A stretch of 64,000 nt of DNA. Source: Flavobacterium branchiarum. Its GTDB lineage: Bacteria; Bacteroidota; Bacteroidia; Flavobacteriales; Flavobacteriaceae. The notes beneath the pieces are model-generated. The model saw only the letters and a list, made by a program, of their open reading frames with translations. It was not told the origin of the DNA and did not search any database. The stretch covers positions 2,294,001 to 2,358,000 of the forward strand of contig NZ_JAUFQQ010000003.1 of assembly GCF_030409845.1 (NCBI RefSeq), read 5' to 3'. The translations under genes and the position numbers were made by a program. Shown here one piece after another: positions 1 through 64,000 of the stretch (within the stretch, counting starts at the first letter, position 1; every line of letters begins with the position of its first letter).

Positions 1-33
1 ATTAATCATTAATAAAATTGCTAAAATATAAAA

Positions 34-91
34 CCTCTATAAAAGTCAAAAAGTTACTCAATACGGAGTGGCTTTTTGACTTTTATAGAGG
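34..91 (-). terminator. Strong hairpin closing the effector operon
   Basis: A perfect 20-base inverted repeat (34-53 against 72-91, arm CCTCTATAAAAGTCAAAAAG) continues inward as six more pairs including two G-T pairs, leaving a 6-base loop. Read on the minus strand it lies about 100 bases after the last stop codon of the operon ending at 196 and is followed by TTTTATATTTTA, so a Rho-independent terminator is the simplest reading. The arm is unusually long for a terminator. Confidence 0.65.
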
Positions 92-195
92 TTGCAAGTA
101 CAAGTGAGACACTATTTTTTTGATTCCGTTTTTTGAGAACAAGCACCAAAACAAACTAATAATAAAGGACACAATAAATACTTCTTCATTAACAT

Positions 196-1188
196 TTATC
201 TTAAAATTTCTAATTCGTATTCACCTTCAGGAATGTAGAGGTAGTATTTAAAAAAATCAGCCATCAAACCGTCTCCTTCATCAAATTTTGCCCACAAAGC
301 AGATTTTTCTCTCATATTTGGTTCATTACTTGTTAGTTCCAAGCATACAATTCTGCCTTCTCCATACAGTTTCAGTTTGTAATTCTCTAATGGTTGCATT
401 TCAAAATTTGGAATAATAAATGCTTCTAAATAGGAGTCTAATATCTCTTGTAATTCTTTTTTATTAAAAAATAGACTTTGACGGGTTTCTTTTTCTTTTA
501 AATCTAAGTAAGAGAAATACTCCTCTTTCTTTTTCTCTTGTAGCAACCTCAATTGTTCTTTATAGAAATCAACGACTTTCTTTTCTAATTTTTCCTGATC
601 CCATTCTCTTAAATCCTGACCGTCCTCTAAACTATTAAATTCGTAAGGGACTTTTGCTTCAAAAGTAAAACTGGCTTCATAATATTTTTTTTTATTGCCT
701 ACAAATTCCTTCTCCTCATAAACGTTTCTATTCACAACTGTTGGTGTAGCATAAGTTGCAATTATCTTCCCAGCTTGTTTTCGTTTGTTATTATCAGATT
801 CTGATATTTCAATTTTCATTTCGGTATCATATACTAATGTTGAAAAATCTCTTATTCCTATTTTACCAGCCGGATACAATCTAAAAGTTACTTTTTGTGT
901 ACCACTTTTAAAAATAAATTGATTTATGTCTAAAGTCAAACCTAAAGATTCTTCCTTGAAGTTTTTATTAACAGGGATATCATTAACTAATATTTCTGAA
1001 AGACAAGAATGTTGTTTAAAAATCAAGTAATACATTGGTTCATAATCGTAACGTTTAATAGTTTTAAGTATCGTTTCTACGTAATTTATGCTCGTTAAAT
1101 CGCTCATTTTTTTTGATTTAGGGTTATTGTTTTGTAAGCATGATGGAAATATAAAAAGGGTAACTAAAATTAGAATCGCATTTTTCAT
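196..1188 (-). CDS. Putative orphan immunity lipoprotein
   Basis: A 330-residue protein of unknown function that starts with a hydrophobic signal ending FPSC, a lipoprotein-type cleavage site with Cys17 as the acylated residue, so it should sit on a membrane facing the periplasm. It is a diverged paralogue of the lipoprotein at 1949-2929: both share the stretches NDIPV, FKSG-QKVT-LYP and ALWAKF/SLWAKF at matching positions and are nearly the same length. It is the last gene of the minus-strand operon and follows a partial copy of the C-terminus of the 949-residue protein. By analogy with polymorphic toxin loci I infer it is the cognate protector of that orphan toxin module. No family was recognised, and a structural or accessory role is also possible. 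Confidence 0.6.
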   Translation of the reverse strand: MKNAILILVTLFIFPSCLQNNNPKSKKMSDLTSINYVETILKTIKRYDYEPMYYLIFKQHSCLSEILVNDIPVNKNFKEESLGLTLDINQFIFKSGTQKVTFRLYPAGKIGIRDFSTLVYDTEMKIEISESDNNKRKQAGKIIATYATPTVVNRNVYEEKEFVGNKKKYYEASFTFEAKVPYEFNSLEDGQDLREWDQEKLEKKVVDFYKEQLRLLQEKKKEEYFSYLDLKEKETRQSLFFNKKELQEILDSYLEAFIIPNFEMQPLENYKLKLYGEGRIVCLELTSNEPNMREKSALWAKFDEGDGLMADFFKYYLYIPEGEYELEILR

Positions 1189-1194
1189 ATTATT

Positions 1195-1906
1195 TTATAC
1201 TTGTGGTTTAGCATTAAAAAAGTATATTGTTTTTAGCGTTTTTGTGAAACCTTCCAACACTGTAAAATCAATTGGTTTACCATCATTGGCAGAATAGTCA
1301 ATTGATTCCCTATCTTTGGGTTTTGCAGAAATACTACCTAAAAAAGTTCCTTTTAATCCTGAAAATTTTAGTTTTTGGGTCATAAATAAGCCTCTCCCAC
1401 TTACTTTGTCAAATCCATACTCTGTAATTACAAAAGCTTCACAATTGATTTTTAAAGATAAAGAAGCACTTACTTGAGTTTCTATTGCAGAAAATTTAAA
1501 TAACCTTGTTTCATAATTTCCTTGTAACAAGATAGTACCAATAATTTTGCTACTATAGCTAATTATCCCTTTTTGAGGTAAATTATAAAATTTGTCTTTT
1601 AATGTATACTGCTCTGTTAGTACATTGTATTGTATATTTTGTTGTAAAGCTATTTCTCCCACCATAGTCAAACTAAATGTAACATCATCCTTTCCTATTT
1701 TAGACAAAATATCCTCTATTCCCTCATTGTTTTTTTTCTTTTTTGGGTCTGTTGCGTTACTGTCTAGGAGGCTTTTTATGGTGTACTTTTTGGTAAAGTT
1801 TATTGCTACAAGTGGCTCTGCTTTAATATTAGCTTCGTAAATAAGTGCCATTCTGCTGTCGGCTTGCATCTTATAATACACTCCAGTATTTACAGCTATA
1901 GAAGGA
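1195..1906 (-). pseudogene. Orphan C-terminal module of the OmpA-domain effector
   Basis: This stretch encodes about 235 residues homologous to the end of the protein at 2939-5788 (its residues ~715-949). The first ~105 residues are nearly identical and the rest clearly diverged. The only apparent start is a GTG at 1881. Homology in the same frame runs further upstream (SIAVNTGV) to about 1906, where it stops abruptly and an in-frame TAA lies one codon beyond. It therefore has no delivery domain, no clear start and no ribosome binding site of its own. This is what an orphan toxin cassette looks like: silent until recombination with the intact gene through the shared segment swaps it in. It may be a non-functional relic. 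Confidence 0.75.
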
Positions 1907-1948
1907 TCGCTTTAAATCCAAAATTAGACTTCTCCAAGTTTTATATTT

Positions 1949-2929
1949 TTAATATATCTTAAATTCGGTCTCTTCATTTGGAATATAAAAGTAACTATTA
2001 CAAAATAGCGTTTCAACTCCATTTCCTCTTTCAAATTTCGCCCATAGTGACGTATTTCCTCTCACTCTTAAATCTTTAGAATCTTGCATCAAAGCAATTA
2101 ATTTCCCATCAGCAAAAAACATCAATCTGTAATTTTCTATTGGTTGCATTTCAAATGATGGTAATTTATATACATCCATCAACATCATCCAGACTTCATT
2201 TATGTATTTTCGATCTTGATACTCAGATATAAATTGATTTCGCAAACTTTCATAAGAAGCTCTAGCGATATTATCAAAATCCTTATTTTGATAAATATCT
2301 TTTATTTTATTGTATTCCATCAATATCCTTCTTTGCAAAACTTCTTTGTCTAATTTTCTTAAATCCTGAGCATTTTCAAAGCCCTTAACCTTATAAGGTA
2401 CAGTAGCATTAAAAGTAAAACTATCTTCAAAATAAGTTTTACCTACTCCTACAAAAACTGGCTCTTCATGTTGATGAACTTCTTCTTTCATTGTTTTATA
2501 CTCAATATTTTTTTTATCTTTCTCAGTTATTCGGTCGTATTCGTTTACTTCAATTTTAACCCCGGTTTCTGCTATAAATTTGTCAATATTTTCATTTTGA
2601 TATTTCCCTAAAGGATATAATTTAATTGTTACTTTTTGAATCCCACTCTTAAAAATAAAATTATTGATATCAACAGTAGGACTATCTAATGCTTCATGAA
2701 AATTTGTATAAACGGGAATATCGTTAATAAATATCTCAGAAGAACACCAATTACTAGTTATTAATAATTGGTACATCGGTTCGTTGTTAAAATGTTTTAC
2801 TTCGGATGCTAATTTATTTACTACGTTTTTTTCTGTTATTTCTGAATTTTGCATAATTACTTTTGGTTTGTTTTGGCAAGATGCGATAAGGTTAATTAAT
2901 AATAAAAAAAATGAAATACTGGTTTTCAT
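1949..2929 (-). CDS. Putative immunity lipoprotein of the OmpA-domain effector
   Basis: A 326-residue protein with a signal peptide ending LIASC, a good lipoprotein box with Cys18 as the lipidated residue. The mature part has no recognised domain. It is conserved with the 330-residue protein at 196-1188, with gaps mostly in the middle (residues ~120-160). It starts 9 bases after the stop of the 949-residue gene, so the two are co-transcribed. Tight coupling behind a large modular protein, together with duplication as a pair with the C-terminus of that protein, is the reason to suggest immunity function. The sequence itself gives no direct functional evidence. Confidence 0.6.
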   Translation of the reverse strand: MKTSISFFLLLINLIASCQNKPKVIMQNSEITEKNVVNKLASEVKHFNNEPMYQLLITSNWCSSEIFINDIPVYTNFHEALDSPTVDINNFIFKSGIQKVTIKLYPLGKYQNENIDKFIAETGVKIEVNEYDRITEKDKKNIEYKTMKEEVHQHEEPVFVGVGKTYFEDSFTFNATVPYKVKGFENAQDLRKLDKEVLQRRILMEYNKIKDIYQNKDFDNIARASYESLRNQFISEYQDRKYINEVWMMLMDVYKLPSFEMQPIENYRLMFFADGKLIALMQDSKDLRVRGNTSLWAKFERGNGVETLFCNSYFYIPNEETEFKIY

Positions 2930-2938
2930 AAAATACTG

Positions 2939-5788
2939 TTATATCGTTGTGGTATTAAAAAAGTAAATGGTTTTTAGAATCTGTTCGAAGCCTTCTAATA
3001 CTTTAAAATCAATCGATTTATCATCAATTGAAGAATATTTATAACTCCCGAATTTTTTACTTGTGACAGTTGCTTCACCTTTAAAAGTTCCTTTTAATCC
3101 TGAAAATTTAAGTTTTTGCGTCATAAACAAACCTCTACCGTCCTTTTTATCAAAACCAAATTCCGTTACTACAAATGCTTCACAAAACATTTCTAATTTA
3201 ACATTAGTGGAAATATCCGTTTTAAGTGGTGAAAATTTAAAGTATTTTTTTTCAATCGCTCCTTCTAATGAAATACTACCCCTTATTTTTTTACTATGAC
3301 AGATTATATTTTTTTGAGGTAAATTATTAAATTTGTCTTTTAATGTATATTGCTCTGTTAGTACATTGTATTGTATATTTTGTTGTAAAGCTATTTCTCC
3401 CTCCATAGTCAAACTAAATGTAACATCATCCTTTCCTATTTTAGACAATATACCATCTATTGCTTCATTGCTTTTTTTCTTATTTGGGTCTGTTTCATTA
3501 CTGTCTAGGAGGCTTTTTATGGTGTACTTTTTGGTAAAGTTTATTGCTACAAGTGGCTCTGCTTTAATATTAGCTTCGTAAATAAGTGCCATTCTGCTGT
3601 CGGCTTGCATCTTATAATACACACCAGTATTTACAGCTATAGAAGGAGGTACAATCTCAGCTCCAATTTTATCAAGGTAATCTGTTCCTTTTTTTACTTT
3701 TGATGCAATTTTAACCACTTTACTACTTGCGCTCCCTCCTCTGGTTAGGAAGATCATAATTAAATCTATTAAGAGACCTATAACGACGATTTGGTAAATA
3801 ACTAAAGCCACTATGCGCCTGGTGGTTGCATCTGCTTTAATAAAATCTAAGGTGGTACAGCCTTGTAAACTTAACAACTCGTCGCGTTTCTCGATATCTC
3901 GATCGTAGTAAGCGTGTAATCCTACATCGTAATACTCTGCTTGGCTTTCTAGATAGGGCAATATAACATTAACGCCCACCCAGCCCCCAGGAAAAAAATT
4001 CAAAAGAAACCCTATAATAGAATCGGTGAGTTCTTTTACTTCCTCTGTAATTCCGTTTTTTAATTCTACTGTTTTTCCATGAAAAAAATAAGGTGTTTTT
4101 GGTTTTTCATCCATTCCTTCTCTTATGTTATAATTGTATAGAAAATGTCCTACCCAAACAATATCAGGATACGCATTTATAGCAAAACTGGGATGTTTTG
4201 TACCTGAATAATAGGTACAGGAATTAAGATGGTAACTATAAATATTCCTATAATTGTTTCCAAAATTAAAAACATCAGTAATATGGGGTACTGTTGGCAA
4301 TCGAGAATTGAGCTGAACATCAATATAATTGGATTGGTTTTCGGTTAAATCATAAGTCACTGCCTGCTTATAACTATCATGGGATTGGATCGTATTGAGG
4401 TGTTCCTTTTTTTTATGACAGCCTTTTCTAATAAAGCCCTCAATATTAATCCTTAACTGCGTCGGTTTTTTATAACTAGGTACTACCACATCATGTACAA
4501 GTGTTTCTGCATTATTATCAAAAATCTTAAATTGTAATGTTATTCTTCTGTTTTCTTGGTGCTGTGCTTCTGACACAGTTGTTTCCTTGTGTATTAACTT
4601 GGCTTTTCCGTATCCTTTTCCAGTGATTAAATAGGAAGGAACCCCTTTTGAAATCAGATATTTAACTACCGAATCTGCTCGTTTTGCAGATAAATCCAGA
4701 TTATATTCTTCTGTTCCTCTATTGTCTGTATGTGCTCCTAACTCAACAGGAAGTAAAGGCGGTAATATTAAATAATCGGCAACTTTATCCAAGATTGGTT
4801 TTGCATCATTTCGGATATCCCACTTATCATAATCGTAGTGTATTTGTTCTACAGTACTAAAATTATCCTTAGGATTTATTTTGCGAATAAACTTTCCTTC
4901 ATCAAAAATCAAATCGTCGTCTCCCCTATAATTCACTCCTATTCTTGTAAACTTACAAGTTCCTGCATTTCTCTCATATTGTTTTAGCTCTCCAATCATT
5001 GACTTGCTTAAACCTAGGTCCCTCTCAGGAAAAACAAAATTAATTCGGTCCTGTATTCGTAAATAGCGAGCATGATAAACGTCGTTATAATCGTCTTTTA
5101 TATATGTATTGGTTAAGGGGTCTTTTACTTTAATATAAAATTCTTCTATGTATTTTCTTCTCATGAGCTTTGGTTGCCATGAAAGCGTATCTGTTAAAAT
5201 GATATTTACTTCTCCGTTATTTACAGGAGTTTTGGTATAAACTTTTATCAACTGATCATCTGTTACACTATCTCCACCCATAACTCTTCGGTGTATTTCG
5301 ATAATCAAATTAATAGCACCATTTAATCCCTCTGTAGAGAGATTAAGATAAAGCGGTTCTCCATAATTAAACTGATTTGTTTTTCTTACGTCTTCGCCTT
5401 TGCTTTGTTTTGCCCAAGCACTTGAAATAATTTTTGGTTCACACCATCCTCCTATCAATACTCCCGCAGATTTAGAATGTTTTGCATAGGGCAAAATTGC
5501 CTGCACATAATAGGTAAAAGGGCCACAAAGTTTTTTGGGTAACATTACGCCGTACTTGTCATCGGCTCTTTTAGTTAACTTTAAAATACTTCCTCGAGGA
5601 TTATGCGTTTGCAAATGCCACAAGACACTTCCTTTTTTTTGTTCATCTGTGGTGCCTTCGTGCCACTCTGTTATTTTGAAATAAACAAACTGATCTGCTT
5701 TTATTCGTGCTTTTCTATTTCGTTCGGATAAATTACTAATGATACTCCCCTCACCAGTCCACTCTATTTTTTTTATTCCTTTTGCCAT
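2939..5788 (-). CDS. Large OmpA-domain protein, candidate polymorphic effector
   Basis: 949 residues, no signal peptide. Residues 1-310 form an unrecognised N-terminal part. Residues ~315-422 are an OmpA-like peptidoglycan-binding domain with the motif HTDNRGT (Asp355) and LSAKRADSV (Arg370), the two residues that hold diaminopimelate in this family. A single strong membrane span lies at ~658-681 next to a Gly/Pro-rich hydrophobic patch (590-612). The last ~235 residues form a separate module that exists again as an orphan copy at 1195-1906. It starts 2 bases after the DUF4280 gene stop. Lack of a signal peptide with PAAR-like and LysM partners points to delivery by a contractile injection machine such as type VI secretion, but no structural genes for one are in the window. 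Confidence 0.7.
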   Translation of the reverse strand: MAKGIKKIEWTGEGSIISNLSERNRKARIKADQFVYFKITEWHEGTTDEQKKGSVLWHLQTHNPRGSILKLTKRADDKYGVMLPKKLCGPFTYYVQAILPYAKHSKSAGVLIGGWCEPKIISSAWAKQSKGEDVRKTNQFNYGEPLYLNLSTEGLNGAINLIIEIHRRVMGGDSVTDDQLIKVYTKTPVNNGEVNIILTDTLSWQPKLMRRKYIEEFYIKVKDPLTNTYIKDDYNDVYHARYLRIQDRINFVFPERDLGLSKSMIGELKQYERNAGTCKFTRIGVNYRGDDDLIFDEGKFIRKINPKDNFSTVEQIHYDYDKWDIRNDAKPILDKVADYLILPPLLPVELGAHTDNRGTEEYNLDLSAKRADSVVKYLISKGVPSYLITGKGYGKAKLIHKETTVSEAQHQENRRITLQFKIFDNNAETLVHDVVVPSYKKPTQLRINIEGFIRKGCHKKKEHLNTIQSHDSYKQAVTYDLTENQSNYIDVQLNSRLPTVPHITDVFNFGNNYRNIYSYHLNSCTYYSGTKHPSFAINAYPDIVWVGHFLYNYNIREGMDEKPKTPYFFHGKTVELKNGITEEVKELTDSIIGFLLNFFPGGWVGVNVILPYLESQAEYYDVGLHAYYDRDIEKRDELLSLQGCTTLDFIKADATTRRIVALVIYQIVVIGLLIDLIMIFLTRGGSASSKVVKIASKVKKGTDYLDKIGAEIVPPSIAVNTGVYYKMQADSRMALIYEANIKAEPLVAINFTKKYTIKSLLDSNETDPNKKKSNEAIDGILSKIGKDDVTFSLTMEGEIALQQNIQYNVLTEQYTLKDKFNNLPQKNIICHSKKIRGSISLEGAIEKKYFKFSPLKTDISTNVKLEMFCEAFVVTEFGFDKKDGRGLFMTQKLKFSGLKGTFKGEATVTSKKFGSYKYSSIDDKSIDFKVLEGFEQILKTIYFFNTTTI

Positions 5789-5790
5789 AC

Positions 5791-6288
5791 TTATTTCTGT
5801 TCTATGCCTGTGAAATCAAATTCTGGTTTTGTTAAATCATTTAGACCTAACAATGGATTAATTTTATTTAAAACGTCCCTATTTTCATTTTTAAAATTTT
5901 GTGCTGATAATTCTGCAATTTGTCCATGATCTAAAATTGTAATACAATCCGGAGTTCCCATTTTGCAGGTAGCTTTACTGTCTTCGACTAAAACTTTTCC
6001 ATCATTACTTAGCGTTATTTTATCATAAAAGTTCTTCCACTCCGTAATATTAACTAGGCAAGGATTGTAGGTTCCGCTCGGATTAGGTTGCATTTTGCAG
6101 GTACCAAAGGTGTTTTTTTCTAAAGTTTGTCCAATTTCTTTTGTAGAAGCAGTTAACTTTTCTGTCCCCTCTTTATCATTTGTGTAATGTTTGGATTGTG
6201 TTTTTACTTTCAAGACATCATCCTGTGATTCATTGCTGTATTTACAAGTACAAGTAGCACCCTGCACGACAATATGTTTTTTACTCAT
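5791..6288 (-). CDS. DUF4280 PAAR-like protein
   Basis: 165 residues matching the DUF4280 family, which adopts a PAAR-like cone and is thought to cap the spike of contractile injection systems. The signature is visible: HIVVQGATCTC at the start, GTCKMQPNPSG in the middle, and TCKMGTPDC followed by ITILDHGQ. The paired cysteines (13, 15 and the later CKM repeats) could bind a metal. No signal peptide is present, as expected for a cytoplasmically loaded spike tip. It sits between the LysM gene (11 bases upstream) and the 949-residue gene (2 bases downstream), so it probably carries or sharpens the complex that delivers that protein. The family assignment is firm and the delivery role is inferred. 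Confidence 0.85.
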   Translation of the reverse strand: MSKKHIVVQGATCTCKYSNESQDDVLKVKTQSKHYTNDKEGTEKLTASTKEIGQTLEKNTFGTCKMQPNPSGTYNPCLVNITEWKNFYDKITLSNDGKVLVEDSKATCKMGTPDCITILDHGQIAELSAQNFKNENRDVLNKINPLLGLNDLTKPEFDFTGIEQK

Positions 6289-6299
6289 AGTGATTTACT

Positions 6300-7490
6300 T
6301 TATTTTCCTGTTATTACTTCTAAAAATGCTCTAAAAAAATTAGATTTTTTTTTCTCTTTCTCATTGCTTAAAAATGAAGTCTTATTCCTTAAATCTAATT
6401 TGGCTTCACTTTTCAGGTTAGAGATTACAACAGTTACCTTTTGAGGAATCTCTAATTTGATTTCACATTCAAAAAAAATGCTATCTGGCACATGAGTCTT
6501 GGGATCGAGAAAATAATACGCAGTGTAGCTCCCAGCTGCTTTCTCAAGAGTATCATTTTCCAGATTATCATCTGGAAACAACAAATCATTTTCAAAATCG
6601 TTTTTGCTCCTTACATCAGAAAGGATCCCATTTTGAGTTACATTAACCAAATTATAAGCATCTACATTTGGTAAAATGCTTTGCTCAATGCTAAAAGAAA
6701 CATTTCCTGTATTTTGTGATAAAGGAAACGCTATATCGCGCTTTGTGACAAGGTGCTCCGTATAGTCGATGTTTAGTTTATTAAAAAATACTTTTAAGAA
6801 CCAATCTTTTGATAATGCCTCAAAAATAATTTCATTGTCTTTCAATCTATTTTCAAATTTGAGTAGAATCTCTTCCAATACTTCTCCTTGAAAATCCTTA
6901 AGCACTGCTAATTCTACTTTATACCAGCGATCACGAATGTCTTCAAAATTGTAGATTGCAACTAATTCTCCGTTTGGATCAATAACTACTTGCAACGGGT
7001 AAAAAACACTGGCCGTTTTCTCAGATAACTCATCAGCCTTGCTATCTGTCTCTTTCCCATCTACATATACTTGAGATATTCTATCAATTTCAATAAGCGA
7101 AAAACCATTTTCATCGTTAGCTAGCCATCTAACATTAATTTCTTCTTTCAAGCTGTGCTCTTGCTCCCCGTTTTTTATAGTGTACGTAGCCAAATAGTCT
7201 GAATCAAGTCCTTGAGGCGTAAATGGTAATTTGTAATTATTTACAAAATTTACGCCCTCTCGATGCGACTCTCTTTTTATTTTGGCTTCTTTAGATTCAA
7301 TGATTAAAAATTTCAAATGTGATTTGAAATCAGCTTCAATTAAATCCTCTAGAGGGCATCGCATATTATGAAAAGCCCTCAGATATTGAATTTCGACATC
7401 TAATTCTTCAGCGACCTTCTGTAATGTATCTCCTTTTTTAATTTTATAAACAAAGTGATTATCATAAGAGAAATCAGGAATGTATAACAT
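6300..7490 (-). CDS. LysM-domain protein of the effector operon
   Basis: 396 residues. Residues ~14-57 are a LysM domain (VYKIKKGDTLQKVAEELDV), a fold that binds the glycan of peptidoglycan and, in phage-like machines, a common module of baseplate and spike-loading proteins. The remainder is not recognised and lacks a signal peptide. It is the first gene of the minus-strand operon ending near 196. LysM proteins next to DUF4280 genes recur in Bacteroidota effector loci, so I infer an adaptor or tip-loading role rather than a cell-wall enzyme. No catalytic motif is visible. Confidence 0.75.
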   Translation of the reverse strand: MLYIPDFSYDNHFVYKIKKGDTLQKVAEELDVEIQYLRAFHNMRCPLEDLIEADFKSHLKFLIIESKEAKIKRESHREGVNFVNNYKLPFTPQGLDSDYLATYTIKNGEQEHSLKEEINVRWLANDENGFSLIEIDRISQVYVDGKETDSKADELSEKTASVFYPLQVVIDPNGELVAIYNFEDIRDRWYKVELAVLKDFQGEVLEEILLKFENRLKDNEIIFEALSKDWFLKVFFNKLNIDYTEHLVTKRDIAFPLSQNTGNVSFSIEQSILPNVDAYNLVNVTQNGILSDVRSKNDFENDLLFPDDNLENDTLEKAAGSYTAYYFLDPKTHVPDSIFFECEIKLEIPQKVTVVISNLKSEAKLDLRNKTSFLSNEKEKKKSNFFRAFLEVITGK

Positions 7491-8177
7491 GTAGATAAAA
7501 TTTAACGGTTTATAATATATCTTCTATATTTCTTTGCCCTTTTATGAGGCATATTCACCTTTAATTTGATATTATTTACTTTAAAAAAGTCAAAAAGTGA
7601 CTCTATATAGTTGCTAGTAAATTGTCAAATAAAGATTTACGATTTAAATAAAAAGGAGAGGGAGGTATTACTAGATTACTAAAAACACTACGTATTAACA
7701 GGTTTAATAGCATTAATTAAGTTTAAAACTTTACGAATATACATATAAATTTTAAAAACAAGACAAAAATAAATATAATTGTGAGAAATTATTTAAATAT
7801 TGTATAGTATTGAATCAATCCTAAAAGTTGTGCATGAATTGAAAAAAAGTTCTGTTTTTTGTATAAAATAAAATTAATACTAGCAGAATTCATACTAAGA
7901 ATTATTGATATGGCTATTACAAATAAAAAATTAGAAGACTATTTACTAAGCCTAACTAACTTATAAAAACAGCAAAAGCAACATTGTTAAGGGTTACTTT
8001 TGATGTTTGATTATGGTTTGCTCACAGTTTGTGAGTACGAGTGTTACACTAGCTCAATGAATTCTGATTCTCGGACTGCGGGCAAAAGAAAGCCAAAATA
8101 GTGCTTTATGGAAAACCATAATACACATAATTTTTAATTAAATACATTTGGCCTTTATTAATTTATAAATTTAGAGA
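7491..8177. other. Gene-free stretch at the right edge of the effector locus
   Basis: No convincing gene in 687 AT-rich bases. It holds a partial copy of the terminator arm (AAAAAGTCAAAAAGTGACTC near 7585-7605), a small palindrome CTCACA-GTT-TGTGAG near 8023-8037, and AGTACGAGTGTTACACTA near 8034-8051. The last resembles AGTACAAGTGAGACACTA near 96-113 at the opposite edge of the locus. Near the right end TACATTTG (8143-8150) fits a Bacteroidota -7 box for the gene at 8178. Confidence 0.5.
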
Positions 8178-8534
8178 ATGAAAAATGTATTAGTAACATT
8201 TGCATTGTTTTTTAGTATGTGGACTTTTGGACAAACTATAAATGGAATGCCTTTAAAAGATTTAGATGTTCAGTATTTGCAAATTTTAGGAACTTCAAAA
8301 ATGATGTCTTCAAAACTTACAATAACAATTGACATTGGACAAAAGACAAAGTATTTTTCAAGTAATTCAGATGCTACCCTTTTAAAAGATGAAAATGGAG
8401 CAGGTGTAGTTTTTAATTCAATGATTGATGCATTAAACTTTATGTCATCACACGGATATGAATTTGTGACATCTAATATTGTAACAGTTAACGGACTAAA
8501 TGTATATCATTATTTAATGCGAAAAAGAGTTTAA
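8178..8534 (+). CDS. Small secreted protein, unknown function
   Basis: 118 residues with a clear signal peptide ending TFGQ (about residue 19). The mature ~99 residues are not recognised. They read as a small alpha/beta fold with conserved-looking segments LTITIDIGQ and ALNFMSSHGYEFV, similar in feel to short DUF4177-like proteins, but this is not a firm match. A TACATTTG -7 box ends 27 bases before the ATG, so it probably has its own promoter. It is unrelated by strand to the effector operon to its left. Confidence 0.75.
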   Translation: MKNVLVTFALFFSMWTFGQTINGMPLKDLDVQYLQILGTSKMMSSKLTITIDIGQKTKYFSSNSDATLLKDENGAGVVFNSMIDALNFMSSHGYEFVTSNIVTVNGLNVYHYLMRKRV

Positions 8535-8660
8535 ATAGTAGAAATGGTTTTGCGAAATTAGCTAAATGGCATAAAAAAGTAGGTCAATCTGGATTCAAGT
8601 CACTTTTGAACCTGATCCAGAAAAGGCACGATTCAAAATGGATCAAATCTCATATTATTT

Positions 8661-8693
8661 CAAAAAAAATCCCATTTCTTTCGAAATGGGATT
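8661..8693 (-). terminator. Terminator of tRNA-Arg
   Basis: On the minus strand an 11-base perfect stem (AATCCCATTTC at 8668-8678 pairing with 8683-8693) with a 4-base loop is followed by a run of eight T (complement of 8662-8669). It begins ten bases after the tRNA 3' end. Confidence 0.9.
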
Positions 8694-8702
8694 CTCAACT
8701 TG

Positions 8703-8776
8703 TGACCTCGACTGGATTCAAACCAGTAACCTCTTGAGCCGTAATCAAGTGCGCTATTCAGTTGCGCCACGAGGCC
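8703..8776 (-). tRNA. tRNA-Arg(ACG)
   Basis: A full cloverleaf can be drawn on the minus strand. The 7-pair acceptor GGCCTCG/CGAGGTC contains one G-T pair, the D arm is GCGC...GCGC, the anticodon stem is CTTGA/TCAAG with loop TTACGGC giving anticodon ACG, and the T arm is ACTGG-TTTGAAT-CCAGT. The discriminator is A and CCA is not encoded. ACG, edited to ICG, reads CGU, CGC and CGA arginine codons. Confidence 0.95.
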
Positions 8777-8835
8777 TTTTTTATTTTTCCAACTCAGCTA
8801 TTTTTTGTAGTTTTGTTGTGTGCTCATTGCGGGTG

Positions 8836-8866
8836 CAAAGATAAGAACAAATGTTAGATAAACAAG
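8836..8866 (-). promoter_or_regulatory. Promoter of tRNA-Arg
   Basis: Minus-strand -7 box TATCTTTG (complement of 8836-8843) with CTTG (complement of 8863-8866) 19 bases upstream. The sequence just downstream of the box, GCACCCGCAAT, nearly matches that of the tRNA-Val promoter at 37050-37080. Confidence 0.65.
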
Positions 8867-8893
8867 CAAAAAATAACAGAAAATTTAAAAAAA

Positions 8894-9406
8894 ATGCAAA
8901 TAAAAAACTACATACGTGATATTCAAGACTTTCCGAAAGAAGGAATTTTATTTAAAGACATCACTCCGCTCCTAAATGACCCAATTGCAAGAGAAGAATC
9001 TCTTAAAATTTTATTGGACTCTTTAGAAGGACAAAGAATAGACAAGGTAATTGGGGCTGAAAGTCGTGGTTTTTTCTTCGGAATGCTACTTGCACAGAAA
9101 CTAAATGCTGGTTTTGTACCTGTAAGGAAACCAAAAAAGCTTCCTTATGAAACTATTTCGGCTGAATATGCTTTAGAATATGGTACAGATTCTTTAGAAA
9201 TGCACATTGATGCTATTAAAAAAGGAGACAAAGTATTAATTCACGACGATGTTCTAGCCACTGGCGGAACTGCCAAAGCCATGTGCGACTTGGTAAATGA
9301 ATTAGGAGGCGAAATTGTACAATGCAACTTTTTAATGGAGCTTTCTTTTTTAAACGGAAGAGATAAGATAAAAGAGAATCCCATTTTTGCCGCAATAACC
9401 TATTAA
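8894..9406 (+). CDS. apt: Adenine phosphoribosyltransferase
   Basis: 170 residues, the normal length of the enzyme that salvages adenine by joining it to PRPP to give AMP in the cytoplasm. Family hallmarks are present: IRDIQDFPKEGILFKDITPLL at the start, the GAESRGFFFG segment (residues 54-63), the KLP lid, and the PRPP-binding motif VLIHDDVLATGGTA (114-127). It stands alone, transcribed divergently from tRNA-Arg, and is closed by the bidirectional hairpin at 9531-9570. Confidence 0.97.
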   Translation: MQIKNYIRDIQDFPKEGILFKDITPLLNDPIAREESLKILLDSLEGQRIDKVIGAESRGFFFGMLLAQKLNAGFVPVRKPKKLPYETISAEYALEYGTDSLEMHIDAIKKGDKVLIHDDVLATGGTAKAMCDLVNELGGEIVQCNFLMELSFLNGRDKIKENPIFAAITY

Positions 9407-9530
9407 GGCATCACAAGGCTTTTATAATAACGAGAGCATAAATAATGCTATCACAATAACGATAAAGCTTAATATCGTCTAAAAAGCATGTAAAAGCTTG
9501 TTTATATTTGTTTCAAGACATGTTATAAAA

Positions 9531-9570
9531 AAAAACATCCCATAAAGAAAATTTTCTTTTGGGATGTTTT
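9531..9570. terminator. Bidirectional terminator between apt and the Rnk/GreA gene
   Basis: AAAACATCCC (9531-9540) pairs perfectly with GGGATGTTTT (9561-9570), and the interior AAAGAAAATTTTCTTT is itself self-complementary. A-rich and T-rich flanks on both sides suit termination of both converging genes. Confidence 0.85.
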
Positions 9571-9585
9571 AATTTAAAAAGTGTG

Positions 9586-9966
9586 TTAAGCCATTTGTAC
9601 TTCTTCTACTTTTAATATTTCTAGTTTTAGATTGCCTTTTTTAGAAGGCCACTCTATAAGCTTTCCTACCTTGTACCCTACCATTGCAATACCTTCGTCA
9701 GAAAGAATAGAAATTTTATTTTTGCTTGTTTTTGTTTTTTCAGGACCTACAAATACAACTGTTTTTTCTTCGTTGTTTACATGGTCTCTATAAGTTACTT
9801 TTCTGTTTACAGAAACAACATCTTCAGGTAAATCTCTTCTTAAAACCTGTGATGCCTTTTTAAGCTCAGCAAATAATAATGTTTCTTCTTCTACTGTTAC
9901 TTTCTTTCTTCTTAAATGATCTTTTATTAAATCGTATATTCCTGTTGTTAAAATAATTTGTGACAT
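9586..9966 (-). CDS. GreA/GreB-family (Rnk-like) RNA polymerase-binding factor
   Basis: 126 residues. The C-terminal two thirds match the GreA/GreB C-terminal FKBP-like domain, with the usual ISILSDEGIAMVGYKVGKLIEW block near residues 84-106. The N-terminal helical part is short (~45 residues), so it lacks the long coiled coil with catalytic tip acids needed for transcript cleavage and resembles Rnk. It likely binds in or near the RNA polymerase secondary channel and competes with Gre or DksA factors. Single gene converging on apt. Confidence 0.85.
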   Translation of the reverse strand: MSQIILTTGIYDLIKDHLRRKKVTVEEETLLFAELKKASQVLRRDLPEDVVSVNRKVTYRDHVNNEEKTVVFVGPEKTKTSKNKISILSDEGIAMVGYKVGKLIEWPSKKGNLKLEILKVEEVQMA

Positions 9967-10425
9967 AACTTTCTTGAGTTGCTTCGTTTCTCATTAGGCA
10001 TGATATATAACTCATCATTAAATATCGTATAGCTCTATAACTTTGGATCCAATGATACCATGGCCCTAAATGAAAATTGAAGGTTAAAATAAATGAGCTG
10101 TCTAAATAAAGGGGTCCCTGTCTAGAGTTTTGACAGGGCTTAAAGAATAAACTCTTTTGAGCTTCTTAAGAAAGTATCGTCATGCAGGTATAACAACGTA
10201 CCCAAAAGGCACATCAAGTGATTATCTGTTAAATAAAAATTTGAAGTAGTCATTATTATAAGCTGCTATTAATTCTTCGCAATATACACCCTTTTTTTGA
10301 AAGAAAAAATTTTCAAAAAAAAGGGCAAATATCACAAAATAAAAAAGTTATATTTTTACAGTATATAATCTTAAAATAAGACATTTAAAGCAACAATACC
10401 TTTCAAATACTAAGAAAGGAATGTT
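9967..10425. other. Gene-free stretch with two hairpins
   Basis: No gene seen. Two inverted repeats stand out: CCCTGTC/GACAGGG at 10116-10138 and a long A/T-rich stem bounded by CCC and GGG at 10289-10325. The second could end transcription from either side, but its stem is mostly homopolymer pairs. Confidence 0.5.
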
Positions 10426-11169
10426 TTAAAGCCTTACGTAAGCTGCTAATTGCACTATATTATTAACAGTATTATTATTTTTACCAAGCACAAATTGATT
10501 CATATACCCTGCTTCGATATCAAATTTAGGGCTCAATCTCCACCCTATTGCTAAGTAAGCTCTGTTTTGGTCAAAGAACTTGCCGTTGGGAGCATTTTCT
10601 ACATTAACAAATACTTCGTTCTGTAAGGCTACAAAAGCACCATTGGTAAAAGTATTAGTGGCTGAAAGTGGGAATATTGAACGAGTGAAATAACGTAATC
10701 GTTGTGCAAAATCGTAACTATCGGTCACAAGTTCGTTTTGATCAATTGTAGGTTGCCCCATAAAACGCTGTTCTAACCTAAAACGATGCTGTAAAGAAAG
10801 AGGACGATTAACTGCTGTAAATTGTTGGTTAAAGATAAACTGTTCCCATATTCTATGCTCTGGAACCCATCCATCAATATCCATAACAGTTCTATTATTC
10901 CCAATATAGGCATAACCAATCGTGGCGATCATATTGCTTTTGATATTATAATTCAATCCTGCTCTGGCGATAAAAGATTGAGTATCTTCTAATTTGTCGG
11001 TGCTTCTCACCTGTCCATCAAAATGGATACTAAATTTATTATCCAACTTATAAGTAAAGAAAACGGCATTCCAACCACTAAAAGTATTTTGCGTTTGTGC
11101 GCTTAAAGTTGTACTAAACAAAAGAACTATAACACTGAATAAAGTAAAAAAAGGTAATCGTAAAAGCAT
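10426..11169 (-). CDS. DUF2490 outer-membrane beta-barrel protein
   Basis: 247 residues with a signal peptide ending LSAQ (about residue 25). The mature part is an alternating-strand beta-barrel pattern matching DUF2490: FSGWNAVFFTYKLDNKFSIHFDGQ near the start, RAGLNYNI, EHRIWEQF, LQHRFRLEQRF, and a C-terminal strand ending VRL, an outer-membrane sorting signature. Function of the family is unknown; related proteins are small porin-like barrels. It stands alone and diverges from the AraC gene at 11440. Confidence 0.85.
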   Translation of the reverse strand: MLLRLPFFTLFSVIVLLFSTTLSAQTQNTFSGWNAVFFTYKLDNKFSIHFDGQVRSTDKLEDTQSFIARAGLNYNIKSNMIATIGYAYIGNNRTVMDIDGWVPEHRIWEQFIFNQQFTAVNRPLSLQHRFRLEQRFMGQPTIDQNELVTDSYDFAQRLRYFTRSIFPLSATNTFTNGAFVALQNEVFVNVENAPNGKFFDQNRAYLAIGWRLSPKFDIEAGYMNQFVLGKNNNTVNNIVQLAAYVRL

Positions 11170-11390
11170 ATTTTATTAAATTAATTAATGGAATCGCTAA
11201 TTTATAGAATTTATAATTTAATTGTACTTTCCATATTGTTAATTCTTATTTTAATTAAAAAACAGAACAATCCTTGTTAATTTATTACAAAAAACTTAAA
11301 AATTACAATACTATTTTTCTACAATTATAAAAACTAAAACTTTTTATATGCCTTAATAATTTACCAAGAAAACAACAGGCGCAATTGTTA

Positions 11391-11422
11391 AGTCAATTTT
11401 TCTTATCTTTAAGAAATTGACT
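11391..11422. promoter_or_regulatory. Inverted repeat upstream of the AraC gene
   Basis: AGTCAATTT and AAATTGACT flank a second, inner inverted pair (TTCTTA/TAAGAA). The structure ends 17 bases before the ATG at 11440. It could be an autoregulatory operator or a hairpin in the leader. Confidence 0.4.
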
Positions 11423-11439
11423 CTGTTTTATAAAATAGT

Positions 11440-12366
11440 ATGATTGAAATTCTTAACCTTGACAAGAAACATTATCCAACCGGATTTAGTGCTCACCAAA
11501 TTAAATCTCAAGATAACACGCTTTTAAATAAGTCATTCAGAAGTTCCTTTTACCAAATGTTTTGGGTAAGATCGGGGGAGCTTACGCTTAATTTGGATAA
11601 TAATTTAATCCATCTGAATAAATTCGAATGCAGTTTCGTTGGTATCAACCAAGTGTTTAGCGTAGAAACCTCATCCAGTTTTGAAGTACTACTCGTTTGC
11701 TTTGAAGAAGATTTCTTTTGTCGCACTGATATTGACAGACAGTTTTTAGAATCATGCATATTTTTTAATTCCGATCAAGCCGTAAAATATAAATTACACA
11801 ACTCTTTAAAAAAAGCCATTGTTCAGTATCATCAGTCCCTACTCCACTTATGTAGACAGCCTTACAATGAATTAATGTATCACTTTTCACACAACACTGT
11901 AGAGCGACTTCTCCTTTTTACTCAAAAAGGATTATTAGATAAGTCTTATAGTCCTATTGAAACATTTAAAAAATCTGAAGTAAATCTTGCTAGGAATTTC
12001 CGAAAATTGGTAAAAGAAAATCTCAAGGAAATGAGGTTTGTAAAGGATTATGCCGATAAACTGAATATATCAATTAAAACTTTAAATGAAGTATGTAATA
12101 GTATTTATGGTAAGTCACCTAAAAAAATAATTATCGAAGAAATTGTCATCGAAAGCAAGCGTTTACTTCGATACACTGACTTAAGCATTAAAGAAGTTGC
12201 ATTTGAACTTCTCTTTATAGATCCTAGCAATTTTATTCGTTTTTTTACAAATGCCACAGGAATGTCTCCCAAACAATACAGAACAGAATTTGAAGAAAAA
12301 AGAGTGTACATTCCAAAACCAAAATCAACAACAAACACAACAACAAACACAACAACTAAAGAGTAA
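11440..12366 (+). CDS. AraC-family regulator beside the fibre operon
   Basis: 308 residues. Residues ~1-130 look like a cupin-type sensing domain (FWVRSGELTLNLDNNL). Residues ~190-285 form the two helix-turn-helix motifs of AraC proteins, ending with the hallmark SNFIRFFTNATGMSPKQYR. The tail STTNTTTNTTTKE is encoded by a short imperfect ACAACAAAC repeat. It lies 245 bases upstream of, and in the same orientation as, the fibre operon and is the obvious candidate to control it. The link is from position only. Confidence 0.88.
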   Translation: MIEILNLDKKHYPTGFSAHQIKSQDNTLLNKSFRSSFYQMFWVRSGELTLNLDNNLIHLNKFECSFVGINQVFSVETSSSFEVLLVCFEEDFFCRTDIDRQFLESCIFFNSDQAVKYKLHNSLKKAIVQYHQSLLHLCRQPYNELMYHFSHNTVERLLLFTQKGLLDKSYSPIETFKKSEVNLARNFRKLVKENLKEMRFVKDYADKLNISIKTLNEVCNSIYGKSPKKIIIEEIVIESKRLLRYTDLSIKEVAFELLFIDPSNFIRFFTNATGMSPKQYRTEFEEKRVYIPKPKSTTNTTTNTTTKE

Positions 12367-12482
12367 AAATAGATCTCCCAAAGAACCACTACAGGAATTA
12401 TTCAACACTAGATAACCACATCCTATTAGAAACACAACTCATTAATAAAAAGCGACTTAAACTTTAAATCGTTGTGTTTTTC

Positions 12483-12497
12483 TGTCATAAAATGACA
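12483..12497. promoter_or_regulatory. Palindrome upstream of the fibre promoter
   Basis: TGTCAT-AAA-ATGACA lies 20 bases upstream of the -33 element of the fibre operon promoter, a suitable position for an activator site of the neighbouring AraC protein. Confidence 0.4.
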
Positions 12498-12517
12498 CTA
12501 AAAACTCCGTTTTTGAC

Positions 12518-12549
12518 TTTGACATCCGTTGTTCACTGAAGTACTTTTG
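12518..12549 (+). promoter_or_regulatory. Promoter of the chaperone-usher-like operon
   Basis: TTTG at 12518-12521 and TACTTTTG at 12542-12549 match the Bacteroidota -33/-7 consensus with a 20-base spacer. Transcription would start near 12556, leaving a leader of about 55 bases before the first subunit gene. Confidence 0.75.
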
Positions 12550-12611
12550 TACTCTCTAAATGATTTAGGTTTCCTGAATGTTTGGAGCGTAAACTTTAAA
12601 ACAATTATTAA

Positions 12612-13157
12612 ATGAAAAAATTTCTAATAGCTGCATCATTTGCAATTATTGCAATGTCAGCAAATTCTATTTTTGCACAAACTACAAACCTTAATGTAAA
12701 TGTTGCAAACGTTTATTCACTTGAGGTAACTAATCCAACGGTTACTATCGGAATGAATACTGCTGCAAACTTTACAGGAGGTAATACAACCGGTTCTTTA
12801 CCGAACCACGTTAAAGTTAGTGCTACAAATGGTTATAAAGTAACAGTTCAGGCTGCTACCGAGCTAACATCACCTGGAAACGATGTTATTCCAGTATCAA
12901 CCGTAGTTGTATCAACTACTCCTGGAACTTACTCTGGTGCATCTGGTAGTATTGATGCAGGATCAAACGCAACTTTTCCTGGAAATGCTCAAGCACTTAG
13001 CGTAACGACTCCAGTTGAGATTATTTCCTCAACTACAGGTGATATTCGTGGATTTAACATGCAGTATACAATTCCTCCAGTGAGTGCTCCTGTATATTTA
13101 AATAAGCCTGAAGGTATGTATAGCACTTTGCTTACTTATACTATTGTAGCAAACTAA
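12612..13157 (+). CDS. Pilin-like fibre subunit 1 (probably major)
   Basis: 181 residues with a signal peptide ending IFAQ (about residue 23). The mature protein begins with alternating polar and hydrophobic residues (TTNLNVNVANVYSLEV), the pattern of a donor strand, and ends with GMYSTLLTYTIVAN. The latter motif, G-x-YST followed by an alternating strand, recurs at the end of the next subunit and of the protein at 14673. It is rich in Thr, Ser and Val with no cysteine. It is the first gene after the promoter and is followed by a hairpin that could reduce transcription of later genes, which would make it the most abundant product. Fibre subunit status is inferred from these features and the chaperone gene. 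Confidence 0.7.
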   Translation: MKKFLIAASFAIIAMSANSIFAQTTNLNVNVANVYSLEVTNPTVTIGMNTAANFTGGNTTGSLPNHVKVSATNGYKVTVQAATELTSPGNDVIPVSTVVVSTTPGTYSGASGSIDAGSNATFPGNAQALSVTTPVEIISSTTGDIRGFNMQYTIPPVSAPVYLNKPEGMYSTLLTYTIVAN

Positions 13158-13180
13158 AATAGTAAAAACTTTTATAAATG

Positions 13181-13208
13181 GCACTAATCTGATATTTTGG
13201 GTTAGTGC
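13181..13208 (+). terminator. Hairpin between the two subunit genes
   Basis: GCACTAA (13181-13187) pairs with TTAGTGC (13202-13208) around a 14-base loop, followed by TGTTTTATAT. It is a weak terminator or RNA-stabilising stem lying inside the operon, as is common after major pilin genes. Confidence 0.55.
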
Positions 13209-13287
13209 TGTTTTATATATTCTATTTTCTTAATTAAAATTTCTTCTGGAGAAGCATGTTGTTTAACCATTAGAAGCATAATTACAA

Positions 13288-13845
13288 TTGAAAACTTTAA
13301 AATACATATTATTTTATATTCTGTTATTGCTTAGTCCTATAGCATCTATAGCTCAAAGTATAGGTTCTGCACAAACGCAAGTAAACATTACTATTGCGCA
13401 AGTACAAAGCATACAGATAAGCCAGCCAACTGTTAGTATCAGTATGGCTAAGCCTTCGCATTTTCTTTTTGGAAATGACTCAGGACAACAACCCAACCAT
13501 ATTAAGGTAAGTTCTAGTACTCCTTATGAAATAACTGTAAAAACAAATTCTGAATATTTTTCTCATAACGGAAACAATAGTTCATTACCTGTAAATACAA
13601 TTGCTGTAAAAACCAGCATAGGTAGTCTTGCTAATTCTAATGCTACTCCTCCAGCAGGACTTCAGGTAGCGCCAGAAGTTATGCTTTCTACATCACCTAC
13701 AACAATTATAAAATCTCCAGCAGGCGAATGGGGTCGCGGCTTTCATGTAAACTATTCAATACCTGAGACAAAATCACCAAGTTACCTCAACCGTAAAGCA
13801 GGTACATATAGTACTACAATTATGTATTCGTTAATTCCTCAATAA
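13288..13845 (+). CDS. Pilin-like fibre subunit 2
   Basis: 185 residues beginning at a TTG codon, the only start that keeps the signal peptide (cleavage near IASIAQS). It is a paralogue of the first subunit: the mature N-terminus is again an alternating strand (TQVNITIAQVQSIQIS), both have QPNHIKVSS or LPNHVKVSA in the centre, and both end with A/E-G-TYST or MYST and an alternating strand. The weaker start codon and the upstream hairpin suggest lower expression, so a minor, adaptor or terminating subunit is likely. It is followed directly by the chaperone gene. Confidence 0.7.
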   Translation: MKTLKYILFYILLLLSPIASIAQSIGSAQTQVNITIAQVQSIQISQPTVSISMAKPSHFLFGNDSGQQPNHIKVSSSTPYEITVKTNSEYFSHNGNNSSLPVNTIAVKTSIGSLANSNATPPAGLQVAPEVMLSTSPTTIIKSPAGEWGRGFHVNYSIPETKSPSYLNRKAGTYSTTIMYSLIPQ

Positions 13846-13878
13846 TTGGTATATTTACTATTACTAAACATAAAAAAA

Positions 13879-14676
13879 ATGAGAAATTTCATATTGATTC
13901 TAATTGGATTACTCATCGTAAACCAAGCACAAGCTCAGGCTGGTATTTCTGTATCGCCAGGGCGTTTGTATTATAAATTAAATGCAGGAGCATCAGGTTC
14001 ACAATATATCAACTTAACCAACCCAACTGATAAAGAACTTGAAGTAGGTGTTTCATTTAATGATTGGGAATATGAAGCCTCTGGCAATAATAAAATTGCT
14101 GAAGCAAATACACTTCCAACTTCATGTACCGACTGGATTCAAATATTACCTAGCTCCTATTTTGTTGTTAAACCTGGTGAAACCAAACAAGTAGAAGTAC
14201 TTTTTAAAGTTCCTAACAATGCAGATACAACTATACCCGTTCATACAGGAATGATTTTCTTTACCCAACTAAACCCAGGCACGGCCATTGACCAAAATGG
14301 AGCTGCCATACAGGTAACTGTAAGAATGGGAGTTAAAGTATATCATAGTTTTATCAAAGAAAATAAAGTTCTTGTTGATTTTGTAGATTTTACAACCTAT
14401 GCAGACGATAATAAAAATAAAATTATTGAACTAAAAATAGAAAACCAAGGTGATCTATGGGCAGATGGAAAAGTAAAATGGGAACTTTTTAATACTAGTA
14501 CTGGTAAAAAAAGCACTTTAAAAGATTCCGAATTCTACACGCTACCTAAAGATATTAGAGTATTAAAGCAACAATTACCAACCGATCTTGCCAAGGGAAA
14601 TTATACCGTTTCTGCAATTTTAACTTTTGGAGAAAAAGATATTATAAAAATTGCAGAATTAGAATTTAGCCTATGA
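13879..14676 (+). CDS. PapD-like periplasmic chaperone
   Basis: 265 residues from the ATG at 13879, which places a signal peptide ending QAQA directly at the start; the reading frame continues upstream to a TTG but that would disrupt the signal. The mature part is two immunoglobulin-like domains: ISVSPGRLYYKLNAGASGSQYINLTNPTDKELEVGV is the classic first-domain opening of PapD/fimbrial-chaperone folds, and FVVKPGETKQVEVLFKVP matches the loop before the G1 strand. In chaperone-usher systems this protein holds subunits by donating its G1 strand. Its stop codon overlaps the ATG of the next gene (ATGA), so the two are translationally coupled. Confidence 0.8.
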   Translation: MRNFILILIGLLIVNQAQAQAGISVSPGRLYYKLNAGASGSQYINLTNPTDKELEVGVSFNDWEYEASGNNKIAEANTLPTSCTDWIQILPSSYFVVKPGETKQVEVLFKVPNNADTTIPVHTGMIFFTQLNPGTAIDQNGAAIQVTVRMGVKVYHSFIKENKVLVDFVDFTTYADDNKNKIIELKIENQGDLWADGKVKWELFNTSTGKKSTLKDSEFYTLPKDIRVLKQQLPTDLAKGNYTVSAILTFGEKDIIKIAELEFSL

Positions 14677-15692
14677 AACAAATAATAACAATCATCTGTT
14701 TTTTCTTTTTTACACATTATACTACCCACGCGCAATATATACTAGGTGGCTATAATGGCGGGCAACCTGTATTTTCTACCTATGCAGAAATGGTATCAGG
14801 AAAAACACTAAACAATCAAATTTCTATTCCTTTGCAATATTATGGCCCCCATATAAATGTAAACGAATGGAAACTTACTGCAAGGCTAACACAAGATTTT
14901 ACTAGTGATGCTAATAATGCCTATACTGTAGGAGCACAATACAGTTCTCTGAAATTTAATAGTCAAGAAAATAGCGGCTCAGAAAATGGAATGCTTGTAA
15001 ATGTTCCTACTCAAGTATTTCAGTTAAGTAAATACAATGAAGTTACACTTATTCATAGCAATGTAAATTTAAATGGTGCCGTAAATAGAATCTTTCGTTA
15101 TAATTTAAGTGTTCAGGGAGGTAATCATTTATTGGTAACTCCAAACGGAATGTATAACTCATCCTATGAATTCAAACTTTATAAGATCTCAAATGGAATA
15201 GAACAATTGATTGGTATTTATACTTCCCCGATCGGAAGTGCCAGATTTCAGTTGTCTTTTGGTGGAAATTTCGGAAGTCAATCTGTTATGCTCCAAAACG
15301 GTGCACAACAATTTAATATAAATTATAGCACTGCAACAGATTATGCAACAGAAAAATCGGTTACAATAGCAAATGCTTTACGTGTTAACACCTATAACTC
15401 GCAACTCGCTGTAGAGGCATCAGGAGATTTTATATCACCAGCATCATCCCAAACAATACCACTTTCTATTTTAAAATTGCAGTTAAGCACTAATCAATCC
15501 TACAATGGGTTACAGATTATCTCTCCCATAACTCTAGCACCAACAACACAGCCAATAGCTATTAAATCCAGTAATACACCTCAGGATATAACCTATAATG
15601 TAAAGTTTTTTATACCCGCAAATAGTCCTGGTCTTAATGTGAGTCCTGGAACCTATAGCACCCGTGTCTACTTTGTAATAATGCCAAATTAA
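14673..15692 (+). CDS. Two-domain tip-like fibre subunit
   Basis: 339 residues with a signal peptide ending THAQ (about residue 20). Residues ~21-200 are an unrecognised beta-rich domain beginning YILGGYNGGQPVFSTYAE. Residues ~230-339 resemble the pilin-like subunits: an alternating segment, an F/Y-xS-P-S-x-x-IPLS block comparable to the subunits, and the shared ending PGTYSTRVYFVIMPN. A pilin domain fused to a larger N-terminal domain is the layout of tip adhesins such as FimH, where the extra domain binds the receptor. It overlaps the chaperone gene by 4 bases and precedes the barrel gene by 12. The adhesin role is inferred. Confidence 0.65.
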   Translation: MKQIITIICFFFFTHYTTHAQYILGGYNGGQPVFSTYAEMVSGKTLNNQISIPLQYYGPHINVNEWKLTARLTQDFTSDANNAYTVGAQYSSLKFNSQENSGSENGMLVNVPTQVFQLSKYNEVTLIHSNVNLNGAVNRIFRYNLSVQGGNHLLVTPNGMYNSSYEFKLYKISNGIEQLIGIYTSPIGSARFQLSFGGNFGSQSVMLQNGAQQFNINYSTATDYATEKSVTIANALRVNTYNSQLAVEASGDFISPASSQTIPLSILKLQLSTNQSYNGLQIISPITLAPTTQPIAIKSSNTPQDITYNVKFFIPANSPGLNVSPGTYSTRVYFVIMPN

Positions 15693-15704
15693 TACTCTTT
15701 GTTC

Positions 15705-18497
15705 ATGTTTTGTAAATATTATAAAATACTTTTTTTTCTTACTGTCTTGGGATCAAGCATAAACACTTGGGCTCAAAACAATAGCTTTAGTATAGAATTT
15801 ACAAACCAAAAAATTGAAACAAATAGCAAAGGAGTTATTGATGCTTACGTAAAAATTGTAAACACTAGCTCCCATTCTATAGAAGGATTATTTGATACGC
15901 ATAGTAGTCATGAGGATCTTTATCTTTCGTTGCGAAAACCAAAAAACATTACTCTCCCTGCCCATGATAGCATCTTTATTCCGATAAAAGCTATTGTGAG
16001 TGCAACTGCTAAAGCAGGTAATCGAAGCACTATTGAAGCAGTTTTTACAATTGTTGGAACACAGGAAACCAAAAGCGTGTTTTTACCTGTTTTTATAAGT
16101 GAAAGAAAATTAGTTAAAGTGATGCTACTCGAAACAAATTTGATTTATGAAAGAGTTGGCGATAGTCTTTCTATACCAATACGAGTTTCAAACGAAGGAA
16201 ATACTGCTCAAAAAATTACTATTCTAGCTCGTTATCCAGATTTTATAACGCGAAATGCAATAGAAAATACAGATATCAATGTTCCAGCTTTTACAGATAC
16301 TATATTGGTACTAAAAAAGTTAGTTAACAAAACAGTATTAAATCAAGAAGACATTACTATTAACATTACCGCTCTATATAACAACGGAGATATTATTAAT
16401 AATGGGACTGTGCGAGCCAGCTCTATTAGGCAAGACCGAAGATATGCTTCTCCATACAACCCCGATTACAACCTTTCGTTTAACCAAACCAATCAGGTTA
16501 CAGCGAGCGTACAACACAACAGCGACAATACAAACGCTTATTATATATATGCTAATGCACAAGCAGAAATTAACCAAGGAGTCCTGCAAGCCAATGTAGA
16601 TGTTAACTGGTGGGAAAACTCAGATCAGGTTTTTTTGAGAAATACTTGGCTTAGCTATAAAGAAAAAAGCTATGGGGCAACAATTGGAAATATATCTAAG
16701 TTTTTTGACCTCAATCTAATTGGTAGAGGTGCTGAAGGATTTTACAAACCCAATGAAAAAAACACCATCGAAGCGGGTGCAATTGATAAAACGTATAATT
16801 TAATTGATGATTCTAGCTTGTCGTTTGGCAAAGCTGCATGGGCAATGTTTACACACAATAACGGGTGGATGCAAAAAAATGGATATGAAAACACCATTAT
16901 CTATGATGATGACACTTACTCTGGAACAAAAAACTACTTGGCATCATCGCGCTTTTCATTGTATACATCCGAAAACTTTAATCTTAGAGCTGGTGGCGCA
17001 ATTAGCAATCTTGCATCTCAATTTGAAACTGACAATAAAATTGGTGGTGCTGGAGAAATTCAGTTTAATGGGAAGTTGAAAAATTTGTTCTATAGCAGTT
17101 CCAACTACCTCAGTACGGGTTACTTTTCAGGAATGAGAAAAGGAGTTATTAACCTTAATGAAAGAGTAAATCTTCCGATGGGTAAATTCAATTTATGGGG
17201 CGTGTACAATTACCTGTCTGCTAAACCAGAATCATATGCTAATCAGTTTACATCAACACATTTTTCGACAGCACGTTATGATATAGGCGCATCAAGACGA
17301 TTTTCATCACTAATTGTTTCACTATCTCCTTATTATTACACAGAAAACCGTAAAGAGCAACTCTTTAGCTCCACAAATCCAAAGGAATATTCTATGAAAG
17401 CTGCGCGAATGACTTTGGGATTAACCTATTACAATACGCCTACCAATCAAAATGTGTCTTTGTCTATAGAAGGAGGACAATTTACTGCCAATACAATGGC
17501 AAAAAATGAATTTCATTATAAAGCGAACTTTATTTACAGTTGGAAAATACTTAATCTTTTAGCTTTTTATCAATACAATAATTTTTACCTAGGAGAAATC
17601 ATTGCCAACTCACAATTGGGCATAGAAAAAACATATACCAACTTAACCATCTCTCCTACTTTACAACAAAAATTTCTTAATGATAAACTAACTGTTAATC
17701 TCGGAATGGTATATTCTAAAAACAGCATAATTAGTGAATCTTTTCAGATTAACGGACGTCTTGACTATGACATAACAAAGGATTTTAGCATTTTTGCTTA
17801 CAATTATTACAGTGATTTTTCGACTAGTATAAATACATTGAACACAATACAAATAGGATTGACCAAACGTTTTAATCCAATAAAAATTGATAAAACGAAA
17901 AGCGAACTAGAAGTTTATGTTTACTATGAAACAGGAGACAAAGACAAAACAACTTCTAAAAATTCACCAGCAACAAATCAGCTTGTAATCATTGATGGAA
18001 AGGCTTTTAGAACAGACAGCAAAGGTATTCTGAAGTACAGATCGTTACCCGCAGGCACCTATACTATAAAACCTGTCAATACCAATGAATGGTATGCTAA
18101 TGCTGTGAAAACAACTATAAATACAGATACAAAAATTGCGATTGGCTTGAATAAAACTGCTTCAATAAAAGGATCTCTGTCTTATATTGCTACTGATAAA
18201 AGTTTTGATATAACCAAGAAAAAGGGAGGGCTACCAATAATTGCAATTGATGACAATGGTAGTGTTTTTACAACCAAAACGGATGAAAATGGAAACTTTG
18301 TATTGTATGTACCAAAAGGATTATATACTGTGAGCCTTGAAAAAGGAAGTATATCTGATTATGTAGAAGTAGAAAACAACAATATGTTGATAAATGCAAC
18401 CCCAGAAACTATAAAGGAAGTTAATTTTACTTTAACCATAAAAGAAAAGCGTGTGGAAACAAGAAAATTCAGTTCAAATGGTTTCAAAAAACAATAA
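15705..18497 (+). CDS. Usher-like outer-membrane barrel protein
   Basis: About 930 residues from the ATG at 15705; a TTG lies 6 bases upstream. After a signal peptide (ending NTWAQ) come one or two Ig-like beta domains (~27-235) resembling the N-terminal parts of assembly proteins. Then follows a long stretch of alternating strands rich in aromatic residues and Tyr/Asn (~250-715), the pattern of a large transmembrane beta-barrel. Two small C-terminal beta domains (~730-920) follow, each with a transthyretin/carboxypeptidase-regulatory look (TDSKGILKYRSLPAGTYTIKP and TDENGNFVLYVPKGLYTVSL). Size and order (periplasmic N-domain, barrel, two C-terminal domains) mirror ushers such as FimD, but I see no clear usher family match. 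It is the last gene of the operon. Confidence 0.65.
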   Translation: MFCKYYKILFFLTVLGSSINTWAQNNSFSIEFTNQKIETNSKGVIDAYVKIVNTSSHSIEGLFDTHSSHEDLYLSLRKPKNITLPAHDSIFIPIKAIVSATAKAGNRSTIEAVFTIVGTQETKSVFLPVFISERKLVKVMLLETNLIYERVGDSLSIPIRVSNEGNTAQKITILARYPDFITRNAIENTDINVPAFTDTILVLKKLVNKTVLNQEDITINITALYNNGDIINNGTVRASSIRQDRRYASPYNPDYNLSFNQTNQVTASVQHNSDNTNAYYIYANAQAEINQGVLQANVDVNWWENSDQVFLRNTWLSYKEKSYGATIGNISKFFDLNLIGRGAEGFYKPNEKNTIEAGAIDKTYNLIDDSSLSFGKAAWAMFTHNNGWMQKNGYENTIIYDDDTYSGTKNYLASSRFSLYTSENFNLRAGGAISNLASQFETDNKIGGAGEIQFNGKLKNLFYSSSNYLSTGYFSGMRKGVINLNERVNLPMGKFNLWGVYNYLSAKPESYANQFTSTHFSTARYDIGASRRFSSLIVSLSPYYYTENRKEQLFSSTNPKEYSMKAARMTLGLTYYNTPTNQNVSLSIEGGQFTANTMAKNEFHYKANFIYSWKILNLLAFYQYNNFYLGEIIANSQLGIEKTYTNLTISPTLQQKFLNDKLTVNLGMVYSKNSIISESFQINGRLDYDITKDFSIFAYNYYSDFSTSINTLNTIQIGLTKRFNPIKIDKTKSELEVYVYYETGDKDKTTSKNSPATNQLVIIDGKAFRTDSKGILKYRSLPAGTYTIKPVNTNEWYANAVKTTINTDTKIAIGLNKTASIKGSLSYIATDKSFDITKKKGGLPIIAIDDNGSVFTTKTDENGNFVLYVPKGLYTVSLEKGSISDYVEVENNNMLINATPETIKEVNFTLTIKEKRVETRKFSSNGFKKQ

Positions 18498-18564
18498 CCT
18501 TTGTTCCTTTTTATTAGCACAAATAATTTTCTCAATTAGATAGTGAATAGCATACAATTTTGGT

Positions 18565-19941
18565 TTATTCTTTTTCAATCACCAATGGCAAAGTAAACTT
18601 AAATGTACTGCCTTTTCCTGGTTCGCTTTCGATCCAAATTTCGCCTTGATGCATTTTTATAAACTGACTACAAAGTAATAAACCAAGTCCGCTACCTCTT
18701 TCATTTTCTGTACCTCTTTGAGTTACTTTTTCGTTAATTTTAAATAAATTTTCTTTTATATCATCAGGAATTCCAATACCGTTATCTGTAATGGATATAG
18801 CTACTTTTTGATGCTTTTTTTCAAACCTAACAGTAATCTCACCATGCTTATCAGTAAATTTAATTGCATTAGTTAATAAGTTACGTACAATAGTGTCAAT
18901 CATATTCTTGTCTACTTCGACTTCAATAAGTTCCGATGATTCAAAAGAAAGACTAATGTTTTTATTTAAAGCTGCATTCTTATTGAGTTCGATATTTTCC
19001 ATAATCAGCGTATTTAGCATGATTTTTTTAGGACTAAACTCGATCATTCCTGTTTGTACCTTCGACCAGTCTAAAAGATTCTCTAATAGCTTGTAAGTAT
19101 TCTTATTTGACTCATGAAGCATTTCTATGATTTCTTTAATTTCTTCGCGACTGTAGTCTTCTATGTTTTGTGTCAATATTTCCGAAAGTCCTGCAGAAGA
19201 TCCCAATGGCCCTCTCAAATCATGCGCTATGATAGAAAAGAATTGATTTCTATCATCCAAAAGTTTCTTGATTTTAAGATCTTGCTTTTCTTTTACCAAT
19301 AGCAAAAAACCAACTGTACCAATTAGCGCCAGTAGAAACAAACTTATACTGTACAAACTGTCAAAAATACTGTAAACAAAAAAGTCTTTTTGCGGATTAA
19401 GATAATTGTGTATCATCCTTAAAATAATCAAAACTTCAAAAGCAACGTAACATAGTATGTAAAAAGTACGGAAAAAATTATATCCTTTTTCAGTGAAATA
19501 ACAAACCGTTACAGGCAAATAAATAGCAAATACTCCAAGTGATACAATTAAAATACGACTGTTAATCGTACTCCCTATTAATACAATTATATTAAAAACT
19601 AAAACTACAATAATCGTAATGCTAAGTTGCAACTTATAACACCTATTCGATTTTGTCTTGAGCATAGATAGCATGGCTATAGTTTCATAATAACATGCAA
19701 AAAAAATGAGCGTGTTAGCAATATTGATAGAGACAAAATCTGAAATTAAACCTCTTAACAGAATTAAAGTCCAGCCAATAGTAAGCAACAACTTGCCACG
19801 ACCGAATATTTTTAATGTTTTCTTATTATCAGTTGTCGCATAAGAGAATGAATAACTAAAAATAAGAATACAGATAAACAAGTTTGCCCAAAAATAAAGC
19901 AGAAAAACCGTTTTAGGATCTAATAGAAAAAGTTTGTGCAT
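18565..19941 (-). CDS. Membrane sensor histidine kinase
   Basis: 458 residues from the ATG at 19941. A TTG 45 bases upstream is in frame, but a good -7 box (TATATTTG, complement of 19976-19983) lies between the two, so the ATG is the start. The N-terminal ~215 residues contain about seven membrane spans and no obvious periplasmic sensor. Then come the dimerisation helix with phospho-acceptor IIAHDLRGPLG, the N box (RNLLTNAIKFT), the G1 box DNGIGIP and the G2 box GSGLGL. It autophosphorylates and should pass phosphate to a response regulator, which is not encoded here. It converges on the fibre operon but nothing shows that it controls it. Confidence 0.9.
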   Translation of the reverse strand: MHKLFLLDPKTVFLLYFWANLFICILIFSYSFSYATTDNKKTLKIFGRGKLLLTIGWTLILLRGLISDFVSINIANTLIFFACYYETIAMLSMLKTKSNRCYKLQLSITIIVVLVFNIIVLIGSTINSRILIVSLGVFAIYLPVTVCYFTEKGYNFFRTFYILCYVAFEVLIILRMIHNYLNPQKDFFVYSIFDSLYSISLFLLALIGTVGFLLLVKEKQDLKIKKLLDDRNQFFSIIAHDLRGPLGSSAGLSEILTQNIEDYSREEIKEIIEMLHESNKNTYKLLENLLDWSKVQTGMIEFSPKKIMLNTLIMENIELNKNAALNKNISLSFESSELIEVEVDKNMIDTIVRNLLTNAIKFTDKHGEITVRFEKKHQKVAISITDNGIGIPDDIKENLFKINEKVTQRGTENERGSGLGLLLCSQFIKMHQGEIWIESEPGKGSTFKFTLPLVIEKE

Positions 19942-20152
19942 TATTGATTTTAGGGGGATTAAAAAAAGCAATCGCCAAATATACAAATTAAGGTAATAAC
20001 CGAATGTAATATTATACTGAACTTGTTTTCCCTAATTTATCAATTAGTCCCTTATAAATACAATAAATAACATTATTAAATGTTTATGAAATAGGCATTA
20101 CTGTATTTAACTTTCAGATTAGTCCCCATTTATGCATTAATAGTTAAGAGAG

Positions 20153-20749
20153 ATGAAAAAGATATTATTTTTAATTTTCATGATTGGTGTTTCCGTTCAA
20201 GGATATACACAGGATGAACTCAAATCTAAATTTAAACCGATTCCTCCCAAAGAATCAAAAATAAAAAAAACTATTCCGCCAAAAGAAGTTCCACCAAAAG
20301 TTGATCCACCTCCTATTGTAGAAAAACCAGATCCACTAAAAATAAACCCCGAGGAACTTTTTAAAGACACAAATTTGTATAAAAAAGAAGCTAATGTTGA
20401 AGGAATATTTTATAGACGTAACCAATATTTAGGAAGTTTTAAAACAAAATCATTAACATCAACAATTCGGTATCGCGATGCGGCTTTTGTAGACGGGGAT
20501 AAGATAAAAGTGTATTTAAATGATCAGATAATTGTTCCTGAAGTTAGCTTGAATGGCGATTTTCAAGAATTCAAAATAAATTTGGTAGACGGAATTAACA
20601 AAATTGATTTTGAAGCACTAAACGAAGGCTTCGCTTCACCAAATACAGCCGAATTTCAGGTTTATGATGACAAAGGCACTGTTATAGAATCTAGCCAATG
20701 GAATGTGGGAACTGGCTACAAAGCCACTATTAGATTAATCAAAGAGTAA
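20153..20749 (+). CDS. Secreted protein with proline-rich linker
   Basis: 198 residues. A signal peptide ends near GYTQ (residue 20). Residues ~25-62 are rich in Pro, Lys and Glu, a flexible periplasmic or surface linker. The remaining ~130 residues form a beta-rich domain (GIFYRRNQYLGSFKTKS, VYLNDQIIVPEVSL, NLVDGINKIDFEALNEG) that is not recognised with confidence and looks like a small Ig-type or cargo-binding fold. No enzyme motif is visible. It is monocistronic by spacing. Confidence 0.7.
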   Translation: MKKILFLIFMIGVSVQGYTQDELKSKFKPIPPKESKIKKTIPPKEVPPKVDPPPIVEKPDPLKINPEELFKDTNLYKKEANVEGIFYRRNQYLGSFKTKSLTSTIRYRDAAFVDGDKIKVYLNDQIIVPEVSLNGDFQEFKINLVDGINKIDFEALNEGFASPNTAEFQVYDDKGTVIESSQWNVGTGYKATIRLIKE

Positions 20750-20883
20750 AAACATAGCCTTCAACATAAAATTAAATAGGAACAGAATTACTACTGTTCC
20801 TATTTAACTAATTTTGGATTATAAATCCGATCAACCTTTTTTGAGCTAACGCTCCTGTGCAAAACTAATACAATAATTAGTTT

Positions 20884-21978
20884 TTATTTTATTCGTTTTA
20901 TTTCATTAAGTCCGTAAAGTGCACTAATGGCTTCTAAAACTTCATCTTGATTTTGTGGTACATCCCAACCTTTTTTAGATAATTCATTTCTAACTTCAAC
21001 TTCTGTTTTCTTTTTTAAAAAATGATAAAAAGTAAAATCAATAACATCTACAGGAACTCTTTGCAATTGATACGAAGCAATATTAGAAATTAACTTTGAT
21101 AAGGCTATATAATAAGTAATCACAAATTGCAAAATCCAACTTATTACCAATCCAATCCAACCTGTATTGATTTTTTTGATAGTTAATCCTTCCTCCAAAC
21201 GTAGTTTCATAAACTCCAAAAAGCCTATTCGATCTAAATTATATTCTATTAAAATTATTTCATATTGAAAGTATTGATTCAATAAATACGTTAAAACAAC
21301 CATTCCAATAAGTAGCTTTTTAAGCTTATTAAATTCCGTAAAATTAGAAACTTCTATAAGCCATTTTAATGAAAAACCAATTGCTAAGCCAACTAAAGAT
21401 TCAAATAAAAAGATAACATAAAAGCCAAATACAGATAATTGAGCTAGAATAAGAGCCAATACAATAGAAACCAAAAAACCACCGATTAATACAATTGTAA
21501 AATTTGCATTTTTAATTTTATTTGGTTTCGAAAGGTTTTCAGGAATGACATAATCATCCCAATTATCTTTTCTATCAATTTCAACTTCAAGCTTTTCAAT
21601 TGATTCTCTATCTAAACTTTTTTCGATCTCTTTAAAAGCATGAATAAATAGTTTTACTCTTTTTGAGTTCTTACCGTTATCCCAAAATTCATTTCCTAAA
21701 GATTCACTTTTTACAGTAATTTTTCCATGATTAAAACTAATCGAAATAGCCTCTGTCCATTTGTCAACACCAAAACTGCTTTCTTTTCTTTTAGCTTCTA
21801 CTAGTTTATCTCCTTTATGCACTAAATCCCAGTGCAGCTTTTCAATAGTTTTTTCAGCAATTGCTGTAAATACTTTCTCGTTTAAGTTGGTTCTAAATTC
21901 TTCTTCAAATTTTGGTGACCAACCAAAACCATGTTTTTTATCTATCGTTTTCTCATATGTTTTTAAACTTTCTTCCAT
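20884..21978 (-). CDS. Membrane protein of unknown function
   Basis: About 364 residues. The N-terminal ~155 residues are soluble and charged (a helix followed by a beta-rich part with ISISFNHGKITVKSES). Four membrane spans follow at about 160-180, 185-205, 221-239 and 272-293, and the C-terminal ~65 residues are again soluble. No family was recognised. Lack of a signal peptide places the N-terminal domain in the cytoplasm. It lies alone between unrelated genes, with the start chosen at the first ATG. Confidence 0.7.
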   Translation of the reverse strand: MEESLKTYEKTIDKKHGFGWSPKFEEEFRTNLNEKVFTAIAEKTIEKLHWDLVHKGDKLVEAKRKESSFGVDKWTEAISISFNHGKITVKSESLGNEFWDNGKNSKRVKLFIHAFKEIEKSLDRESIEKLEVEIDRKDNWDDYVIPENLSKPNKIKNANFTIVLIGGFLVSIVLALILAQLSVFGFYVIFLFESLVGLAIGFSLKWLIEVSNFTEFNKLKKLLIGMVVLTYLLNQYFQYEIILIEYNLDRIGFLEFMKLRLEEGLTIKKINTGWIGLVISWILQFVITYYIALSKLISNIASYQLQRVPVDVIDFTFYHFLKKKTEVEVRNELSKKGWDVPQNQDEVLEAISALYGLNEIKRIK

Positions 21979-22375
21979 CAATTTTTATCGTTTTATTATT
22001 TAGATACTATTTTGCAAAGGATTATATTTTTCAAAGATGCGAATTTTAACTAAGTATTTTCTGCTAAATAAAAGTAATATCTTTTTTATATCATTCCTTT
22101 AAATAATTTCAAAAACAGTTTTCTAAATCCTATCTCCAGAAAAAACTAAAGAGGAGAAATAAAATAAATCCCAAATAAAGATTGCTTTTTTTGTACTGGC
22201 AATCTTTTGTCATAAATTTGCACTTTGTCAAAATCGGCAAATATTTAAGTTTTAAATTTCTCAAGTTAAATTAAATCTGAAGTAGCAAAACGTTACTATC
22301 AAACACAGTATCAATTGTATCGACTATTTTTTTTCATATAGAGAGGATTTAAGATCAAGTGAAATATAGAAAAAA
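21979..22375. other. Regulatory interval with promoter and hairpin
   Basis: No gene is seen in these 397 bases. They contain the monooxygenase promoter (22190-22220) and, overlapping it, the stem AAGATTGC/GCAATCTT at 22178-22206. The rest is a ~150-base AT-rich leader with no clear structure. Confidence 0.5.
22190..22220 (+). promoter_or_regulatory. Promoter of the zinc-finger/FAD monooxygenase gene
   Basis: TTTG (22190-22193), a 19-base spacer, then TAAATTTG (22213-22220): an exact match to the Bacteroidota consensus. The start site near 22227 leaves a leader of about 150 bases. Confidence 0.7.
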
Positions 22376-23830
22376 GTGAAAAAGGAAGAAACAAGCTGGA
22401 CTATTTGCCAAGAATGCCAAGGACGAGGTAAAAAAAACCGTGGAATTAGCAAGAAAGCAAAACTGAATTACCAAACAGCATTAGAGCTATTTGAAAAAAC
22501 AAATGAGGGAGAAGCTCCAGTTCCTCCTAAAGGGCATCTTCATACCTGCATAAACTGTTCCGGATCAGGTTTAATTCCTTCTACTATACATCCTATTGCT
22601 GATACAGAAAACTATCCTCACGTTGCTATCATTGGTGGTGGTATTGGTGGTGTAGCGTTAGCTGTGGCATGTTTACACCGCAGAATCCCGTTTACTCTTT
22701 ATGAACGTGATAACAACTTCGAGGCACGTTCTCAAGGCTACGGACTTACATTGCAACAAGCTAGTAAAGCAATTAGAGGATTAGGAATTCAATCTCTAGA
22801 GAATGGAGTAATCTCAACAAAACATGTTGTTCATACTACAGATGGAAAAATTATTGGAGAATGGGGACTCCGAAAATGGATGCAACCAGAAGCAACAACA
22901 TCTTCCAAACGTTCAAATATACATATTGCAAGGCAAGCTCTACGCCTGGCATTACTCAACCAGCTTGACGGACACGATACGGTACAATGGGGACATCAAT
23001 TAATCGATTTTAAGCAAAGCGAAAATGAAAGCGCTGAACTAAATTTTCAAGTCAATGGAGAAATAAAAAACTCCAAAGCAAATCTTGTAGTTGGAGCCGA
23101 TGGTATTCGTAGTTCTGTGAGAAAATTGCTCATTGGCGATGACCATACTCCCTTGCGTTATCTCGATTGTATTGTCATATTAGGAATTTGCCCTTTAAAA
23201 GCGCTCGAAGAACATACAAGTACTTTATTAGATTCTGCTACTGTGTTTCAAACTGCCAATGGAAATGAACGAATTTACATAATGCCTTATACAGCAGACT
23301 CAGTAATGTGGCAACTTAGTTTTCCAATGTCTGAGGAAGAAGCTAAAAATTTAAGCGCCCGAGGTCCAAAAGCGCTCAAAGAAGAAGCATGTCGCAGAAC
23401 ACAGTGGCATGATCCGATTCCGCAGATAGTAACAGCAACACTAGAAACTCAAATTTCGGGTTATCCTGTTTATGACCGAGAATTACTCAAACCTGAATTA
23501 TTTAACGAAGCTGGACAAGCAACTCTAATTGGAGACGCTGCGCATCCGATGAGTCCGTTTAAAGGACAAGGTGCAAATCAAGCGCTATTAGATGCACTGA
23601 TGTTAGCTCGAATAATTTCAAAAAATTGTGGCCCTTTATCAGAATGGAAAAAAAATGGATTAAGAAAAACTGTATTAACTGAATTTGAATCGGAAATGCT
23701 AGAACGTAGCGCTACCAAAGTAAAAGATTCAGCTGAAGCAGCACAGTTTCTTCATTCCGAAATTGTACTTCATGAAGGCAATACGCCTAGAGGAACTTTT
23801 GCGAAAAAAAAGACGCCTGAATTTTATTGA
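22376..23830 (+). CDS. FAD-dependent monooxygenase with N-terminal DnaJ-type zinc finger
   Basis: 484 residues from a GTG start. Residues 11-18 (CQECQGRG) and 58-65 (CINCSGSG) are a pair of CxxCxGxG motifs, the zinc-binding unit of DnaJ, joined to a class A flavoprotein hydroxylase. The latter shows a Rossmann FAD motif VAIIGGGIGG (83-92), the DG motif VGADGIRSSVRKLL, and the GD motif LIGDAAHPMSPFKGQGANQALLDAL. Such enzymes use NAD(P)H and oxygen to hydroxylate aromatic or polycyclic compounds, and the group includes TetX-like antibiotic-modifying enzymes, but the substrate cannot be read here. The gene is alone with its own promoter. Enzyme class is firm; the zinc finger's role is unknown. 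Confidence 0.88.
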   Translation: MKKEETSWTICQECQGRGKKNRGISKKAKLNYQTALELFEKTNEGEAPVPPKGHLHTCINCSGSGLIPSTIHPIADTENYPHVAIIGGGIGGVALAVACLHRRIPFTLYERDNNFEARSQGYGLTLQQASKAIRGLGIQSLENGVISTKHVVHTTDGKIIGEWGLRKWMQPEATTSSKRSNIHIARQALRLALLNQLDGHDTVQWGHQLIDFKQSENESAELNFQVNGEIKNSKANLVVGADGIRSSVRKLLIGDDHTPLRYLDCIVILGICPLKALEEHTSTLLDSATVFQTANGNERIYIMPYTADSVMWQLSFPMSEEEAKNLSARGPKALKEEACRRTQWHDPIPQIVTATLETQISGYPVYDRELLKPELFNEAGQATLIGDAAHPMSPFKGQGANQALLDALMLARIISKNCGPLSEWKKNGLRKTVLTEFESEMLERSATKVKDSAEAAQFLHSEIVLHEGNTPRGTFAKKKTPEFY

Positions 23831-24013
23831 TGCTCTTACTATTCTGTATTTACTTTTAACTGAACTTATTCGTTGCTATGCTATTCAAAATATAACATGT
23901 ATAAATTACCAAACATGCTACATCTTTAATTTTTAAAGACGAATAATTTAAAACTATTAATTGGCTGATTACCCTATTTTATTAATCTAATTTATGATTG
24001 ATACGCCATGATT

Positions 24014-24601
24014 TTATAAATGAAATTTATCTTCTTTCCATTTTAAAGGATTGGCTTCTATATAATTCTGAATAGTATCAAATGCCCTTGAGTTTCTAAT
24101 AACATGATCGTGAAAACGTGTTTGCCAATTAAAATCTGGATTGATTTTACGCATTTCAAAACTGCACCTTCCCTTGTACCATCGAATAATACGCGAAATA
24201 TTCTCTTGCAACATTGGGTTTTTATCTCCACAAATTCCCCCAATATTTTCATTTTCACTATTCGTTACCTTCGATTGTGATTGAGGTGTCAAAAATGGTG
24301 CTTCTATACTATTATCAGGCATCGTCTGTAATTTATTAATTATCAGAATTCCATGCGTGTGATTGGGCATTATGACAAAATTACCCAATTCGACATACGG
24401 AAATTGATCCGGGATTTGTGCCCAAATATTATGCGCAATTTCACCTAATTGATTTAATTCCATTTTAGACATGACAATTTCACCAAAAAAATGTTGCCTT
24501 TTATCAGTGCATATCGTTATAAAATATGCCCCATCCGTTCCGTAATCCCAATTTTGTAATCGTGCCGATGCGATACGGTATTTATTTTTAAATTTTTTCA
24601 T
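24014..24601 (-). CDS. REP-associated tyrosine transposase (RAYT)
   Basis: 195 residues of the Y1 HUH transposase superfamily. GTDGAYFITICTDKRQHFFG near the start, the metal-binding HUH motif in MPNHTHGILII (His81 and His83), and the tyrosine-bearing helix SRIIRWYKGRC (Tyr142 as likely nucleophile) are all visible, and the C-terminal NYIEANPLKWKEDKFHL is typical. RAYTs cut single-stranded DNA at REP palindromes and spread these rather than themselves. Consistent with that, a perfect 24-base palindrome and other repeats lie just upstream (24909-25020), separated from the gene by a huge pentamer array. Confidence 0.93.
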   Translation of the reverse strand: MKKFKNKYRIASARLQNWDYGTDGAYFITICTDKRQHFFGEIVMSKMELNQLGEIAHNIWAQIPDQFPYVELGNFVIMPNHTHGILIINKLQTMPDNSIEAPFLTPQSQSKVTNSENENIGGICGDKNPMLQENISRIIRWYKGRCSFEMRKINPDFNWQTRFHDHVIRNSRAFDTIQNYIEANPLKWKEDKFHL

Positions 24602-24635
24602 ATTTATTAATGTGATTTTATATTATGCCCCATGA

Positions 24636-24905
24636 CGCAACGCAACGCAACGCAACGCAACGCAACGCAACGCAACGCAACGCAACGCAACGCAACGCAA
24701 CGCAACGCAACGCAACGCAACGCAACGCAACGCAACGCAACGCAACGCAACGCAACGCAACGCAACGCAACGCAACGCAACGCAACGCAACGCAACGCAA
24801 CGCAACGCAACGCAACGCAACGCAACGCAACGCAACGCAACGCAACGCAACGCAACGCAACGCAACGCAACGCAACGCAACGCAACGCAACGCAACGCAA
24901 CGCAA
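24636..24905. repeat. 54 tandem copies of CGCAA
   Basis: Exactly 270 bases of uninterrupted CGCAA units, followed by a partial unit CGCA. The array ends 35 bases before the start codon of the RAYT gene on the minus strand. Because no unit phase creates a stop codon, all six frames are open through it, which makes several spurious long reading frames. Such perfect arrays change length easily by slippage and lie here in the promoter or leader of the transposase gene. Confidence 0.98.
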
Positions 24906-24908
24906 CGC

Positions 24909-24932
24909 AGAGACGCGATTAATCGCGTCTCT
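24909..24932. repeat. REP-like perfect palindrome
   Basis: 24 bases with arm AGAGACGCGATT and its exact complement, no loop. GAGACGC palindromes of this kind are a common flavobacterial REP form and a plausible target of the adjacent RAYT. Confidence 0.7.
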
Positions 24933-25020
24933 ATCGGTATCGGTATCGGTATAATCATCGATATCATTACCATAATCAAACCGCGTACATAACGCAAACA
25001 TGCCGCGTACATACCGATAT
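24933..25020. repeat. Short repeats beside the REP palindrome
   Basis: Three tandem ATCGGT units (24933-24950) are followed by two copies of CCGCGTACATA (about 24981-25015). With the pentamer array and palindrome they form one complex repeat block between the RAYT gene and the XRE gene. Confidence 0.75.
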
Positions 25021-25034
25021 AACCATAATACAAA

Positions 25035-25057
25035 CAAAAAAGACCTTAAAAAGGTCT
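25035..25057 (-). terminator. Terminator of the XRE regulator gene
   Basis: On the minus strand AGACCTT pairs with AAGGTCT (25041-25047 and 25051-25057) around a 3-base loop, followed by six T. It lies about 30 bases after the stop codon at 25088. Confidence 0.85.
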
Positions 25058-25087
25058 CTCTTAAAATAATGTATCTTTTATAAAAGG

Positions 25088-25486
25088 TTATTTCCCTTTT
25101 AACAATGTCTCTAAATATTCAACTTTATCTTTTTCGGCTTGAACCAAACGCTCATAAAGTTCAACCACTTTATCTAATGGATTGAAGGTTGGTTGATATT
25201 GAAAAGTTGAATTCAATGATGCATTATCATGATTGTTTACTGTATTACCAATAATATTAAATACAGCTTCTTCTGAAAAATTCTTAATTGCTTCTACGCT
25301 TACTCCTAAGGCTTTTGCTACTTCGATTAGTTTGTCTTCATCAATAGTTGCACTATTTTCCATAATCGAAACCGCTTGCTGATTTATTCCCATAGCCTGC
25401 GCTAATGCTTCTTGTTTCATGTCTTTTAATTCACGAATACGGCTAATTTTTCGCCCTATGTGATTTGGTTTTGTTAGTGTACTCAT
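25088..25486 (-). CDS. XRE-family helix-turn-helix regulator
   Basis: 132 residues. Residues ~10-65 form a helix-turn-helix domain (IRELKDMKQEALAQAMGINQ, then QAVSIMENS), related to phage Cro/CI repressors. The middle is a linker rich in Asn, and residues ~95-132 (DKVVELYERLVQAEKDKVEYLETLLKGK) look like a short coiled coil for dimerisation. It is transcribed divergently from the 118-residue gene at 25676. A 9-base inverted repeat 42 bases upstream of its start is a candidate operator for autoregulation. Confidence 0.9.
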   Translation of the reverse strand: MSTLTKPNHIGRKISRIRELKDMKQEALAQAMGINQQAVSIMENSATIDEDKLIEVAKALGVSVEAIKNFSEEAVFNIIGNTVNNHDNASLNSTFQYQPTFNPLDKVVELYERLVQAEKDKVEYLETLLKGK

Positions 25487-25528
25487 AGTTCAAAGATAAT
25501 AATTACAAATAAAAAATAAGTTAAGTAT

Positions 25529-25550
25529 GATACATAATTAGTTATGTATC
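25529..25550. promoter_or_regulatory. Candidate operator between the XRE gene and its neighbour
   Basis: Perfect inverted repeat GATACATAA-TTAG-TTATGTATC. A second small palindrome, AAGTAATTACTT, lies at 25602-25613 nearer the divergent gene. Confidence 0.5.
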
Positions 25551-25675
25551 CTATATGTACGGTATATGTACTGTACAGATTGTGCTCATATTACATAAAA
25601 TAAGTAATTACTTACTTTGCATACAATGAGCAAAAATACAATTTTTCTGACAAATAACAATTAAAAAGTAAAACT

Positions 25676-26032
25676 ATGAGAACAGAAGAAAAAGAATTAT
25701 TAGACAACCTTTTTGAACATATCGGTAAAATCAGCTATTTCGAGAAACTCAAAAAAGTTAAAGGAAAACAAGATCATTTTACTGTTTCTATAAACACATT
25801 TAATTTTAATGAATTAAACTTAATGGTTTGCGATATATTAAAAGCTTGTGTATTAGCACTAGATAGCGAAAGTCCAAATCTCTCTCGGTTAATTCCTAAT
25901 CGCGAAATAAATGTTTCAGGACTTCTTGAACTGGCGCTTCAGTTAATGCCAAACGAACTCGAATTACTTGATGAACTTCATGAAACACATCTAAAATTAA
26001 AACAGATAAGAAGTGAGGCTGAATTGTCATGA
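25676..26032 (+). CDS. Small cytoplasmic protein divergent from XRE gene
   Basis: 118 residues, mostly helical, no signal peptide, membrane span or known motif. It shares the intergenic region and probably the control of the XRE regulator opposite it. It ends at a terminator of the recurring ACTCCAAA type (26063-26096). Function unknown. Confidence 0.7.
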   Translation: MRTEEKELLDNLFEHIGKISYFEKLKKVKGKQDHFTVSINTFNFNELNLMVCDILKACVLALDSESPNLSRLIPNREINVSGLLELALQLMPNELELLDELHETHLKLKQIRSEAELS

Positions 26033-26062
26033 CAGTTTTTACTCTTAAAATGGTTAAAAAAC

Positions 26063-26096
26063 AAAAACTCCAAAATCAAATGACTTTGGAGTTTTT
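26063..26096. terminator. ACTCCAAA-type terminator, copy 1
   Basis: ACTCCAAA (26067-26074), loop ATCAAATGAC, TTTGGAGT (26085-26092), then TTTT. The same stem and loop recur at 27298, 30594 and 36889. Confidence 0.85.
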
Positions 26097-26331
26097 AAAT
26101 TCTGTGATTCTTAGGAAACTATTTTATAGGATTTAAAAGAAGGCTTCAATTAAAAGGCATGAACAATCATCTCAATTCAGCTTAAAAAAGAAGAATAAAT
26201 TGTAGTAAAAATATTTCCTATATTCGCTCAAAAAAAGCTAATTATTATATAAATTCAGCTAGAAAAAATGTTTTTGTGCTATTTTTGATTGGTATAAAAG
26301 AGTTATCCGCAACCCTAGAAATAAGTATAAA

Positions 26332-27291
26332 ATGAAAAACCGAATTAAAATATCTATTCTAAATTTTCTGGTTATTATTTTTTGTAATCAAATGTTTGCT
26401 CAAACAACTACAACAAAGGAAATCCTTTGGACAACAGATTGGAGTCCAAATGGCAAATACATTGCAATTGGCGGAAATGTAGACATTTTGAAAATTTATG
26501 ATTCAAGCAATCTAAAAGTATTCAAATCTCTTCCTATTCAAAACACAATAACTCGTGTAAAATGGCACCCATCGAAAAATATAATTGCTGTAGCTACTCA
26601 AATGTCAGGTGATAAATCAAGCATTATAGATTTAGACACGAATAAAAAAATTGAATTAAACGGAATTTCACCTGACGGAGCAAGAGGAATCGATTGGAAT
26701 TATACCGGTGAATATTTGGCAGTTACAGACAATGACGGAAAGATATTTATTTTCAATAGTAAAGGAGATTTAATTAGACAAATCAATAACGAAAACACAA
26801 AAACTTTAACCGCTGTTAATTGGCATCCCAAAAAAAACATTTTTATAACCGTTTCGGACAAAATACGTTTATTTGACATTAGCGGTAATCTGTTGAATTC
26901 TATACAAAACAGAGAAGAAGAAGTAATGATATTGAGTGTTGCTTGGCACAATTCGGGTTCTTTCTTTGTAACGGGCGACTATGGAGACGAAAAAACCAAA
27001 TCTTTACTTCAATATTGGGATGAAAACGGAAAATTATTAAAGTCTATTGATATCAGTAAAGGTGAATACAGGAATTTGGCTTGGAACTCAAAAGGAACCC
27101 AGTTAGCATCAGCGAGTGATGCATTGAGAATTTGGGACACTAAAGGCAACCTTGCTTCAGAAGGCAATTCTGAAGATTATTTATGGGGCGTTTCTTGGAA
27201 TAAACAAGGAGACAAAATTATTACTTCGAGCATGGAACAAAGAATTATACTTTGGAATAATAAAGCCAAAAGAATAATCACAATAGAATAA
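26332..27291 (+). CDS. Secreted WD40-repeat protein
   Basis: 319 residues with a signal peptide ending MFAQ (about residue 24). The rest is a beta-propeller: six or seven repeats with recurrent W-x-P/N-x-G/K-x-x-hydrophobic segments, such as TDWSPNGKYIAIGG, VKWHPSKNIIAVAT, IDWNYTGEYLAVTD, VNWHPKKNIFITVS, VAWHNSGSFFVTGD, LAWNSKGTQLASAS and VSWNKQGDKIITSS. Propellers of this type are protein-binding scaffolds. No enzymatic residues are visible. A TATTTTTG -7 box (26280-26287) lies upstream without a clear -33 partner. Confidence 0.88.
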   Translation: MKNRIKISILNFLVIIFCNQMFAQTTTTKEILWTTDWSPNGKYIAIGGNVDILKIYDSSNLKVFKSLPIQNTITRVKWHPSKNIIAVATQMSGDKSSIIDLDTNKKIELNGISPDGARGIDWNYTGEYLAVTDNDGKIFIFNSKGDLIRQINNENTKTLTAVNWHPKKNIFITVSDKIRLFDISGNLLNSIQNREEEVMILSVAWHNSGSFFVTGDYGDEKTKSLLQYWDENGKLLKSIDISKGEYRNLAWNSKGTQLASASDALRIWDTKGNLASEGNSEDYLWGVSWNKQGDKIITSSMEQRIILWNNKAKRIITIE

Positions 27292-27297
27292 AAGAAG

Positions 27298-27330
27298 AAA
27301 ACTCCAAAATCAAATGACTTTGGAGTTTTT
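27298..27330. terminator. ACTCCAAA-type terminator, copy 2
   Basis: ACTCCAAA (27301-27308), loop ATCAAATGAC, TTTGGAGT (27319-27326) and TTTT, 7 bases after the WD40 gene stop. Confidence 0.9.
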
Positions 27331-27374
27331 AATTATAATTAAAACTTTCATTTAGCTTAGAGAAATAAATTTTC

Positions 27375-27839
27375 TTATTCTAATTCAAATAGTACTTCTA
27401 CATCTCCAGCACCAAGCGCATCATTTAAACCAGTTGTGTCATCAATACGTCCAAGATTGGTGTAACTGTAAGATGTTGTGAAAGATTTATAAAAAAGAAC
27501 CAATGTATTATTGCCATACAACATCAGGTCTCCATTTTGAATATTTAATAAATTAGAAGTATTAACAGGTAAATTATCCGAGAGATTAAAATATTTCTCA
27601 TTACCATTTAGCTCTTTCATAATGATTTTCATAGGTAACATTGCTTTAAAAGCAACTCCTGTAGCATTGTCTGAAAGTGTAACACTGAATGTTTTTAAAC
27701 CAATCTTAATTCTTATTTTACTATTCATTACTTCGTTATTTATTGAATTTGTAGTATGCTTCTCTTCTTCTTTACTGCAAGATGCGAAAACTTTCAAAAA
27801 AGAAAACACTATAATAATTATTAAAAAAAAATGTTTCAT
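27375..27839 (-). CDS. Cyclophilin-like fold lipoprotein
   Basis: 154 residues. The signal ends FASCSKEEE, a lipoprotein box (Cys22) followed by Ser-Lys-Glu-Glu-Glu, an acidic run like Bacteroidota surface-export signals. The mature part matches small cyclophilin-like proteins: KIRIKIGLKTFSVTLSDNATGVAFKAMLP, LPVNTSNLLNIQNGDLMLYGNNTLVLFYKSF, and the ending LGAGDVEVLFELE. The catalytic Arg/Phe set of true prolyl isomerases is not evident, so activity is doubtful. It is the last gene of a minus-strand set with a hydrolase and an acetyltransferase (39-base gap). Confidence 0.82.
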   Translation of the reverse strand: MKHFFLIIIIVFSFLKVFASCSKEEEKHTTNSINNEVMNSKIRIKIGLKTFSVTLSDNATGVAFKAMLPMKIIMKELNGNEKYFNLSDNLPVNTSNLLNIQNGDLMLYGNNTLVLFYKSFTTSYSYTNLGRIDDTTGLNDALGAGDVEVLFELE

Positions 27840-27878
27840 TATCTTAACATTTTGAATATTAGAAACTTAAAAACAATA

Positions 27879-28946
27879 CTATCCTTTTAAATATTTTGTA
27901 AAAAAGTCTTGTAGTTTATCAAACGGAATTAAATCTGTTTTATCATAAAGATCTACGTGACCTGTATTCGGAACATAATATAATTCTTTTGGTTCAGCAG
28001 CCCGTTTATAAGCATCTTCACTAAATTCTTTAGAATGCGCTTTATCTCCAGTGATAAAAAGCAACGGACGAGGCGAAATAATCTCTATATCGTTAAATGG
28101 ATAAAAGTTCATAAACTTAACATTACTACTCAATGTTGGATGAGTTGTTGTTTCTGACGATCCGTTTTTAGGGGTATATTCCCCTCTTGCTGTACGATAG
28201 AAATCATAAAACTCACGCTGAATTGGATGTGTGTTTTCATCTAACTTATGTACAGTTCCGCTTGTATATTTTGTTTCCCCTCCAGCAAACTCAACATAAC
28301 GTTGCTCGGCCGCATCGGCAATAATTTTTTTTCTCTCTGCAAGTGTTTGCGAATGATTCAATGCATTACGATTAGCCGATCCCATATCATACATACTCAC
28401 AGTCGCAACAGCTTTTAATCTAGGATCGATCTTAGCTGCACTTATTACAAAACTACCGCTACCACAAACTCCAATTACACCAATATTATTTCTATCAACA
28501 TACTGACGTGTTCCTAAGAAATCTACTGCGGCGCTAAAATCTTCGGCATACATATCAGGAAGAACCGCATTACGATGCTGTCCTTCACTCTCTCCCCAAA
28601 AAGATAAATCGATAGCTAAAGCTACAAATCCTCGTTGTGCCATATTTGAAGCATATACATCTGCACTTTGTTCTTTTACAGCTCCCATTGGATGTCCAAC
28701 AATAATTGCAGGACTTTTTTCATTTTGCTTTATATTTTTTGGAATAAAAAGGTGCCCCGTAATCGCTAATTTATATTGGTTTTTAAAAGTAACCTTGTAA
28801 ATTGTGACATTATCACTTACTTTAAAAGTTGTGAATTTTGTTGCTGTAATCTCTTCCATTTTTGTTTTATCTTTTTTGCTCTTTTGCGCGTAAGTTTCTC
28901 CGAACATTATAAGAGACATAATTATTAAAATTGAAATTCTTCTCAT
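27879..28946 (-). CDS. Secreted alpha/beta hydrolase
   Basis: 355 residues with a signal peptide ending TYAQ (residue 21). The fold is that of alpha/beta hydrolases of the YcjY/dienelactone-hydrolase type: GHLFIPK, IIVGHPMGAVKEQ with the oxyanion HPMG (85-88), then NIGVIGVCGSG, where Cys161 takes the nucleophile position, and a final His in PNTGHVDLYD. A Cys rather than Ser nucleophile is typical of dienelactone-hydrolase relatives. The substrate is unknown. It follows the acetyltransferase gene by 17 bases, so the two are co-transcribed. Confidence 0.88.
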   Translation of the reverse strand: MRRISILIIMSLIMFGETYAQKSKKDKTKMEEITATKFTTFKVSDNVTIYKVTFKNQYKLAITGHLFIPKNIKQNEKSPAIIVGHPMGAVKEQSADVYASNMAQRGFVALAIDLSFWGESEGQHRNAVLPDMYAEDFSAAVDFLGTRQYVDRNNIGVIGVCGSGSFVISAAKIDPRLKAVATVSMYDMGSANRNALNHSQTLAERKKIIADAAEQRYVEFAGGETKYTSGTVHKLDENTHPIQREFYDFYRTARGEYTPKNGSSETTTHPTLSSNVKFMNFYPFNDIEIISPRPLLFITGDKAHSKEFSEDAYKRAAEPKELYYVPNTGHVDLYDKTDLIPFDKLQDFFTKYLKG

Positions 28947-28963
28947 TTTACTTATTAATATTG

Positions 28964-29554
28964 TTAATAATTTTCAGAAATAGATTTAATAATCTTCGCA
29001 GGAATACCTCCTACAATAGTATTATCAGGAACATCTTTAGAAACAACTGAACCTGCAGCAACTATCGAATTTATACCTATTGTTACACCAGGGAGCACCG
29101 TAGCACCTACTCCAATCCAAGCTCCCTTTTTAATTACTATAGGTTGAGAAATTGTTGCCCTCCTTTCGGCTGGGTTAATAGGATGATTGGTTGTTATAAG
29201 ATTTACCTTTGGACCAATAAGAACATCATCTTCAATAGTAATACCGCCCCTATCCATAAAAGTACAGGCGTGATTTACAAATACATTCTTTCCTATGTTA
29301 ATATTTTCTCCAAAATCAGAATAGAAAGGTGGAATTACAAAAAAAGTTTTGTCTACTTCCTTACCAATTAATTCACTAAAAATAGCATTGATTTCTTGTA
29401 TATCATCTGTTACAACAGTATTTAACTTTGCAGTAGTACGAATAGCTTTTTGAATGATCTTAAATAATTTAGGATATTCGGGATCATTTGGGTTAATTAT
29501 TTCGCCAGATTTATCTCTTGTAAAAATTGAATTCGTTTCCATATTTGTTTGCAT
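28964..29554 (-). CDS. Sugar O-acetyltransferase (hexapeptide repeat)
   Basis: 196 residues with the left-handed beta-helix of the maltose/galactoside acetyltransferase group: GKNVFVNHACTFMDRGGITIEDDVLIGPKVNLITTNHP, where the His of NHP is the expected catalytic base, then GAWIGVGATVLPGVTIGINSIVAAGSVVSKDVPDNTIVGGIPAKII split over repeats. It would transfer acetyl from acetyl-CoA to a small sugar or similar alcohol in the cytoplasm. It lies between an AraC gene (72 bases upstream) and the hydrolase on the same strand. Confidence 0.9.
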   Translation of the reverse strand: MQTNMETNSIFTRDKSGEIINPNDPEYPKLFKIIQKAIRTTAKLNTVVTDDIQEINAIFSELIGKEVDKTFFVIPPFYSDFGENINIGKNVFVNHACTFMDRGGITIEDDVLIGPKVNLITTNHPINPAERRATISQPIVIKKGAWIGVGATVLPGVTIGINSIVAAGSVVSKDVPDNTIVGGIPAKIIKSISENY

Positions 29555-29626
29555 ATATTAAGAATACAAAATTATGAGGAAACTAGATTTATCTAATAAT
29601 AGGAATCAAACCTATAATTAAGAATT

Positions 29627-30502
29627 TCAAACCAAAGACAAACGGTAATTTTTAGGATTTGTTCCGGTATTCTTCTTAAAAAAATTATTGAAATAAGATG
29701 GATATTCAAATCCCAAAGCATAACCTATTTCGGCAATATTCCAGTCGGTATGCTGTAAAAGTGCTTTAGCTTCACTAATAATACGCTCAGAGATATGTGT
29801 TGTAGTTGATTTTCCCGTAACAGCCTTTACTACACGATTTAGATAATTAACATGTAACGATAATACATTTGAATAATCTTGAGCAGTTTTTAATTCAAGT
29901 GGTCTTTCGCTGGTTTCAATGGGAAATTGTCTTTCCAATAATTCGAAAAATACTGATGCAATTCGGGATTGCGCATTATTTGTATCAAGATAATTATCTG
30001 AAGGTTGCATTTTTAATGCCTCGTGAATTATTAAATTAATATAGTTACGAATCAAATCATCTTTAAAAGTATAATCTGTTTGTTGCTCTGCTATCATTTT
30101 CTGAAAGAGTGTATTCAAAAAATCCCTTTGCTCTTCGGTTATTTTTAGTATCGGCGTACCTCCAATCTTAAATAAAGATGAATGTTGCAAACTTTCAGAA
30201 CGTTCAGATTTTAAAAATTCCTCAGAAAACAAGCATGTATAACCAATGTAGGTAGCCGAAATTGTTTCCCATGAATATGGAATATGCGGGTTGCCAAAAA
30301 ATAAAACAGTCCCTTCTGCAGTAAAACTTTTATCCGCATAATGAATAATGCTTTGTCCTGTAGTCAAACAAATTTTATAAAAATCTTTACGACTATAATT
30401 ACGAGTTGCATTACCATCACTTTCTATTTGAAACACATTAAAGCCTTTTAATTTTAGTTCAGTATTGAATTCTGAAATTGGGCGTGTGATTTTGTTTTGC
30501 AT
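29627..30502 (-). CDS. AraC-family regulator
   Basis: 291 residues. The N-terminal part is a cupin-like sensor (VLFFGNPHIPYSWE), and residues ~190-290 hold two helix-turn-helix motifs ending IGYALGFEYPSYFNNFFKKNTGTNPKNYR, the signature of AraC proteins. It reads toward the acetyltransferase-hydrolase-cyclophilin set and likely controls it. A TAACTTTG -7 box (complement of 30517-30524) lies just upstream. Confidence 0.92.
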   Translation of the reverse strand: MQNKITRPISEFNTELKLKGFNVFQIESDGNATRNYSRKDFYKICLTTGQSIIHYADKSFTAEGTVLFFGNPHIPYSWETISATYIGYTCLFSEEFLKSERSESLQHSSLFKIGGTPILKITEEQRDFLNTLFQKMIAEQQTDYTFKDDLIRNYINLIIHEALKMQPSDNYLDTNNAQSRIASVFFELLERQFPIETSERPLELKTAQDYSNVLSLHVNYLNRVVKAVTGKSTTTHISERIISEAKALLQHTDWNIAEIGYALGFEYPSYFNNFFKKNTGTNPKNYRLSLV

Positions 30503-30593
30503 TTTACAAAGTTATAAAAAACAAACTTCAGTTCTATAATCTTCCTCTAATGAGATTAATTTGATTATAATTCATTCGATTATTACAAACCAA

Positions 30594-30627
30594 AAAAACT
30601 CCAAAATCAAATGACTTTGGAGTTTTA
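30594..30627. terminator. ACTCCAAA-type terminator, copy 3
   Basis: ACTCCAAA (30598-30605), loop ATCAAATGAC, TTTGGAGT (30616-30623), flanked by A- and T-runs. It closes the oxidoreductase gene on the minus strand. Confidence 0.85.
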
Positions 30628-30666
30628 AACTTAACTAAATTTCTACAATCTAATTATAACTTTTAA

Positions 30667-31659
30667 CTAAACAATATCTACTACAATCTTAGTATTTCCA
30701 GATCCATCGCTTACTGCAATATGTGCTTCTAATGCATTATCTAAAGTAAATTTTCGAGGATCAACAATAGGCTTAAGCTTACCATCTTCGATATACTGAG
30801 TTACTTTTTTAAGAATTTCTCCATGATGTTTTCTTCCTTCCCCAGTCAACATTGGCAGAAGAACAAATATTCCATGTAAGCTATTAGAACGTAGCGAACC
30901 AGTGGCCAAATTATGAGTCCCAAATGCGGCGCAACTACTTATATGTCCATAATGACGAATGGCTTTAAAAGAATCATCTAATATTGCTCCTCCTACGGTA
31001 TCATATATAACATCAAACCCTTTTCCGTTGGTAAATTCAGTAACATAATCCTCAACTTTGGCAGTTGTATAATCGATTCCCTTCGCGCCTAAAGCTTCAA
31101 CTGTTGCGATTTTAGATGGAGATGCAGTTGCAAATACCTCTGCTCCAAATATCTTAGCCAATTGTACTGCCATATGACCAACACCACCTGCACCACCTTG
31201 CACCAATACTTTATCACCTTCTTTTATAGTAAATCGATCAGCCAAACCTTCCCAAGCAGTTAAAACAGTAAGAGGAACAGCGGCGGCTTGTCTCATCGTT
31301 AGATTTTTAGGTTTTATTGCCAATAAATCAGCATCTACAGCAGTATATTCAGCAAGTGTACCTTGTAAACCAAGTACGCCTCCCGCCAATCCATATACCT
31401 CGTCTCCTACTTTAAATTTAGAAACGTTTTCGCCCACTGCTTCAATAATTCCTGCCAAATCAGTTCCCAAAACAGCCGGAAGCACAGGAGTAGCATAAGG
31501 TGCTTTTTCTATTCTGATTTTATTATCTATCGGATTTACTCCGCTTGCTATTATTTTAACCAATACTTCACCTTCTTTTGGAAAAGGCTTATCTATTTGA
31601 CTGTCTGTAAAATCCGAATTATATGATTTTAATACTAACGCTCTCATTTTTGTTGACAT
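30667..31659 (-). CDS. NADP-dependent quinone-type oxidoreductase (zinc-free MDR)
   Basis: 330 residues of the medium-chain dehydrogenase/reductase superfamily. The N-terminal GroES-like domain has GVNPIDNKIR and VLGTDLAGIIEAVGENVSKFKVGDEVYG, and the Rossmann domain starts VLVQGGAGGVGHMAVQLAK (~151-169). The catalytic and structural zinc cysteines are absent, which places it with quinone oxidoreductases. It probably reduces quinones or unsaturated carbonyl compounds with NADPH. The AraC gene 186 bases upstream on the same strand may regulate it. Confidence 0.92.
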   Translation of the reverse strand: MSTKMRALVLKSYNSDFTDSQIDKPFPKEGEVLVKIIASGVNPIDNKIRIEKAPYATPVLPAVLGTDLAGIIEAVGENVSKFKVGDEVYGLAGGVLGLQGTLAEYTAVDADLLAIKPKNLTMRQAAAVPLTVLTAWEGLADRFTIKEGDKVLVQGGAGGVGHMAVQLAKIFGAEVFATASPSKIATVEALGAKGIDYTTAKVEDYVTEFTNGKGFDVIYDTVGGAILDDSFKAIRHYGHISSCAAFGTHNLATGSLRSNSLHGIFVLLPMLTGEGRKHHGEILKKVTQYIEDGKLKPIVDPRKFTLDNALEAHIAVSDGSGNTKIVVDIV

Positions 31660-31845
31660 AATAATTTAATTTTTTATTTGTTATTATCTTCGTAATCAGT
31701 ATATTATTTTGACAGTACAAATATCTGAACAATTATTCAAGTCGAATTTTCTATACAGCTCTTTATTATGTTCTTTTTAGCTCATTATATAAATAAAGCC
31801 ATTGGGTGTAATTATATTAAAACGTGGCTCACCTAAAAGCTAATT

Positions 31846-32709
31846 CTAGCTAATTCTAGCATCAGAAGGTGTTATTCCAAAATGTTCTTTAAAAATTCTA
31901 GAAAAGTGGGCCGTATTTTCAAATCCTAATGCATAACAGGTATCTGAAACTGAGAGTGAAGTGTTTTGCAAAAGCTCCTTCGCTTTTTCTAGCCTTCTTT
32001 TGCGAATCCAATCGGATGGCGGAATATTATAAATTGCTTTAAAGTCTCTTTTAAAGCTTGCAAGACTTCTGCCTGATAAATAAGCTAACTCTGGTAAAGA
32101 AATTGGTGAAGCATAATTGTCTTCCATTATACTAGATAAATCAAATTTCACAGGCTGTTTCATCTGTAATAATTGATGTAGAAGATGTTTGTCGGTACTT
32201 GAAATATCGTATAAAACTTCTAGAATTTTTAATTTTATTAATCCAGCATCTATATTTTCAATTTCATTAAAATACGGCTTTAGAGAAAACAAAAAACCTT
32301 GAATTCTTTCCTTAACAGGCTTTACCATTATTGAAACTTTTTCGGCTGTTTTGCAAGATTTTATCTCAGCCAATTTCATAAAGCTAAGAATACATTCGTC
32401 TTTTAGAAAAATCATTAAACTGTCATAGACATTTCCGTCAAGGACATCTCCCCTTTTATCAAACTCAATCAAACTTGCCTTTGGAAATAAAATCATTTCG
32501 TTTTTCCCAACAGTAAATTTAGAATTACCATATGTTAACGTGTTTTCTCCCTGAAGTACAAAAAGCAATAAGTGATCCTCCAAAAACATAGCGCCCTTAC
32601 TTTGAACAGTATGAACGCAAGATTCTATTACAGAACAACCTCCAACTTCTAATACTCTTTTATTAAAAGGAGGTTTAACTAAATCGGTAGGAACTTTAAT
32701 TGATTTCAT
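31846..32709 (-). CDS. AraC-family regulator
   Basis: 287 residues. An N-terminal ligand-sensing half (VLQGENTLTYGNSKFTVGKNE) precedes an AraC DNA-binding domain, residues ~190-287, with YLSGRSLASFKRDFKAIY and the final CYALGFENTAHFSRIFKEHFGITPSDAR. It lies upstream of the oxidoreductase gene in the same orientation. Targets are unknown. Confidence 0.92.
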   Translation of the reverse strand: MKSIKVPTDLVKPPFNKRVLEVGGCSVIESCVHTVQSKGAMFLEDHLLLFVLQGENTLTYGNSKFTVGKNEMILFPKASLIEFDKRGDVLDGNVYDSLMIFLKDECILSFMKLAEIKSCKTAEKVSIMVKPVKERIQGFLFSLKPYFNEIENIDAGLIKLKILEVLYDISSTDKHLLHQLLQMKQPVKFDLSSIMEDNYASPISLPELAYLSGRSLASFKRDFKAIYNIPPSDWIRKRRLEKAKELLQNTSLSVSDTCYALGFENTAHFSRIFKEHFGITPSDARIS

Positions 32710-32810
32710 AACTGTAAAGATAATTCAATCTTTTTGAAACCGACTTTACTATTTAGCTCAAATCGTTTTACTATTTAGTTCAAAAATTAAATAAACAGTC
32801 ATAAAACAAA

Positions 32811-32842
32811 AAACAGTTGCAAGAACGTTCTTGCAACTGTTT
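32811..32842. terminator. Perfect palindromic terminator
   Basis: A 32-base perfect palindrome (arm AAACAGTTGCAAGAAC) 18 bases after the barrel gene stop; on the minus strand it is followed by TTTTGTTTT. Confidence 0.88.
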
Positions 32843-32860
32843 AATGAAGATTATTAAGTT

Positions 32861-33415
32861 CTAGAAAAAGAAATAACCTACAGATAATTGAAATACTCCG
32901 TTTTTATTTTTACTAGATGAATTGTCTACATTATTAATATTAGTTAATCCTAGATTATATCTTGCACCAAAATTAAGTCCGTTGTCAAGCTTATAACCTA
33001 AGCCAAAATTAACACCAAAATCAAAAGTTTTGAACGAATCTTTTACATTTACACTTTCATTTTTAGCAGAAAATAAAAAACCTAATTGAGGTCCAGCTTC
33101 AACACTCAATCCTTTTGTTAAATAGTATTTTCCCATTAAAGGAATGTTCAGATAACTTAAGGCAATTGTATTATCTCCGAAACTATATCCCTGACCAGAA
33201 TACATTAATTCGGGTTGAAAAGAGAACTTATCCGAAATAGGAATTTCTGACAAAACACCAAGATTAAATGACGTTACTCCGTCAATCCCTTTGGTATCAT
33301 CTCCGCTGATAGATGCAAAGTTTAAACCTCCTTTTGCTCCAAATTTAATTTTTTGAGCATTAACATTTGTAAATCCTAAAACTGCAACAACAGCTAGTAA
33401 TAAAAATTTTTTCAT
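32861..33415 (-). CDS. Outer-membrane beta-barrel protein (PorT-like fold)
   Basis: 184 residues, signal peptide ending VNAQ (residue 20). The mature part is an eight-strand barrel of the porin/OMP_b-brl_2 type: KFGAKGGLNFASISGDD, GVLSEIPISDKFSFQPELMYSGQG, LNIPLMGKYYL, LSVEAGPQLGFLFSAK, and the final FQLSVGYFFF with a terminal Phe, the outer-membrane insertion signature. It lies 88 bases downstream of the membrane AraC gene on the same strand. Confidence 0.9.
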   Translation of the reverse strand: MKKFLLLAVVAVLGFTNVNAQKIKFGAKGGLNFASISGDDTKGIDGVTSFNLGVLSEIPISDKFSFQPELMYSGQGYSFGDNTIALSYLNIPLMGKYYLTKGLSVEAGPQLGFLFSAKNESVNVKDSFKTFDFGVNFGLGYKLDNGLNFGARYNLGLTNINNVDNSSSKNKNGVFQLSVGYFFF

Positions 33416-33503
33416 AAAAAATGATTTGAATTATTTGAATGCAAATTTGATACAAGCGAAAATAGAAAAGGTTTCAAAAGCTTAAAAATGTATAAAATGG
33501 TAC

Positions 33504-34640
33504 TTATTTCTTAGTATTTTTATATTCATTGGGTGTTTGACCAGTAACTTTTTTAAAGGCTTTATAAAAAGTTGTTTTCGAAGTGAATCCAGATTCTAAT
33601 CCCATCGTCAATAAATTATAGTTTTCATATTCAGAATTTGAAATCATTTCCTTAACAGCTTCAACTCGATATTGACTGATGTAATTAGCAAAGTTGTCTC
33701 CCGTTACTGTATTTACAATTTGTGAAACGTATCCAGCGCTTATGCCTAGTTTTTCAGCAACCTTTTCTCTATTTAATGTACTGTCAGTATAAATGTGCTG
33801 CTCTTTACATAGGAGTTCCAATTTCTGAAAATAAAGATTATCTACAGTGATAGATTCCCTATTTTCTTCTAGTAGACTATTATCTACAATTTGTAGATTG
33901 GCATACGAAATTACTGCATCATCATTTAGAAAACTAAAAATGGCTTCTTTGTTTTTAGCCAGTTTGTATTTGTAAATACCTATATAAGATGTCCAATGAA
34001 TAATAAATGTTGCAGACAAAGCCAAAATATTCATAGCAGAAGAAATATCATATTCAAGAAATAATCCAGCTAGAGCAGTAATCAGAAAAGCGAAAATCAT
34101 TGAAGAAACAATGGTCAATAATATAATTATCCATTCTTTTTCCTGTGTGTTTTTTAAATATTTTACCATAAAATAAGAGTAAAACAATAGAAACGGAATA
34201 AATGTAACGGCCAAAATAAGATGGATTAGACCTAGTATTCCGATTAAAGCCACGCTCGGCTCAGGTAAAGTATAAATTCCTGCAACAAAATCAAGATCAC
34301 ATATAACATTAAGAGCAACGGAATAAGCAAATGGAATAAAACATAAATATACTTTTTGCTTGCTTTTTACAGTATCATCAATCCGGTTTATGACAAATAA
34401 AAACAGGAAAGCTGGTAATAGAAATACCCACTCGATGTGATCTATAAATCGTAGGAAAGGATAGGGAGTAAATGCATCTTGTACCTCGAAAACATGATTC
34501 AGTAAAATAATTGAAAGTGTAAATAGTAGATATGCCAGATATTTATTCGAATTACTATTGAATAAGGAAGACTTTAAAATAAGTAAGCCTAAGACTATTC
34601 CTTGAAAAATCGCAATATTTAAAAGTGTTATATAAATCAA
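33504..34640 (-). CDS. Membrane-bound AraC-family regulator
   Basis: 378 residues. About 220 N-terminal residues form roughly seven membrane spans, and residues ~270-378 hold an AraC DNA-binding domain (KLGISAGYVSQIVNTVTG, then GLESGFTSKTTFYKAFKKVTGQTPNEY). This one-component layout, with membrane sensor and cytoplasmic DNA-binding part in one chain, is common in Bacteroidota. It may regulate the barrel gene directly downstream. Confidence 0.92.
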   Translation of the reverse strand: MIYITLLNIAIFQGIVLGLLILKSSLFNSNSNKYLAYLLFTLSIILLNHVFEVQDAFTPYPFLRFIDHIEWVFLLPAFLFLFVINRIDDTVKSKQKVYLCFIPFAYSVALNVICDLDFVAGIYTLPEPSVALIGILGLIHLILAVTFIPFLLFYSYFMVKYLKNTQEKEWIIILLTIVSSMIFAFLITALAGLFLEYDISSAMNILALSATFIIHWTSYIGIYKYKLAKNKEAIFSFLNDDAVISYANLQIVDNSLLEENRESITVDNLYFQKLELLCKEQHIYTDSTLNREKVAEKLGISAGYVSQIVNTVTGDNFANYISQYRVEAVKEMISNSEYENYNLLTMGLESGFTSKTTFYKAFKKVTGQTPNEYKNTKK

Positions 34641-35277
34641 TTTTTTAAAATAAAAGTTGTTTTTAAGATTTCATTTGGGCTATCATGGTAATTCATCACT
34701 TATTAAAGCTTAGCTCATTTCACAAGAATTAACAAAACGAAATTATGTTAATACTGTTGATTTTCTTACAAGGATTAAGAAATGATTAACTAAAATGACT
34801 TGAAATTTATAAAGAATATTGCAATACTGTTTTTTCATTTCAAACTATTGAAACACTATTATATAATGGAATCCCCTTACTTTAAGAGGTTTAAAACTTA
34901 ACTACCACAATTTAAAGGATCAATACGAAAACCTGTAGAGTGACAAGGTTTTTTTTGTTTTATTTTTTTTTAACCACAATCTTGTCCTTCTGAGGAACGA
35001 AGACCCGAGCCTTGCGAATAGACGAAGTAATCTCCACACGAAACTAACGCAAAGTATTCCTAGATTGTCGAGCTACTAGGGGATAAATACATATGGTTGT
35101 GGAAAATATTAAAAAAATGTAATTTTTCGAACCATAAAAAACTCCTTAATTTCTTAAGGAGTTTTCAAATTGTGTGTTCCTTACGAACCTTTTTTTACAA
35201 GATCTGAAGAAAATTTATTTAAAATAAAGATTAGTATCTTATTGTTTGGTTTTGCTCATCTTCCCACTATTACTTAT
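34641..35277. other. Gene-free stretch before the cassette-like region
   Basis: No gene seen. A terminator-like stem (34928-34952) followed by a long T-rich run faces the plus strand, although no plus-strand gene precedes it. A perfect stem ACTCCTTAA/TTAAGGAGT lies at 35138-35165. Between them is CTTCTGAGGAACGAAGAC, a dispersed flavobacterial intergenic motif. Confidence 0.5.
35138..35165. terminator. Bidirectional terminator-like hairpin
   Basis: AAAACTCCTTAA (35138-35149), loop TTTC, TTAAGGAGTTTT (35154-35165). Confidence 0.75.
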
Positions 35278-35403
35278 AACGTTCCCTTACTACAAGAGGT
35301 TTGGGGTTAAATTAAGCCTTATTTTCGGATTTGCCTAAACTTCCCAAATACAAGACTACTTTTTAATTATGCCAATTGCCCAAATCTATTGTAGCAAGTG
35401 TTA
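35278..35403 (-). repeat. 126-base attC-like repeat, copy 1
   Basis: About 90% identical to the repeat at 35970-36095 and of the same length. Inner arms pair: CTTACTACAA (35286-35295) with TTGTAGCAAG (35389-35398, one mismatch), and TTTGGG with CCCAAA further in. It follows the 177-residue gene on the minus strand, whose stop codon lies inside the boundary motif GTTAGTGGC (35400-35408). Size, ends (AAC ... GTT) and position are those of an integron attC site. Confidence 0.7.
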
Positions 35404-35934
35404 GTGGCTGGTTCTTTTCAATTTAGTTTCAATAAATGCTTCCAAGTTTTCAAACTTTTCTTCTCCAATTTCTTCTTTACTTAAAATATAGGATAATAGA
35501 TGATTGTTAATCACATCAAGAAATAAATTTTCTTCAATAATTCTAAAACCACTAAATCCTTCCCATTTAATTTTCAAATCAAATTTATAGTCTTTGTAGC
35601 CGAAATAATCTTCGTTAAATTCCCAGATTGAGTTTTCACAGCTTTTTATTTGTTCTTCAACAACTTTATTAATGGCTTCCAAATATTTTCTTTTACTTCT
35701 GTTATATGCTACTTTTATTTTGTAAAATTCTAATATTCCATAAGCCCCCATTGCGATAAATACATAGCCAACATTTCCTTTTCCGTAAACAATTAGTGAG
35801 CCTAATAATATTCCAATAATCGATATTATTAGATTTCTTTTATAATTCTTTAGAGTTTTTAACCAATATAACTCAAAATTCATATTAAGTTGTTTTCTAG
35901 TAATGCTTTCTTTAAAAGGAAGGTCAAATTTCAT
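35401..35934 (-). CDS. Small protein in cassette-like unit 1
   Basis: 177 residues of unknown function. Residues ~33-65 contain two hydrophobic spans in a hairpin (LIISIIGILLGSLIV and VGYVFIAMGAYGILEFYK), and the C-terminal half is soluble with WEFNEDYFGYKDYKFDLKIKWEGFSGF, resembling YcxB-like proteins in layout. The unit is bounded by GTTAGTGGC (35400-35408) and its exact complement GCCACTAAC (35964-35972). A single compact gene reaching almost from border to border without visible promoter fits a gene cassette. Confidence 0.75.
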   Translation of the reverse strand: MKFDLPFKESITRKQLNMNFELYWLKTLKNYKRNLIISIIGILLGSLIVYGKGNVGYVFIAMGAYGILEFYKIKVAYNRSKRKYLEAINKVVEEQIKSCENSIWEFNEDYFGYKDYKFDLKIKWEGFSGFRIIEENLFLDVINNHLLSYILSKEEIGEEKFENLEAFIETKLKRTSH

Positions 35935-35969
35935 ATGTTTTTCTACGGTTTGGTTTGGAAGTTGCCACT

Positions 35970-36095
35970 AACGTTCCCTTGCTACAAGAGGTTTGGGGTT
36001 AAATTAAGCCTTATTTTCGGATTTGCCTAAACATTCCAAATACAAAACCATTTTCAAATTAAGCCAAATGCCCAAATCCGTTGTAGCAAGTGTTA
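35970..36095 (-). repeat. 126-base attC-like repeat, copy 2
   Basis: Starts AACGTTCCCTTGCTACAAG and ends TTGTAGCAAGTGTTA. The outer arms CTTGCTACAA (35978-35987) and TTGTAGCAAG (36081-36090) are perfect complements, and the inner arms TTTGGG (35992-35997) and CCCAAA (36071-36076) also pair, leaving a ~70-base variable centre. About 12 differences from copy 1, concentrated in the centre. Confidence 0.72.
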
Positions 36096-36108
36096 TAGCC
36101 AGTGCTTA

Positions 36109-36573
36109 TTACGCTAAATGTCTTTTTAATACTTTTCGTTCTGAATAGGCTTCTTTCCACATTTCTATTTTATAAGAATCGTTTGGGATTTCATCGTAAG
36201 CAGATTTTAAATTTGTAGAATAAACACGTATTCTATATTCGCCATTTTCAATTTCAGTTTCTATTTCAATTTCAGAATGTGGGCAGTCCAATATTTGTAA
36301 AGTTCTGGAATGAATTTTTATACTTGCTTCTACAACGTGGTCAAATGAACTAAAATCTTTAATTAAACTTTTCGAATCCAAAATTTCAAATTCACATTCT
36401 ACTTTTCCTTCGTCGTTTGCAATTGCAACACCTATAATTCCATCTTCTACAGCAAGTTTGTCAGCAAAAGCTTGTTCTGCCCAAAAACTTTCGGAGCCAG
36501 TATTTCCATTTGCATTTTTGTCATTTATGTAGAACTGTCCGTAATCTGTTGTAAACTTTAAATCAAATTTCAT
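36109..36573 (-). CDS. Small protein in cassette-like unit 2
   Basis: 154 residues, acidic, no signal peptide or membrane span, beta-rich (LKFTTDYGQFYINDKN at the start, IEIETEIENGEYRIRVYSTNL in the centre). Proteins of similar look occur as hypothetical immunity-type genes, but nothing is recognised with confidence. The unit is bounded by GTTATAGCCAGTGC (36092-36105) and its near-perfect complement GCATTGGCTATAAC (36602-36615), different from the borders of unit 1. Confidence 0.75.
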   Translation of the reverse strand: MKFDLKFTTDYGQFYINDKNANGNTGSESFWAEQAFADKLAVEDGIIGVAIANDEGKVECEFEILDSKSLIKDFSSFDHVVEASIKIHSRTLQILDCPHSEIEIETEIENGEYRIRVYSTNLKSAYDEIPNDSYKIEMWKEAYSERKVLKRHLA

Positions 36574-36932
36574 TGCAATCTATTTCTTTGTTCTACTTTT
36601 TGCATTGGCTATAACTTATATATAAGTCTGATAAAATCAGACCTATCCACCATAATTAAGATGTATATGTATGAGAAATGTCAGATATTATTTCCTTACG
36701 AATATAGAAACAATTTTTAATTTATCTTGATTGTAAATTTTAAAATGTTTGATGCTATAAGTACTTAGGGGAATCCAATAGTTTAATGGTTTGATTAATA
36801 TTACGATCCTTAAGAACTACGAATCATTTATTTCAGTAAATATAGGAGTTCACAGAATTACAGAAAAAAGTATGATTTTTTAGAACCAAAAAAAACCTCC
36901 AAAATCAATGACTTTGGAGGTTTGTTAAAAAG
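36574..36932. other. Interval holding a cassette border and a terminator
   Basis: No gene seen. It contains the right border of cassette-like unit 2 (36602-36615), where the expected repeat is missing, and the terminator of tRNA-Val (36889-36923). Confidence 0.5.
36889..36923 (-). terminator. ACTCCAAA-type terminator, copy 4, after tRNA-Val
   Basis: Stem ACCTCCAAA/TTTGGAGGT (36895-36903 and 36913-36921), loop ATCAATGAC, one base shorter than the other copies; on the minus strand a T-run follows. It begins about 10 bases after the tRNA. Confidence 0.88.
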
Positions 36933-37010
36933 TGGTGGGCGATGAGGGGTTCGAACCCCCGACCCCCTCGGTGTAAACGAGGTGCTCTGAACCAGCTGAG
37001 CTAATCGCCC
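36933..37010 (-). tRNA. tRNA-Val(TAC)
   Basis: Minus-strand cloverleaf: acceptor GGGCGAT/ATCGCCC, D arm with GCTCAGCTGGTTCAGAGC, anticodon stem CCTCG/CGAGG with loop TTTACAC giving anticodon TAC, T arm GGGGG-TTCGAAC-CCCTC with one irregular pair, and an encoded 3' ACCA (36933-36936). Confidence 0.97.
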
Positions 37011-37049
37011 TATTTTACTAGGTTGCTATCATATATGTGATTGCGAGTG

Positions 37050-37080
37050 CAAATATACAGCTAGAATTCGTATTTGCAAG
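37050..37080 (-). promoter_or_regulatory. Promoter of tRNA-Val
   Basis: Minus-strand TATATTTG (complement of 37050-37057) with CTTG (complement of 37077-37080) exactly 19 bases upstream. GCACTCGCAAT follows the -7 box, as at the tRNA-Arg promoter. Confidence 0.7.
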
Positions 37081-37162
37081 CCTTTTTTTAAAATAAATTT
37101 AAAGTTTTTTTTATTCCACTATTTCACAACACTTTAACAACATCACGAAATAGTATAATTCT

Positions 37163-37193
37163 TTTGTAATAACTCGCTATAGTCATACATTTG
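37163..37193 (+). promoter_or_regulatory. Promoter of the ABC exporter gene
   Basis: TTTG (37163-37166), 19-base spacer, TACATTTG (37186-37193), an exact consensus match. The ATG lies 20 bases further on, so the leader is very short. Confidence 0.78.
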
Positions 37194-37212
37194 TATTTAT
37201 ATAAATAATACA

Positions 37213-39000
37213 ATGGCAAGATTCAAAGAAAATGATTTACCCAAATCAAAAATAACCGCTACTTCACTCAATAAAGCAACAATAATATTTAAATACGCAG
37301 GAAACCACCAATGGAAATTTTATGTTGGCTTGGTTTTTTTACTCTTTACAGGAGCAACTGCATTGGCTTTTCCTAAACTAATGGGAATGCTAATTGATTG
37401 TGTTAAAAACAAAGACAACTCCGAGGCTAATATGATTGCACTTGGACTGGTTGTTATCCTATTTTTGCAATCTATCTGTTCTTTTTTCAGACTATCATTA
37501 TTCGTAAATTTCACCGAAAACACGTTAGCAAATCTTCGTTCAGCACTTTACAGTAATTTGGTAAAACTTCCGATGTCATTCTTCTCTCAAAAACGAGTAG
37601 GAGAATTAAATAGCCGTATCAGTGCCGATATTACTCAGATACAAGACACATTAACATCGACAATTGCTGAGTTTCTACGTCAGTTTATATTAATTATAGG
37701 AGGAGTTATTTTATTGGCTACCGAAAGTTTAAAACTAACCTTATTAATGCTTTCAGTTGTTCCGCTTGTAGCAGTTGCAGCAGTTATCTTCGGGCGTTTC
37801 ATTCGTAAATATTCTAAAAAGGTACAAGATCAAGTTGCCGAAAGCCAAGTTATTGTTGAAGAAACAATGCAAGGAATCAGCATAGTAAAAGCTTTCGCAA
37901 ATGAGTGGTACGAAATTGCACGTTATAACGGAAAAATTAAAGAAGTAGTAAAACTTGCAATCAAAGGCGGTAAATACCGTGGTTACTTTGCTTCATTTAT
38001 TATCTTCTGTTTGTTTGGAGCAATCGTAGCAGTTGTTTGGTACGGTGTACGTTTAAGTATTGCTGGTGAAATGAGCGTTGGACAATTAATCTCGTTTGTA
38101 CTCTACTCTACTTTTGTTGGAGCTTCTTTTGGTGGAATCGCCGAATTATACGCTCAAATACAAAAAGCAATTGGAGCTACCGAACGCGTTTTTGAATTGC
38201 TAGATGAATCTCCAGAGAAAATAAACTCTCATCAAAAATCGACTCCTATCGAAAAAATACAAGGAAACGTCACTTTCAAGAATGTACAATTCAGCTATCC
38301 GTCGAGAAAAGAAATTATGGTTCTAAAAGACGTTAATTTCACTGCCAAATTCGGCCAGAAGATTGCCATTGTAGGACCAAGTGGAGCTGGAAAATCGACT
38401 ATATCATCTCTCCTATTACGTTTTTATGATATCGATGCAGGAGAAATCATTGTTGACGGAAAAAACATCTACGATTATGATTTAGAAAACCTAAGAGGAA
38501 ACATGAGTATTGTTCCTCAGGATGTCATTTTATTTGGTGGAACAATCAGAGAAAATATCGCTTATGGTAAACCAGATGCAACCGAAGAAGAAATATTATT
38601 AGCAGCCAAACAAGCCAATGCATTTAATTTCATCGAAGGATTCCCAGAGAAATTCGATACATTGGTTGGAGAAAGAGGAATTAAGCTTTCTGGCGGACAA
38701 CGTCAGCGTATTGCAATTGCTCGTGCATTACTTAAAAACCCAAGTATCTTGATTCTTGATGAAGCAACATCGTCATTAGATAGCGAAAGCGAAAAATTAG
38801 TTCAAGAAGCATTAGAAATTTTGATGCAAGGAAGAACAAGTATTATTATCGCACACCGTTTATCAACTATTCGTAGTGCCGATCAAATCCTAGTACTTGA
38901 CAACGGAATAATCTCTGAACAAGGAACCCACCAAGAATTAATAGCTCTAGAAAACGGAACCTATAAAAACTTAAGTAATCTACAATTTAGTAATATTTAG
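37213..39000 (+). CDS. ABC exporter, fused membrane and ATPase domains (MsbA-type)
   Basis: 595 residues. The first ~320 residues are a six-span exporter membrane domain; the rest is the ATPase with Walker A GPSGAGKST (388-396), signature LSGGQRQRIAIARAL, Walker B ILILDEATSSLD, and the H-loop IIAHRLST. It works as a homodimer in the inner membrane, exporting lipids, peptides or drugs; the substrate cannot be told. No partner gene is nearby. Length and layout are those of MsbA/LmrA half-transporters. Confidence 0.93.
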   Translation: MARFKENDLPKSKITATSLNKATIIFKYAGNHQWKFYVGLVFLLFTGATALAFPKLMGMLIDCVKNKDNSEANMIALGLVVILFLQSICSFFRLSLFVNFTENTLANLRSALYSNLVKLPMSFFSQKRVGELNSRISADITQIQDTLTSTIAEFLRQFILIIGGVILLATESLKLTLLMLSVVPLVAVAAVIFGRFIRKYSKKVQDQVAESQVIVEETMQGISIVKAFANEWYEIARYNGKIKEVVKLAIKGGKYRGYFASFIIFCLFGAIVAVVWYGVRLSIAGEMSVGQLISFVLYSTFVGASFGGIAELYAQIQKAIGATERVFELLDESPEKINSHQKSTPIEKIQGNVTFKNVQFSYPSRKEIMVLKDVNFTAKFGQKIAIVGPSGAGKSTISSLLLRFYDIDAGEIIVDGKNIYDYDLENLRGNMSIVPQDVILFGGTIRENIAYGKPDATEEEILLAAKQANAFNFIEGFPEKFDTLVGERGIKLSGGQRQRIAIARALLKNPSILILDEATSSLDSESEKLVQEALEILMQGRTSIIIAHRLSTIRSADQILVLDNGIISEQGTHQELIALENGTYKNLSNLQFSNI

Positions 39001-39021
39001 ATCTTAAAACTTAAATTCAAG

Positions 39022-39059
39022 AAAAAACTCCAATCAAAAAATATTGATTGGAGTTTTTT
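39022..39059. terminator. Terminator after the ABC exporter gene
   Basis: AAAAAACTCCAATC (39022-39035) pairs with GATTGGAGTTTTTT (39046-39059). Confidence 0.92.
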
Positions 39060-39069
39060 TATGTTAATT

Positions 39070-39320
39070 GAGACCACCCTTCGACTTCGCTCAGGATGAC
39101 ATTGCAAACTGAGACTAAAAACTGAATACTTTTCTTCTCAACTCAGGATAACAATACAAACTAAAGAGTCCAAGAAGTCTAAGAATGTCTAAAATCTAAC
39201 TAGTCTAAGAATGAGAATGAATACTGTAAACTGAGACCGCCCTTCGACTTCGCTCAGCATGACATTACAAACTGAAGAATCTAAGAAGTCTAAGAATGTC
39301 TAAAAATCTAACTAGTCTAA
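39070..39320. repeat. Pair of composite direct repeats
   Basis: A 43-base unit containing CTTCGACTTCGCTCAG occurs at 39070-39112 and 39233-39275 with three differences. A second unit (AAGAAGTCTAAGAATGTCTAA plus ATCTAACTAGTCTAA) follows each, at ~39172-39209 and ~39283-39320. Noncoding; the first motif is a dispersed element in flavobacterial intergenic regions. Confidence 0.85.
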
Positions 39321-40487
39321 TTAACCTCTTCTTCTCTTACGTTCCGTTTTTAAAAGCTCTAACTCCCTATTCGTTTGTCCTGCAACCGAAGTATTTTCTT
39401 CAGCTCTACGGATAAGGTAAGGCATAACATCTTTAACAGGTCCAAATGGCAAGTATTTAGCAACATTATATCCATTTTCAGCAAGATTGTAACTAATATT
39501 GTCACTCATACCGTATAACTGACCAAAACAAATTCTGTGGTCATTATTTTTTATACCTCTTGCTTGCATCAATTCCATTAAAGTATAAGAACTAGTTTCA
39601 TTATGCGTTCCAGCAAAAATAGACATCGTTTCTAAATGCTCCAACATATACAAAACAGCAGCATCATAATTAACATCAGTCGCTTCTTTAGAAACACAGA
39701 TTGGAGAAACATAATTTTTCTCTTCCGCTCTTTTGTTTTCTTTCTCCATATAAGCACCACGAACCAATTTCATTCCTATAAAGAAACCTTCGGTTTTAGC
39801 TTGTGCATGCAATTTTTTCAAATAATCCAAACGATCCCAACGGTACATTTGTAACGTATTAAATACAATTGCTTTCTCTTTATTATACTTACGCATCATT
39901 TCGGTTACCAAATCATCAGCTGCATCCTGCATCCAACTCTCTTCACCATCTACTAGTAAAGCCACATCATTGTTATGTGCTTCTTTACATACTATATCAA
40001 AACGTTCAACAACTCTATTCCATTCTGCTTGTTCAGCAGGTGTCAGGGTTTGTTTCTCTCCTAATTTTTCATACAATTCAAAACGACCTAATCCAGTTGG
40101 TTTAAAAACTGCAAACGGAATAGCTTCACGTTCTTTAGCAAACTCAATCGTTTTCAAAGTCATTTTTAAAGCAGCATCAAATTGCTCTTCCTCTTCTTTA
40201 CCCTCAACAGAATAATCCAATACTGAACAAACACCTTTAGTGTACATTTTATCAACAACAGTAATACAGTCATCTTCATTTACACCTCCACAAAAATGAT
40301 CAAAAACTGTGGCGCGGATTAATTTCTCTACAGGTAAATTTGCTTTTAAAGCAAAGTTGGTTACTGCTGTTCCGATACGAACTAATGGCTGATTGGCAAT
40401 CATTTTAAAAAGAAAATAAGCTCTTTCAAGTTCTGTATCACTTTTTAACGAAAATGCAACTTGTGTATTATTAAATATTTTTTCCAT
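39321..40487 (-). CDS. Proline dehydrogenase
   Basis: 388 residues of the FAD-dependent proline dehydrogenase family, which oxidises proline to pyrroline-5-carboxylate at the inner membrane. The (beta-alpha)8 barrel shows GVCSVLDYSVEG, AVFKPTGLGRFELYEKL, LLVDGEESWMQDA, VFNTLQMYRWDRLDYL, KLVRGAYMEKE, GTHNETS and the C-terminal LAENGYNVAKYLPFGPVKDVMPYLIRRAEEN, the substrate-binding Tyr/Arg/Arg helix. It is monofunctional, as there is no P5C dehydrogenase domain. A TATATTTG -7 box lies just upstream on the minus strand. Confidence 0.95.
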   Translation of the reverse strand: MEKIFNNTQVAFSLKSDTELERAYFLFKMIANQPLVRIGTAVTNFALKANLPVEKLIRATVFDHFCGGVNEDDCITVVDKMYTKGVCSVLDYSVEGKEEEEQFDAALKMTLKTIEFAKEREAIPFAVFKPTGLGRFELYEKLGEKQTLTPAEQAEWNRVVERFDIVCKEAHNNDVALLVDGEESWMQDAADDLVTEMMRKYNKEKAIVFNTLQMYRWDRLDYLKKLHAQAKTEGFFIGMKLVRGAYMEKENKRAEEKNYVSPICVSKEATDVNYDAAVLYMLEHLETMSIFAGTHNETSSYTLMELMQARGIKNNDHRICFGQLYGMSDNISYNLAENGYNVAKYLPFGPVKDVMPYLIRRAEENTSVAGQTNRELELLKTERKRRRG

Positions 40488-40829
40488 TATAAGGGATTTT
40501 TTTTATGCAAATATAGAGAGAGTTTGAATACTTTTTTTGTTAAAAAATCATTATTTCACATGATTTCTTATCTAAAACAAATAATAAGCAAAATTAAACA
40601 GAATTAAACGGAGTTATCTTAAATAAATATCAAAATACCAAGCCATTAAGCTTTGTAAAAATTTTTATTTACACACTATACACAACAACTTCTAAAAGAA
40701 TGCCTTAGAAACACTTAAAGAATACAAACCATTTACAAATAGAATATTTTACACAAATTTGAGGGTAAATTTGAATATAATATAGCTTAAAATATCTTAT
40801 TTTTGCGCTTTCAATTAACTACACACAAC
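40488..40829. promoter_or_regulatory. Divergent control region of proline dehydrogenase and aroB
   Basis: 342 bases with no gene. Minus-strand TATATTTG (complement of 40508-40515) faces the proline dehydrogenase gene; plus-strand TATTTTTG (40798-40805) faces aroB, with TTTG at 40770-40773, a longer spacer than usual (24). Confidence 0.5.
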
Positions 40830-41897
40830 ATGCAATCAATTCAAGCCAATAATTACCCTATTCATTTTAATGAAAATGCATATGAAGCTTTAAATAATCA
40901 TTTAAAAGAAAACAAATATTCTAATTTATTTATCATTGTAGATACTGATACAAATGAATATTGCTTACCAAAATTTCTACCTTTATTAGAAACAGACCTT
41001 ACAATAGAGATTATCGAGTTTGAATCGGGTGAAATAAACAAGAACATTGAGACTTGTATCGAAATATGGAAAGTACTAACTGAACTTGGTGCCGACAGAA
41101 AAACATTAGTAATTAATCTTGGTGGTGGTGTTGTTACAGATTTAGGTGGATTTGTCGCTTCTACATTTAAACGTGGAGTAGATTTTATACACATACCAAC
41201 TACATTATTATCTATGGTAGACGCTTCTGTAGGAGGAAAAACTGGGGTTGACTTAGGAAATCTTAAAAATCAGATTGGTGTTATCAATGTTCCTCAAATG
41301 GTACTAATTGACACACAATACTTAGAAACTTTATCGCAAAGCGAAATGCGTTCTGGTTTAGCCGAGATGCTGAAACACGGACTAATATATGATGTTGCTT
41401 ACTGGGAGAAGTTTCTAGATTTAAAAAATATAGATTTTGCCGATCTTGACGAATTAATATATCGTTCAGTAGAGATTAAGAACGAAATTGTAATGCAAGA
41501 TCCTACCGAAAAACACATCCGTAAGGCTTTAAATTTCGGACATACATTAGGACACGCCATCGAAAGCTATTTTTTAGAAAACGAAAACAAGAAAACATTA
41601 CTACACGGCGAAGCAATTGCCATAGGTATGATTCTAGAAAGCTATATTTCATTACACAAAAACCTACTAACTAAAGAAGAATATTCTCAGATAAAATCGG
41701 CTATAAAATCAATTTATGATGATGTTGTTATTAAAGAAAATGACATAGAGCCAATCTTAGAATTATTAATTCATGACAAGAAAAATGAATATGGCACAAT
41801 TCAGTTTGCATTAATCGAAGGAATCGGAAAAATAAAGATCAACCAATCAGTTGAAAATGAACTGATTCTTAAGTCCTTTCAAGATTATAAATCTTAA
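40830..41897 (+). CDS. aroB: 3-dehydroquinate synthase
   Basis: 355 residues from the ATG at 40830. The frame extends to a TTG at 40803, but that codon lies within the probable -7 box, so the ATG is the start. The enzyme makes 3-dehydroquinate, the second step of the shikimate pathway, using NAD and a divalent metal. Visible hallmarks: VINLGGGVVTDLGGFVASTFKRG, IPTTLLSMVDASVGGKTGVD, ANLKNQIG-type NLKNQIGVINVPQ, and metal-binding HGEAIAIGM and FGHTLGHAIE. Single gene between proline dehydrogenase and the polyamine cluster. Confidence 0.96.
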   Translation: MQSIQANNYPIHFNENAYEALNNHLKENKYSNLFIIVDTDTNEYCLPKFLPLLETDLTIEIIEFESGEINKNIETCIEIWKVLTELGADRKTLVINLGGGVVTDLGGFVASTFKRGVDFIHIPTTLLSMVDASVGGKTGVDLGNLKNQIGVINVPQMVLIDTQYLETLSQSEMRSGLAEMLKHGLIYDVAYWEKFLDLKNIDFADLDELIYRSVEIKNEIVMQDPTEKHIRKALNFGHTLGHAIESYFLENENKKTLLHGEAIAIGMILESYISLHKNLLTKEEYSQIKSAIKSIYDDVVIKENDIEPILELLIHDKKNEYGTIQFALIEGIGKIKINQSVENELILKSFQDYKS

Positions 41898-41918
41898 CTT
41901 ATTTTTTAATAAAAAAGC

Positions 41919-41951
41919 TTTGCTTTACGTATAAAAAATTTTTTACATTTG
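41919..41951 (+). promoter_or_regulatory. Promoter of the polyamine cluster
   Basis: TTTG (41919-41922), 21-base spacer, TACATTTG (41944-41951). Transcription should begin near 41958, about 230 bases before the arginine decarboxylase start codon. Confidence 0.72.
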
Positions 41952-41957
41952 CAGCGT

Positions 41958-42190
41958 GAAAAAAAATCAAAAACAAAAACAATTTGGTACTTATAGGAAC
42001 CATGCCAACACCTCATTATTGAGGGTGTTGAACCGTTTTTACAACTTAATAGGAACCTTTTGTTTTGATATCTTTCAATGTTCAAAAGCGGAGCATGAGA
42101 AACTACAGATCGTGTTCGCAAATATTAGGGTTTGAATTCTAGATTATTTTATTGTTTACAACTAATTTAATTTAAAATATCACTATCTCA
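41958..42190 (+). promoter_or_regulatory. Long leader of the arginine decarboxylase gene
   Basis: About 230 transcribed bases before the start codon. It contains the stem AACACC...GGTGTT (~42009-42030), two copies of ATAGGAACC (~41994 and ~42049) on either side of it, and a 59-codon open frame starting with GTG at 41956. A leader this long before a polyamine gene suggests RNA-based feedback control. No known riboswitch was recognised. Confidence 0.5.
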
Positions 42191-43594
42191 ATGAATACAA
42201 AATATTCTGATTTAATAAATCAAACCTATTACTTTCCTCAAGAGGAATTTACTTTAAACAAAGACAACCTTAATTTCCATAACATCGATTTGATGAAATT
42301 GGTTGAAAAATATGGTACGCCATTAAAATTCACCTATTTACCTCAAATTTCTAACAACATCAACAAAGCAAAAAGTTGGTTTAGAAAATCGATGGAAAAA
42401 AACAAATACGAAGCAAAATACTATTACTGCTATTGTACTAAAAGTTCTCATTTTGAATTCATAATGAATGAAGCTTTCAAGAACAACATTCACATAGAGA
42501 CATCATCTGCATTTGACATTAATATTGCAGAGAATTTATTGGAAAACGGTAAAATCAATAAAAACACTTACATTATCTGTAACGGTTTCAAAAGAGATCA
42601 ATACGTTACAAATATTGCAAGATTAATAAACAATGGTCATAAAAACACCATTCCGATAATTGATAACTACGAAGAACTTGATTTACTTCAAGCAGAAATC
42701 AAAGGAAAATTCAAAATCGGAATCCGAATTGCTGCTGAAGAAGAACCAAAATTTGAGTTCTATACTTCAAGATTAGGAATAGGATACAAAAATATTGTTC
42801 CTTTTTACAAAAAAGAAATCAAAGAAAACAAAAATTTAGAAGTGAAAATGCTACACTTCTTTATTAATACTGGTATCAACGACAATGCATATTACTGGAA
42901 CGAATTAGTAAAATGTATTAAAGTTTATGTAGCTTTGAAAAAGGAATGCCCTACTCTTGATGGTTTAAATATCGGTGGAGGGTTCCCAATCAAAAACTCA
43001 TTGGCTTTTGAGTACGATTACCAATATATGATTGATGAAATTATCAATCAAATTAAAATTGCTTGTGATGAAGCTGAAGTAGATGTCCCTAATATCTTTA
43101 CTGAATTTGGTTCATTTACCGTAGGTGAAAGTGGAGGTGCTATTTATCAGATTTTGTACCAAAAACAACAAAATGACAGAGAAAAATGGAACATGATCGA
43201 TTCGTCTTTCATTACCACTTTACCTGACACATGGGCAATCAACAAAAGATTTATTATGCTAGCTGTAAACCGCTGGAATGATGCTTACGAACGGGTTCTA
43301 TTAGGCGGACTTACTTGTGATAGTGACGATTATTACAACTCCGAGCAAAATATGAATGCTATTTATTTACCTAAATACAACAAAGAAAAACCTTTGTACA
43401 TAGGCTTCTTCAATACAGGAGCGTATCAAGAAACAATTGGAGGTTATGGAGGATTACACCACTGTTTAATTCCACAACCAAAGCATATTTTAATTGATAG
43501 AGACGAAAATGGATTTTTGGCTACTGAGGTGTTTTCTCAAGAACAAACATCAGATGAAGTATTAAAGATATTAGGGTACAGTAAAAAACAATAA
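42191..43594 (+). CDS. speA: Arginine decarboxylase, Bacteroidota type (alanine-racemase fold)
   Basis: 467 residues. It belongs to the PLP-dependent fold III decarboxylases: the Lys of YYYCYCTKSSHFEF is the expected PLP lysine, and ETSSAFDINIAENLL, HFFINTGINDNAYYW, LDGLNIGGGFPIKNS, FTEFGSFTVGESGG and the late GGLTCDSDDYYN and GAYQETIGGYGGLHHCL match the arginine/diaminopimelate group, the last being the Cys-Asp active-site loop from the partner subunit. It converts arginine to agmatine, the first step to putrescine. It starts the cluster with a deoxyhypusine-synthase-like gene 96 bases on. Gene symbol is by family convention. Confidence 0.88.
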   Translation: MNTKYSDLINQTYYFPQEEFTLNKDNLNFHNIDLMKLVEKYGTPLKFTYLPQISNNINKAKSWFRKSMEKNKYEAKYYYCYCTKSSHFEFIMNEAFKNNIHIETSSAFDINIAENLLENGKINKNTYIICNGFKRDQYVTNIARLINNGHKNTIPIIDNYEELDLLQAEIKGKFKIGIRIAAEEEPKFEFYTSRLGIGYKNIVPFYKKEIKENKNLEVKMLHFFINTGINDNAYYWNELVKCIKVYVALKKECPTLDGLNIGGGFPIKNSLAFEYDYQYMIDEIINQIKIACDEAEVDVPNIFTEFGSFTVGESGGAIYQILYQKQQNDREKWNMIDSSFITTLPDTWAINKRFIMLAVNRWNDAYERVLLGGLTCDSDDYYNSEQNMNAIYLPKYNKEKPLYIGFFNTGAYQETIGGYGGLHHCLIPQPKHILIDRDENGFLATEVFSQEQTSDEVLKILGYSKKQ

Positions 43595-43646
43595 AAAAAT
43601 TCGCAAATCACACTAAATTATTATAAAATTTACTAATTTGCATAAC

Positions 43647-43660
43647 AACCTTTAAAGGTT
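43647..43660. promoter_or_regulatory. Palindrome before the deoxyhypusine-synthase-like gene
   Basis: AACCTTTAAAGGTT, a 14-base perfect palindrome followed by TTAACCTTTAAAAAC, lies 30 bases before the ATG. It may be an operator or mRNA stem. Confidence 0.4.
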
Positions 43661-43690
43661 TTAACCTTTAAAAACATAAAAAGAGAAAAA

Positions 43691-44659
43691 ATGAAAGGAC
43701 CAATTAGTCAGTTTATTGAGAAACATTATTTACACTTTAACTCTGCATCACTAGTAGATGCTGCAAAAGCATACGAACAACAATTGGCTAATGGTGCCAA
43801 AATGATGGTAAGTATGGCTGGTGCAATGAGTACTGCCGAAATTGGAAAGATTTTCGCCGAGATCATTCGTCAGGATAAAGTTCAAATTATTTCTTGTACA
43901 GGAGCAAATCTTGAAGAAGATATCATGAACCTAGTAGCGCACTCTCACTACGAAAGAGTACCAAACTACCGTGACTTAACTCCTCAAGATGAGTGGGATT
44001 TATTAGAAAGAGGATTAAACAGAGTTACAGATACTTGTATTCCTGAGCATGAAGCATTCCGTCGTTTGCAAAAACATATCTACAAAATATGGAAAGATGC
44101 AGATGATAAAGGTGAGCGTTATTTCCCACATGAATTCATGTACAAAATGTTACTTTCTGGAGTGTTAGAAGAATACTACGAAATTGACTTAAAAGATAGC
44201 TGGATGTATGCTGCAGCTGAGAAAAATTTACCTATTATTGTACCAGGATGGGAAGATAGCACAATGGGTAATATCTTTGCTTCATACGTAATCAAAGGTG
44301 AATTAAAAGCATCTACAATGAAATCTGGAATCGAATACATGGTTTTCTTATCAGATTGGTATCCAAAAAACAGTACTAACGGAATTGGATTTTTTCAAAT
44401 CGGTGGTGGTATTGCTGGAGATTTCCCAATTTGTGTGGTACCAATGCTATACCAAGACATGGAAATGCATGATGTTCCATTTTGGAGCTATTTCTGCCAA
44501 ATTTCAGATTCAACAACCAGTTACGGTTCTTATTCTGGAGCAGTTCCTAATGAAAAAATTACTTGGGGTAAATTAGATATCAAAACTCCAAAATTCATTA
44601 TTGAGTCAGACGCTACCATTGTAGCACCATTAATTTTTGCATATTTATTAGATTTATAG
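43691..44659 (+). CDS. Deoxyhypusine-synthase-like protein
   Basis: 322 residues of the deoxyhypusine synthase family. NAD-site segments are clear (MMVSMAGAMSTAEIGKIFAEII; ISCTGANLEED), as are GWEDSTMGNIFASY, the GGG of FFQIGGGIAGDFPI, and near the end NEKITWGKLD, where the Lys of WGK is the catalytic lysine that accepts the butylamine group. Bacteria lack eIF5A, the substrate of the eukaryotic enzyme, and bacterial members are thought to transfer aminobutyl groups to polyamines such as homospermidine. Its place behind arginine decarboxylase supports a polyamine role. Confidence 0.9.
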   Translation: MKGPISQFIEKHYLHFNSASLVDAAKAYEQQLANGAKMMVSMAGAMSTAEIGKIFAEIIRQDKVQIISCTGANLEEDIMNLVAHSHYERVPNYRDLTPQDEWDLLERGLNRVTDTCIPEHEAFRRLQKHIYKIWKDADDKGERYFPHEFMYKMLLSGVLEEYYEIDLKDSWMYAAAEKNLPIIVPGWEDSTMGNIFASYVIKGELKASTMKSGIEYMVFLSDWYPKNSTNGIGFFQIGGGIAGDFPICVVPMLYQDMEMHDVPFWSYFCQISDSTTSYGSYSGAVPNEKITWGKLDIKTPKFIIESDATIVAPLIFAYLLDL

Positions 44660-44668
44660 AATAACTTT

Positions 44669-45070
44669 ATGAAAAGAGTAATAGTTGATTACGCTAAACT
44701 TACCAATGAAATTTTAAACTTATTAGTTGAAAAATTTCCTGATGGTTATGATGATTCGGATGTTATCCGTTTTAGAAATGCTAAAAACGAATTGATAGAA
44801 GCTGTTGAAGTACGCACAGAGGACACTATTTATTTAGTGAAAATCAGTACAAAACTTGCTGATAGAATTGAAAATTACGATGAAGATGATGAAATCGACG
44901 CAGACGTTGACACAATCGAGCCAATTAAAGGTCTTGATTTAGAAGATGATGCAGACGACGAAGATGAAGACGAGAATCTGGACAAACCAGATCTTGATGG
45001 AGATGATGACGACGAAGACAATGACAAAGACATCGCCGATGAGGATGATGACGAAGATGATGAAGATTAA
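44669..45070 (+). CDS. Small protein with long acidic tail
   Basis: 133 residues. Residues 1-70 are a compact domain (MKRVIVDYAKLTNEILNLL; RNAKNELIEAVEVRTEDTIYLVKIS). Residues ~72-133 are almost entirely Asp and Glu, giving an extreme acidic tail. It starts 9 bases after the deoxyhypusine-synthase-like gene and is probably co-transcribed. The tail could bind cations such as polyamines or mimic nucleic acid, but the function is unknown. Conserved as a hypothetical protein in flavobacteria as far as I know. Confidence 0.75.
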   Translation: MKRVIVDYAKLTNEILNLLVEKFPDGYDDSDVIRFRNAKNELIEAVEVRTEDTIYLVKISTKLADRIENYDEDDEIDADVDTIEPIKGLDLEDDADDEDEDENLDKPDLDGDDDDEDNDKDIADEDDDEDDED

Positions 45071-45092
45071 TTAATCTGAATATTTCAAAATA

Positions 45093-45124
45093 AAAAAAGG
45101 AACTCGTACATGAGTTCCTTTTTT
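45093..45124. terminator. Terminator of the polyamine cluster
   Basis: AAAAAAGGAACTC (45093-45105), 6-base loop, GAGTTCCTTTTTT (45112-45124). Confidence 0.93.
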
Positions 45125-45158
45125 ATTTAGTAAATTACCTACAAAAAAATACCGTTCG

Positions 45159-47270
45159 ATGGATACCGCGTTATTACATACAAAACTAAAAGAAAATTTT
45201 GGATTCGAAAAATTCAGACCTAACCAAGAAGATATTATAAACACAATTCTTTCTGGTCAGGACACCTTAGCTATCATGCCTACAGGTGGTGGAAAATCAA
45301 TCTGCTTTCAATTACCAGCTTTATTGTTACCCGGAATCACAATAGTCATTTCTCCTCTTATTGCTTTAATGAAGGATCAAGTTGACAGTTTAAGAGCAAA
45401 CGGAATTACTGCCTGCTTTATAAACAGCAGTCAAACCGAGAAAGAACAACAATTTTACATGGAAAGTCTAAAAGACAATACCATAAAATTAGTTTATATT
45501 GCTCCAGAGAGTTTATCTTATCTTGACATACTTTTTAATCAACTAACAGTAAGCTTAATAGCAATAGATGAAGCACATTGTATCTCATCTTGGGGTCATG
45601 ATTTTCGTCCAGCATATACCAATTTAGGGTATTTAAAAAATCGCTTCCCCTCTACTCCTGTTTTAGCATTAACAGCCACTGCAGATAAAGCAACTAGAAC
45701 TGATATAACAAAACAGCTTAATTTAAACAACCCTAAAACGGTTGTTGCTTCTTTTGATAGAAAAAATTTAAGTCTAGAAGTTCGACCTGCTCTCGACAGA
45801 GTAAAACAAATAATAGATTTTATTGAAACTAAACCCAATGAATCTGGAATTGTGTATTGCCTAAGCAGAAAAACTACCGAAGAACTTGCCCAGAAATTAA
45901 AGAAGAAAGGAATCAATGCCAAAGCCTATCATGCGGGCTTGGATAGCAAACTGCGCTCAAAAACTCAAGACGATTTTATTAACGATGATTGTCAAATAGT
46001 TTGTGCTACAATTGCCTTTGGAATGGGAATCGATAAATCGAATGTTCGTTGGGTAATTCATTACAATTTACCAAAAAACATTGAAGGCTATTATCAAGAA
46101 ATTGGAAGAGCGGGTCGAGATGGTTTACCATCGGAAACGATTCTATTCGAGAGCTACAGTGATGTCATACAATTGCAAAAATTTGCTTCGGAAGGATTAA
46201 ACGCCGAAGTACAACTAGCAAAACTAGAACGAATGAAACAATATGCGGATGCTTTGAGCTGCCGTAGAAAAATATTACTTTCTTATTTTGGTGAATTAGT
46301 TAATGAAAATTGTGGTAATTGTGACATTTGTAAAAATCCACCTCGCTTTTTTGACGGAACACTCATAGCACAAAAGGCGCTTTCGGCAATTACACGCTTA
46401 CAAGAAAAAGAGACATTACCAGTAATTGTAGATTTTCTTAAGGGTTCTAAAAATGCGCACATATACGAAAACGATTATCAGAATCTAAAAACTTACGGAA
46501 TTGGTACCGATATTTCATGGTATGATTGGAATCAATATCTAATTCAACTAATAAATCTAGGCTATTGCGAAATTGCTTTTCATCAGCATAATAAAATTTT
46601 ACTGACTCCTTTTGCAAAAAAAGTACTATTTGAAGGTGAAAAAGTAAAACTTACAACTGTTGTTAAAAAAGCTACTGAAACCATCGAAATAAAGGAAAAA
46701 GCAACCAAAACCAAGCCGAATTCTCTTTTTGAAATACTCCGTCAATTGCGATATAACATTGCAAAAGAGGAAGAAGTTCCCGCTTATGTAATTTTTAGTG
46801 ATGCCGTTTTAAGACAAATGGAAACATTACGTCCAATGAGCGATGATGAACTTATAGTTATCGACGGAGTTGGAAAAGCTAAACTTGAAAAATACGGTCC
46901 TGATTTTGTAAACGCTATAATTGAGTTTCAAAAAAACAAAAAAAAGCCTCTAGCAAAATCGAAGAAAGAAAGCACAACCTATAAAGTAACACTAGAATTA
47001 TTTCAAGAAGGAATATCTATTGAGGCAATTGCTAAGAAAAGAAAATTAGGTATTTCAACAATTGCATCACACTTAGCAAAGCTATACGTAGATGGACACG
47101 ACATTGATTTATCTGATTACGTTTCTGATCCTGAAATTTTCAAAATTAGAAACGCACAAGTAAAACTAGAATATCCAGATACGCTAAAACCTTATTATGA
47201 CTTTCTAGAAGAACAGATTTCTTATGATAAAATAAGATTAGGTCTTGCTATAATTGAGAAGAACTATTAA
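45159..47270 (+). CDS. recQ: ATP-dependent DNA helicase RecQ
   Basis: 703 residues. Walker A is in MPTGGGKSICFQLP (about 40-53), the Walker B motif is IDEAHCISSWGHDFRP, and the second RecA domain has GIVYCLSRKTTEELA and the arginine-finger motif QEIGRAGRDGLPS. The RecQ C-terminal zinc site is SCRRKILLSYFG then CGNCDIC, followed by a winged helix. An HRDC domain lies near 515-595 (LFEILRQLRYNIAKEEEVPAYVIFSD split). The last ~100 residues hold an extra helix-turn-helix-like part, as in the longer Bacteroidota RecQ. It unwinds DNA 3' to 5' in repair. Confidence 0.96.
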   Translation: MDTALLHTKLKENFGFEKFRPNQEDIINTILSGQDTLAIMPTGGGKSICFQLPALLLPGITIVISPLIALMKDQVDSLRANGITACFINSSQTEKEQQFYMESLKDNTIKLVYIAPESLSYLDILFNQLTVSLIAIDEAHCISSWGHDFRPAYTNLGYLKNRFPSTPVLALTATADKATRTDITKQLNLNNPKTVVASFDRKNLSLEVRPALDRVKQIIDFIETKPNESGIVYCLSRKTTEELAQKLKKKGINAKAYHAGLDSKLRSKTQDDFINDDCQIVCATIAFGMGIDKSNVRWVIHYNLPKNIEGYYQEIGRAGRDGLPSETILFESYSDVIQLQKFASEGLNAEVQLAKLERMKQYADALSCRRKILLSYFGELVNENCGNCDICKNPPRFFDGTLIAQKALSAITRLQEKETLPVIVDFLKGSKNAHIYENDYQNLKTYGIGTDISWYDWNQYLIQLINLGYCEIAFHQHNKILLTPFAKKVLFEGEKVKLTTVVKKATETIEIKEKATKTKPNSLFEILRQLRYNIAKEEEVPAYVIFSDAVLRQMETLRPMSDDELIVIDGVGKAKLEKYGPDFVNAIIEFQKNKKKPLAKSKKESTTYKVTLELFQEGISIEAIAKKRKLGISTIASHLAKLYVDGHDIDLSDYVSDPEIFKIRNAQVKLEYPDTLKPYYDFLEEQISYDKIRLGLAIIEKNY

Positions 47271-47314
47271 AAACAATAGCAAATCAGAAGATTACAAATA
47301 AGTCTAAATAATAA

Positions 47315-47347
47315 AAAAGCCTGTGAAATTCTATTTCACAGGCTTTT
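47315..47347. terminator. Bidirectional terminator between recQ and the ppc-DinB pair
   Basis: AAAAGCCTGTGAAAT (47315-47329), 3-base loop, ATTTCACAGGCTTTT (47333-47347). Confidence 0.95.
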
Positions 47348-47373
47348 GACTTTATACTGTAGCGTATTAAAAA

Positions 47374-47889
47374 CTACAAATATCTTTCTTGAAAAACTTT
47401 TTGGTGATGCTTTTGGTGACCAATGATAATAAAACCTAAAGCCCTAACCGATATCTGATTGTTAGAAGCTGTACCAACTCTTTTAAGCTGTTCTTCAGAC
47501 AAGCTTTTATAGAATAATAAATTGGAATGTCTTACAGCAGAAAGCTCTGTCAATAAGTCTTGAAGACCTCTTGCATTTGCATTCGTATTGTCTACATAAT
47601 CATTTTCTTCAAAACTTGCTAATGCTGTTTTATCATTTCTAGAAAAACGTAAAGCACGATACGCAAAAATTCGTTCCGTATCAATTACATGCTGAATAAT
47701 TTCTTTGATTGTCCATTTTCCCTCAGCGTAACGATAATCGAATTTATCCATCGGGATATTTTGAACAAACCTTATAAAATCATGCAACGAAATTTCCAAC
47801 TCTTCAATCAAATTTACATTGCCAGCTTCTTGGACATAAGTTTTAAATCCACCTGAATATTCATTTTCTAATAATTGTGATGCCATCAT
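47374..47889 (-). CDS. DinB-family protein
   Basis: 171 residues of the DinB/DfrA four-helix metal-binding family. The likely metal-binding histidines are in WTIKEIIQHVIDTER and in the late GFIIIGHQKHHQKVF. These are thiol-dependent hydrolases or transferases in characterised relatives, not the DNA polymerase also called DinB. The gene starts 11 bases after the phosphoenolpyruvate carboxylase stop and is co-transcribed with it. Confidence 0.88.
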   Translation of the reverse strand: MMASQLLENEYSGGFKTYVQEAGNVNLIEELEISLHDFIRFVQNIPMDKFDYRYAEGKWTIKEIIQHVIDTERIFAYRALRFSRNDKTALASFEENDYVDNTNANARGLQDLLTELSAVRHSNLLFYKSLSEEQLKRVGTASNNQISVRALGFIIIGHQKHHQKVFQERYL

Positions 47890-47900
47890 AATAATTAAAT

Positions 47901-50486
47901 TTAAGCTGAGTTTCTACTAGCATTCGTATTTCCAAAAAGAGAACGTGTTACTATTTTCTCATATACCTTAATCAATTCTTCATCGACTTGATCTTGTTTG
48001 TTTAATTCATTAATTCTCAATAAAGCATATTGCTGTATTGTTAACAATGGCAACACAATACGCTCTCTTATTTGAATAGATGCTTTACCATCAGGATAAT
48101 TCTCCATTAACTCTTTATGTCCTGCTATTTTCAATAACAAACGTTTTGTTTCCGAAAACTCATCAAAGATAATTTGCCAAAACTCTCCAAATTCAGGATC
48201 TTTTCTCATGTATGCCGTCAATGGTAAAAATGATTTTGCCAATGACATCATACTATTTTCTAACAAGGTTTTAAAGAACAATGAATTATCATATAAGTCT
48301 TGTACTTTCTCCCATTGATTTGTTTCCTCAAAATGCCTCAAAGCAGAACCAACCCCAAAGAATCCTGGTACGTTTTGTTTTAATTGACTCCAAGAACCAA
48401 CAAACGGTATCGCACGCAAATCAGCAAAATCTAAATTATCTGATTTACTTCTTTTAGATGGTCGACTTCCTATGTTTGTTTTAGAGTAATATTTTAAAGT
48501 ACTCATCTTCTCTAAATATGGAATGAATTTAGGATGATTCTTAAAGCTTAAATATTTTTGATATCCAAAGTCCGCTAATTGATCTAAAATATCTTTTTCA
48601 TCTACAGTCAATTCATTTTTAGCCTTACTAAACACCTGATTTGTAACTCCAGCACTCAATAAATTCTCTAGATTATAACGACAAGAATCCAATGTTCCAA
48701 AATTAGAACTAATCGTTTGCCCTTGAACTGTAATCTGAATTTCGTTGTTTTCGATTTTTGGACCTAATGAAGCATAGAATTTATGTGTTTTTCCTCCTCC
48801 ACGAGCAGGTGGTCCACCACGTCCGTCAAAGAAAATAGCATTAATTCCGTATTTTCTTGAAATCTCAGTAAGCGATTCTTTAGCCCTGTAAATACTCCAG
48901 TTTGCCATTAAATACCCACCATCTTTTGTACCATCAGAGAAACCTAACATTATAGTTTGTTTATTTCCTCTTTCGGCCAAATGCTTTGCATACTCTGGAT
49001 TTGTATACAATTGCTCCATAATTTCATGTGCTTTTTGTAAATCATCAACAGATTCAAAAAGCGGAATGATATCAACCGTTGGACTATCCCAATTATTTAA
49101 TCGGATTAAAGCAAAAGTCTCCATTACATTCAGTGCACTTTCATTATTACTGATTATGTAACGATTTGCCCCAAACTCCCCATTATTCTCCTGAATGACT
49201 TTAATAGCTTGTATAGACTCAATTGTTGATTTCGTAATTTCGTTTTCAAAAACATTTGAATCAAGATTCCCTTTTACTTTTGAAAGTACTACTATCTTTT
49301 CATTCTCTGACAAATCATAGTAATTAGCAGGAAAAACAGAAGAATCTGACTTAAGGTAATACGTCACAACATCTTTAAAAACAGCATCATGTATTTTACT
49401 ATTCTGACGAATATCTAATGTTGCAAAGTAAAAACCAAACAAGTTTATTTTGATTAACAAAGCTTCTAACTCATCTAAATACAATGACTGATGTTTCTCA
49501 ATGATAATCTCTTTAATCTTATTTAACTGCGTCTTAAACTCTTCAAGAGTAATATAAATCTCTCCTTTCGAATAAAAAACAGAACGATATAATTTAAATT
49601 CAAGATCAGACACCAAAGTATCAACTCCTGCAAATGTCAATTTCCTTTTTAAGTTTCGTATTTCAACATAGTAACATTTAAGAATCGAAGTTCTCAAACG
49701 TTCTGCTACTTTTAATGTAATAGCAGTTGTTACAAATGGATTCCCATCACGATCTCCTCCTGGCCAGAACCCAAGCTTAACTAAAGGATTCTGAATCGAT
49801 TTACCGTGAAAAATATTTTTTTGAAGGTAATGCACTATTTCTCCCGAAGTTTCATAGAACACATTCTCCAAATACCAAATCAAACTAACTGCTTCATCAT
49901 AAGGATTAGGCTTTTCGTTTTGTATAAATGGAGTTTTCCCTAATTGAGCTAATAATTTTTTAATTTTAAGCAGATCATTAGAACGAATAGCTTCTGTCAA
50001 ATCATTAATAATTCCCAATACAGGACCTGGGTAAAACTGTGTAGGATGCGCTGTTAAAACAGTACGAACATTAAAGTTTTCCAAAAACTCAATTAACTCC
50101 TCTTCCATCTCTTTAGCATCCGTTTTCTCTTTGATATCACGAAGCGAACCTCTTCCCTCCATGTTATTCACCGTTGGAAAAGCAGCGTCTTCTATAGCAT
50201 CAAATAACACTATCTGACGTTCGATGTATTGAATAAATCGAAACATCAAGTCGATTTTATCCGTCTCAGAAGCATCGTTTAGGTATTTTCCTGAGAAAAA
50301 ATCTACAATCTCTTTAGGAGTTTCTTGTTTTTTAAAACCCGTTTCACAAACCTCTGTAAACAAAGGAAGCAAAACCCCAGTATTATCAATAGAGTCAAAA
50401 GGCAAAGTAATAAAGACACTATTATAAATATGGTATTTAGAAAGAACGTCTTGATTGAAACGTTCAATTTTTGGAAGCGTATACAT
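47901..50486 (-). CDS. ppc: Phosphoenolpyruvate carboxylase
   Basis: 861 residues. It fixes bicarbonate onto phosphoenolpyruvate to make oxaloacetate, refilling the citrate cycle. The catalytic His is in RTVLTAHPTQFYPGP, and other landmarks are LGFWPGGDRDGNPFVT, MLGFSDGTKDGGYLMANW and the active-site loop FFDGRGGPPARGGGKTH. Most enzymes read GRGGTVGRGG at the latter, so PPA is an unusual variant. The chain ends SRNSA, where classical enzymes end NTG. Both may be features of the Bacteroidota branch. It is followed by a DinB-family gene. Confidence 0.95.
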   Translation of the reverse strand: MYTLPKIERFNQDVLSKYHIYNSVFITLPFDSIDNTGVLLPLFTEVCETGFKKQETPKEIVDFFSGKYLNDASETDKIDLMFRFIQYIERQIVLFDAIEDAAFPTVNNMEGRGSLRDIKEKTDAKEMEEELIEFLENFNVRTVLTAHPTQFYPGPVLGIINDLTEAIRSNDLLKIKKLLAQLGKTPFIQNEKPNPYDEAVSLIWYLENVFYETSGEIVHYLQKNIFHGKSIQNPLVKLGFWPGGDRDGNPFVTTAITLKVAERLRTSILKCYYVEIRNLKRKLTFAGVDTLVSDLEFKLYRSVFYSKGEIYITLEEFKTQLNKIKEIIIEKHQSLYLDELEALLIKINLFGFYFATLDIRQNSKIHDAVFKDVVTYYLKSDSSVFPANYYDLSENEKIVVLSKVKGNLDSNVFENEITKSTIESIQAIKVIQENNGEFGANRYIISNNESALNVMETFALIRLNNWDSPTVDIIPLFESVDDLQKAHEIMEQLYTNPEYAKHLAERGNKQTIMLGFSDGTKDGGYLMANWSIYRAKESLTEISRKYGINAIFFDGRGGPPARGGGKTHKFYASLGPKIENNEIQITVQGQTISSNFGTLDSCRYNLENLLSAGVTNQVFSKAKNELTVDEKDILDQLADFGYQKYLSFKNHPKFIPYLEKMSTLKYYSKTNIGSRPSKRSKSDNLDFADLRAIPFVGSWSQLKQNVPGFFGVGSALRHFEETNQWEKVQDLYDNSLFFKTLLENSMMSLAKSFLPLTAYMRKDPEFGEFWQIIFDEFSETKRLLLKIAGHKELMENYPDGKASIQIRERIVLPLLTIQQYALLRINELNKQDQVDEELIKVYEKIVTRSLFGNTNASRNSA

Positions 50487-50529
50487 AATGCGTTATAGTT
50501 GGTTGGTTGTTAGTTAATTTTTCATAAAA

Positions 50530-50551
50530 AAACCCCAAGAAAAACTTGAGG
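50530..50551 (-). terminator. Terminator of the Lrp-family gene
   Basis: On the minus strand AACCTCAAG, a 5-base loop and CTTGGGGTT (one T-G pair) are followed by a run of T, 30 bases after the stop codon. Confidence 0.85.
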
Positions 50552-50579
50552 TTATATTCAATATAGCATTCAAGATCAA

Positions 50580-51059
50580 TTACATATTTTTAAAAATAGT
50601 ATGCATCAAACGCTTTTTATCATTAATACTTTCTTCTAACGAAATCATAGTTTCAGTTCTATAAACTCCTTCGATATCGTCAATCATAAAAATAACTTCT
50701 TTCGCATGTTTAGTATCTTTTGCTCTAATTTTACAGAAAATATTGAATTTACCTGTAGTCACAGAAGCAACAGTTACGAAAGGAATTTGATTGATACGCT
50801 CTAAAACGAATTTAGTTTGAGATGTATTATTAAGGAAAACACCCACATAAGCTATAAATGAATACCCTAATTTATCATAATCCAATGCCAACGAAGATCC
50901 CATTATAATTCCGGCATCTTCCATTTTTTTCACTCTCACATGCACTGTTCCTGCAGATATCAATAATTTTTTTGCAATGTCAGTAAACGGTACTCTTGTG
51001 TTGTCTATCAACATGTCTAATATCTGGTGATCTACTTCATCCAAACGAAATTTACTCAT
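50580..51059 (-). CDS. Lrp/AsnC-family transcriptional regulator
   Basis: 159 residues. A winged helix-turn-helix lies at the start (LDEVDHQILDMLIDNTRVPF, then KLLISAGTVHVRVKKMEDAGII), followed by a RAM/AsnC ligand domain (~65-145) with VASVTTGKFNIFCKIRAKD. Such regulators form octamers and bind amino acids. It sits between ppc and an M14 peptidase, all on the minus strand, but with enough spacing to be independent. Confidence 0.93.
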   Translation of the reverse strand: MSKFRLDEVDHQILDMLIDNTRVPFTDIAKKLLISAGTVHVRVKKMEDAGIIMGSSLALDYDKLGYSFIAYVGVFLNNTSQTKFVLERINQIPFVTVASVTTGKFNIFCKIRAKDTKHAKEVIFMIDDIEGVYRTETMISLEESINDKKRLMHTIFKNM

Positions 51060-51136
51060 AGTTCTTTAATTAATATTACTAATTACTATTACAAAGTATA
51101 AAAATATATATAAAAAATAACAAAACGACAAAAAGA

Positions 51137-52291
51137 CTATGTTTTTATCAGTCCATTAACAAATTTTATGTTTTTATTTAAATAAAAATCTGCTTTCTGA
51201 CTTGTTTTCGGAAAATTACCAAAATCATCTGTATATTCTGCTCCTTTGGCATCGTACTCAAAATGACCATAATAATTCTCTAATTCACCAACTTCAACAA
51301 CATAAGCAGTGAAACAAATTTTATTTTCAATCAATTCTTCTTTGTATTGTGCAGCAAAATTCGTGATTATTTCAATACCATCATAATTTATTTTGATGTT
51401 TTTATACATAAAATCATAAAAAACGACTTTATTTTGAGAAATATTCAAATATTTATTAATTCCATTGACAACTATATCGTTTTCGCTTAATGCTTTAAAC
51501 CCTGAAATTAGGGCGAAAAAGATATATTTTCTTGTGATTTCTCTTTCATAATCATTAGGAAAATGACCCGCCTCAAACAAAACTGTAGGCACTCCGAGAT
51601 ATTGAAACGTATCTCCTATACAGTTAATATTAAAAGAATCATCAAAACGACCTACCTGACCTGGAATATATTGTTGCAAAACATCATTCATAGCTACAAT
51701 TAAATCTATAGCCTTTGCACGAGACTCATTTATCTCCCTTGCATCATTATAAGATGGCGCTAAAAACGATACTGTCGCCGATTTCCCTGTATCTCCAGCT
51801 CCGAAAATTGTACGCTGATCGTGTAAATTATAACAATAATGAGGCTTAAACTCCTCAAAAACTGCTCTCAACACCTTACTTTCTGGCTGTGTTAACTCTT
51901 GAGAATCACGATTAAGATCAACTTTGTTAGCATTTTCACGAGTATATAATTTCGCTCCATCAGGATTCAACATCGGAATACTATAAAATGTAAACGTTTC
52001 TAACAACTTGATTGCAAAATCAGAACCACTATTCAACACATTAATAAAATCAAATAGAGCTTTTGTAGTTGTACTTTCATTTCCATGCATTTGCGACCAA
52101 AGGTAAATTCGGGTTTCACCCGTACCTATTTTATAACTATATATAGGTTCTCCCAAAACAGATTTGCCAATAACCTCAACCTGATTATTCGTGTTTAATT
52201 TATTCAATAAAGGAGTTATTGCATCTAATGTAAGATACCTTCCTTCTATACTTTGTTCTTTATGTAAGCTAAATAATTCTTCTAAATTCAT
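51137..52291 (-). CDS. M14-family zinc carboxypeptidase-like protein
   Basis: 384 residues. The zinc ligands of M14 peptidases are visible: His69 and Glu72 in SQMHGNESTTT, the substrate-binding DLNRD, and the third ligand in YNLHDQRTIFG. The catalytic Glu is probably that of LFEAGHFPNDYER. No signal peptide, so it is cytoplasmic, unlike digestive carboxypeptidases. It may trim peptides or peptidoglycan fragments. It is divergent from an XRE regulator, and an operator-like site ends only 14 bases upstream of its start codon, so the regulator probably controls it. Confidence 0.9.
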   Translation of the reverse strand: MNLEELFSLHKEQSIEGRYLTLDAITPLLNKLNTNNQVEVIGKSVLGEPIYSYKIGTGETRIYLWSQMHGNESTTTKALFDFINVLNSGSDFAIKLLETFTFYSIPMLNPDGAKLYTRENANKVDLNRDSQELTQPESKVLRAVFEEFKPHYCYNLHDQRTIFGAGDTGKSATVSFLAPSYNDAREINESRAKAIDLIVAMNDVLQQYIPGQVGRFDDSFNINCIGDTFQYLGVPTVLFEAGHFPNDYEREITRKYIFFALISGFKALSENDIVVNGINKYLNISQNKVVFYDFMYKNIKINYDGIEIITNFAAQYKEELIENKICFTAYVVEVGELENYYGHFEYDAKGAEYTDDFGNFPKTSQKADFYLNKNIKFVNGLIKT

Positions 52292-52304
52292 GTTGCATTG
52301 TTTG

Positions 52305-52320
52305 GTTTACAAAAGTAAAC
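52305..52320. promoter_or_regulatory. Operator-like site O1 (GTTTAC-N4-GTAAAC)
   Basis: Perfect palindromic site GTTTAC-AAAA-GTAAAC, 14 bases from the start codon of the M14 peptidase gene. Confidence 0.7.
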
Positions 52321-52328
52321 ATCTTTAT

Positions 52329-52344
52329 TTTTACAATTGTAAAC
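52329..52344. promoter_or_regulatory. Operator-like site O2
   Basis: TTTTAC-AATT-GTAAAC, one base from the perfect site, spaced 24 bases from O1. Confidence 0.65.
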
Positions 52345-52361
52345 AGTGAATTATTTTAATA

Positions 52362-52377
52362 ATCTACATTTGTAAAC
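52362..52377. promoter_or_regulatory. Operator-like site O3
   Basis: ATCTAC-ATTT-GTAAAC; right half perfect, left half with two changes. Confidence 0.5.
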
Positions 52378-52525
52378 GCTTATTTCTCCCAAATAGCATC
52401 GCTTTATATGTTTTTAGATGACATTTGTTATCCTCTTACAAAAACACATTCAAAACAATAATTACTAACTAGTTACACTGAGTCAATTAAAGCTAAAATA
52501 ACGACTAAATCACCCTAATTAGACT

Positions 52526-52541
52526 ATTTACAATTGTATCA
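52526..52541. promoter_or_regulatory. Operator-like site O4
   Basis: ATTTAC-AATT-GTATCA; the right half is weaker than in the other sites. Confidence 0.4.
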
Positions 52542-52561
52542 TTGGTATTCTACTCTATTTT

Positions 52562-52577
52562 AATTACATTTGTAAAC
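52562..52577. promoter_or_regulatory. Operator-like site O5
   Basis: AATTAC-ATTT-GTAAAC, 27 bases upstream of the XRE start codon. Confidence 0.55.
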
Positions 52578-52596
52578 CATCTTAATTTAAAACACA

Positions 52597-52612
52597 ATTT
52601 ACAATGGTAAAC
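52597..52612. promoter_or_regulatory. Operator-like site O6 over the XRE start codon
   Basis: ATTTAC-AATG-GTAAAC. The ATG of the XRE gene forms the last three bases of the spacer, so a protein bound here would block initiation of its own gene. Confidence 0.6.
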
Positions 52613-53086
52613 ATCGAGGATTTTATAAAAAGATTGGAAACCATATTAGAATATTATGGCTTAAGCGCGTCTTCATTTGCAGATAAAATTGGAGTACAAC
52701 GCTCTAGTATGTCTCACCTACTTTCTGGCAGAAACAAACCTAGCTTAGATTTTGTATTAAAAATTATTGAGGTTTTTCCCGATATAGATTTGTATTGGGT
52801 TTTAAACGGAAAAGGATCATTCCCTAAAAATGAAAACGATGAAGTTGTTATAAATTCCATTCCACAAGAAATTGAGCAACCCGTTGCTCCCATTTTTCCA
52901 AATAACAATTTCATCCCTGAAGATTTATTTTTAGAGATAGAAAAACCGAATGAGAAAAATGAGAAAAAAATAATTGAAGAAAATGCTCCCGAAATAAAAA
53001 ACACAATTTCCAATACTTCTTCTGGAGAAATAGAGAAAATTGTGCTCTTTTATAAAAACGGAACTTTTAAGGCTTACACCCCTTAA
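52604..53086 (+). CDS. XRE-family regulator facing the M14 peptidase
   Basis: 160 residues. Residues ~8-70 are a helix-turn-helix domain (LETILEYYGLSASSFADKIG, then VQRSSMSHLLSGRNKPSLDFVLKI). Residues ~70-160 are an acidic, low-complexity tail ending in a short IEKIVLFYKNGTFKAYTP strand pair, which resembles the C-terminus of other flavobacterial XRE proteins. Six operator-like palindromes crowd its upstream region and one covers its start codon, which strongly suggests autorepression. Confidence 0.9.
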   Translation: MVNIEDFIKRLETILEYYGLSASSFADKIGVQRSSMSHLLSGRNKPSLDFVLKIIEVFPDIDLYWVLNGKGSFPKNENDEVVINSIPQEIEQPVAPIFPNNNFIPEDLFLEIEKPNEKNEKKIIEENAPEIKNTISNTSSGEIEKIVLFYKNGTFKAYTP

Positions 53087-53160
53087 TTTTATATTTTGTG
53101 TGTGTACTTTTGAAAATTTTAATTTTTTTTCGTTTGCAGAATTCTGAGAATTATTAAAAT

Positions 53161-53712
53161 CTACAACTGAAATCCGTTAGCTGGAATTTTACCCACGACC
53201 CCTTTGTAGTGTTGTTTTAAAATTTCTATGTCAGCATCATAATTTCCTGTTGGATAAAATGGCTTTCCTAGATTAACTTCTTTTTTACCCCAATCAAAAG
53301 CTACTGGGACAATTGGCACATTTGCTTTTAAAGCGATGTAATAAAACCCAGTTCTAATTTCTGAAACTTTTTTACGAGTTCCCTCTGGAGCAACTGCCAA
53401 ACGGAAAGTTTCCTTTCTTTCAAAAATAGCCGCAATCGAATCTACTTTATTCAACCCTCCTGATCGATCTAGCGGTTCTCCTCCTACACTTCTAAAATAA
53501 TACCCAAAAGGGAATTTAAATAATTCTTTCTTTCCTACCCAATTCATTTCTAATCCAGAAATACCTCGAGTGAAAATTCCTAAATAAAAATCATGATTAC
53601 TTGTATGAGGCATTACCATCAACACGCATTTTTTTACCTCTGCATTTTCAATCCCCACAATTTTCCATCCCATGAGTTTAAAAAAGATGAATTTATATAA
53701 TTGTTTCTTCAT
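53161..53712 (-). CDS. PlsC-type acyltransferase
   Basis: 183 residues from the ATG at 53712 (a TTG further upstream is less likely). The acyltransferase motifs are MPHTSNHDFYLG, a variant of the usual HX4D with His and Asp five apart, and VAPEGTRKK (the EGTR motif), followed by a PIVPVAFDW segment. Enzymes of this family add the second acyl chain to lysophosphatidic acid or make related lipids at the inner membrane. The small size is normal for the Bacteroidota subgroup. Divergent from the gene at 53776. Confidence 0.88.
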   Translation of the reverse strand: MKKQLYKFIFFKLMGWKIVGIENAEVKKCVLMVMPHTSNHDFYLGIFTRGISGLEMNWVGKKELFKFPFGYYFRSVGGEPLDRSGGLNKVDSIAAIFERKETFRLAVAPEGTRKKVSEIRTGFYYIALKANVPIVPVAFDWGKKEVNLGKPFYPTGNYDADIEILKQHYKGVVGKIPANGFQL

Positions 53713-53775
53713 TAATTTTATTTTAATCTGCAAAATAAATAATTTAAATCTTAAATTTGGTAAAAACGCATACCA

Positions 53776-54438
53776 ATGATTAAGAAAATATTCAGCTACA
53801 TTGTTCCTATAAAAATATTTGAAAAAAAATCCACTCGTAGCAAAGCCATTGAAGTTACCTGGGCAAACGGCGAATTAGTTTTAGATTCCGAAAATACCAA
53901 TTACTCTTACGGAAGTTTACAACGCATCTTGAGATACGGTTTAAAAAATATTGGCTTCGAAAAAATCCGCTCAATGAAAGAAATCTTACTTCTTGGTGTA
54001 GCTGGAGGAAGTGTTATCAAAACACTTGTTGATGAGATAAAATATGAAGGAAAAATAACTGGAGTCGAAATTGATCCCGATATCCTTGAAATCGCTAATA
54101 AATATTTCAACCTTAATAAAATTAAGCAACTCGAAATTATCATTGATGATGCATTTGAATTTGTTTTAAAAACTAATAAAAAATACGATCTTATAATAAT
54201 CGATGTTTTTGAAGACACCACAATGCCTAATTTTTTATTTGAAAGCTTCTTTAGTAATAGAATTTGTGATCTTTTACAAAAAAATGGTTTTGTCCTTTTT
54301 AATACTATGATTTTAAACGAAACCCATAATATCAGAAATCAAAAATACATTTCGGAGATAAATAACCATCATGCTGCTAAAATGCTACCACGCATTGAAG
54401 AACATAATGAATTAATTATCATCGAAAAATTAGCCTAG
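53776..54438 (+). CDS. Spermidine-synthase-fold methyltransferase-like protein
   Basis: 220 residues with the SAM-binding fold of spermidine synthases: LLLGVAGGSVIKTLVDE (motif I), GVEIDPDILEIANKYFNL, IIDDAFEFVLKTNKKYDLIIIDVFEDTTMP in separate blocks. The N-terminal beta domain and the polyamine-gatekeeping residues of true spermidine synthases are reduced, so the substrate may differ. It begins a plus-strand run with the M23 peptidase (22 bases on). Confidence 0.8.
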   Translation: MIKKIFSYIVPIKIFEKKSTRSKAIEVTWANGELVLDSENTNYSYGSLQRILRYGLKNIGFEKIRSMKEILLLGVAGGSVIKTLVDEIKYEGKITGVEIDPDILEIANKYFNLNKIKQLEIIIDDAFEFVLKTNKKYDLIIIDVFEDTTMPNFLFESFFSNRICDLLQKNGFVLFNTMILNETHNIRNQKYISEINNHHAAKMLPRIEEHNELIIIEKLA

Positions 54439-54460
54439 TTTGAATTACATTTAAAAAACA

Positions 54461-55144
54461 ATGTATATGCCTTCTTTAGAAACTGTTTTAAAAAGCTTAC
54501 CTCCAGTAAAAGTAATCGACGCAACAATTGATTACTCACAATACATACCTTTTGACTTATCAATCTCTAATCAGGAATTAGCGAAGTACAAAACTCAAAC
54601 TGCTCGTGAATTTGAATTTTATATCGAAACCTTATTAGCTCAAGCCAAAGCTAAAGTAGCTTTTGGTGGTTACCTAGAACAGCGAAACATTTACAAACGA
54701 AGTGAAAATTTCAATAATTCTACAACAGCTGAGCGTAACATTCATATTGGTCTCGATTTATGGGTTAAAACAGGAACTCCTGTATTGGCAGCGTTTAACG
54801 GAACGGTTCATAGTTTTAAAAACAATAACAGTTTGGGCGATTATGGCCCTACAATTATTTTAAAACATACTATCGAAAATCAAAATTTCTATACTTTATA
54901 TGGGCATCTGTCGTTAGAAAGTATAGCTGACCTTAAAGTTGGAGATGTTTTTTTAAAAGAACAAATTTTGGGCACTTTAGGAAAACCAGGTGTAAATGGA
55001 GATTATGCTCCACACTTACATTTTCAGATTATAAAAAATATTGGAGACAATTTTGGCGATTATCCTGGTGTTTGTAGCAAAATCGATTTAGATTATTATA
55101 CAAACAATTGCCCGAATCCCAATTTAGTATTAAAAATAACATAA
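54461..55144 (+). CDS. M23-family (LytM) peptidase
   Basis: 227 residues. The LytM zinc motifs are present: HIGLDLWVKTGTPVLA (the His and Asp ligands) and PHLHFQI (HxH). Active members cleave cross-bridges in peptidoglycan, while degenerate ones activate amidases. Here all ligands appear intact. No signal peptide is visible, so the protein is either cytoplasmic or exported in an unrecognised way. It is followed by a lipoprotein gene 6 bases downstream. Confidence 0.9.
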   Translation: MYMPSLETVLKSLPPVKVIDATIDYSQYIPFDLSISNQELAKYKTQTAREFEFYIETLLAQAKAKVAFGGYLEQRNIYKRSENFNNSTTAERNIHIGLDLWVKTGTPVLAAFNGTVHSFKNNNSLGDYGPTIILKHTIENQNFYTLYGHLSLESIADLKVGDVFLKEQILGTLGKPGVNGDYAPHLHFQIIKNIGDNFGDYPGVCSKIDLDYYTNNCPNPNLVLKIT

Positions 55145-55150
55145 ATAACA

Positions 55151-55627
55151 ATGAAGAAAGTACTATTTATTCTAAGTTTGCTACTGTTGATTGGTTGCAA
55201 ATCAAAAACTGGCGGAAATAAAACAGAAGATTTAAAAATAACAAAAGTTTTACCCGCTGAAGTAAATAATAGCCAGCAAAAAAAGGCTTACGATCTTGGA
55301 AAACGAGTTTTAATGACTTGCAATACTTCCAAATTTAAACCTTTTAACGAAACCGAAGTTACACCATCGGTGATGGCAAATACAACCGAAGAACGATTAA
55401 CAAAAACATGCCAGAAATTCAGACAATGGTACGGAGCCTTTAAAGATCTTAAGCTAGATGGAGTTTATAAAACCAAACATGAAACCATTTACAGATTTAG
55501 AGCTTTATATGAAAAAAAGGTTGCCAACAAAGAACTTCGCGTGTATGTAAATGAAGACAATTTGGTTTCGGCCATAAAATCCTTAGACTGGGACGAAACA
55601 TTCGAGTCTAAACTAATTGAAAAATAA
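55151..55627 (+). CDS. Small lipoprotein, unknown function
   Basis: 158 residues with a lipoprotein signal ending LLLIGCKSK (Cys16). The mature part (GKRVLMTCNTSKFKPFNETE, TCQKFRQWYGAFKDLKLDGVYKTK) is not recognised and seems a small alpha/beta domain. Two further cysteines could form a disulfide. Same operon as the M23 peptidase by spacing. Confidence 0.75.
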   Translation: MKKVLFILSLLLLIGCKSKTGGNKTEDLKITKVLPAEVNNSQQKKAYDLGKRVLMTCNTSKFKPFNETEVTPSVMANTTEERLTKTCQKFRQWYGAFKDLKLDGVYKTKHETIYRFRALYEKKVANKELRVYVNEDNLVSAIKSLDWDETFESKLIEK

Positions 55628-55633
55628 AACCCA

Positions 55634-56158
55634 ATGAATTGTAAAACACTACTGATTATCCCCTTTTTTCTTTTTTCTATTTTAGTTAATGCTCAGGAGT
55701 CGCTTAGTTTTAAAGGTAAAACCTATGCTGCTACACCTGCTTGGAATTTTATCTGTGAGAACTATGCTTTAACTGGCGAAGCTGATATTCAAATTGCAAA
55801 AACAGAAACTGGAGGGCTTTTAAAAATTAGTATTGAAACAACGGATCCTAAATTACAAATTACTGGCACTACATATATTTACCTAGTTGATAATACGATT
55901 ATTGTTTGTATTGATAAAAAGAATACTGAAACTGTTGCAAACAAAACAGTAAATTACTTTAATCTTTCTGCTATCGAAATGAACAAACTTAAGAAAACGG
56001 ATATCCAATCTATTAGATTCAATATCTCTGGAACTACTAATAAATTTAGTAGTCAGATTGGGAATTTCACAGCCGTTAATAAGAAGTCGTATTACGCTAC
56101 TAAATTTGATAAATCTAAAAATAGCTTCAATACTGCAGAAGAAATTACCGCTTTGTAA
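55634..56158 (+). CDS. Secreted beta-rich protein, unknown function
   Basis: 174 residues, signal peptide ending LVNAQ (about residue 20). The mature part is beta-rich with TPAWNFICENYALTGEADIQIAKTETGGLLKISI split over strands. No family recognised. It starts 6 bases after the lipoprotein gene, so it belongs to the same operon. Confidence 0.75.
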   Translation: MNCKTLLIIPFFLFSILVNAQESLSFKGKTYAATPAWNFICENYALTGEADIQIAKTETGGLLKISIETTDPKLQITGTTYIYLVDNTIIVCIDKKNTETVANKTVNYFNLSAIEMNKLKKTDIQSIRFNISGTTNKFSSQIGNFTAVNKKSYYATKFDKSKNSFNTAEEITAL

Positions 56159-56217
56159 TTTTTAATGTAGTATAAAATCAATAATTCTGTACTTTTATAT
56201 TCTAAATCACATCGAAG

Positions 56218-56688
56218 ATGAATGCAAATGAATCCACTATTAGTAAATTTTACACTGCTTTCGCCAATGCAGATGCAGTTAAAATGAGCGAATGTTACCA
56301 TCCAAAAATACAATTTCGTGACCCTGCTTTTGGCCTACTTATAGAAGATCAAGTTTTTAAAATGTGGGAAATGCTTCTTAAAAAAAGCAAAGGGAATATA
56401 AAAATAGAATTCTCTGATATAAAAGCAGATGATTTTGTAGGTTCTGCCTCTTGGATTGCGACTTACAATTTCAGCAAAACAAATAGAAATGTTGTAAATC
56501 ATGTTTTTGCGGAATTTCAATTTCAAGATGGACTAATCATAAAGCACACCGATACTTTTGATGTTTGGAAATGGTCTAAGCAAGCATTTGGCATCACTGG
56601 CTACCTATTAGGATGGACAGGTTTTTTTCAGAAAAAAATACAACAACAGGCTTTGTTATCGCTTCAGAAATATCAAAGCAAACAATAA
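56218..56688 (+). CDS. SnoaL-like/NTF2-fold protein
   Basis: 156 residues. The N-terminus ISKFYTAFANADAVKMSECYHPKIQFRDPAFG is the start of the SnoaL-like cone fold, with W-x-A-x-Y-F and H-x-D-x-F-D-x-W later. Such proteins are small ligand-binding or isomerase-type modules; the active residues cannot be assigned. Its stop codon overlaps the next start (TAATG), so both are translated together. Confidence 0.85.
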   Translation: MNANESTISKFYTAFANADAVKMSECYHPKIQFRDPAFGLLIEDQVFKMWEMLLKKSKGNIKIEFSDIKADDFVGSASWIATYNFSKTNRNVVNHVFAEFQFQDGLIIKHTDTFDVWKWSKQAFGITGYLLGWTGFFQKKIQQQALLSLQKYQSKQ

Positions 56689-57137
56689 TGTCACATTGCG
56701 AGACATTGAGAGCGCTTTTTAATCGTGATCTTAATAAATTAAAGCTCGAAATCGAATCCTATAAAAATGAAGCTAAAATTTGGTCTATAGACGAACAAAT
56801 TTTAAATTCAGCTGGAAACCTGTGTTTGCACTTAATTGGCAATTTAAACACCTATATAGGCGCCACATTGGGTAATTCTGGCTATATAAGATATCGAGAA
56901 TTAGAATTTTCGTTAAAAAACATTCCAAAAGCCGAATTAATCACAAAAATTGAAGAAACTATCCTTACTGTTGATTTTGCTATAAGTAATTTATCCGAAG
57001 ATCAACTGGAGCATGAATTCCCAATTGTTGTTTTTGAAGGTAAAGATTCTACAGGATTTATTTTAACGCATCTCACCACTCACCTTGCCTATCATCTAGG
57101 ACAAATAAACTATCATAGAAGGTTATTGGATTCTTAG
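56688..57137 (+). CDS. DinB-like protein (DUF1572 type)
   Basis: 149 residues from the ATG at 56688; the frame opens earlier but that region is the end of the preceding gene. A four-helix DinB-type fold is indicated by NLCLHLIGNLNTYIG and the late LTHLTTHLAYHLGQINYHRRL, which supply metal-binding histidines. Co-translated with the SnoaL-like gene. It is a distinct paralogue group from the DinB protein at 47374. Confidence 0.85.
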   Translation: MSHCETLRALFNRDLNKLKLEIESYKNEAKIWSIDEQILNSAGNLCLHLIGNLNTYIGATLGNSGYIRYRELEFSLKNIPKAELITKIEETILTVDFAISNLSEDQLEHEFPIVVFEGKDSTGFILTHLTTHLAYHLGQINYHRRLLDS

Positions 57138-57237
57138 TTTTTTAGTATTTAGTCGCAGTATTCAGTATCAGTTTACAGTATCAGTCGTAGTTGAAACTTG
57201 AAAGTTCTTATTCCATAAGTTAAAACAAAGCATATTT

Positions 57238-57852
57238 ATGACTAAAAAACTACACTATACATCTGGAGTTACAATAACAGTTTTTATCGGGTTACACTTA
57301 TTCAATCATGTTTGGAGCATTTTTGGAGCAGAAAAACACATTGAAATGATGAATACTTTACGTCATTTTTATCGAAATATATTTATTGAATCCATTTTGC
57401 TATTCGCTGTATTTATCCAAATTTCCTCAGGACTTAAGCTTTTCAAAATAAATCAAAAAATAGCCATAAATAATTTTGAAAAGATTCAGATTTGGTCAGG
57501 ATTATACCTAGCTGTCTTTTTTATAATTCATTTAACTGCAATTTTTATTGGAAGACTCATCTTAAAACTTGACACCAATTTTTATTATGGTGTGGCTGGA
57601 TTAAACACTTTTCCTTATAATTTATTTTTCATCCCTTACTACATGCTTGCAATTCTTTCCTTTTTCGGACATATTGCTACCATACATAACAAGAAGATGA
57701 AACAAACATTTTTTGGACTTTCCCCTAATAAACAATCAATAGCAATCTTAACTTTTGGAATTATATTAACTCTAGTACTATTTTGTGGACTAACTAATTA
57801 TTTCAACGGAGTAACTATACCTAAGGAATACAATGTTCTCATTGGAAAATAA
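57238..57852 (+). CDS. Five-span membrane protein
   Basis: 204 residues with about five membrane spans. Histidines recur within or beside them (GLHLFNHVW, LRHFYRN, IIHLTAIF, FGHIATIHN), a pattern resembling the haem-binding helices of succinate dehydrogenase cytochrome b subunits, so a haem-binding redox protein is possible. No partner flavoprotein is nearby. Converges on the aminotransferase gene across the hairpin at 57888-57920. Confidence 0.7.
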   Translation: MTKKLHYTSGVTITVFIGLHLFNHVWSIFGAEKHIEMMNTLRHFYRNIFIESILLFAVFIQISSGLKLFKINQKIAINNFEKIQIWSGLYLAVFFIIHLTAIFIGRLILKLDTNFYYGVAGLNTFPYNLFFIPYYMLAILSFFGHIATIHNKKMKQTFFGLSPNKQSIAILTFGIILTLVLFCGLTNYFNGVTIPKEYNVLIGK

Positions 57853-57887
57853 CAAAACGTATTTCAGATGAGAATACAGCTCAAAAA

Positions 57888-57920
57888 AAAATGGCTTCTT
57901 AAAATTTAAGAAGCCATTTT
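57888..57920. terminator. Bidirectional terminator
   Basis: AAAATGGCTTCTTAAA (57888-57903), one-base centre, TTTAAGAAGCCATTTT (57905-57920), with A- and T-runs on both sides. Confidence 0.93.
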
Positions 57921-57926
57921 CTACTT

Positions 57927-59414
57927 TTATGAAGCAAACCAGCCTGCGACTAATTCATCTTCGAATGAAGTTACATTTTCATGAATAAATTCGTTAGTTT
58001 CTTTGTTGTACTCATAATCCTGAGCCCATGTTTTATGGTTTTCGGCTAACTCTTTAATACTATTACACACAAAAGCAATTTCTTCGCTAGTTGTTGTTGG
58101 GTGTATTGACATTCTTATCCATCCCGGTTTGCTTATTAAATCTCCAATAGTGATTTGGTCAATCAATTTACTAGATGTTTCTTGGTCAACATGCAGTAAA
58201 AAGTGCCCGTATGTTCCTGCACAACTACACCCCCCTCTAGTTTGAATTCCAAATCTATCGTTTAATATTTTCACACCTAGATTAAAATGTAAATCTTCGA
58301 TAAAAAACGAAACAACTCCTAAACGATCCTGATGTTGTGCTGCTAAGATTTTAATATTCGGAATATCGTTCAATTCATTAAAAACAAAATCAACAATTTC
58401 ATGTTCGCGTTGCAACATGTTCTCTACTCCCATTTGCTCTTTTAACTCGATTGCTAAAGCCGTTTTTATAACTTGTAAAAAACCTGGGGTTCCTCCATCT
58501 TCACGATCTTCAATATTATCGATATATTTATGCTCTCCCCAAGGATTCGTCCAACTTACGGTTCCTCCTCCAGGACAATCTGGAATCATATTCTTGTATA
58601 ATTTTTTATTAAAAATTAAAACGCCCGAAGTTCCTGGGCCTCCTAAAAATTTATGTGGAGAGAAGAAAATAGCGTCCAAATAAGCCTCTGGATCTTCTGG
58701 ATGCATGTTTATTTGCACATAAGGCCCTGAGCAAGCAAAATCAACAAAACAAACTCCATTATGTTGGTGCATTAATTTTGCAGCTTCATAATAAGGTGTT
58801 TTTATGCCTGTAACATTTGAACAAGATGTAATAGAAGCTATTTTATAAGCTCTGTCTTTATATTTATCTAATAAGATTTCTAATTTTTCAAGACTAAAAA
58901 GTCCTTTTTCGCAAGCTGGAATAATTTCAACATCAGCAATAGTTTCCAACCAACTCGTTTGATTTGAGTGGTGCTCCATATGCGATATAAAAACTACAGG
59001 CTTTTTATCTGCTGGAATTGTCGTGAAATCTTTTAGATTTTCAGGAATTTTAAGTCCTAAAATACGTTGAAATTTATTCACAACACCCGTCATTCCAGTC
59101 CCATCAGTAATTAAAATATCATCTTGATTGGCATTTACATGACGCTTAATGATATTTCTGGCATGATGGTACGCTTTTGTCATGGCAGTACCTGACACAG
59201 TTGTTTCTGTGTGCGTATTTGCGACAAAAGGTCCAAATTGGTTTATAATTTTCTCTTCAATTGGTCTATACAAGCGTCCGCTAGCAGTCCAGTCGGTATA
59301 AATTATCTGTTTTTTACCATAAGGAGAGGTAAATTCCTGATCGATTCCAATAATATTTTTTCGAAAATCTTGGAAATAAGCTTCTAAAGCCGTGGTATTG
59401 TTTTTGATATTCAT
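57927..59414 (-). CDS. Class V aminotransferase (cysteine desulfurase-like)
   Basis: 495 residues from the ATG at 59414. The upstream TTG lies on the edge of a TACCTTTG -7 box (complement of 59433-59440), so it is not the start. PLP enzyme of fold type I: DWTASGRLYRPIE, TNTHTETTVSGTAMT near the start, HMEHHSNQTSW, and the PLP lysine in FFSPHKFLGGPGTSGVL. A late TRGGCSCAGTYGHFLL carries cysteines comparable to the desulfurase loop. It likely removes sulfur or selenium from cysteine or acts on a related amino acid. About 90 residues longer than SufS. Confidence 0.88.
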   Translation of the reverse strand: MNIKNNTTALEAYFQDFRKNIIGIDQEFTSPYGKKQIIYTDWTASGRLYRPIEEKIINQFGPFVANTHTETTVSGTAMTKAYHHARNIIKRHVNANQDDILITDGTGMTGVVNKFQRILGLKIPENLKDFTTIPADKKPVVFISHMEHHSNQTSWLETIADVEIIPACEKGLFSLEKLEILLDKYKDRAYKIASITSCSNVTGIKTPYYEAAKLMHQHNGVCFVDFACSGPYVQINMHPEDPEAYLDAIFFSPHKFLGGPGTSGVLIFNKKLYKNMIPDCPGGGTVSWTNPWGEHKYIDNIEDREDGGTPGFLQVIKTALAIELKEQMGVENMLQREHEIVDFVFNELNDIPNIKILAAQHQDRLGVVSFFIEDLHFNLGVKILNDRFGIQTRGGCSCAGTYGHFLLHVDQETSSKLIDQITIGDLISKPGWIRMSIHPTTTSEEIAFVCNSIKELAENHKTWAQDYEYNKETNEFIHENVTSFEDELVAGWFAS

Positions 59415-59638
59415 TATAAACTGATTTGGTTCCAAAGGTATATAATTTTTACATAATTGCGAATTTGTTAACAGGGAAGTTAAAACTATAGTACAATTTC
59501 TTTTATTTACAATTAATCACCTCTTTAGCAGGCATCTTTTTAGTAAAAATCACATAATAGAATTAAATTTGAGCAGAAAATATTCATTTTTCCTACTCAT
59601 AATCGATAAAGAACAATAATTATTTTAAAATTATATAA

Positions 59639-60169
59639 ATGAAAAACTTATCTATAGCAACTTTTGGAGGAGGCTGTTTCTGGTGTATTGAAGCAGTAAT
59701 TCAACGTTTAAAAGGCATTGTATCAATAAAATCTGGCTATGCCGATGGTCATATAAAAAACCCTGCTTACCGTGAGGTTTGTACCGGAAGAACGGGACAT
59801 GCCGAAGTCGTTCAGGTAACTTTTGACCCTGAAATCATTTCTTACCATGATTTAATCGCTATTTTTATGACAAGTCATGATCCTACGACTTTAAATCAAC
59901 AAGGAGCTGACAAAGGGACACAATATCGCTCTATCATTTTATATCATAATGACGAGCAAAAAGCAATCACAGAACAAGTAATAGAAGCTGTAAAACCTCT
60001 CTATGCTGATCCAATCGTAACCGAATTAAAACCTTTTGAAGTGTTTTATGAAGCCGAAGAAGATCATCAAAATTATTACAACAATAATCAGGAAGCGGGT
60101 TATTGCCGAATGGTAATTGATCCTAAAGTGCAAAAACTAAGAAAAATGTATGCCGATAAACTCGCATAA
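59639..60169 (+). CDS. msrA: Peptide methionine sulfoxide reductase A
   Basis: 176 residues. The active-site motif GGGCFWCIEA (Cys at ~12) and the downstream GHAEVVQVTFDPE, HDPTTLNQQGADKGTQYRS and EEDHQNYYNNNQEAGYCRMVIDPK are all typical. It reduces S-methionine sulfoxide in oxidised proteins. No MsrB domain is fused. It sits just upstream of selO and close to ypdA, giving a redox-repair neighbourhood. Confidence 0.96.
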   Translation: MKNLSIATFGGGCFWCIEAVIQRLKGIVSIKSGYADGHIKNPAYREVCTGRTGHAEVVQVTFDPEIISYHDLIAIFMTSHDPTTLNQQGADKGTQYRSIILYHNDEQKAITEQVIEAVKPLYADPIVTELKPFEVFYEAEEDHQNYYNNNQEAGYCRMVIDPKVQKLRKMYADKLA

Positions 60170-60204
60170 GCAAGCACAAATTACTGTTATTGAAATTAAA
60201 TAAA

Positions 60205-61776
60205 ATGAAAAAATTAAATATACATAATCGGTTTACAGCCGAACTTCCTGAAGATCCACTAAACACCAATGAAACCAGGCAGGTTTTAAACACTTGTTTT
60301 TCTTATGTTAATCCTAGAATTCCTTCTGAGCCAAAATTAATCCACGCTTCTGAAGCAGTAGCTGAACTAATTGGACTTTTACCTGGAGACACTCAATCGG
60401 AATCATTTTTGAATGTTTTTTCTGGAAAAGAAGTATTACCTAATACACATCCTTATGCCATGTGTTATGCTGGACATCAATTTGGAAACTGGGCAGGGCA
60501 ATTAGGAGACGGTAGAGCTATTAATTTAACTGAGATCGAACACAACGACCAGTTTTATACTTTGCAGTTAAAAGGGGCCGGAAAAACACCTTATTCTAGA
60601 ACTGCAGATGGTTTGGCTGTGTTACGTTCTTCTATTCGTGAGTATTTATGTAGCGAAGCCATGTTTTACTTAGGAACTCCAACCACTCGCTCCCTTGCTT
60701 TATTATTATCTGGAGATGAAGTATTGCGTGATATGTTGTACGATGGCAATCCTGCTTATGAAAAAGGAGCTATTGTATGCCGTGTAGCCCCATCGTTTAT
60801 TCGTTTTGGAAGTTTTGAGATGTTAACTGCTCGAAATGAACTTACAAATCTGAAATCTTTTGCTGATTATACGATAAAATATTATTATCCTGAAATAAAA
60901 GAAGAGGACGATAAAAAAACCTACATTCAGTTTTTTAAAGCTGTTGCTGATAAAACTCGTAAGATGATTCTGGATTGGCAACGCGTAGGTTTTGTTCATG
61001 GCGTGATGAATACCGATAACATGTCGATTCATGGACTTACAATTGATTTTGGACCTTACGGATGGCTAGAAGATTACGATCCTAATTGGACACCTAATAC
61101 TACCGATAGACAACACAAAAGATATCGATACGGAAATCAAGCAAATGTTGCAAAATGGAATTTATTTCAATTAGCAAATGCATTGTATCCTTTGATTAAT
61201 GAAGCCGAAGGTCTTGAAAGCATATTAGAATCTTTCTCTGATTTGTATGACGAAGAATACAAAGAAATGATGCTTAGCAAACTAGGAATTTCAACTTCTA
61301 AGGAAACTGATAATAAAATCATCTCTGATTTAGAGACTAATTTACAATTATCTGAAACAGATATGACCCTCTTTTTTAGAAATTTAAACAAAATAAAAAA
61401 AGAAGAGTCTGCGGAACAAGCATTTACATGTATTCAAGATGCTTTTTACAAACCTGAAGAAATTAAAGGCGCTATTTTAACTACCTGGTTACAATGGTTC
61501 TCCGATTATTTAAAACGTTTAAGCACAGAAAAAATCTCTGACGATGAACGAGTAGCGATTTTAGACACAGTAAATCCAAAATACGTTTTGCGTAATTATA
61601 TGGCACAATTAAGCATTGATGCAGCCGATGAAGGCGATTACTCATTAGTTGATGAGTTGCATCAATTACTTAAGAAACCTTACGATGAGCAACCTGAATT
61701 TGAAAAATGGTTTACTAAACGACCTGATTGGGCAAGAGATAAAGCAGGTTGCTCTATGCTTTCTTGCAGTTCTTAA
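60205..61776 (+). CDS. selO: Protein adenylyltransferase SelO
   Basis: 523 residues from the ATG at 60205. SelO is a pseudokinase that transfers AMP to redox proteins. The inverted nucleotide-binding features are present: AGHQFGNWAGQLGDGRAINL, LKGAGKTPYSRTADGLAVLRSS (in blocks), FVHGVMNTDNMSIHGLTIDFGPYGW with the DFG-like Asp, and the C-terminal WARDKAGCSMLSCSS. In eukaryotes the end holds selenocysteine; here it is cysteine, as in most bacteria. 35 bases after msrA on the same strand, so both may be induced together by oxidative stress. Confidence 0.95.
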   Translation: MKKLNIHNRFTAELPEDPLNTNETRQVLNTCFSYVNPRIPSEPKLIHASEAVAELIGLLPGDTQSESFLNVFSGKEVLPNTHPYAMCYAGHQFGNWAGQLGDGRAINLTEIEHNDQFYTLQLKGAGKTPYSRTADGLAVLRSSIREYLCSEAMFYLGTPTTRSLALLLSGDEVLRDMLYDGNPAYEKGAIVCRVAPSFIRFGSFEMLTARNELTNLKSFADYTIKYYYPEIKEEDDKKTYIQFFKAVADKTRKMILDWQRVGFVHGVMNTDNMSIHGLTIDFGPYGWLEDYDPNWTPNTTDRQHKRYRYGNQANVAKWNLFQLANALYPLINEAEGLESILESFSDLYDEEYKEMMLSKLGISTSKETDNKIISDLETNLQLSETDMTLFFRNLNKIKKEESAEQAFTCIQDAFYKPEEIKGAILTTWLQWFSDYLKRLSTEKISDDERVAILDTVNPKYVLRNYMAQLSIDAADEGDYSLVDELHQLLKKPYDEQPEFEKWFTKRPDWARDKAGCSMLSCSS

Positions 61777-61778
61777 AT

Positions 61779-62750
61779 TTATTTAGAAGAAATACAATCT
61801 AATATTAAGCTGGCATGAATACGAGAATTCTCTATAAACCATTTATGAGTTTCCATTCCGCCACAAACAACACCTGCCAAAAACAATCCTGCTACATTGG
61901 TTTCCATTGTTTCAGGATTGTATGTTGGCACTTTTCTTTCATCATCAGATAATTGAATTCCCATTTTTTCAAGAAACGTTAAGTCTGGTTTATAACCCGT
62001 AAGCGCCAAAACAAAATCATTTTCAATTGTCACCTTTCCGTTTGGAGTATCAATTATTACTTCATCCTCTCTAATTTCGGTGATATTTGATTCAAAATAA
62101 GCTTTTATACTTCCTTCGGCTATTCTGTTTTCAATATCTGGTTTAACCCAATATTTAACTCGATCATTTATTTCGCTTTTGCGAATAACCATTGTTACTT
62201 TAGCTCCTTTTCGCCAGCATTCTAGCGCTGCATCTACAGAAGAATTGTTAGCACCAACTACCACAACATTTCTAAAAGCATATTCATGCGCTTCTTTGTA
62301 ATAATGGCGTACCTGTGGCAACTCCTCACCTTTTACATTCATATGAATCGGAATATCATAAAAACCTGTCGCAATAACTACATTTTTAGCTTCATACGAT
62401 CCTTTATTTGTAGCTATTTTAAAAAGTGAATTTTCTTGCTTGATAACTTCTGTTACTTTTTCGAATAAATGAATATTGAATTCAAAATATCGGTGAATAT
62501 TGCGATAATACTCTAATGCTTCTTGTCGGCCTGGCTTTGGTGCAAGGCAATTAAAAGGAATATTTCCTATTTCTAGTCTTTCTGCTGTAGAAAAGAAAGT
62601 CATATACAACGGATAATTGAAAATACTATTTACAATTGCTCCTTTTTCAATAATTAGATACTTTAATCCTTTCTTTTGTGCTTCGATTGCACAAGCTAAA
62701 CCTATTGGCCCTCCTCCTACAATTATCAAATCATATTGTTCAACTGCCAT
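61779..62750 (-). CDS. ypdA: YpdA-type bacillithiol disulfide reductase
   Basis: 323 residues. FAD motif LIIVGGGPIGLACAIEAQK (near residue 10), the second nucleotide motif VVVVGANNSSVDAALECWRKGA, and the late ALTGYKPDLTFLEKMGI and GLFLAGVVCGGMETH match the YpdA group. These reduce oxidised bacillithiol using NADPH. Like YpdA, it lacks the CxxC of thioredoxin reductase. It converges on selO with only 2 bases between stop codons and lies 4 bases after the CYTH gene, with which it is co-transcribed. Confidence 0.92.
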   Translation of the reverse strand: MAVEQYDLIIVGGGPIGLACAIEAQKKGLKYLIIEKGAIVNSIFNYPLYMTFFSTAERLEIGNIPFNCLAPKPGRQEALEYYRNIHRYFEFNIHLFEKVTEVIKQENSLFKIATNKGSYEAKNVVIATGFYDIPIHMNVKGEELPQVRHYYKEAHEYAFRNVVVVGANNSSVDAALECWRKGAKVTMVIRKSEINDRVKYWVKPDIENRIAEGSIKAYFESNITEIREDEVIIDTPNGKVTIENDFVLALTGYKPDLTFLEKMGIQLSDDERKVPTYNPETMETNVAGLFLAGVVCGGMETHKWFIENSRIHASLILDCISSK

Positions 62751-62754
62751 AAAT

Positions 62755-63240
62755 CTATTTATTTTTCCATTCTGAAAATGGATTCTTACTTAAATAAGCA
62801 TTATAATACCTTGGGTCATTGGTTACTTCTTCTCCTAACCAATCTGGTTTCTCAAATGCTTCAGTTTCTGATTCTAACTCTATTTCGGCAATTATCAGTC
62901 CTTCATTTTCTCCATAAAACTCATCTACTTCAAAAACATGGTTTCCTGATTTTATTTCGAATCTGGTTTTCTCGATTTTACCTTTTTCACATAATTTCAA
63001 TAATTCTTGTGCTTCTTCTATCGGAATTTCATTTTCCCATTCAAACCGTGACATGCCGCTTTCACTGCCTATTCCTTTTATTGTGATATAGCCTTTTGAT
63101 CCTTTAATACGAATACGTACTGTACGTTTTGGCTCTGAACATAAATAACCCTGTGCAATTCGATTTTGAGCGTATGCTTGCTCTTTAAAATCGGTTGTTT
63201 TAACTAAAAACTTTCTTTCTATTTCGATCATCTTTTCCAT
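62755..63240 (-). CDS. CYTH-domain phosphatase-like protein
   Basis: 161 residues. The family starts with the EIERKFLV signature (residues ~6-13), then VRIRIKGSKGYITIKG, ...FEWENEIPIEEAQELL, and the ending EIELESETEAFEKPDWLGEEVT. CYTH proteins are triphosphatases or adenylyl-cyclase-like enzymes with an eight-strand tunnel lined by acidic and basic residues. Bacterial short members are mostly inorganic triphosphatases. Immediately upstream of ypdA in the same direction. Confidence 0.92.
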   Translation of the reverse strand: MEKMIEIERKFLVKTTDFKEQAYAQNRIAQGYLCSEPKRTVRIRIKGSKGYITIKGIGSESGMSRFEWENEIPIEEAQELLKLCEKGKIEKTRFEIKSGNHVFEVDEFYGENEGLIIAEIELESETEAFEKPDWLGEEVTNDPRYYNAYLSKNPFSEWKNK

Positions 63241-63457
63241 AACTAGATTCAGTTAGCAAGTTACTCATTTTAATTAATTAGCGAATCAAGATTTTTTTAA
63301 GCATCTCTTTTTTTTCTCTCTTCTTTTTTCTAAAAAAGCAGGTTATTTCTAAAAACTAAAGTTCATGTTTTTTGAAAAACAAAACTAAATTACCTGATTA
63401 ATAATGATTTGCATTTATTTTTTCGTTAAATTTGAGAGAATTTAACTCATAAATATT

Positions 63458-64000
63458 ATGTCTAAAAAAACACTTTATCTATTAGGCATTGTAGTCACAA
63501 TTATTTTAGGTACTTTTTTGTATTTAAAATTCTGCTGCAATTGCTGTATGAAAGAACCTGCAGACGATATCGAAAAAGTTGTTATTGTAAAAGAAACCGT
63601 CATCGAGATTGTTCCTTTTGTAATTAATGGTGATGGTATTGACTACCGCAGTAGCGACAATATCAAATTCCTGAAGAACAGTGCTTCAGTTATCCTGCCT
63701 GTAAAAGATTCTGTTACAATTGGCATTGAGAAACTAAAAACGTTCTTAAGTGGCAATCCTAAACAGAAAGTAACCATTACCGGCTATGCGACAACTGAGG
63801 AAAAAAACACTACAACTTATCCTAATCTTGGATTAGCGAGAGCAAATGACGTTAAGAACTTTTTTGTATCAAAAGGTTTACCAGCTGGAAATTTCGACAC
63901 CAAAGGAGAAATAATCGATAAATGGAAGACAAATGCAGATACACTTATAGGACCTGTTTCATTCCAAATAAACACTACAACTGATACCACAGCAACCAAG
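63458..64000 (+). CDS. OmpA-family protein (cut by window end)
   Basis: Open frame from an ATG at 63458 to the end of the window (181 codons seen). A membrane anchor at residues 6-24 is followed by a CCNCC cysteine cluster. An OmpA-like peptidoglycan-associating domain then begins: SSDNIKFLKNSASVILPVKDS, IEKLKTFLSGNPKQKVTITGYATTEE, and LGLARANDVKNFFVSKGLP. The domain motif TGYAT replaces the usual G-H-T-D, so peptidoglycan binding may differ. TAAATTTG at 63427-63434 is a likely -7 box. Confidence 0.85.
   Translation, partial: MSKKTLYLLGIVVTIILGTFLYLKFCCNCCMKEPADDIEKVVIVKETVIEIVPFVINGDGIDYRSSDNIKFLKNSASVILPVKDSVTIGIEKLKTFLSGNPKQKVTITGYATTEEKNTTTYPNLGLARANDVKNFFVSKGLPAGNFDTKGEIIDKWKTNADTLIGPVSFQINTTTDTTATK

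Follow-up and report, generated by a model that had tools for sequence, protein, structure and literature searches.

Which assembly route is encoded by a five-gene cluster of Flavobacterium branchiarum that sets pilin-like proteins and a putative periplasmic chaperone beside a large outer-membrane barrel protein of unfamiliar type? The cluster lies in a 64,000-nucleotide stretch of contig NZ_JAUFQQ010000003.1 (the window). A sequence-only reading had proposed that the system resembles a chaperone-usher pathway and that its assembly platform may be distinct or deeply diverged, and this proposal is supported by a chaperone match to the FimC type, by related barrels that match classical ushers, and by Pfam Usher matches in genes adjoining this chaperone. 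We consider it likely that these genes specify a surface fibre system of the chaperone-usher type whose usher has diverged deeply.

Gene content and layout

Five closely spaced open frames on one strand occupy positions 12612 to 18497 (Table 1), confirming the gene set read there earlier, namely two paralogous pilins, a PapD-like chaperone, a two-domain subunit and a barrel protein of about 930 residues. The chaperone and two-domain subunit genes overlap by 4 bases, and none of the five proteins reaches a cut-off in a Pfam scan (0/5). The AraC-type regulator gene upstream precedes the gene set in all 7 near relatives, with AraC-like matches also in loci L030–L035, and its product probably controls the cluster. 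The region between pilA and pilB folds at −30.7 kcal/mol (z = −3.4), a value equalled by 1 of 200 shuffles, and terminator-like sites in the region number 5, including the pilA–pilB hairpin, compared with 2.9 in shuffles.

Table 1. Features of the cluster and its flank, in window coordinates
Feature	Position	Strand	Basis or remark
AraC-type regulator, probable local regulator	11440..12366	+	HTH_18 E=6.8e-20; immediately upstream of cluster
pilA, probable major pilin	12612..13157	+	signal peptide by eye; N-terminal strand alternates; YST and an alternating strand at the C-terminus
Strong pilA–pilB intergenic hairpin with a U-rich tail	13176..13213	+	17-pair terminator-like site
pilB, second pilin, paralogue of pilA	13288..13845	+	TTG start; 35–39% identity to pilA
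Two-domain PapD-like periplasmic chaperone, 265 aa	13879..14676	+	likelier ATG 13879; open frame from 13846
Two-domain subunit, with an N-terminal and a pilin-like C-terminal domain	14673..15692	+	cross-matches between its relatives and pilins
Outer-membrane barrel protein (group II) in the usher position, 930 aa	15705..18497	+	likelier ATG 15705; open frame from 15699
Barrel protein residues 28–134, N-terminal Ig/FnIII-like domain	15780..16100	+	structure prediction
Barrel protein residues ~140–245, putative second Ig-like domain	16116..16433	+	read from alignments including hhalign; model unconfident there
Barrel protein residues ~250–735, probable beta-barrel region	16446..17903	+	home-made strand count, weak
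Barrel protein residues ~736–915, two small C-terminal beta domains	17904..18443	+	CarboxypepD_reg and SpaA, below cut-off

Conservation and distribution

The order regulator, pilins, chaperone, two-domain subunit and barrel is kept in 7 of 7 near relatives (with one extra pilin in L010), a diverged paralogous set is present elsewhere in the same genome, and chaperone and barrel genes remain together even at 20–25% barrel identity, which together indicate that the cluster is more than a chance arrangement. When chaperone genes were chosen blind to their neighbours, a barrel gene adjoined 18 of 22, one of the four others lying at a contig end. Subunit, chaperone and usher genes are clustered if the barrel is counted as the usher.

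The chaperone profile is present in 87 of 395 Bacteroidota genomes. The barrel profile matched in 58 of the 395, a figure that overstates its distribution, as the match spans most of the length in 12 genomes (18 loci) and a C-terminal part in the rest. Weaker matches to this kind of system were found on Deinococcus and Deferribacter plasmids. The pathway had been called classically proteobacterial, a view that needs widening given the system's occurrence in 87 of these Bacteroidota genomes and the weaker plasmid matches. Related sets are carried on plasmids of Polaromonas, Sphingopyxis, Novosphingobium and Pseudoalteromonas, and in the Polaromonas JS666 set NCBI annotates the chaperone as 'fimbria/pilus periplasmic chaperone'; a tblastn search with the window barrel gave no plasmid match. 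Weak matches on contig C4 contain stops and were dropped.

Pilins and the two-domain subunit

The pilin family profile matches the filament chains of TLP-1 and TLP-2 in the PDB (9ikj and 9ikk) at E=1e-8, and the 16 chains in each entry suggest a filament. With a larger pilin profile of 48 members, TLP was no longer among the PDB matches. DUF4402 is matched by 8 of the 48 pilin relatives (best E=4e-23), and DUF4402 pilins are presumably linked to the archaic chaperone-usher class. The match to FimA-type pilins (E=0.0075; best null 0.015) is limited to the C-terminal strand. An AlphaFold2 model of PilA built from 17 sequences was weak (pLDDT 52.7) and retrieved generic sandwiches in Foldseek and VIA searches, with plastocyanins in the top VIA rows and TLP not among the matches listed.

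The subunits had also been proposed to share a common ending. In counts made with our own patterns, on rows related to each other and with spurious six-frame ORFs in the background, an aromatic residue followed by S/T and an alternating strand ends 20/25 close pilins and 10/11 two-domain subunits, compared with 59/948 other open frames, and falls to 20/48 pilins once distant ones join; the literal G-x-Y/F-S/T/N motif occurs in 12/25 close pilins, 26/48 pilins, 3/11 two-domain subunits and 81/948 other open frames. A home-made score of N-terminal alternation did not separate the pilins from the two-domain subunit. The latter probably sits at the fibre tip, where it would be a candidate tip adhesin.

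The outer-membrane barrel

No match to the Pfam Usher family (PF00577) was found in the barrel protein or in the whole source genome, consistent with the earlier remark that it has no obvious usher signature. The N-terminal Ig-like domain described from the sequence was recovered by structure prediction: AlphaFold2 modelling of the protein from 8 near sequences failed with a pLDDT of 33, residues 28–134 were predicted with fair to good confidence as an Ig/FnIII-like sandwich, and the region after them was not confidently modelled. The C-terminal domains match CarboxypepD_reg (E=9e-6) and SpaA (E=0.013), both under the cut-off, and 13/16 and 11/16 barrel relatives, respectively, match these families at E≤0.1. 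A home-made counter, with a penalty tuned on known barrels (it over-counted beforehand) and calibrators off by at most 3, gives 24 strands for the single barrel sequence and 19–28 across 12 relatives; the value of 24 is weak because shuffles of the window barrel also score high (16–23 strands, scores 20.9–30.1 versus 36.1 for the real sequence). Counting on family profiles gives 15 strands for the barrel family and 22 for classical ushers.

Relatives of the barrel split into two groups, the window barrel belonging to group II. Group I barrels match classical ushers at E=3.2e-10 (2.1e-8 for the barrel part alone), and a search of the 395 Bacteroidota genomes with PF00577 at E≤0.001 gave 4 matches, all below the cut-off and all in barrel genes adjoining this chaperone. 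Nulls for the hhalign comparisons were K-12 FhuA, BamA, LptD, OmpF, BtuB, LpoA and GntP, unrelated window proteins and reversed profiles. Group II matches group I in the segment before the plug (8.7e-5), the segment after it (1.2e-4) and the whole barrel part (5.1e-4), where all 17 nulls were at least 0.0058. The comparison of group II with classical ushers was not significant (0.058 for the barrel, 0.4 and 0.023 for the segments, 0.054 for the whole).

This last result favours an alternative in which the filament is TLP-like and the barrel is an unrelated outer-membrane protein that has only its C-terminal domains in common with group I, group II having evolved its own platform. Such a reading also draws on the finding that the C-terminal domains account for much of the similarity between the groups: with these domains removed and Flavobacterium rows left out, group II against group I gave 0.1 and 0.26, and with more rows 0.012 and 8e-4. 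Against it, two separate segments of the group II barrel match group I in the same order at E~1e-4, the chaperones belong to the same family (profiles C_flavo and C_f24, E=2.8e-19), and barrels of the two groups are alike in gene position and size. We regard an independent platform as unlikely, and a diverged usher as the better account of group II.

Further searches bear on the reach of the barrel family. Of the 12 and 20 PDB sequences that two barrel profiles matched at E≤10, none is an usher; the second profile matched a chitoporin at 5.5e-4, and the match of EcpC to the family is confined to its C-terminal domain. A plug-like HMM derived from group I has no match in the barrel part of 12/12 window-family members, and the same HMM misses FimD. 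A profile that mixed both groups had tied the window barrel strongly to barrels with a plug; this tie weakened once the groups were split, and it was not counted.

The periplasmic chaperone

Profile comparisons indicate that the cluster has a two-domain PapD-like periplasmic chaperone. The Flavobacterium chaperone profile (C_flavo) matches four K-12 chaperones (FimC, YadV, SfmC and YraI) at E=5.2e-6 over 207 columns, the best of 4 nulls being 0.08 and the reversed profile 0.34. Against EcpB/EcpE it gives 0.046 on its own, and the combined chaperone family reaches 1.5e-7 against the four K-12 chaperones and 2.6e-7 against EcpB/EcpE. The relative L093 is above the PapD_N cut-off, 2/15 close members match PapD_N below it, and the window chaperone stays below every Pfam cut-off, a PGBD match included. 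In the alignment, candidate anchor residues are R30 (R/K in 13/15) and K154 (K in 10/15), which we take to be equivalent to PapD R8 and K112.

The family also extends to Gram-positive WxLIP proteins, to which the cluster chaperone is homologous over two domains: its family profile matches EfmWxLIP1 at E=2.3e-14 across both, the relative L084 exceeds the WxLIP_HBD cut-off, and in a PDB search WxLIP came far ahead of PapD-type chaperones (FaeE 1.3 and 0.43, YadV 0.029), with two designed Ig proteins also matched at about 1e-5 over 25 residues. These matches could mean that the cluster encodes a WxL-like surface complex, in which the chaperone-like protein is a WxLIP-related tether that stays on its partner and the barrel serves as an anchor, not as a fibre-assembling usher, the more so as PMC10599100 describes an AlphaFold prediction in which the WxL sandwich takes in a strand from WxLIP. 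No WxL domain was found in the subunits, however (thresholds of E≤1 for the window proteins, E≤0.1 for 25 pilins and E≤0.01 for 48), the pilins match TLP filament chains, and PapD_N in L093 and the usher matches of group I point the other way. We judge a WxL-like complex to be quite improbable.

Type V pili and type IX secretion are common in Bacteroidota. A lipoprotein-based type V pilus or a cargo of type IX secretion is nonetheless scarcely credible here, as a pattern test found a lipobox in none of the five proteins and none of them matched FimA/Mfa or Por_Secre_tail at E≤1.

A proposed assembly route

In the favoured chaperone-usher reading, subunits would cross the inner membrane by Sec, as suggested by signal peptides read by eye, and by homology each would be capped by the two-domain chaperone through strand lending. 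The chaperone would bring its subunit to the outer-membrane barrel, the putative usher equivalent, where the chaperone strand may give way to the following subunit's N-terminal strand. PilA and PilB would form the fibre shaft, with the two-domain subunit probably at its tip. The barrel itself would be a group II usher that starts with an Ig-like domain and lacks a recognised plug, which may make its recruitment and gating different. An AraC-type protein would probably control the cluster, and the hairpin after pilA could yield more pilA mRNA than downstream mRNA and hence an excess of major pilin.

Comparison with known systems

Like the cluster, the E. coli K-12 Fim and Ecp systems comprise pilins, a chaperone, a two-domain subunit and a barrel of about 900 residues with C-terminal beta domains; their chaperones are homologous to that of the cluster, and FimD-type ushers to group I barrels. 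The window barrel differs in its Ig-like N-terminal domain and in lacking a recognised plug or a Pfam Usher match, and the pilins form their own family, with TLP-1 and TLP-2 as sequence homologues. The plasmid sets combine a DUF4402 pilin, a 'molecular chaperone' and a 'carboxypeptidase regulatory-like' barrel, with the same chaperone family (C_flavo against C_prot2, 1.6e-14) and the same chaperone–barrel order; unlike the window's, their group I barrels have a plug-like domain, and their alignment to the classical profile begins close to the profile's start (column 56 to 63).

Archaic (sigma) pili such as Csu and CupE share the overall logic of the cluster, and according to excerpts of PMC4654587 archaic systems occur in Proteobacteria, Cyanobacteria and Deinococcus-Thermus. 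WxLIP (DUF916-DUF3324) is also predicted to lend a strand, carries a transmembrane helix and has WxL domains as partners (excerpts of PMC10599100); unlike the cluster, its system has no outer membrane and no barrel. Literature searches gave no paper on DUF4402 and none for TLP terms, and among the matches listed for Bacteroidota, Flavobacterium and donor-strand terms, chaperone-usher was named only in PMC3796261, as excerpted.

Implications

We tentatively suggest, at somewhat less than even odds, that this is a widespread, unannotated chaperone-usher class in Bacteroidota and beyond, that the window's branch recruits and gates in another way, and that its chaperone family ties PapD chaperones to WxLIP. 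The window barrel looks like an outer-membrane gate altered to the point where it escapes standard searches. If the class is real, Bacteroidota would gain a pilus route beside type V pili, many outer-membrane proteins annotated as 'hypothetical' or 'carboxypeptidase regulatory-like' would be explained, and nature would have supplied a test of whether parts of an usher, such as the N-domain and plug, are essential. The link between the chaperone and WxLIP, if true, would tie together surface assembly in bacteria with one membrane and with two, and imply that strand-lending chaperones are older and broader than chaperone-usher pili.

Gene set and its conservation

The open frames of the five-gene fibre set proposed by the sequence-only reading, which encode two paralogous pilins (pilA and pilB), a PapD-like chaperone, a two-domain subunit and a barrel protein of about 930 aa, were found as described in the 5.0-Mb Flavobacterium genome. 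An AraC-type gene lies upstream and probably regulates the set, and a 17-pair terminator-like hairpin separates pilA and pilB. The gene set is conserved: the order regulator, pilins, chaperone, two-domain subunit, barrel is kept in all seven named relatives found (F. frigoritolerans, F. shii, F. plurextorum, F. sp. YO12, F. cerinum, F. hydatis and F. oncorhynchi), the nearest being F. frigoritolerans (88% barrel identity), with one pilin more in F. cerinum than in the others. The same genome carries a second, diverged fibre set (L005) with 36, 29 and 26% identity in chaperone, two-domain subunit and barrel, respectively; one pilin gene was seen there and, directly upstream, no regulator gene. 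Outside the window set lies a DUF2490 gene (E = 3.6e-48), and a 247-aa frame occupies the matching place in six of the seven near relatives.

Coordinates of the fibre set and of features in related loci
Sequence	Positions	Feature
Window	10426-11169	DUF2490 protein
Window	12612-18497	five-gene fibre set (+ strand)
Window	17904-18158	first C-terminal domain of barrel
L005	9068-14328	second fibre set, same genome
L039	3798-8893	barrel and chaperone genes
L040	2631-7140	barrel and chaperone genes
L084	7394-8194	chaperone
L093	5316-6110	chaperone
L131	885-8488	Polaromonas JS666 plasmid set

Pilins and two-domain subunit

None of the five proteins exceeded any Pfam cut-off or matched NCBIfam. The pilin family is related to the putative filament chains TLP-2 and TLP-1 (PDB 9ikj, 9ikk; 16 chains per entry), which a 25-member profile matched at about 1e-8 over the N-terminal strand and first part; these chains were absent from the matches listed for a wider, 48-member profile. 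DUF4402 was detected at E <= 0.01 in 8 of 48 pilin relatives, and the value against FimA-type pilins (0.0075, C-terminal strand only) is close to the best null (0.015). The two-domain subunit has its ending in common with the pilins, and relatives of the two match each other; it would sit at the fibre tip, and assembly in the window system would proceed by donor-strand exchange.

Chaperone

The window chaperone is PapD-like, as evidenced by profile comparison of its family (C_flavo) with FimC, YadV, SfmC and YraI, which over 207 columns reached E = 5.2e-6, against 0.08-0.61 for nulls and 0.34 for the reversed profile. Against EcpB/EcpE alone C_flavo gave 0.046, and a combined family profile reached 1.5e-7 and 2.6e-7 against the two sets, respectively. 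Searched against the PDB, a 36-member profile matched EfmWxLIP1 across both domains (2.3e-14), followed by two designed Ig proteins (about 1e-5 over 25 residues), with the fimbrial chaperone YadV at 0.029. Two relatives link families held separate in Pfam, the L093 chaperone exceeding the PapD_N cut-off and that of L084 the cut-off of the host-binding domain WxLIP_HBD. Matching both PapD-type chaperones and WxLIP (Gram-positive DUF916-DUF3324 proteins), the chaperone family thus sits between them. A reported AlphaFold model has the WxL sandwich completed by a WxLIP strand (PMC10599100); in the main text of that paper the words 'chaperone' and 'pilus' were not found.

Distribution and chaperone-barrel linkage

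At E <= 1e-5 the chaperone profile matched 87 of 395 Bacteroidota genomes, spread over 35 of the 170 genera; at E <= 1e-20 it matched 17 of 199 Flavobacterium genomes. At 18 of 25 inspected chaperone loci an adjoining frame matched the barrel profile (E <= 0.003), and three more (L093-L095) carry in the barrel place a frame of 893-919 aa (barrel-profile E 0.02-0.5) that matches group I, one of two groups of barrel relatives, by profile comparison (2.8e-15). The remaining four lack a barrel: L071 lies at a contig end, and the chaperone-family genes at L086, L087 and L090 have no barrel gene adjoining. Thirteen of the 25 had been chosen with both matches known beforehand; among the 12 chosen by chaperone alone a barrel was present in eight, including L093-L095. 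Barrel adjoins chaperone in all 16 further Bacteroidota loci, ten of them chosen by chaperone alone, giving 18 of 22 blind picks overall. In L039 and L040 the two genes lie on opposite strands, and linkage therefore survives rearrangement.

Plasmid-borne chaperone-barrel sets occur outside Bacteroidota in Polaromonas (2), Sphingopyxis (1), Novosphingobium (2) and Pseudoalteromonas (2), with weaker matches to the chaperone on three plasmids of Deinococcus (E 1e-7 to 7e-4) and to the C-terminal part of the barrel on one plasmid of Deferribacter (E 3e-4). Where annotated, the proteobacterial pilins are called DUF4402 or hypothetical protein, the chaperones molecular chaperone, fimbria/pilus periplasmic chaperone or hypothetical, and the barrels carboxypeptidase regulatory-like, SdrD B-like or hypothetical protein. 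IS6 family transposase genes flank the Polaromonas JS666 set on both sides, which suggests mobility.

Barrel protein compared with ushers

The Pfam usher family (PF00577) was not found in the window's genome and exceeded its cut-off in none of the 395 Bacteroidota genomes; at E <= 0.001 it gave four matches (1.9e-5 to 7.4e-4; genomes G282, G321, G175 and G235), each within a long frame adjoining a chaperone gene. CooC_C, the C-terminal domain of CS1-type ushers, matched one relative (L072) below cut-off (1.3e-5). PF00577 matched none of five proteobacterial plasmid-set barrels scanned, and no usher was among the PDB matches listed for the barrel profiles.

Group I, the sister of the window's barrel group, is homologous to ushers. 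Its barrels contain a plug-like domain, and eight sequences compared with the classical ushers FimD, HtrE, SfmD and YraJ gave 9.5e-8 over 689 columns (best of 31 nulls 0.076). With thirty sequences, taken from 21 loci of a single Bacteroidota family, L079, L083 and seven proteobacterial plasmid loci, the value was 3.2e-10; limiting the comparison to the barrel part gave 2.1e-8.

Group II, comprising the window family of 12 and nine relatives, is coherent at barrel level (2.1e-11). The window protein has an Ig-like domain at its N-terminus, and the D-x-N-x-N-type loop that several relatives have in the first C-terminal domain is degenerate in this protein. The whole-length match to group I (1.2e-24) is mostly owed to the C-terminal domains; the barrel part gave 5.1e-4 and the pre- and post-plug segments 8.7e-5 and 1.2e-4, with all 17 reversed or unrelated controls at least 0.0058. 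Group II showed no significant signal against the classical ushers (barrel 0.058, segments 0.4 and 0.023, whole length 0.054), and a plug model that also misses FimD recognised no plug in it. A rough strand count put the window barrel at 24 but carries no weight, since shuffled sequences reach 16-23 and the family profile yields 15. The window barrel is probably a diverged usher; the group II barrel may be a remodelled usher or else an independent platform.
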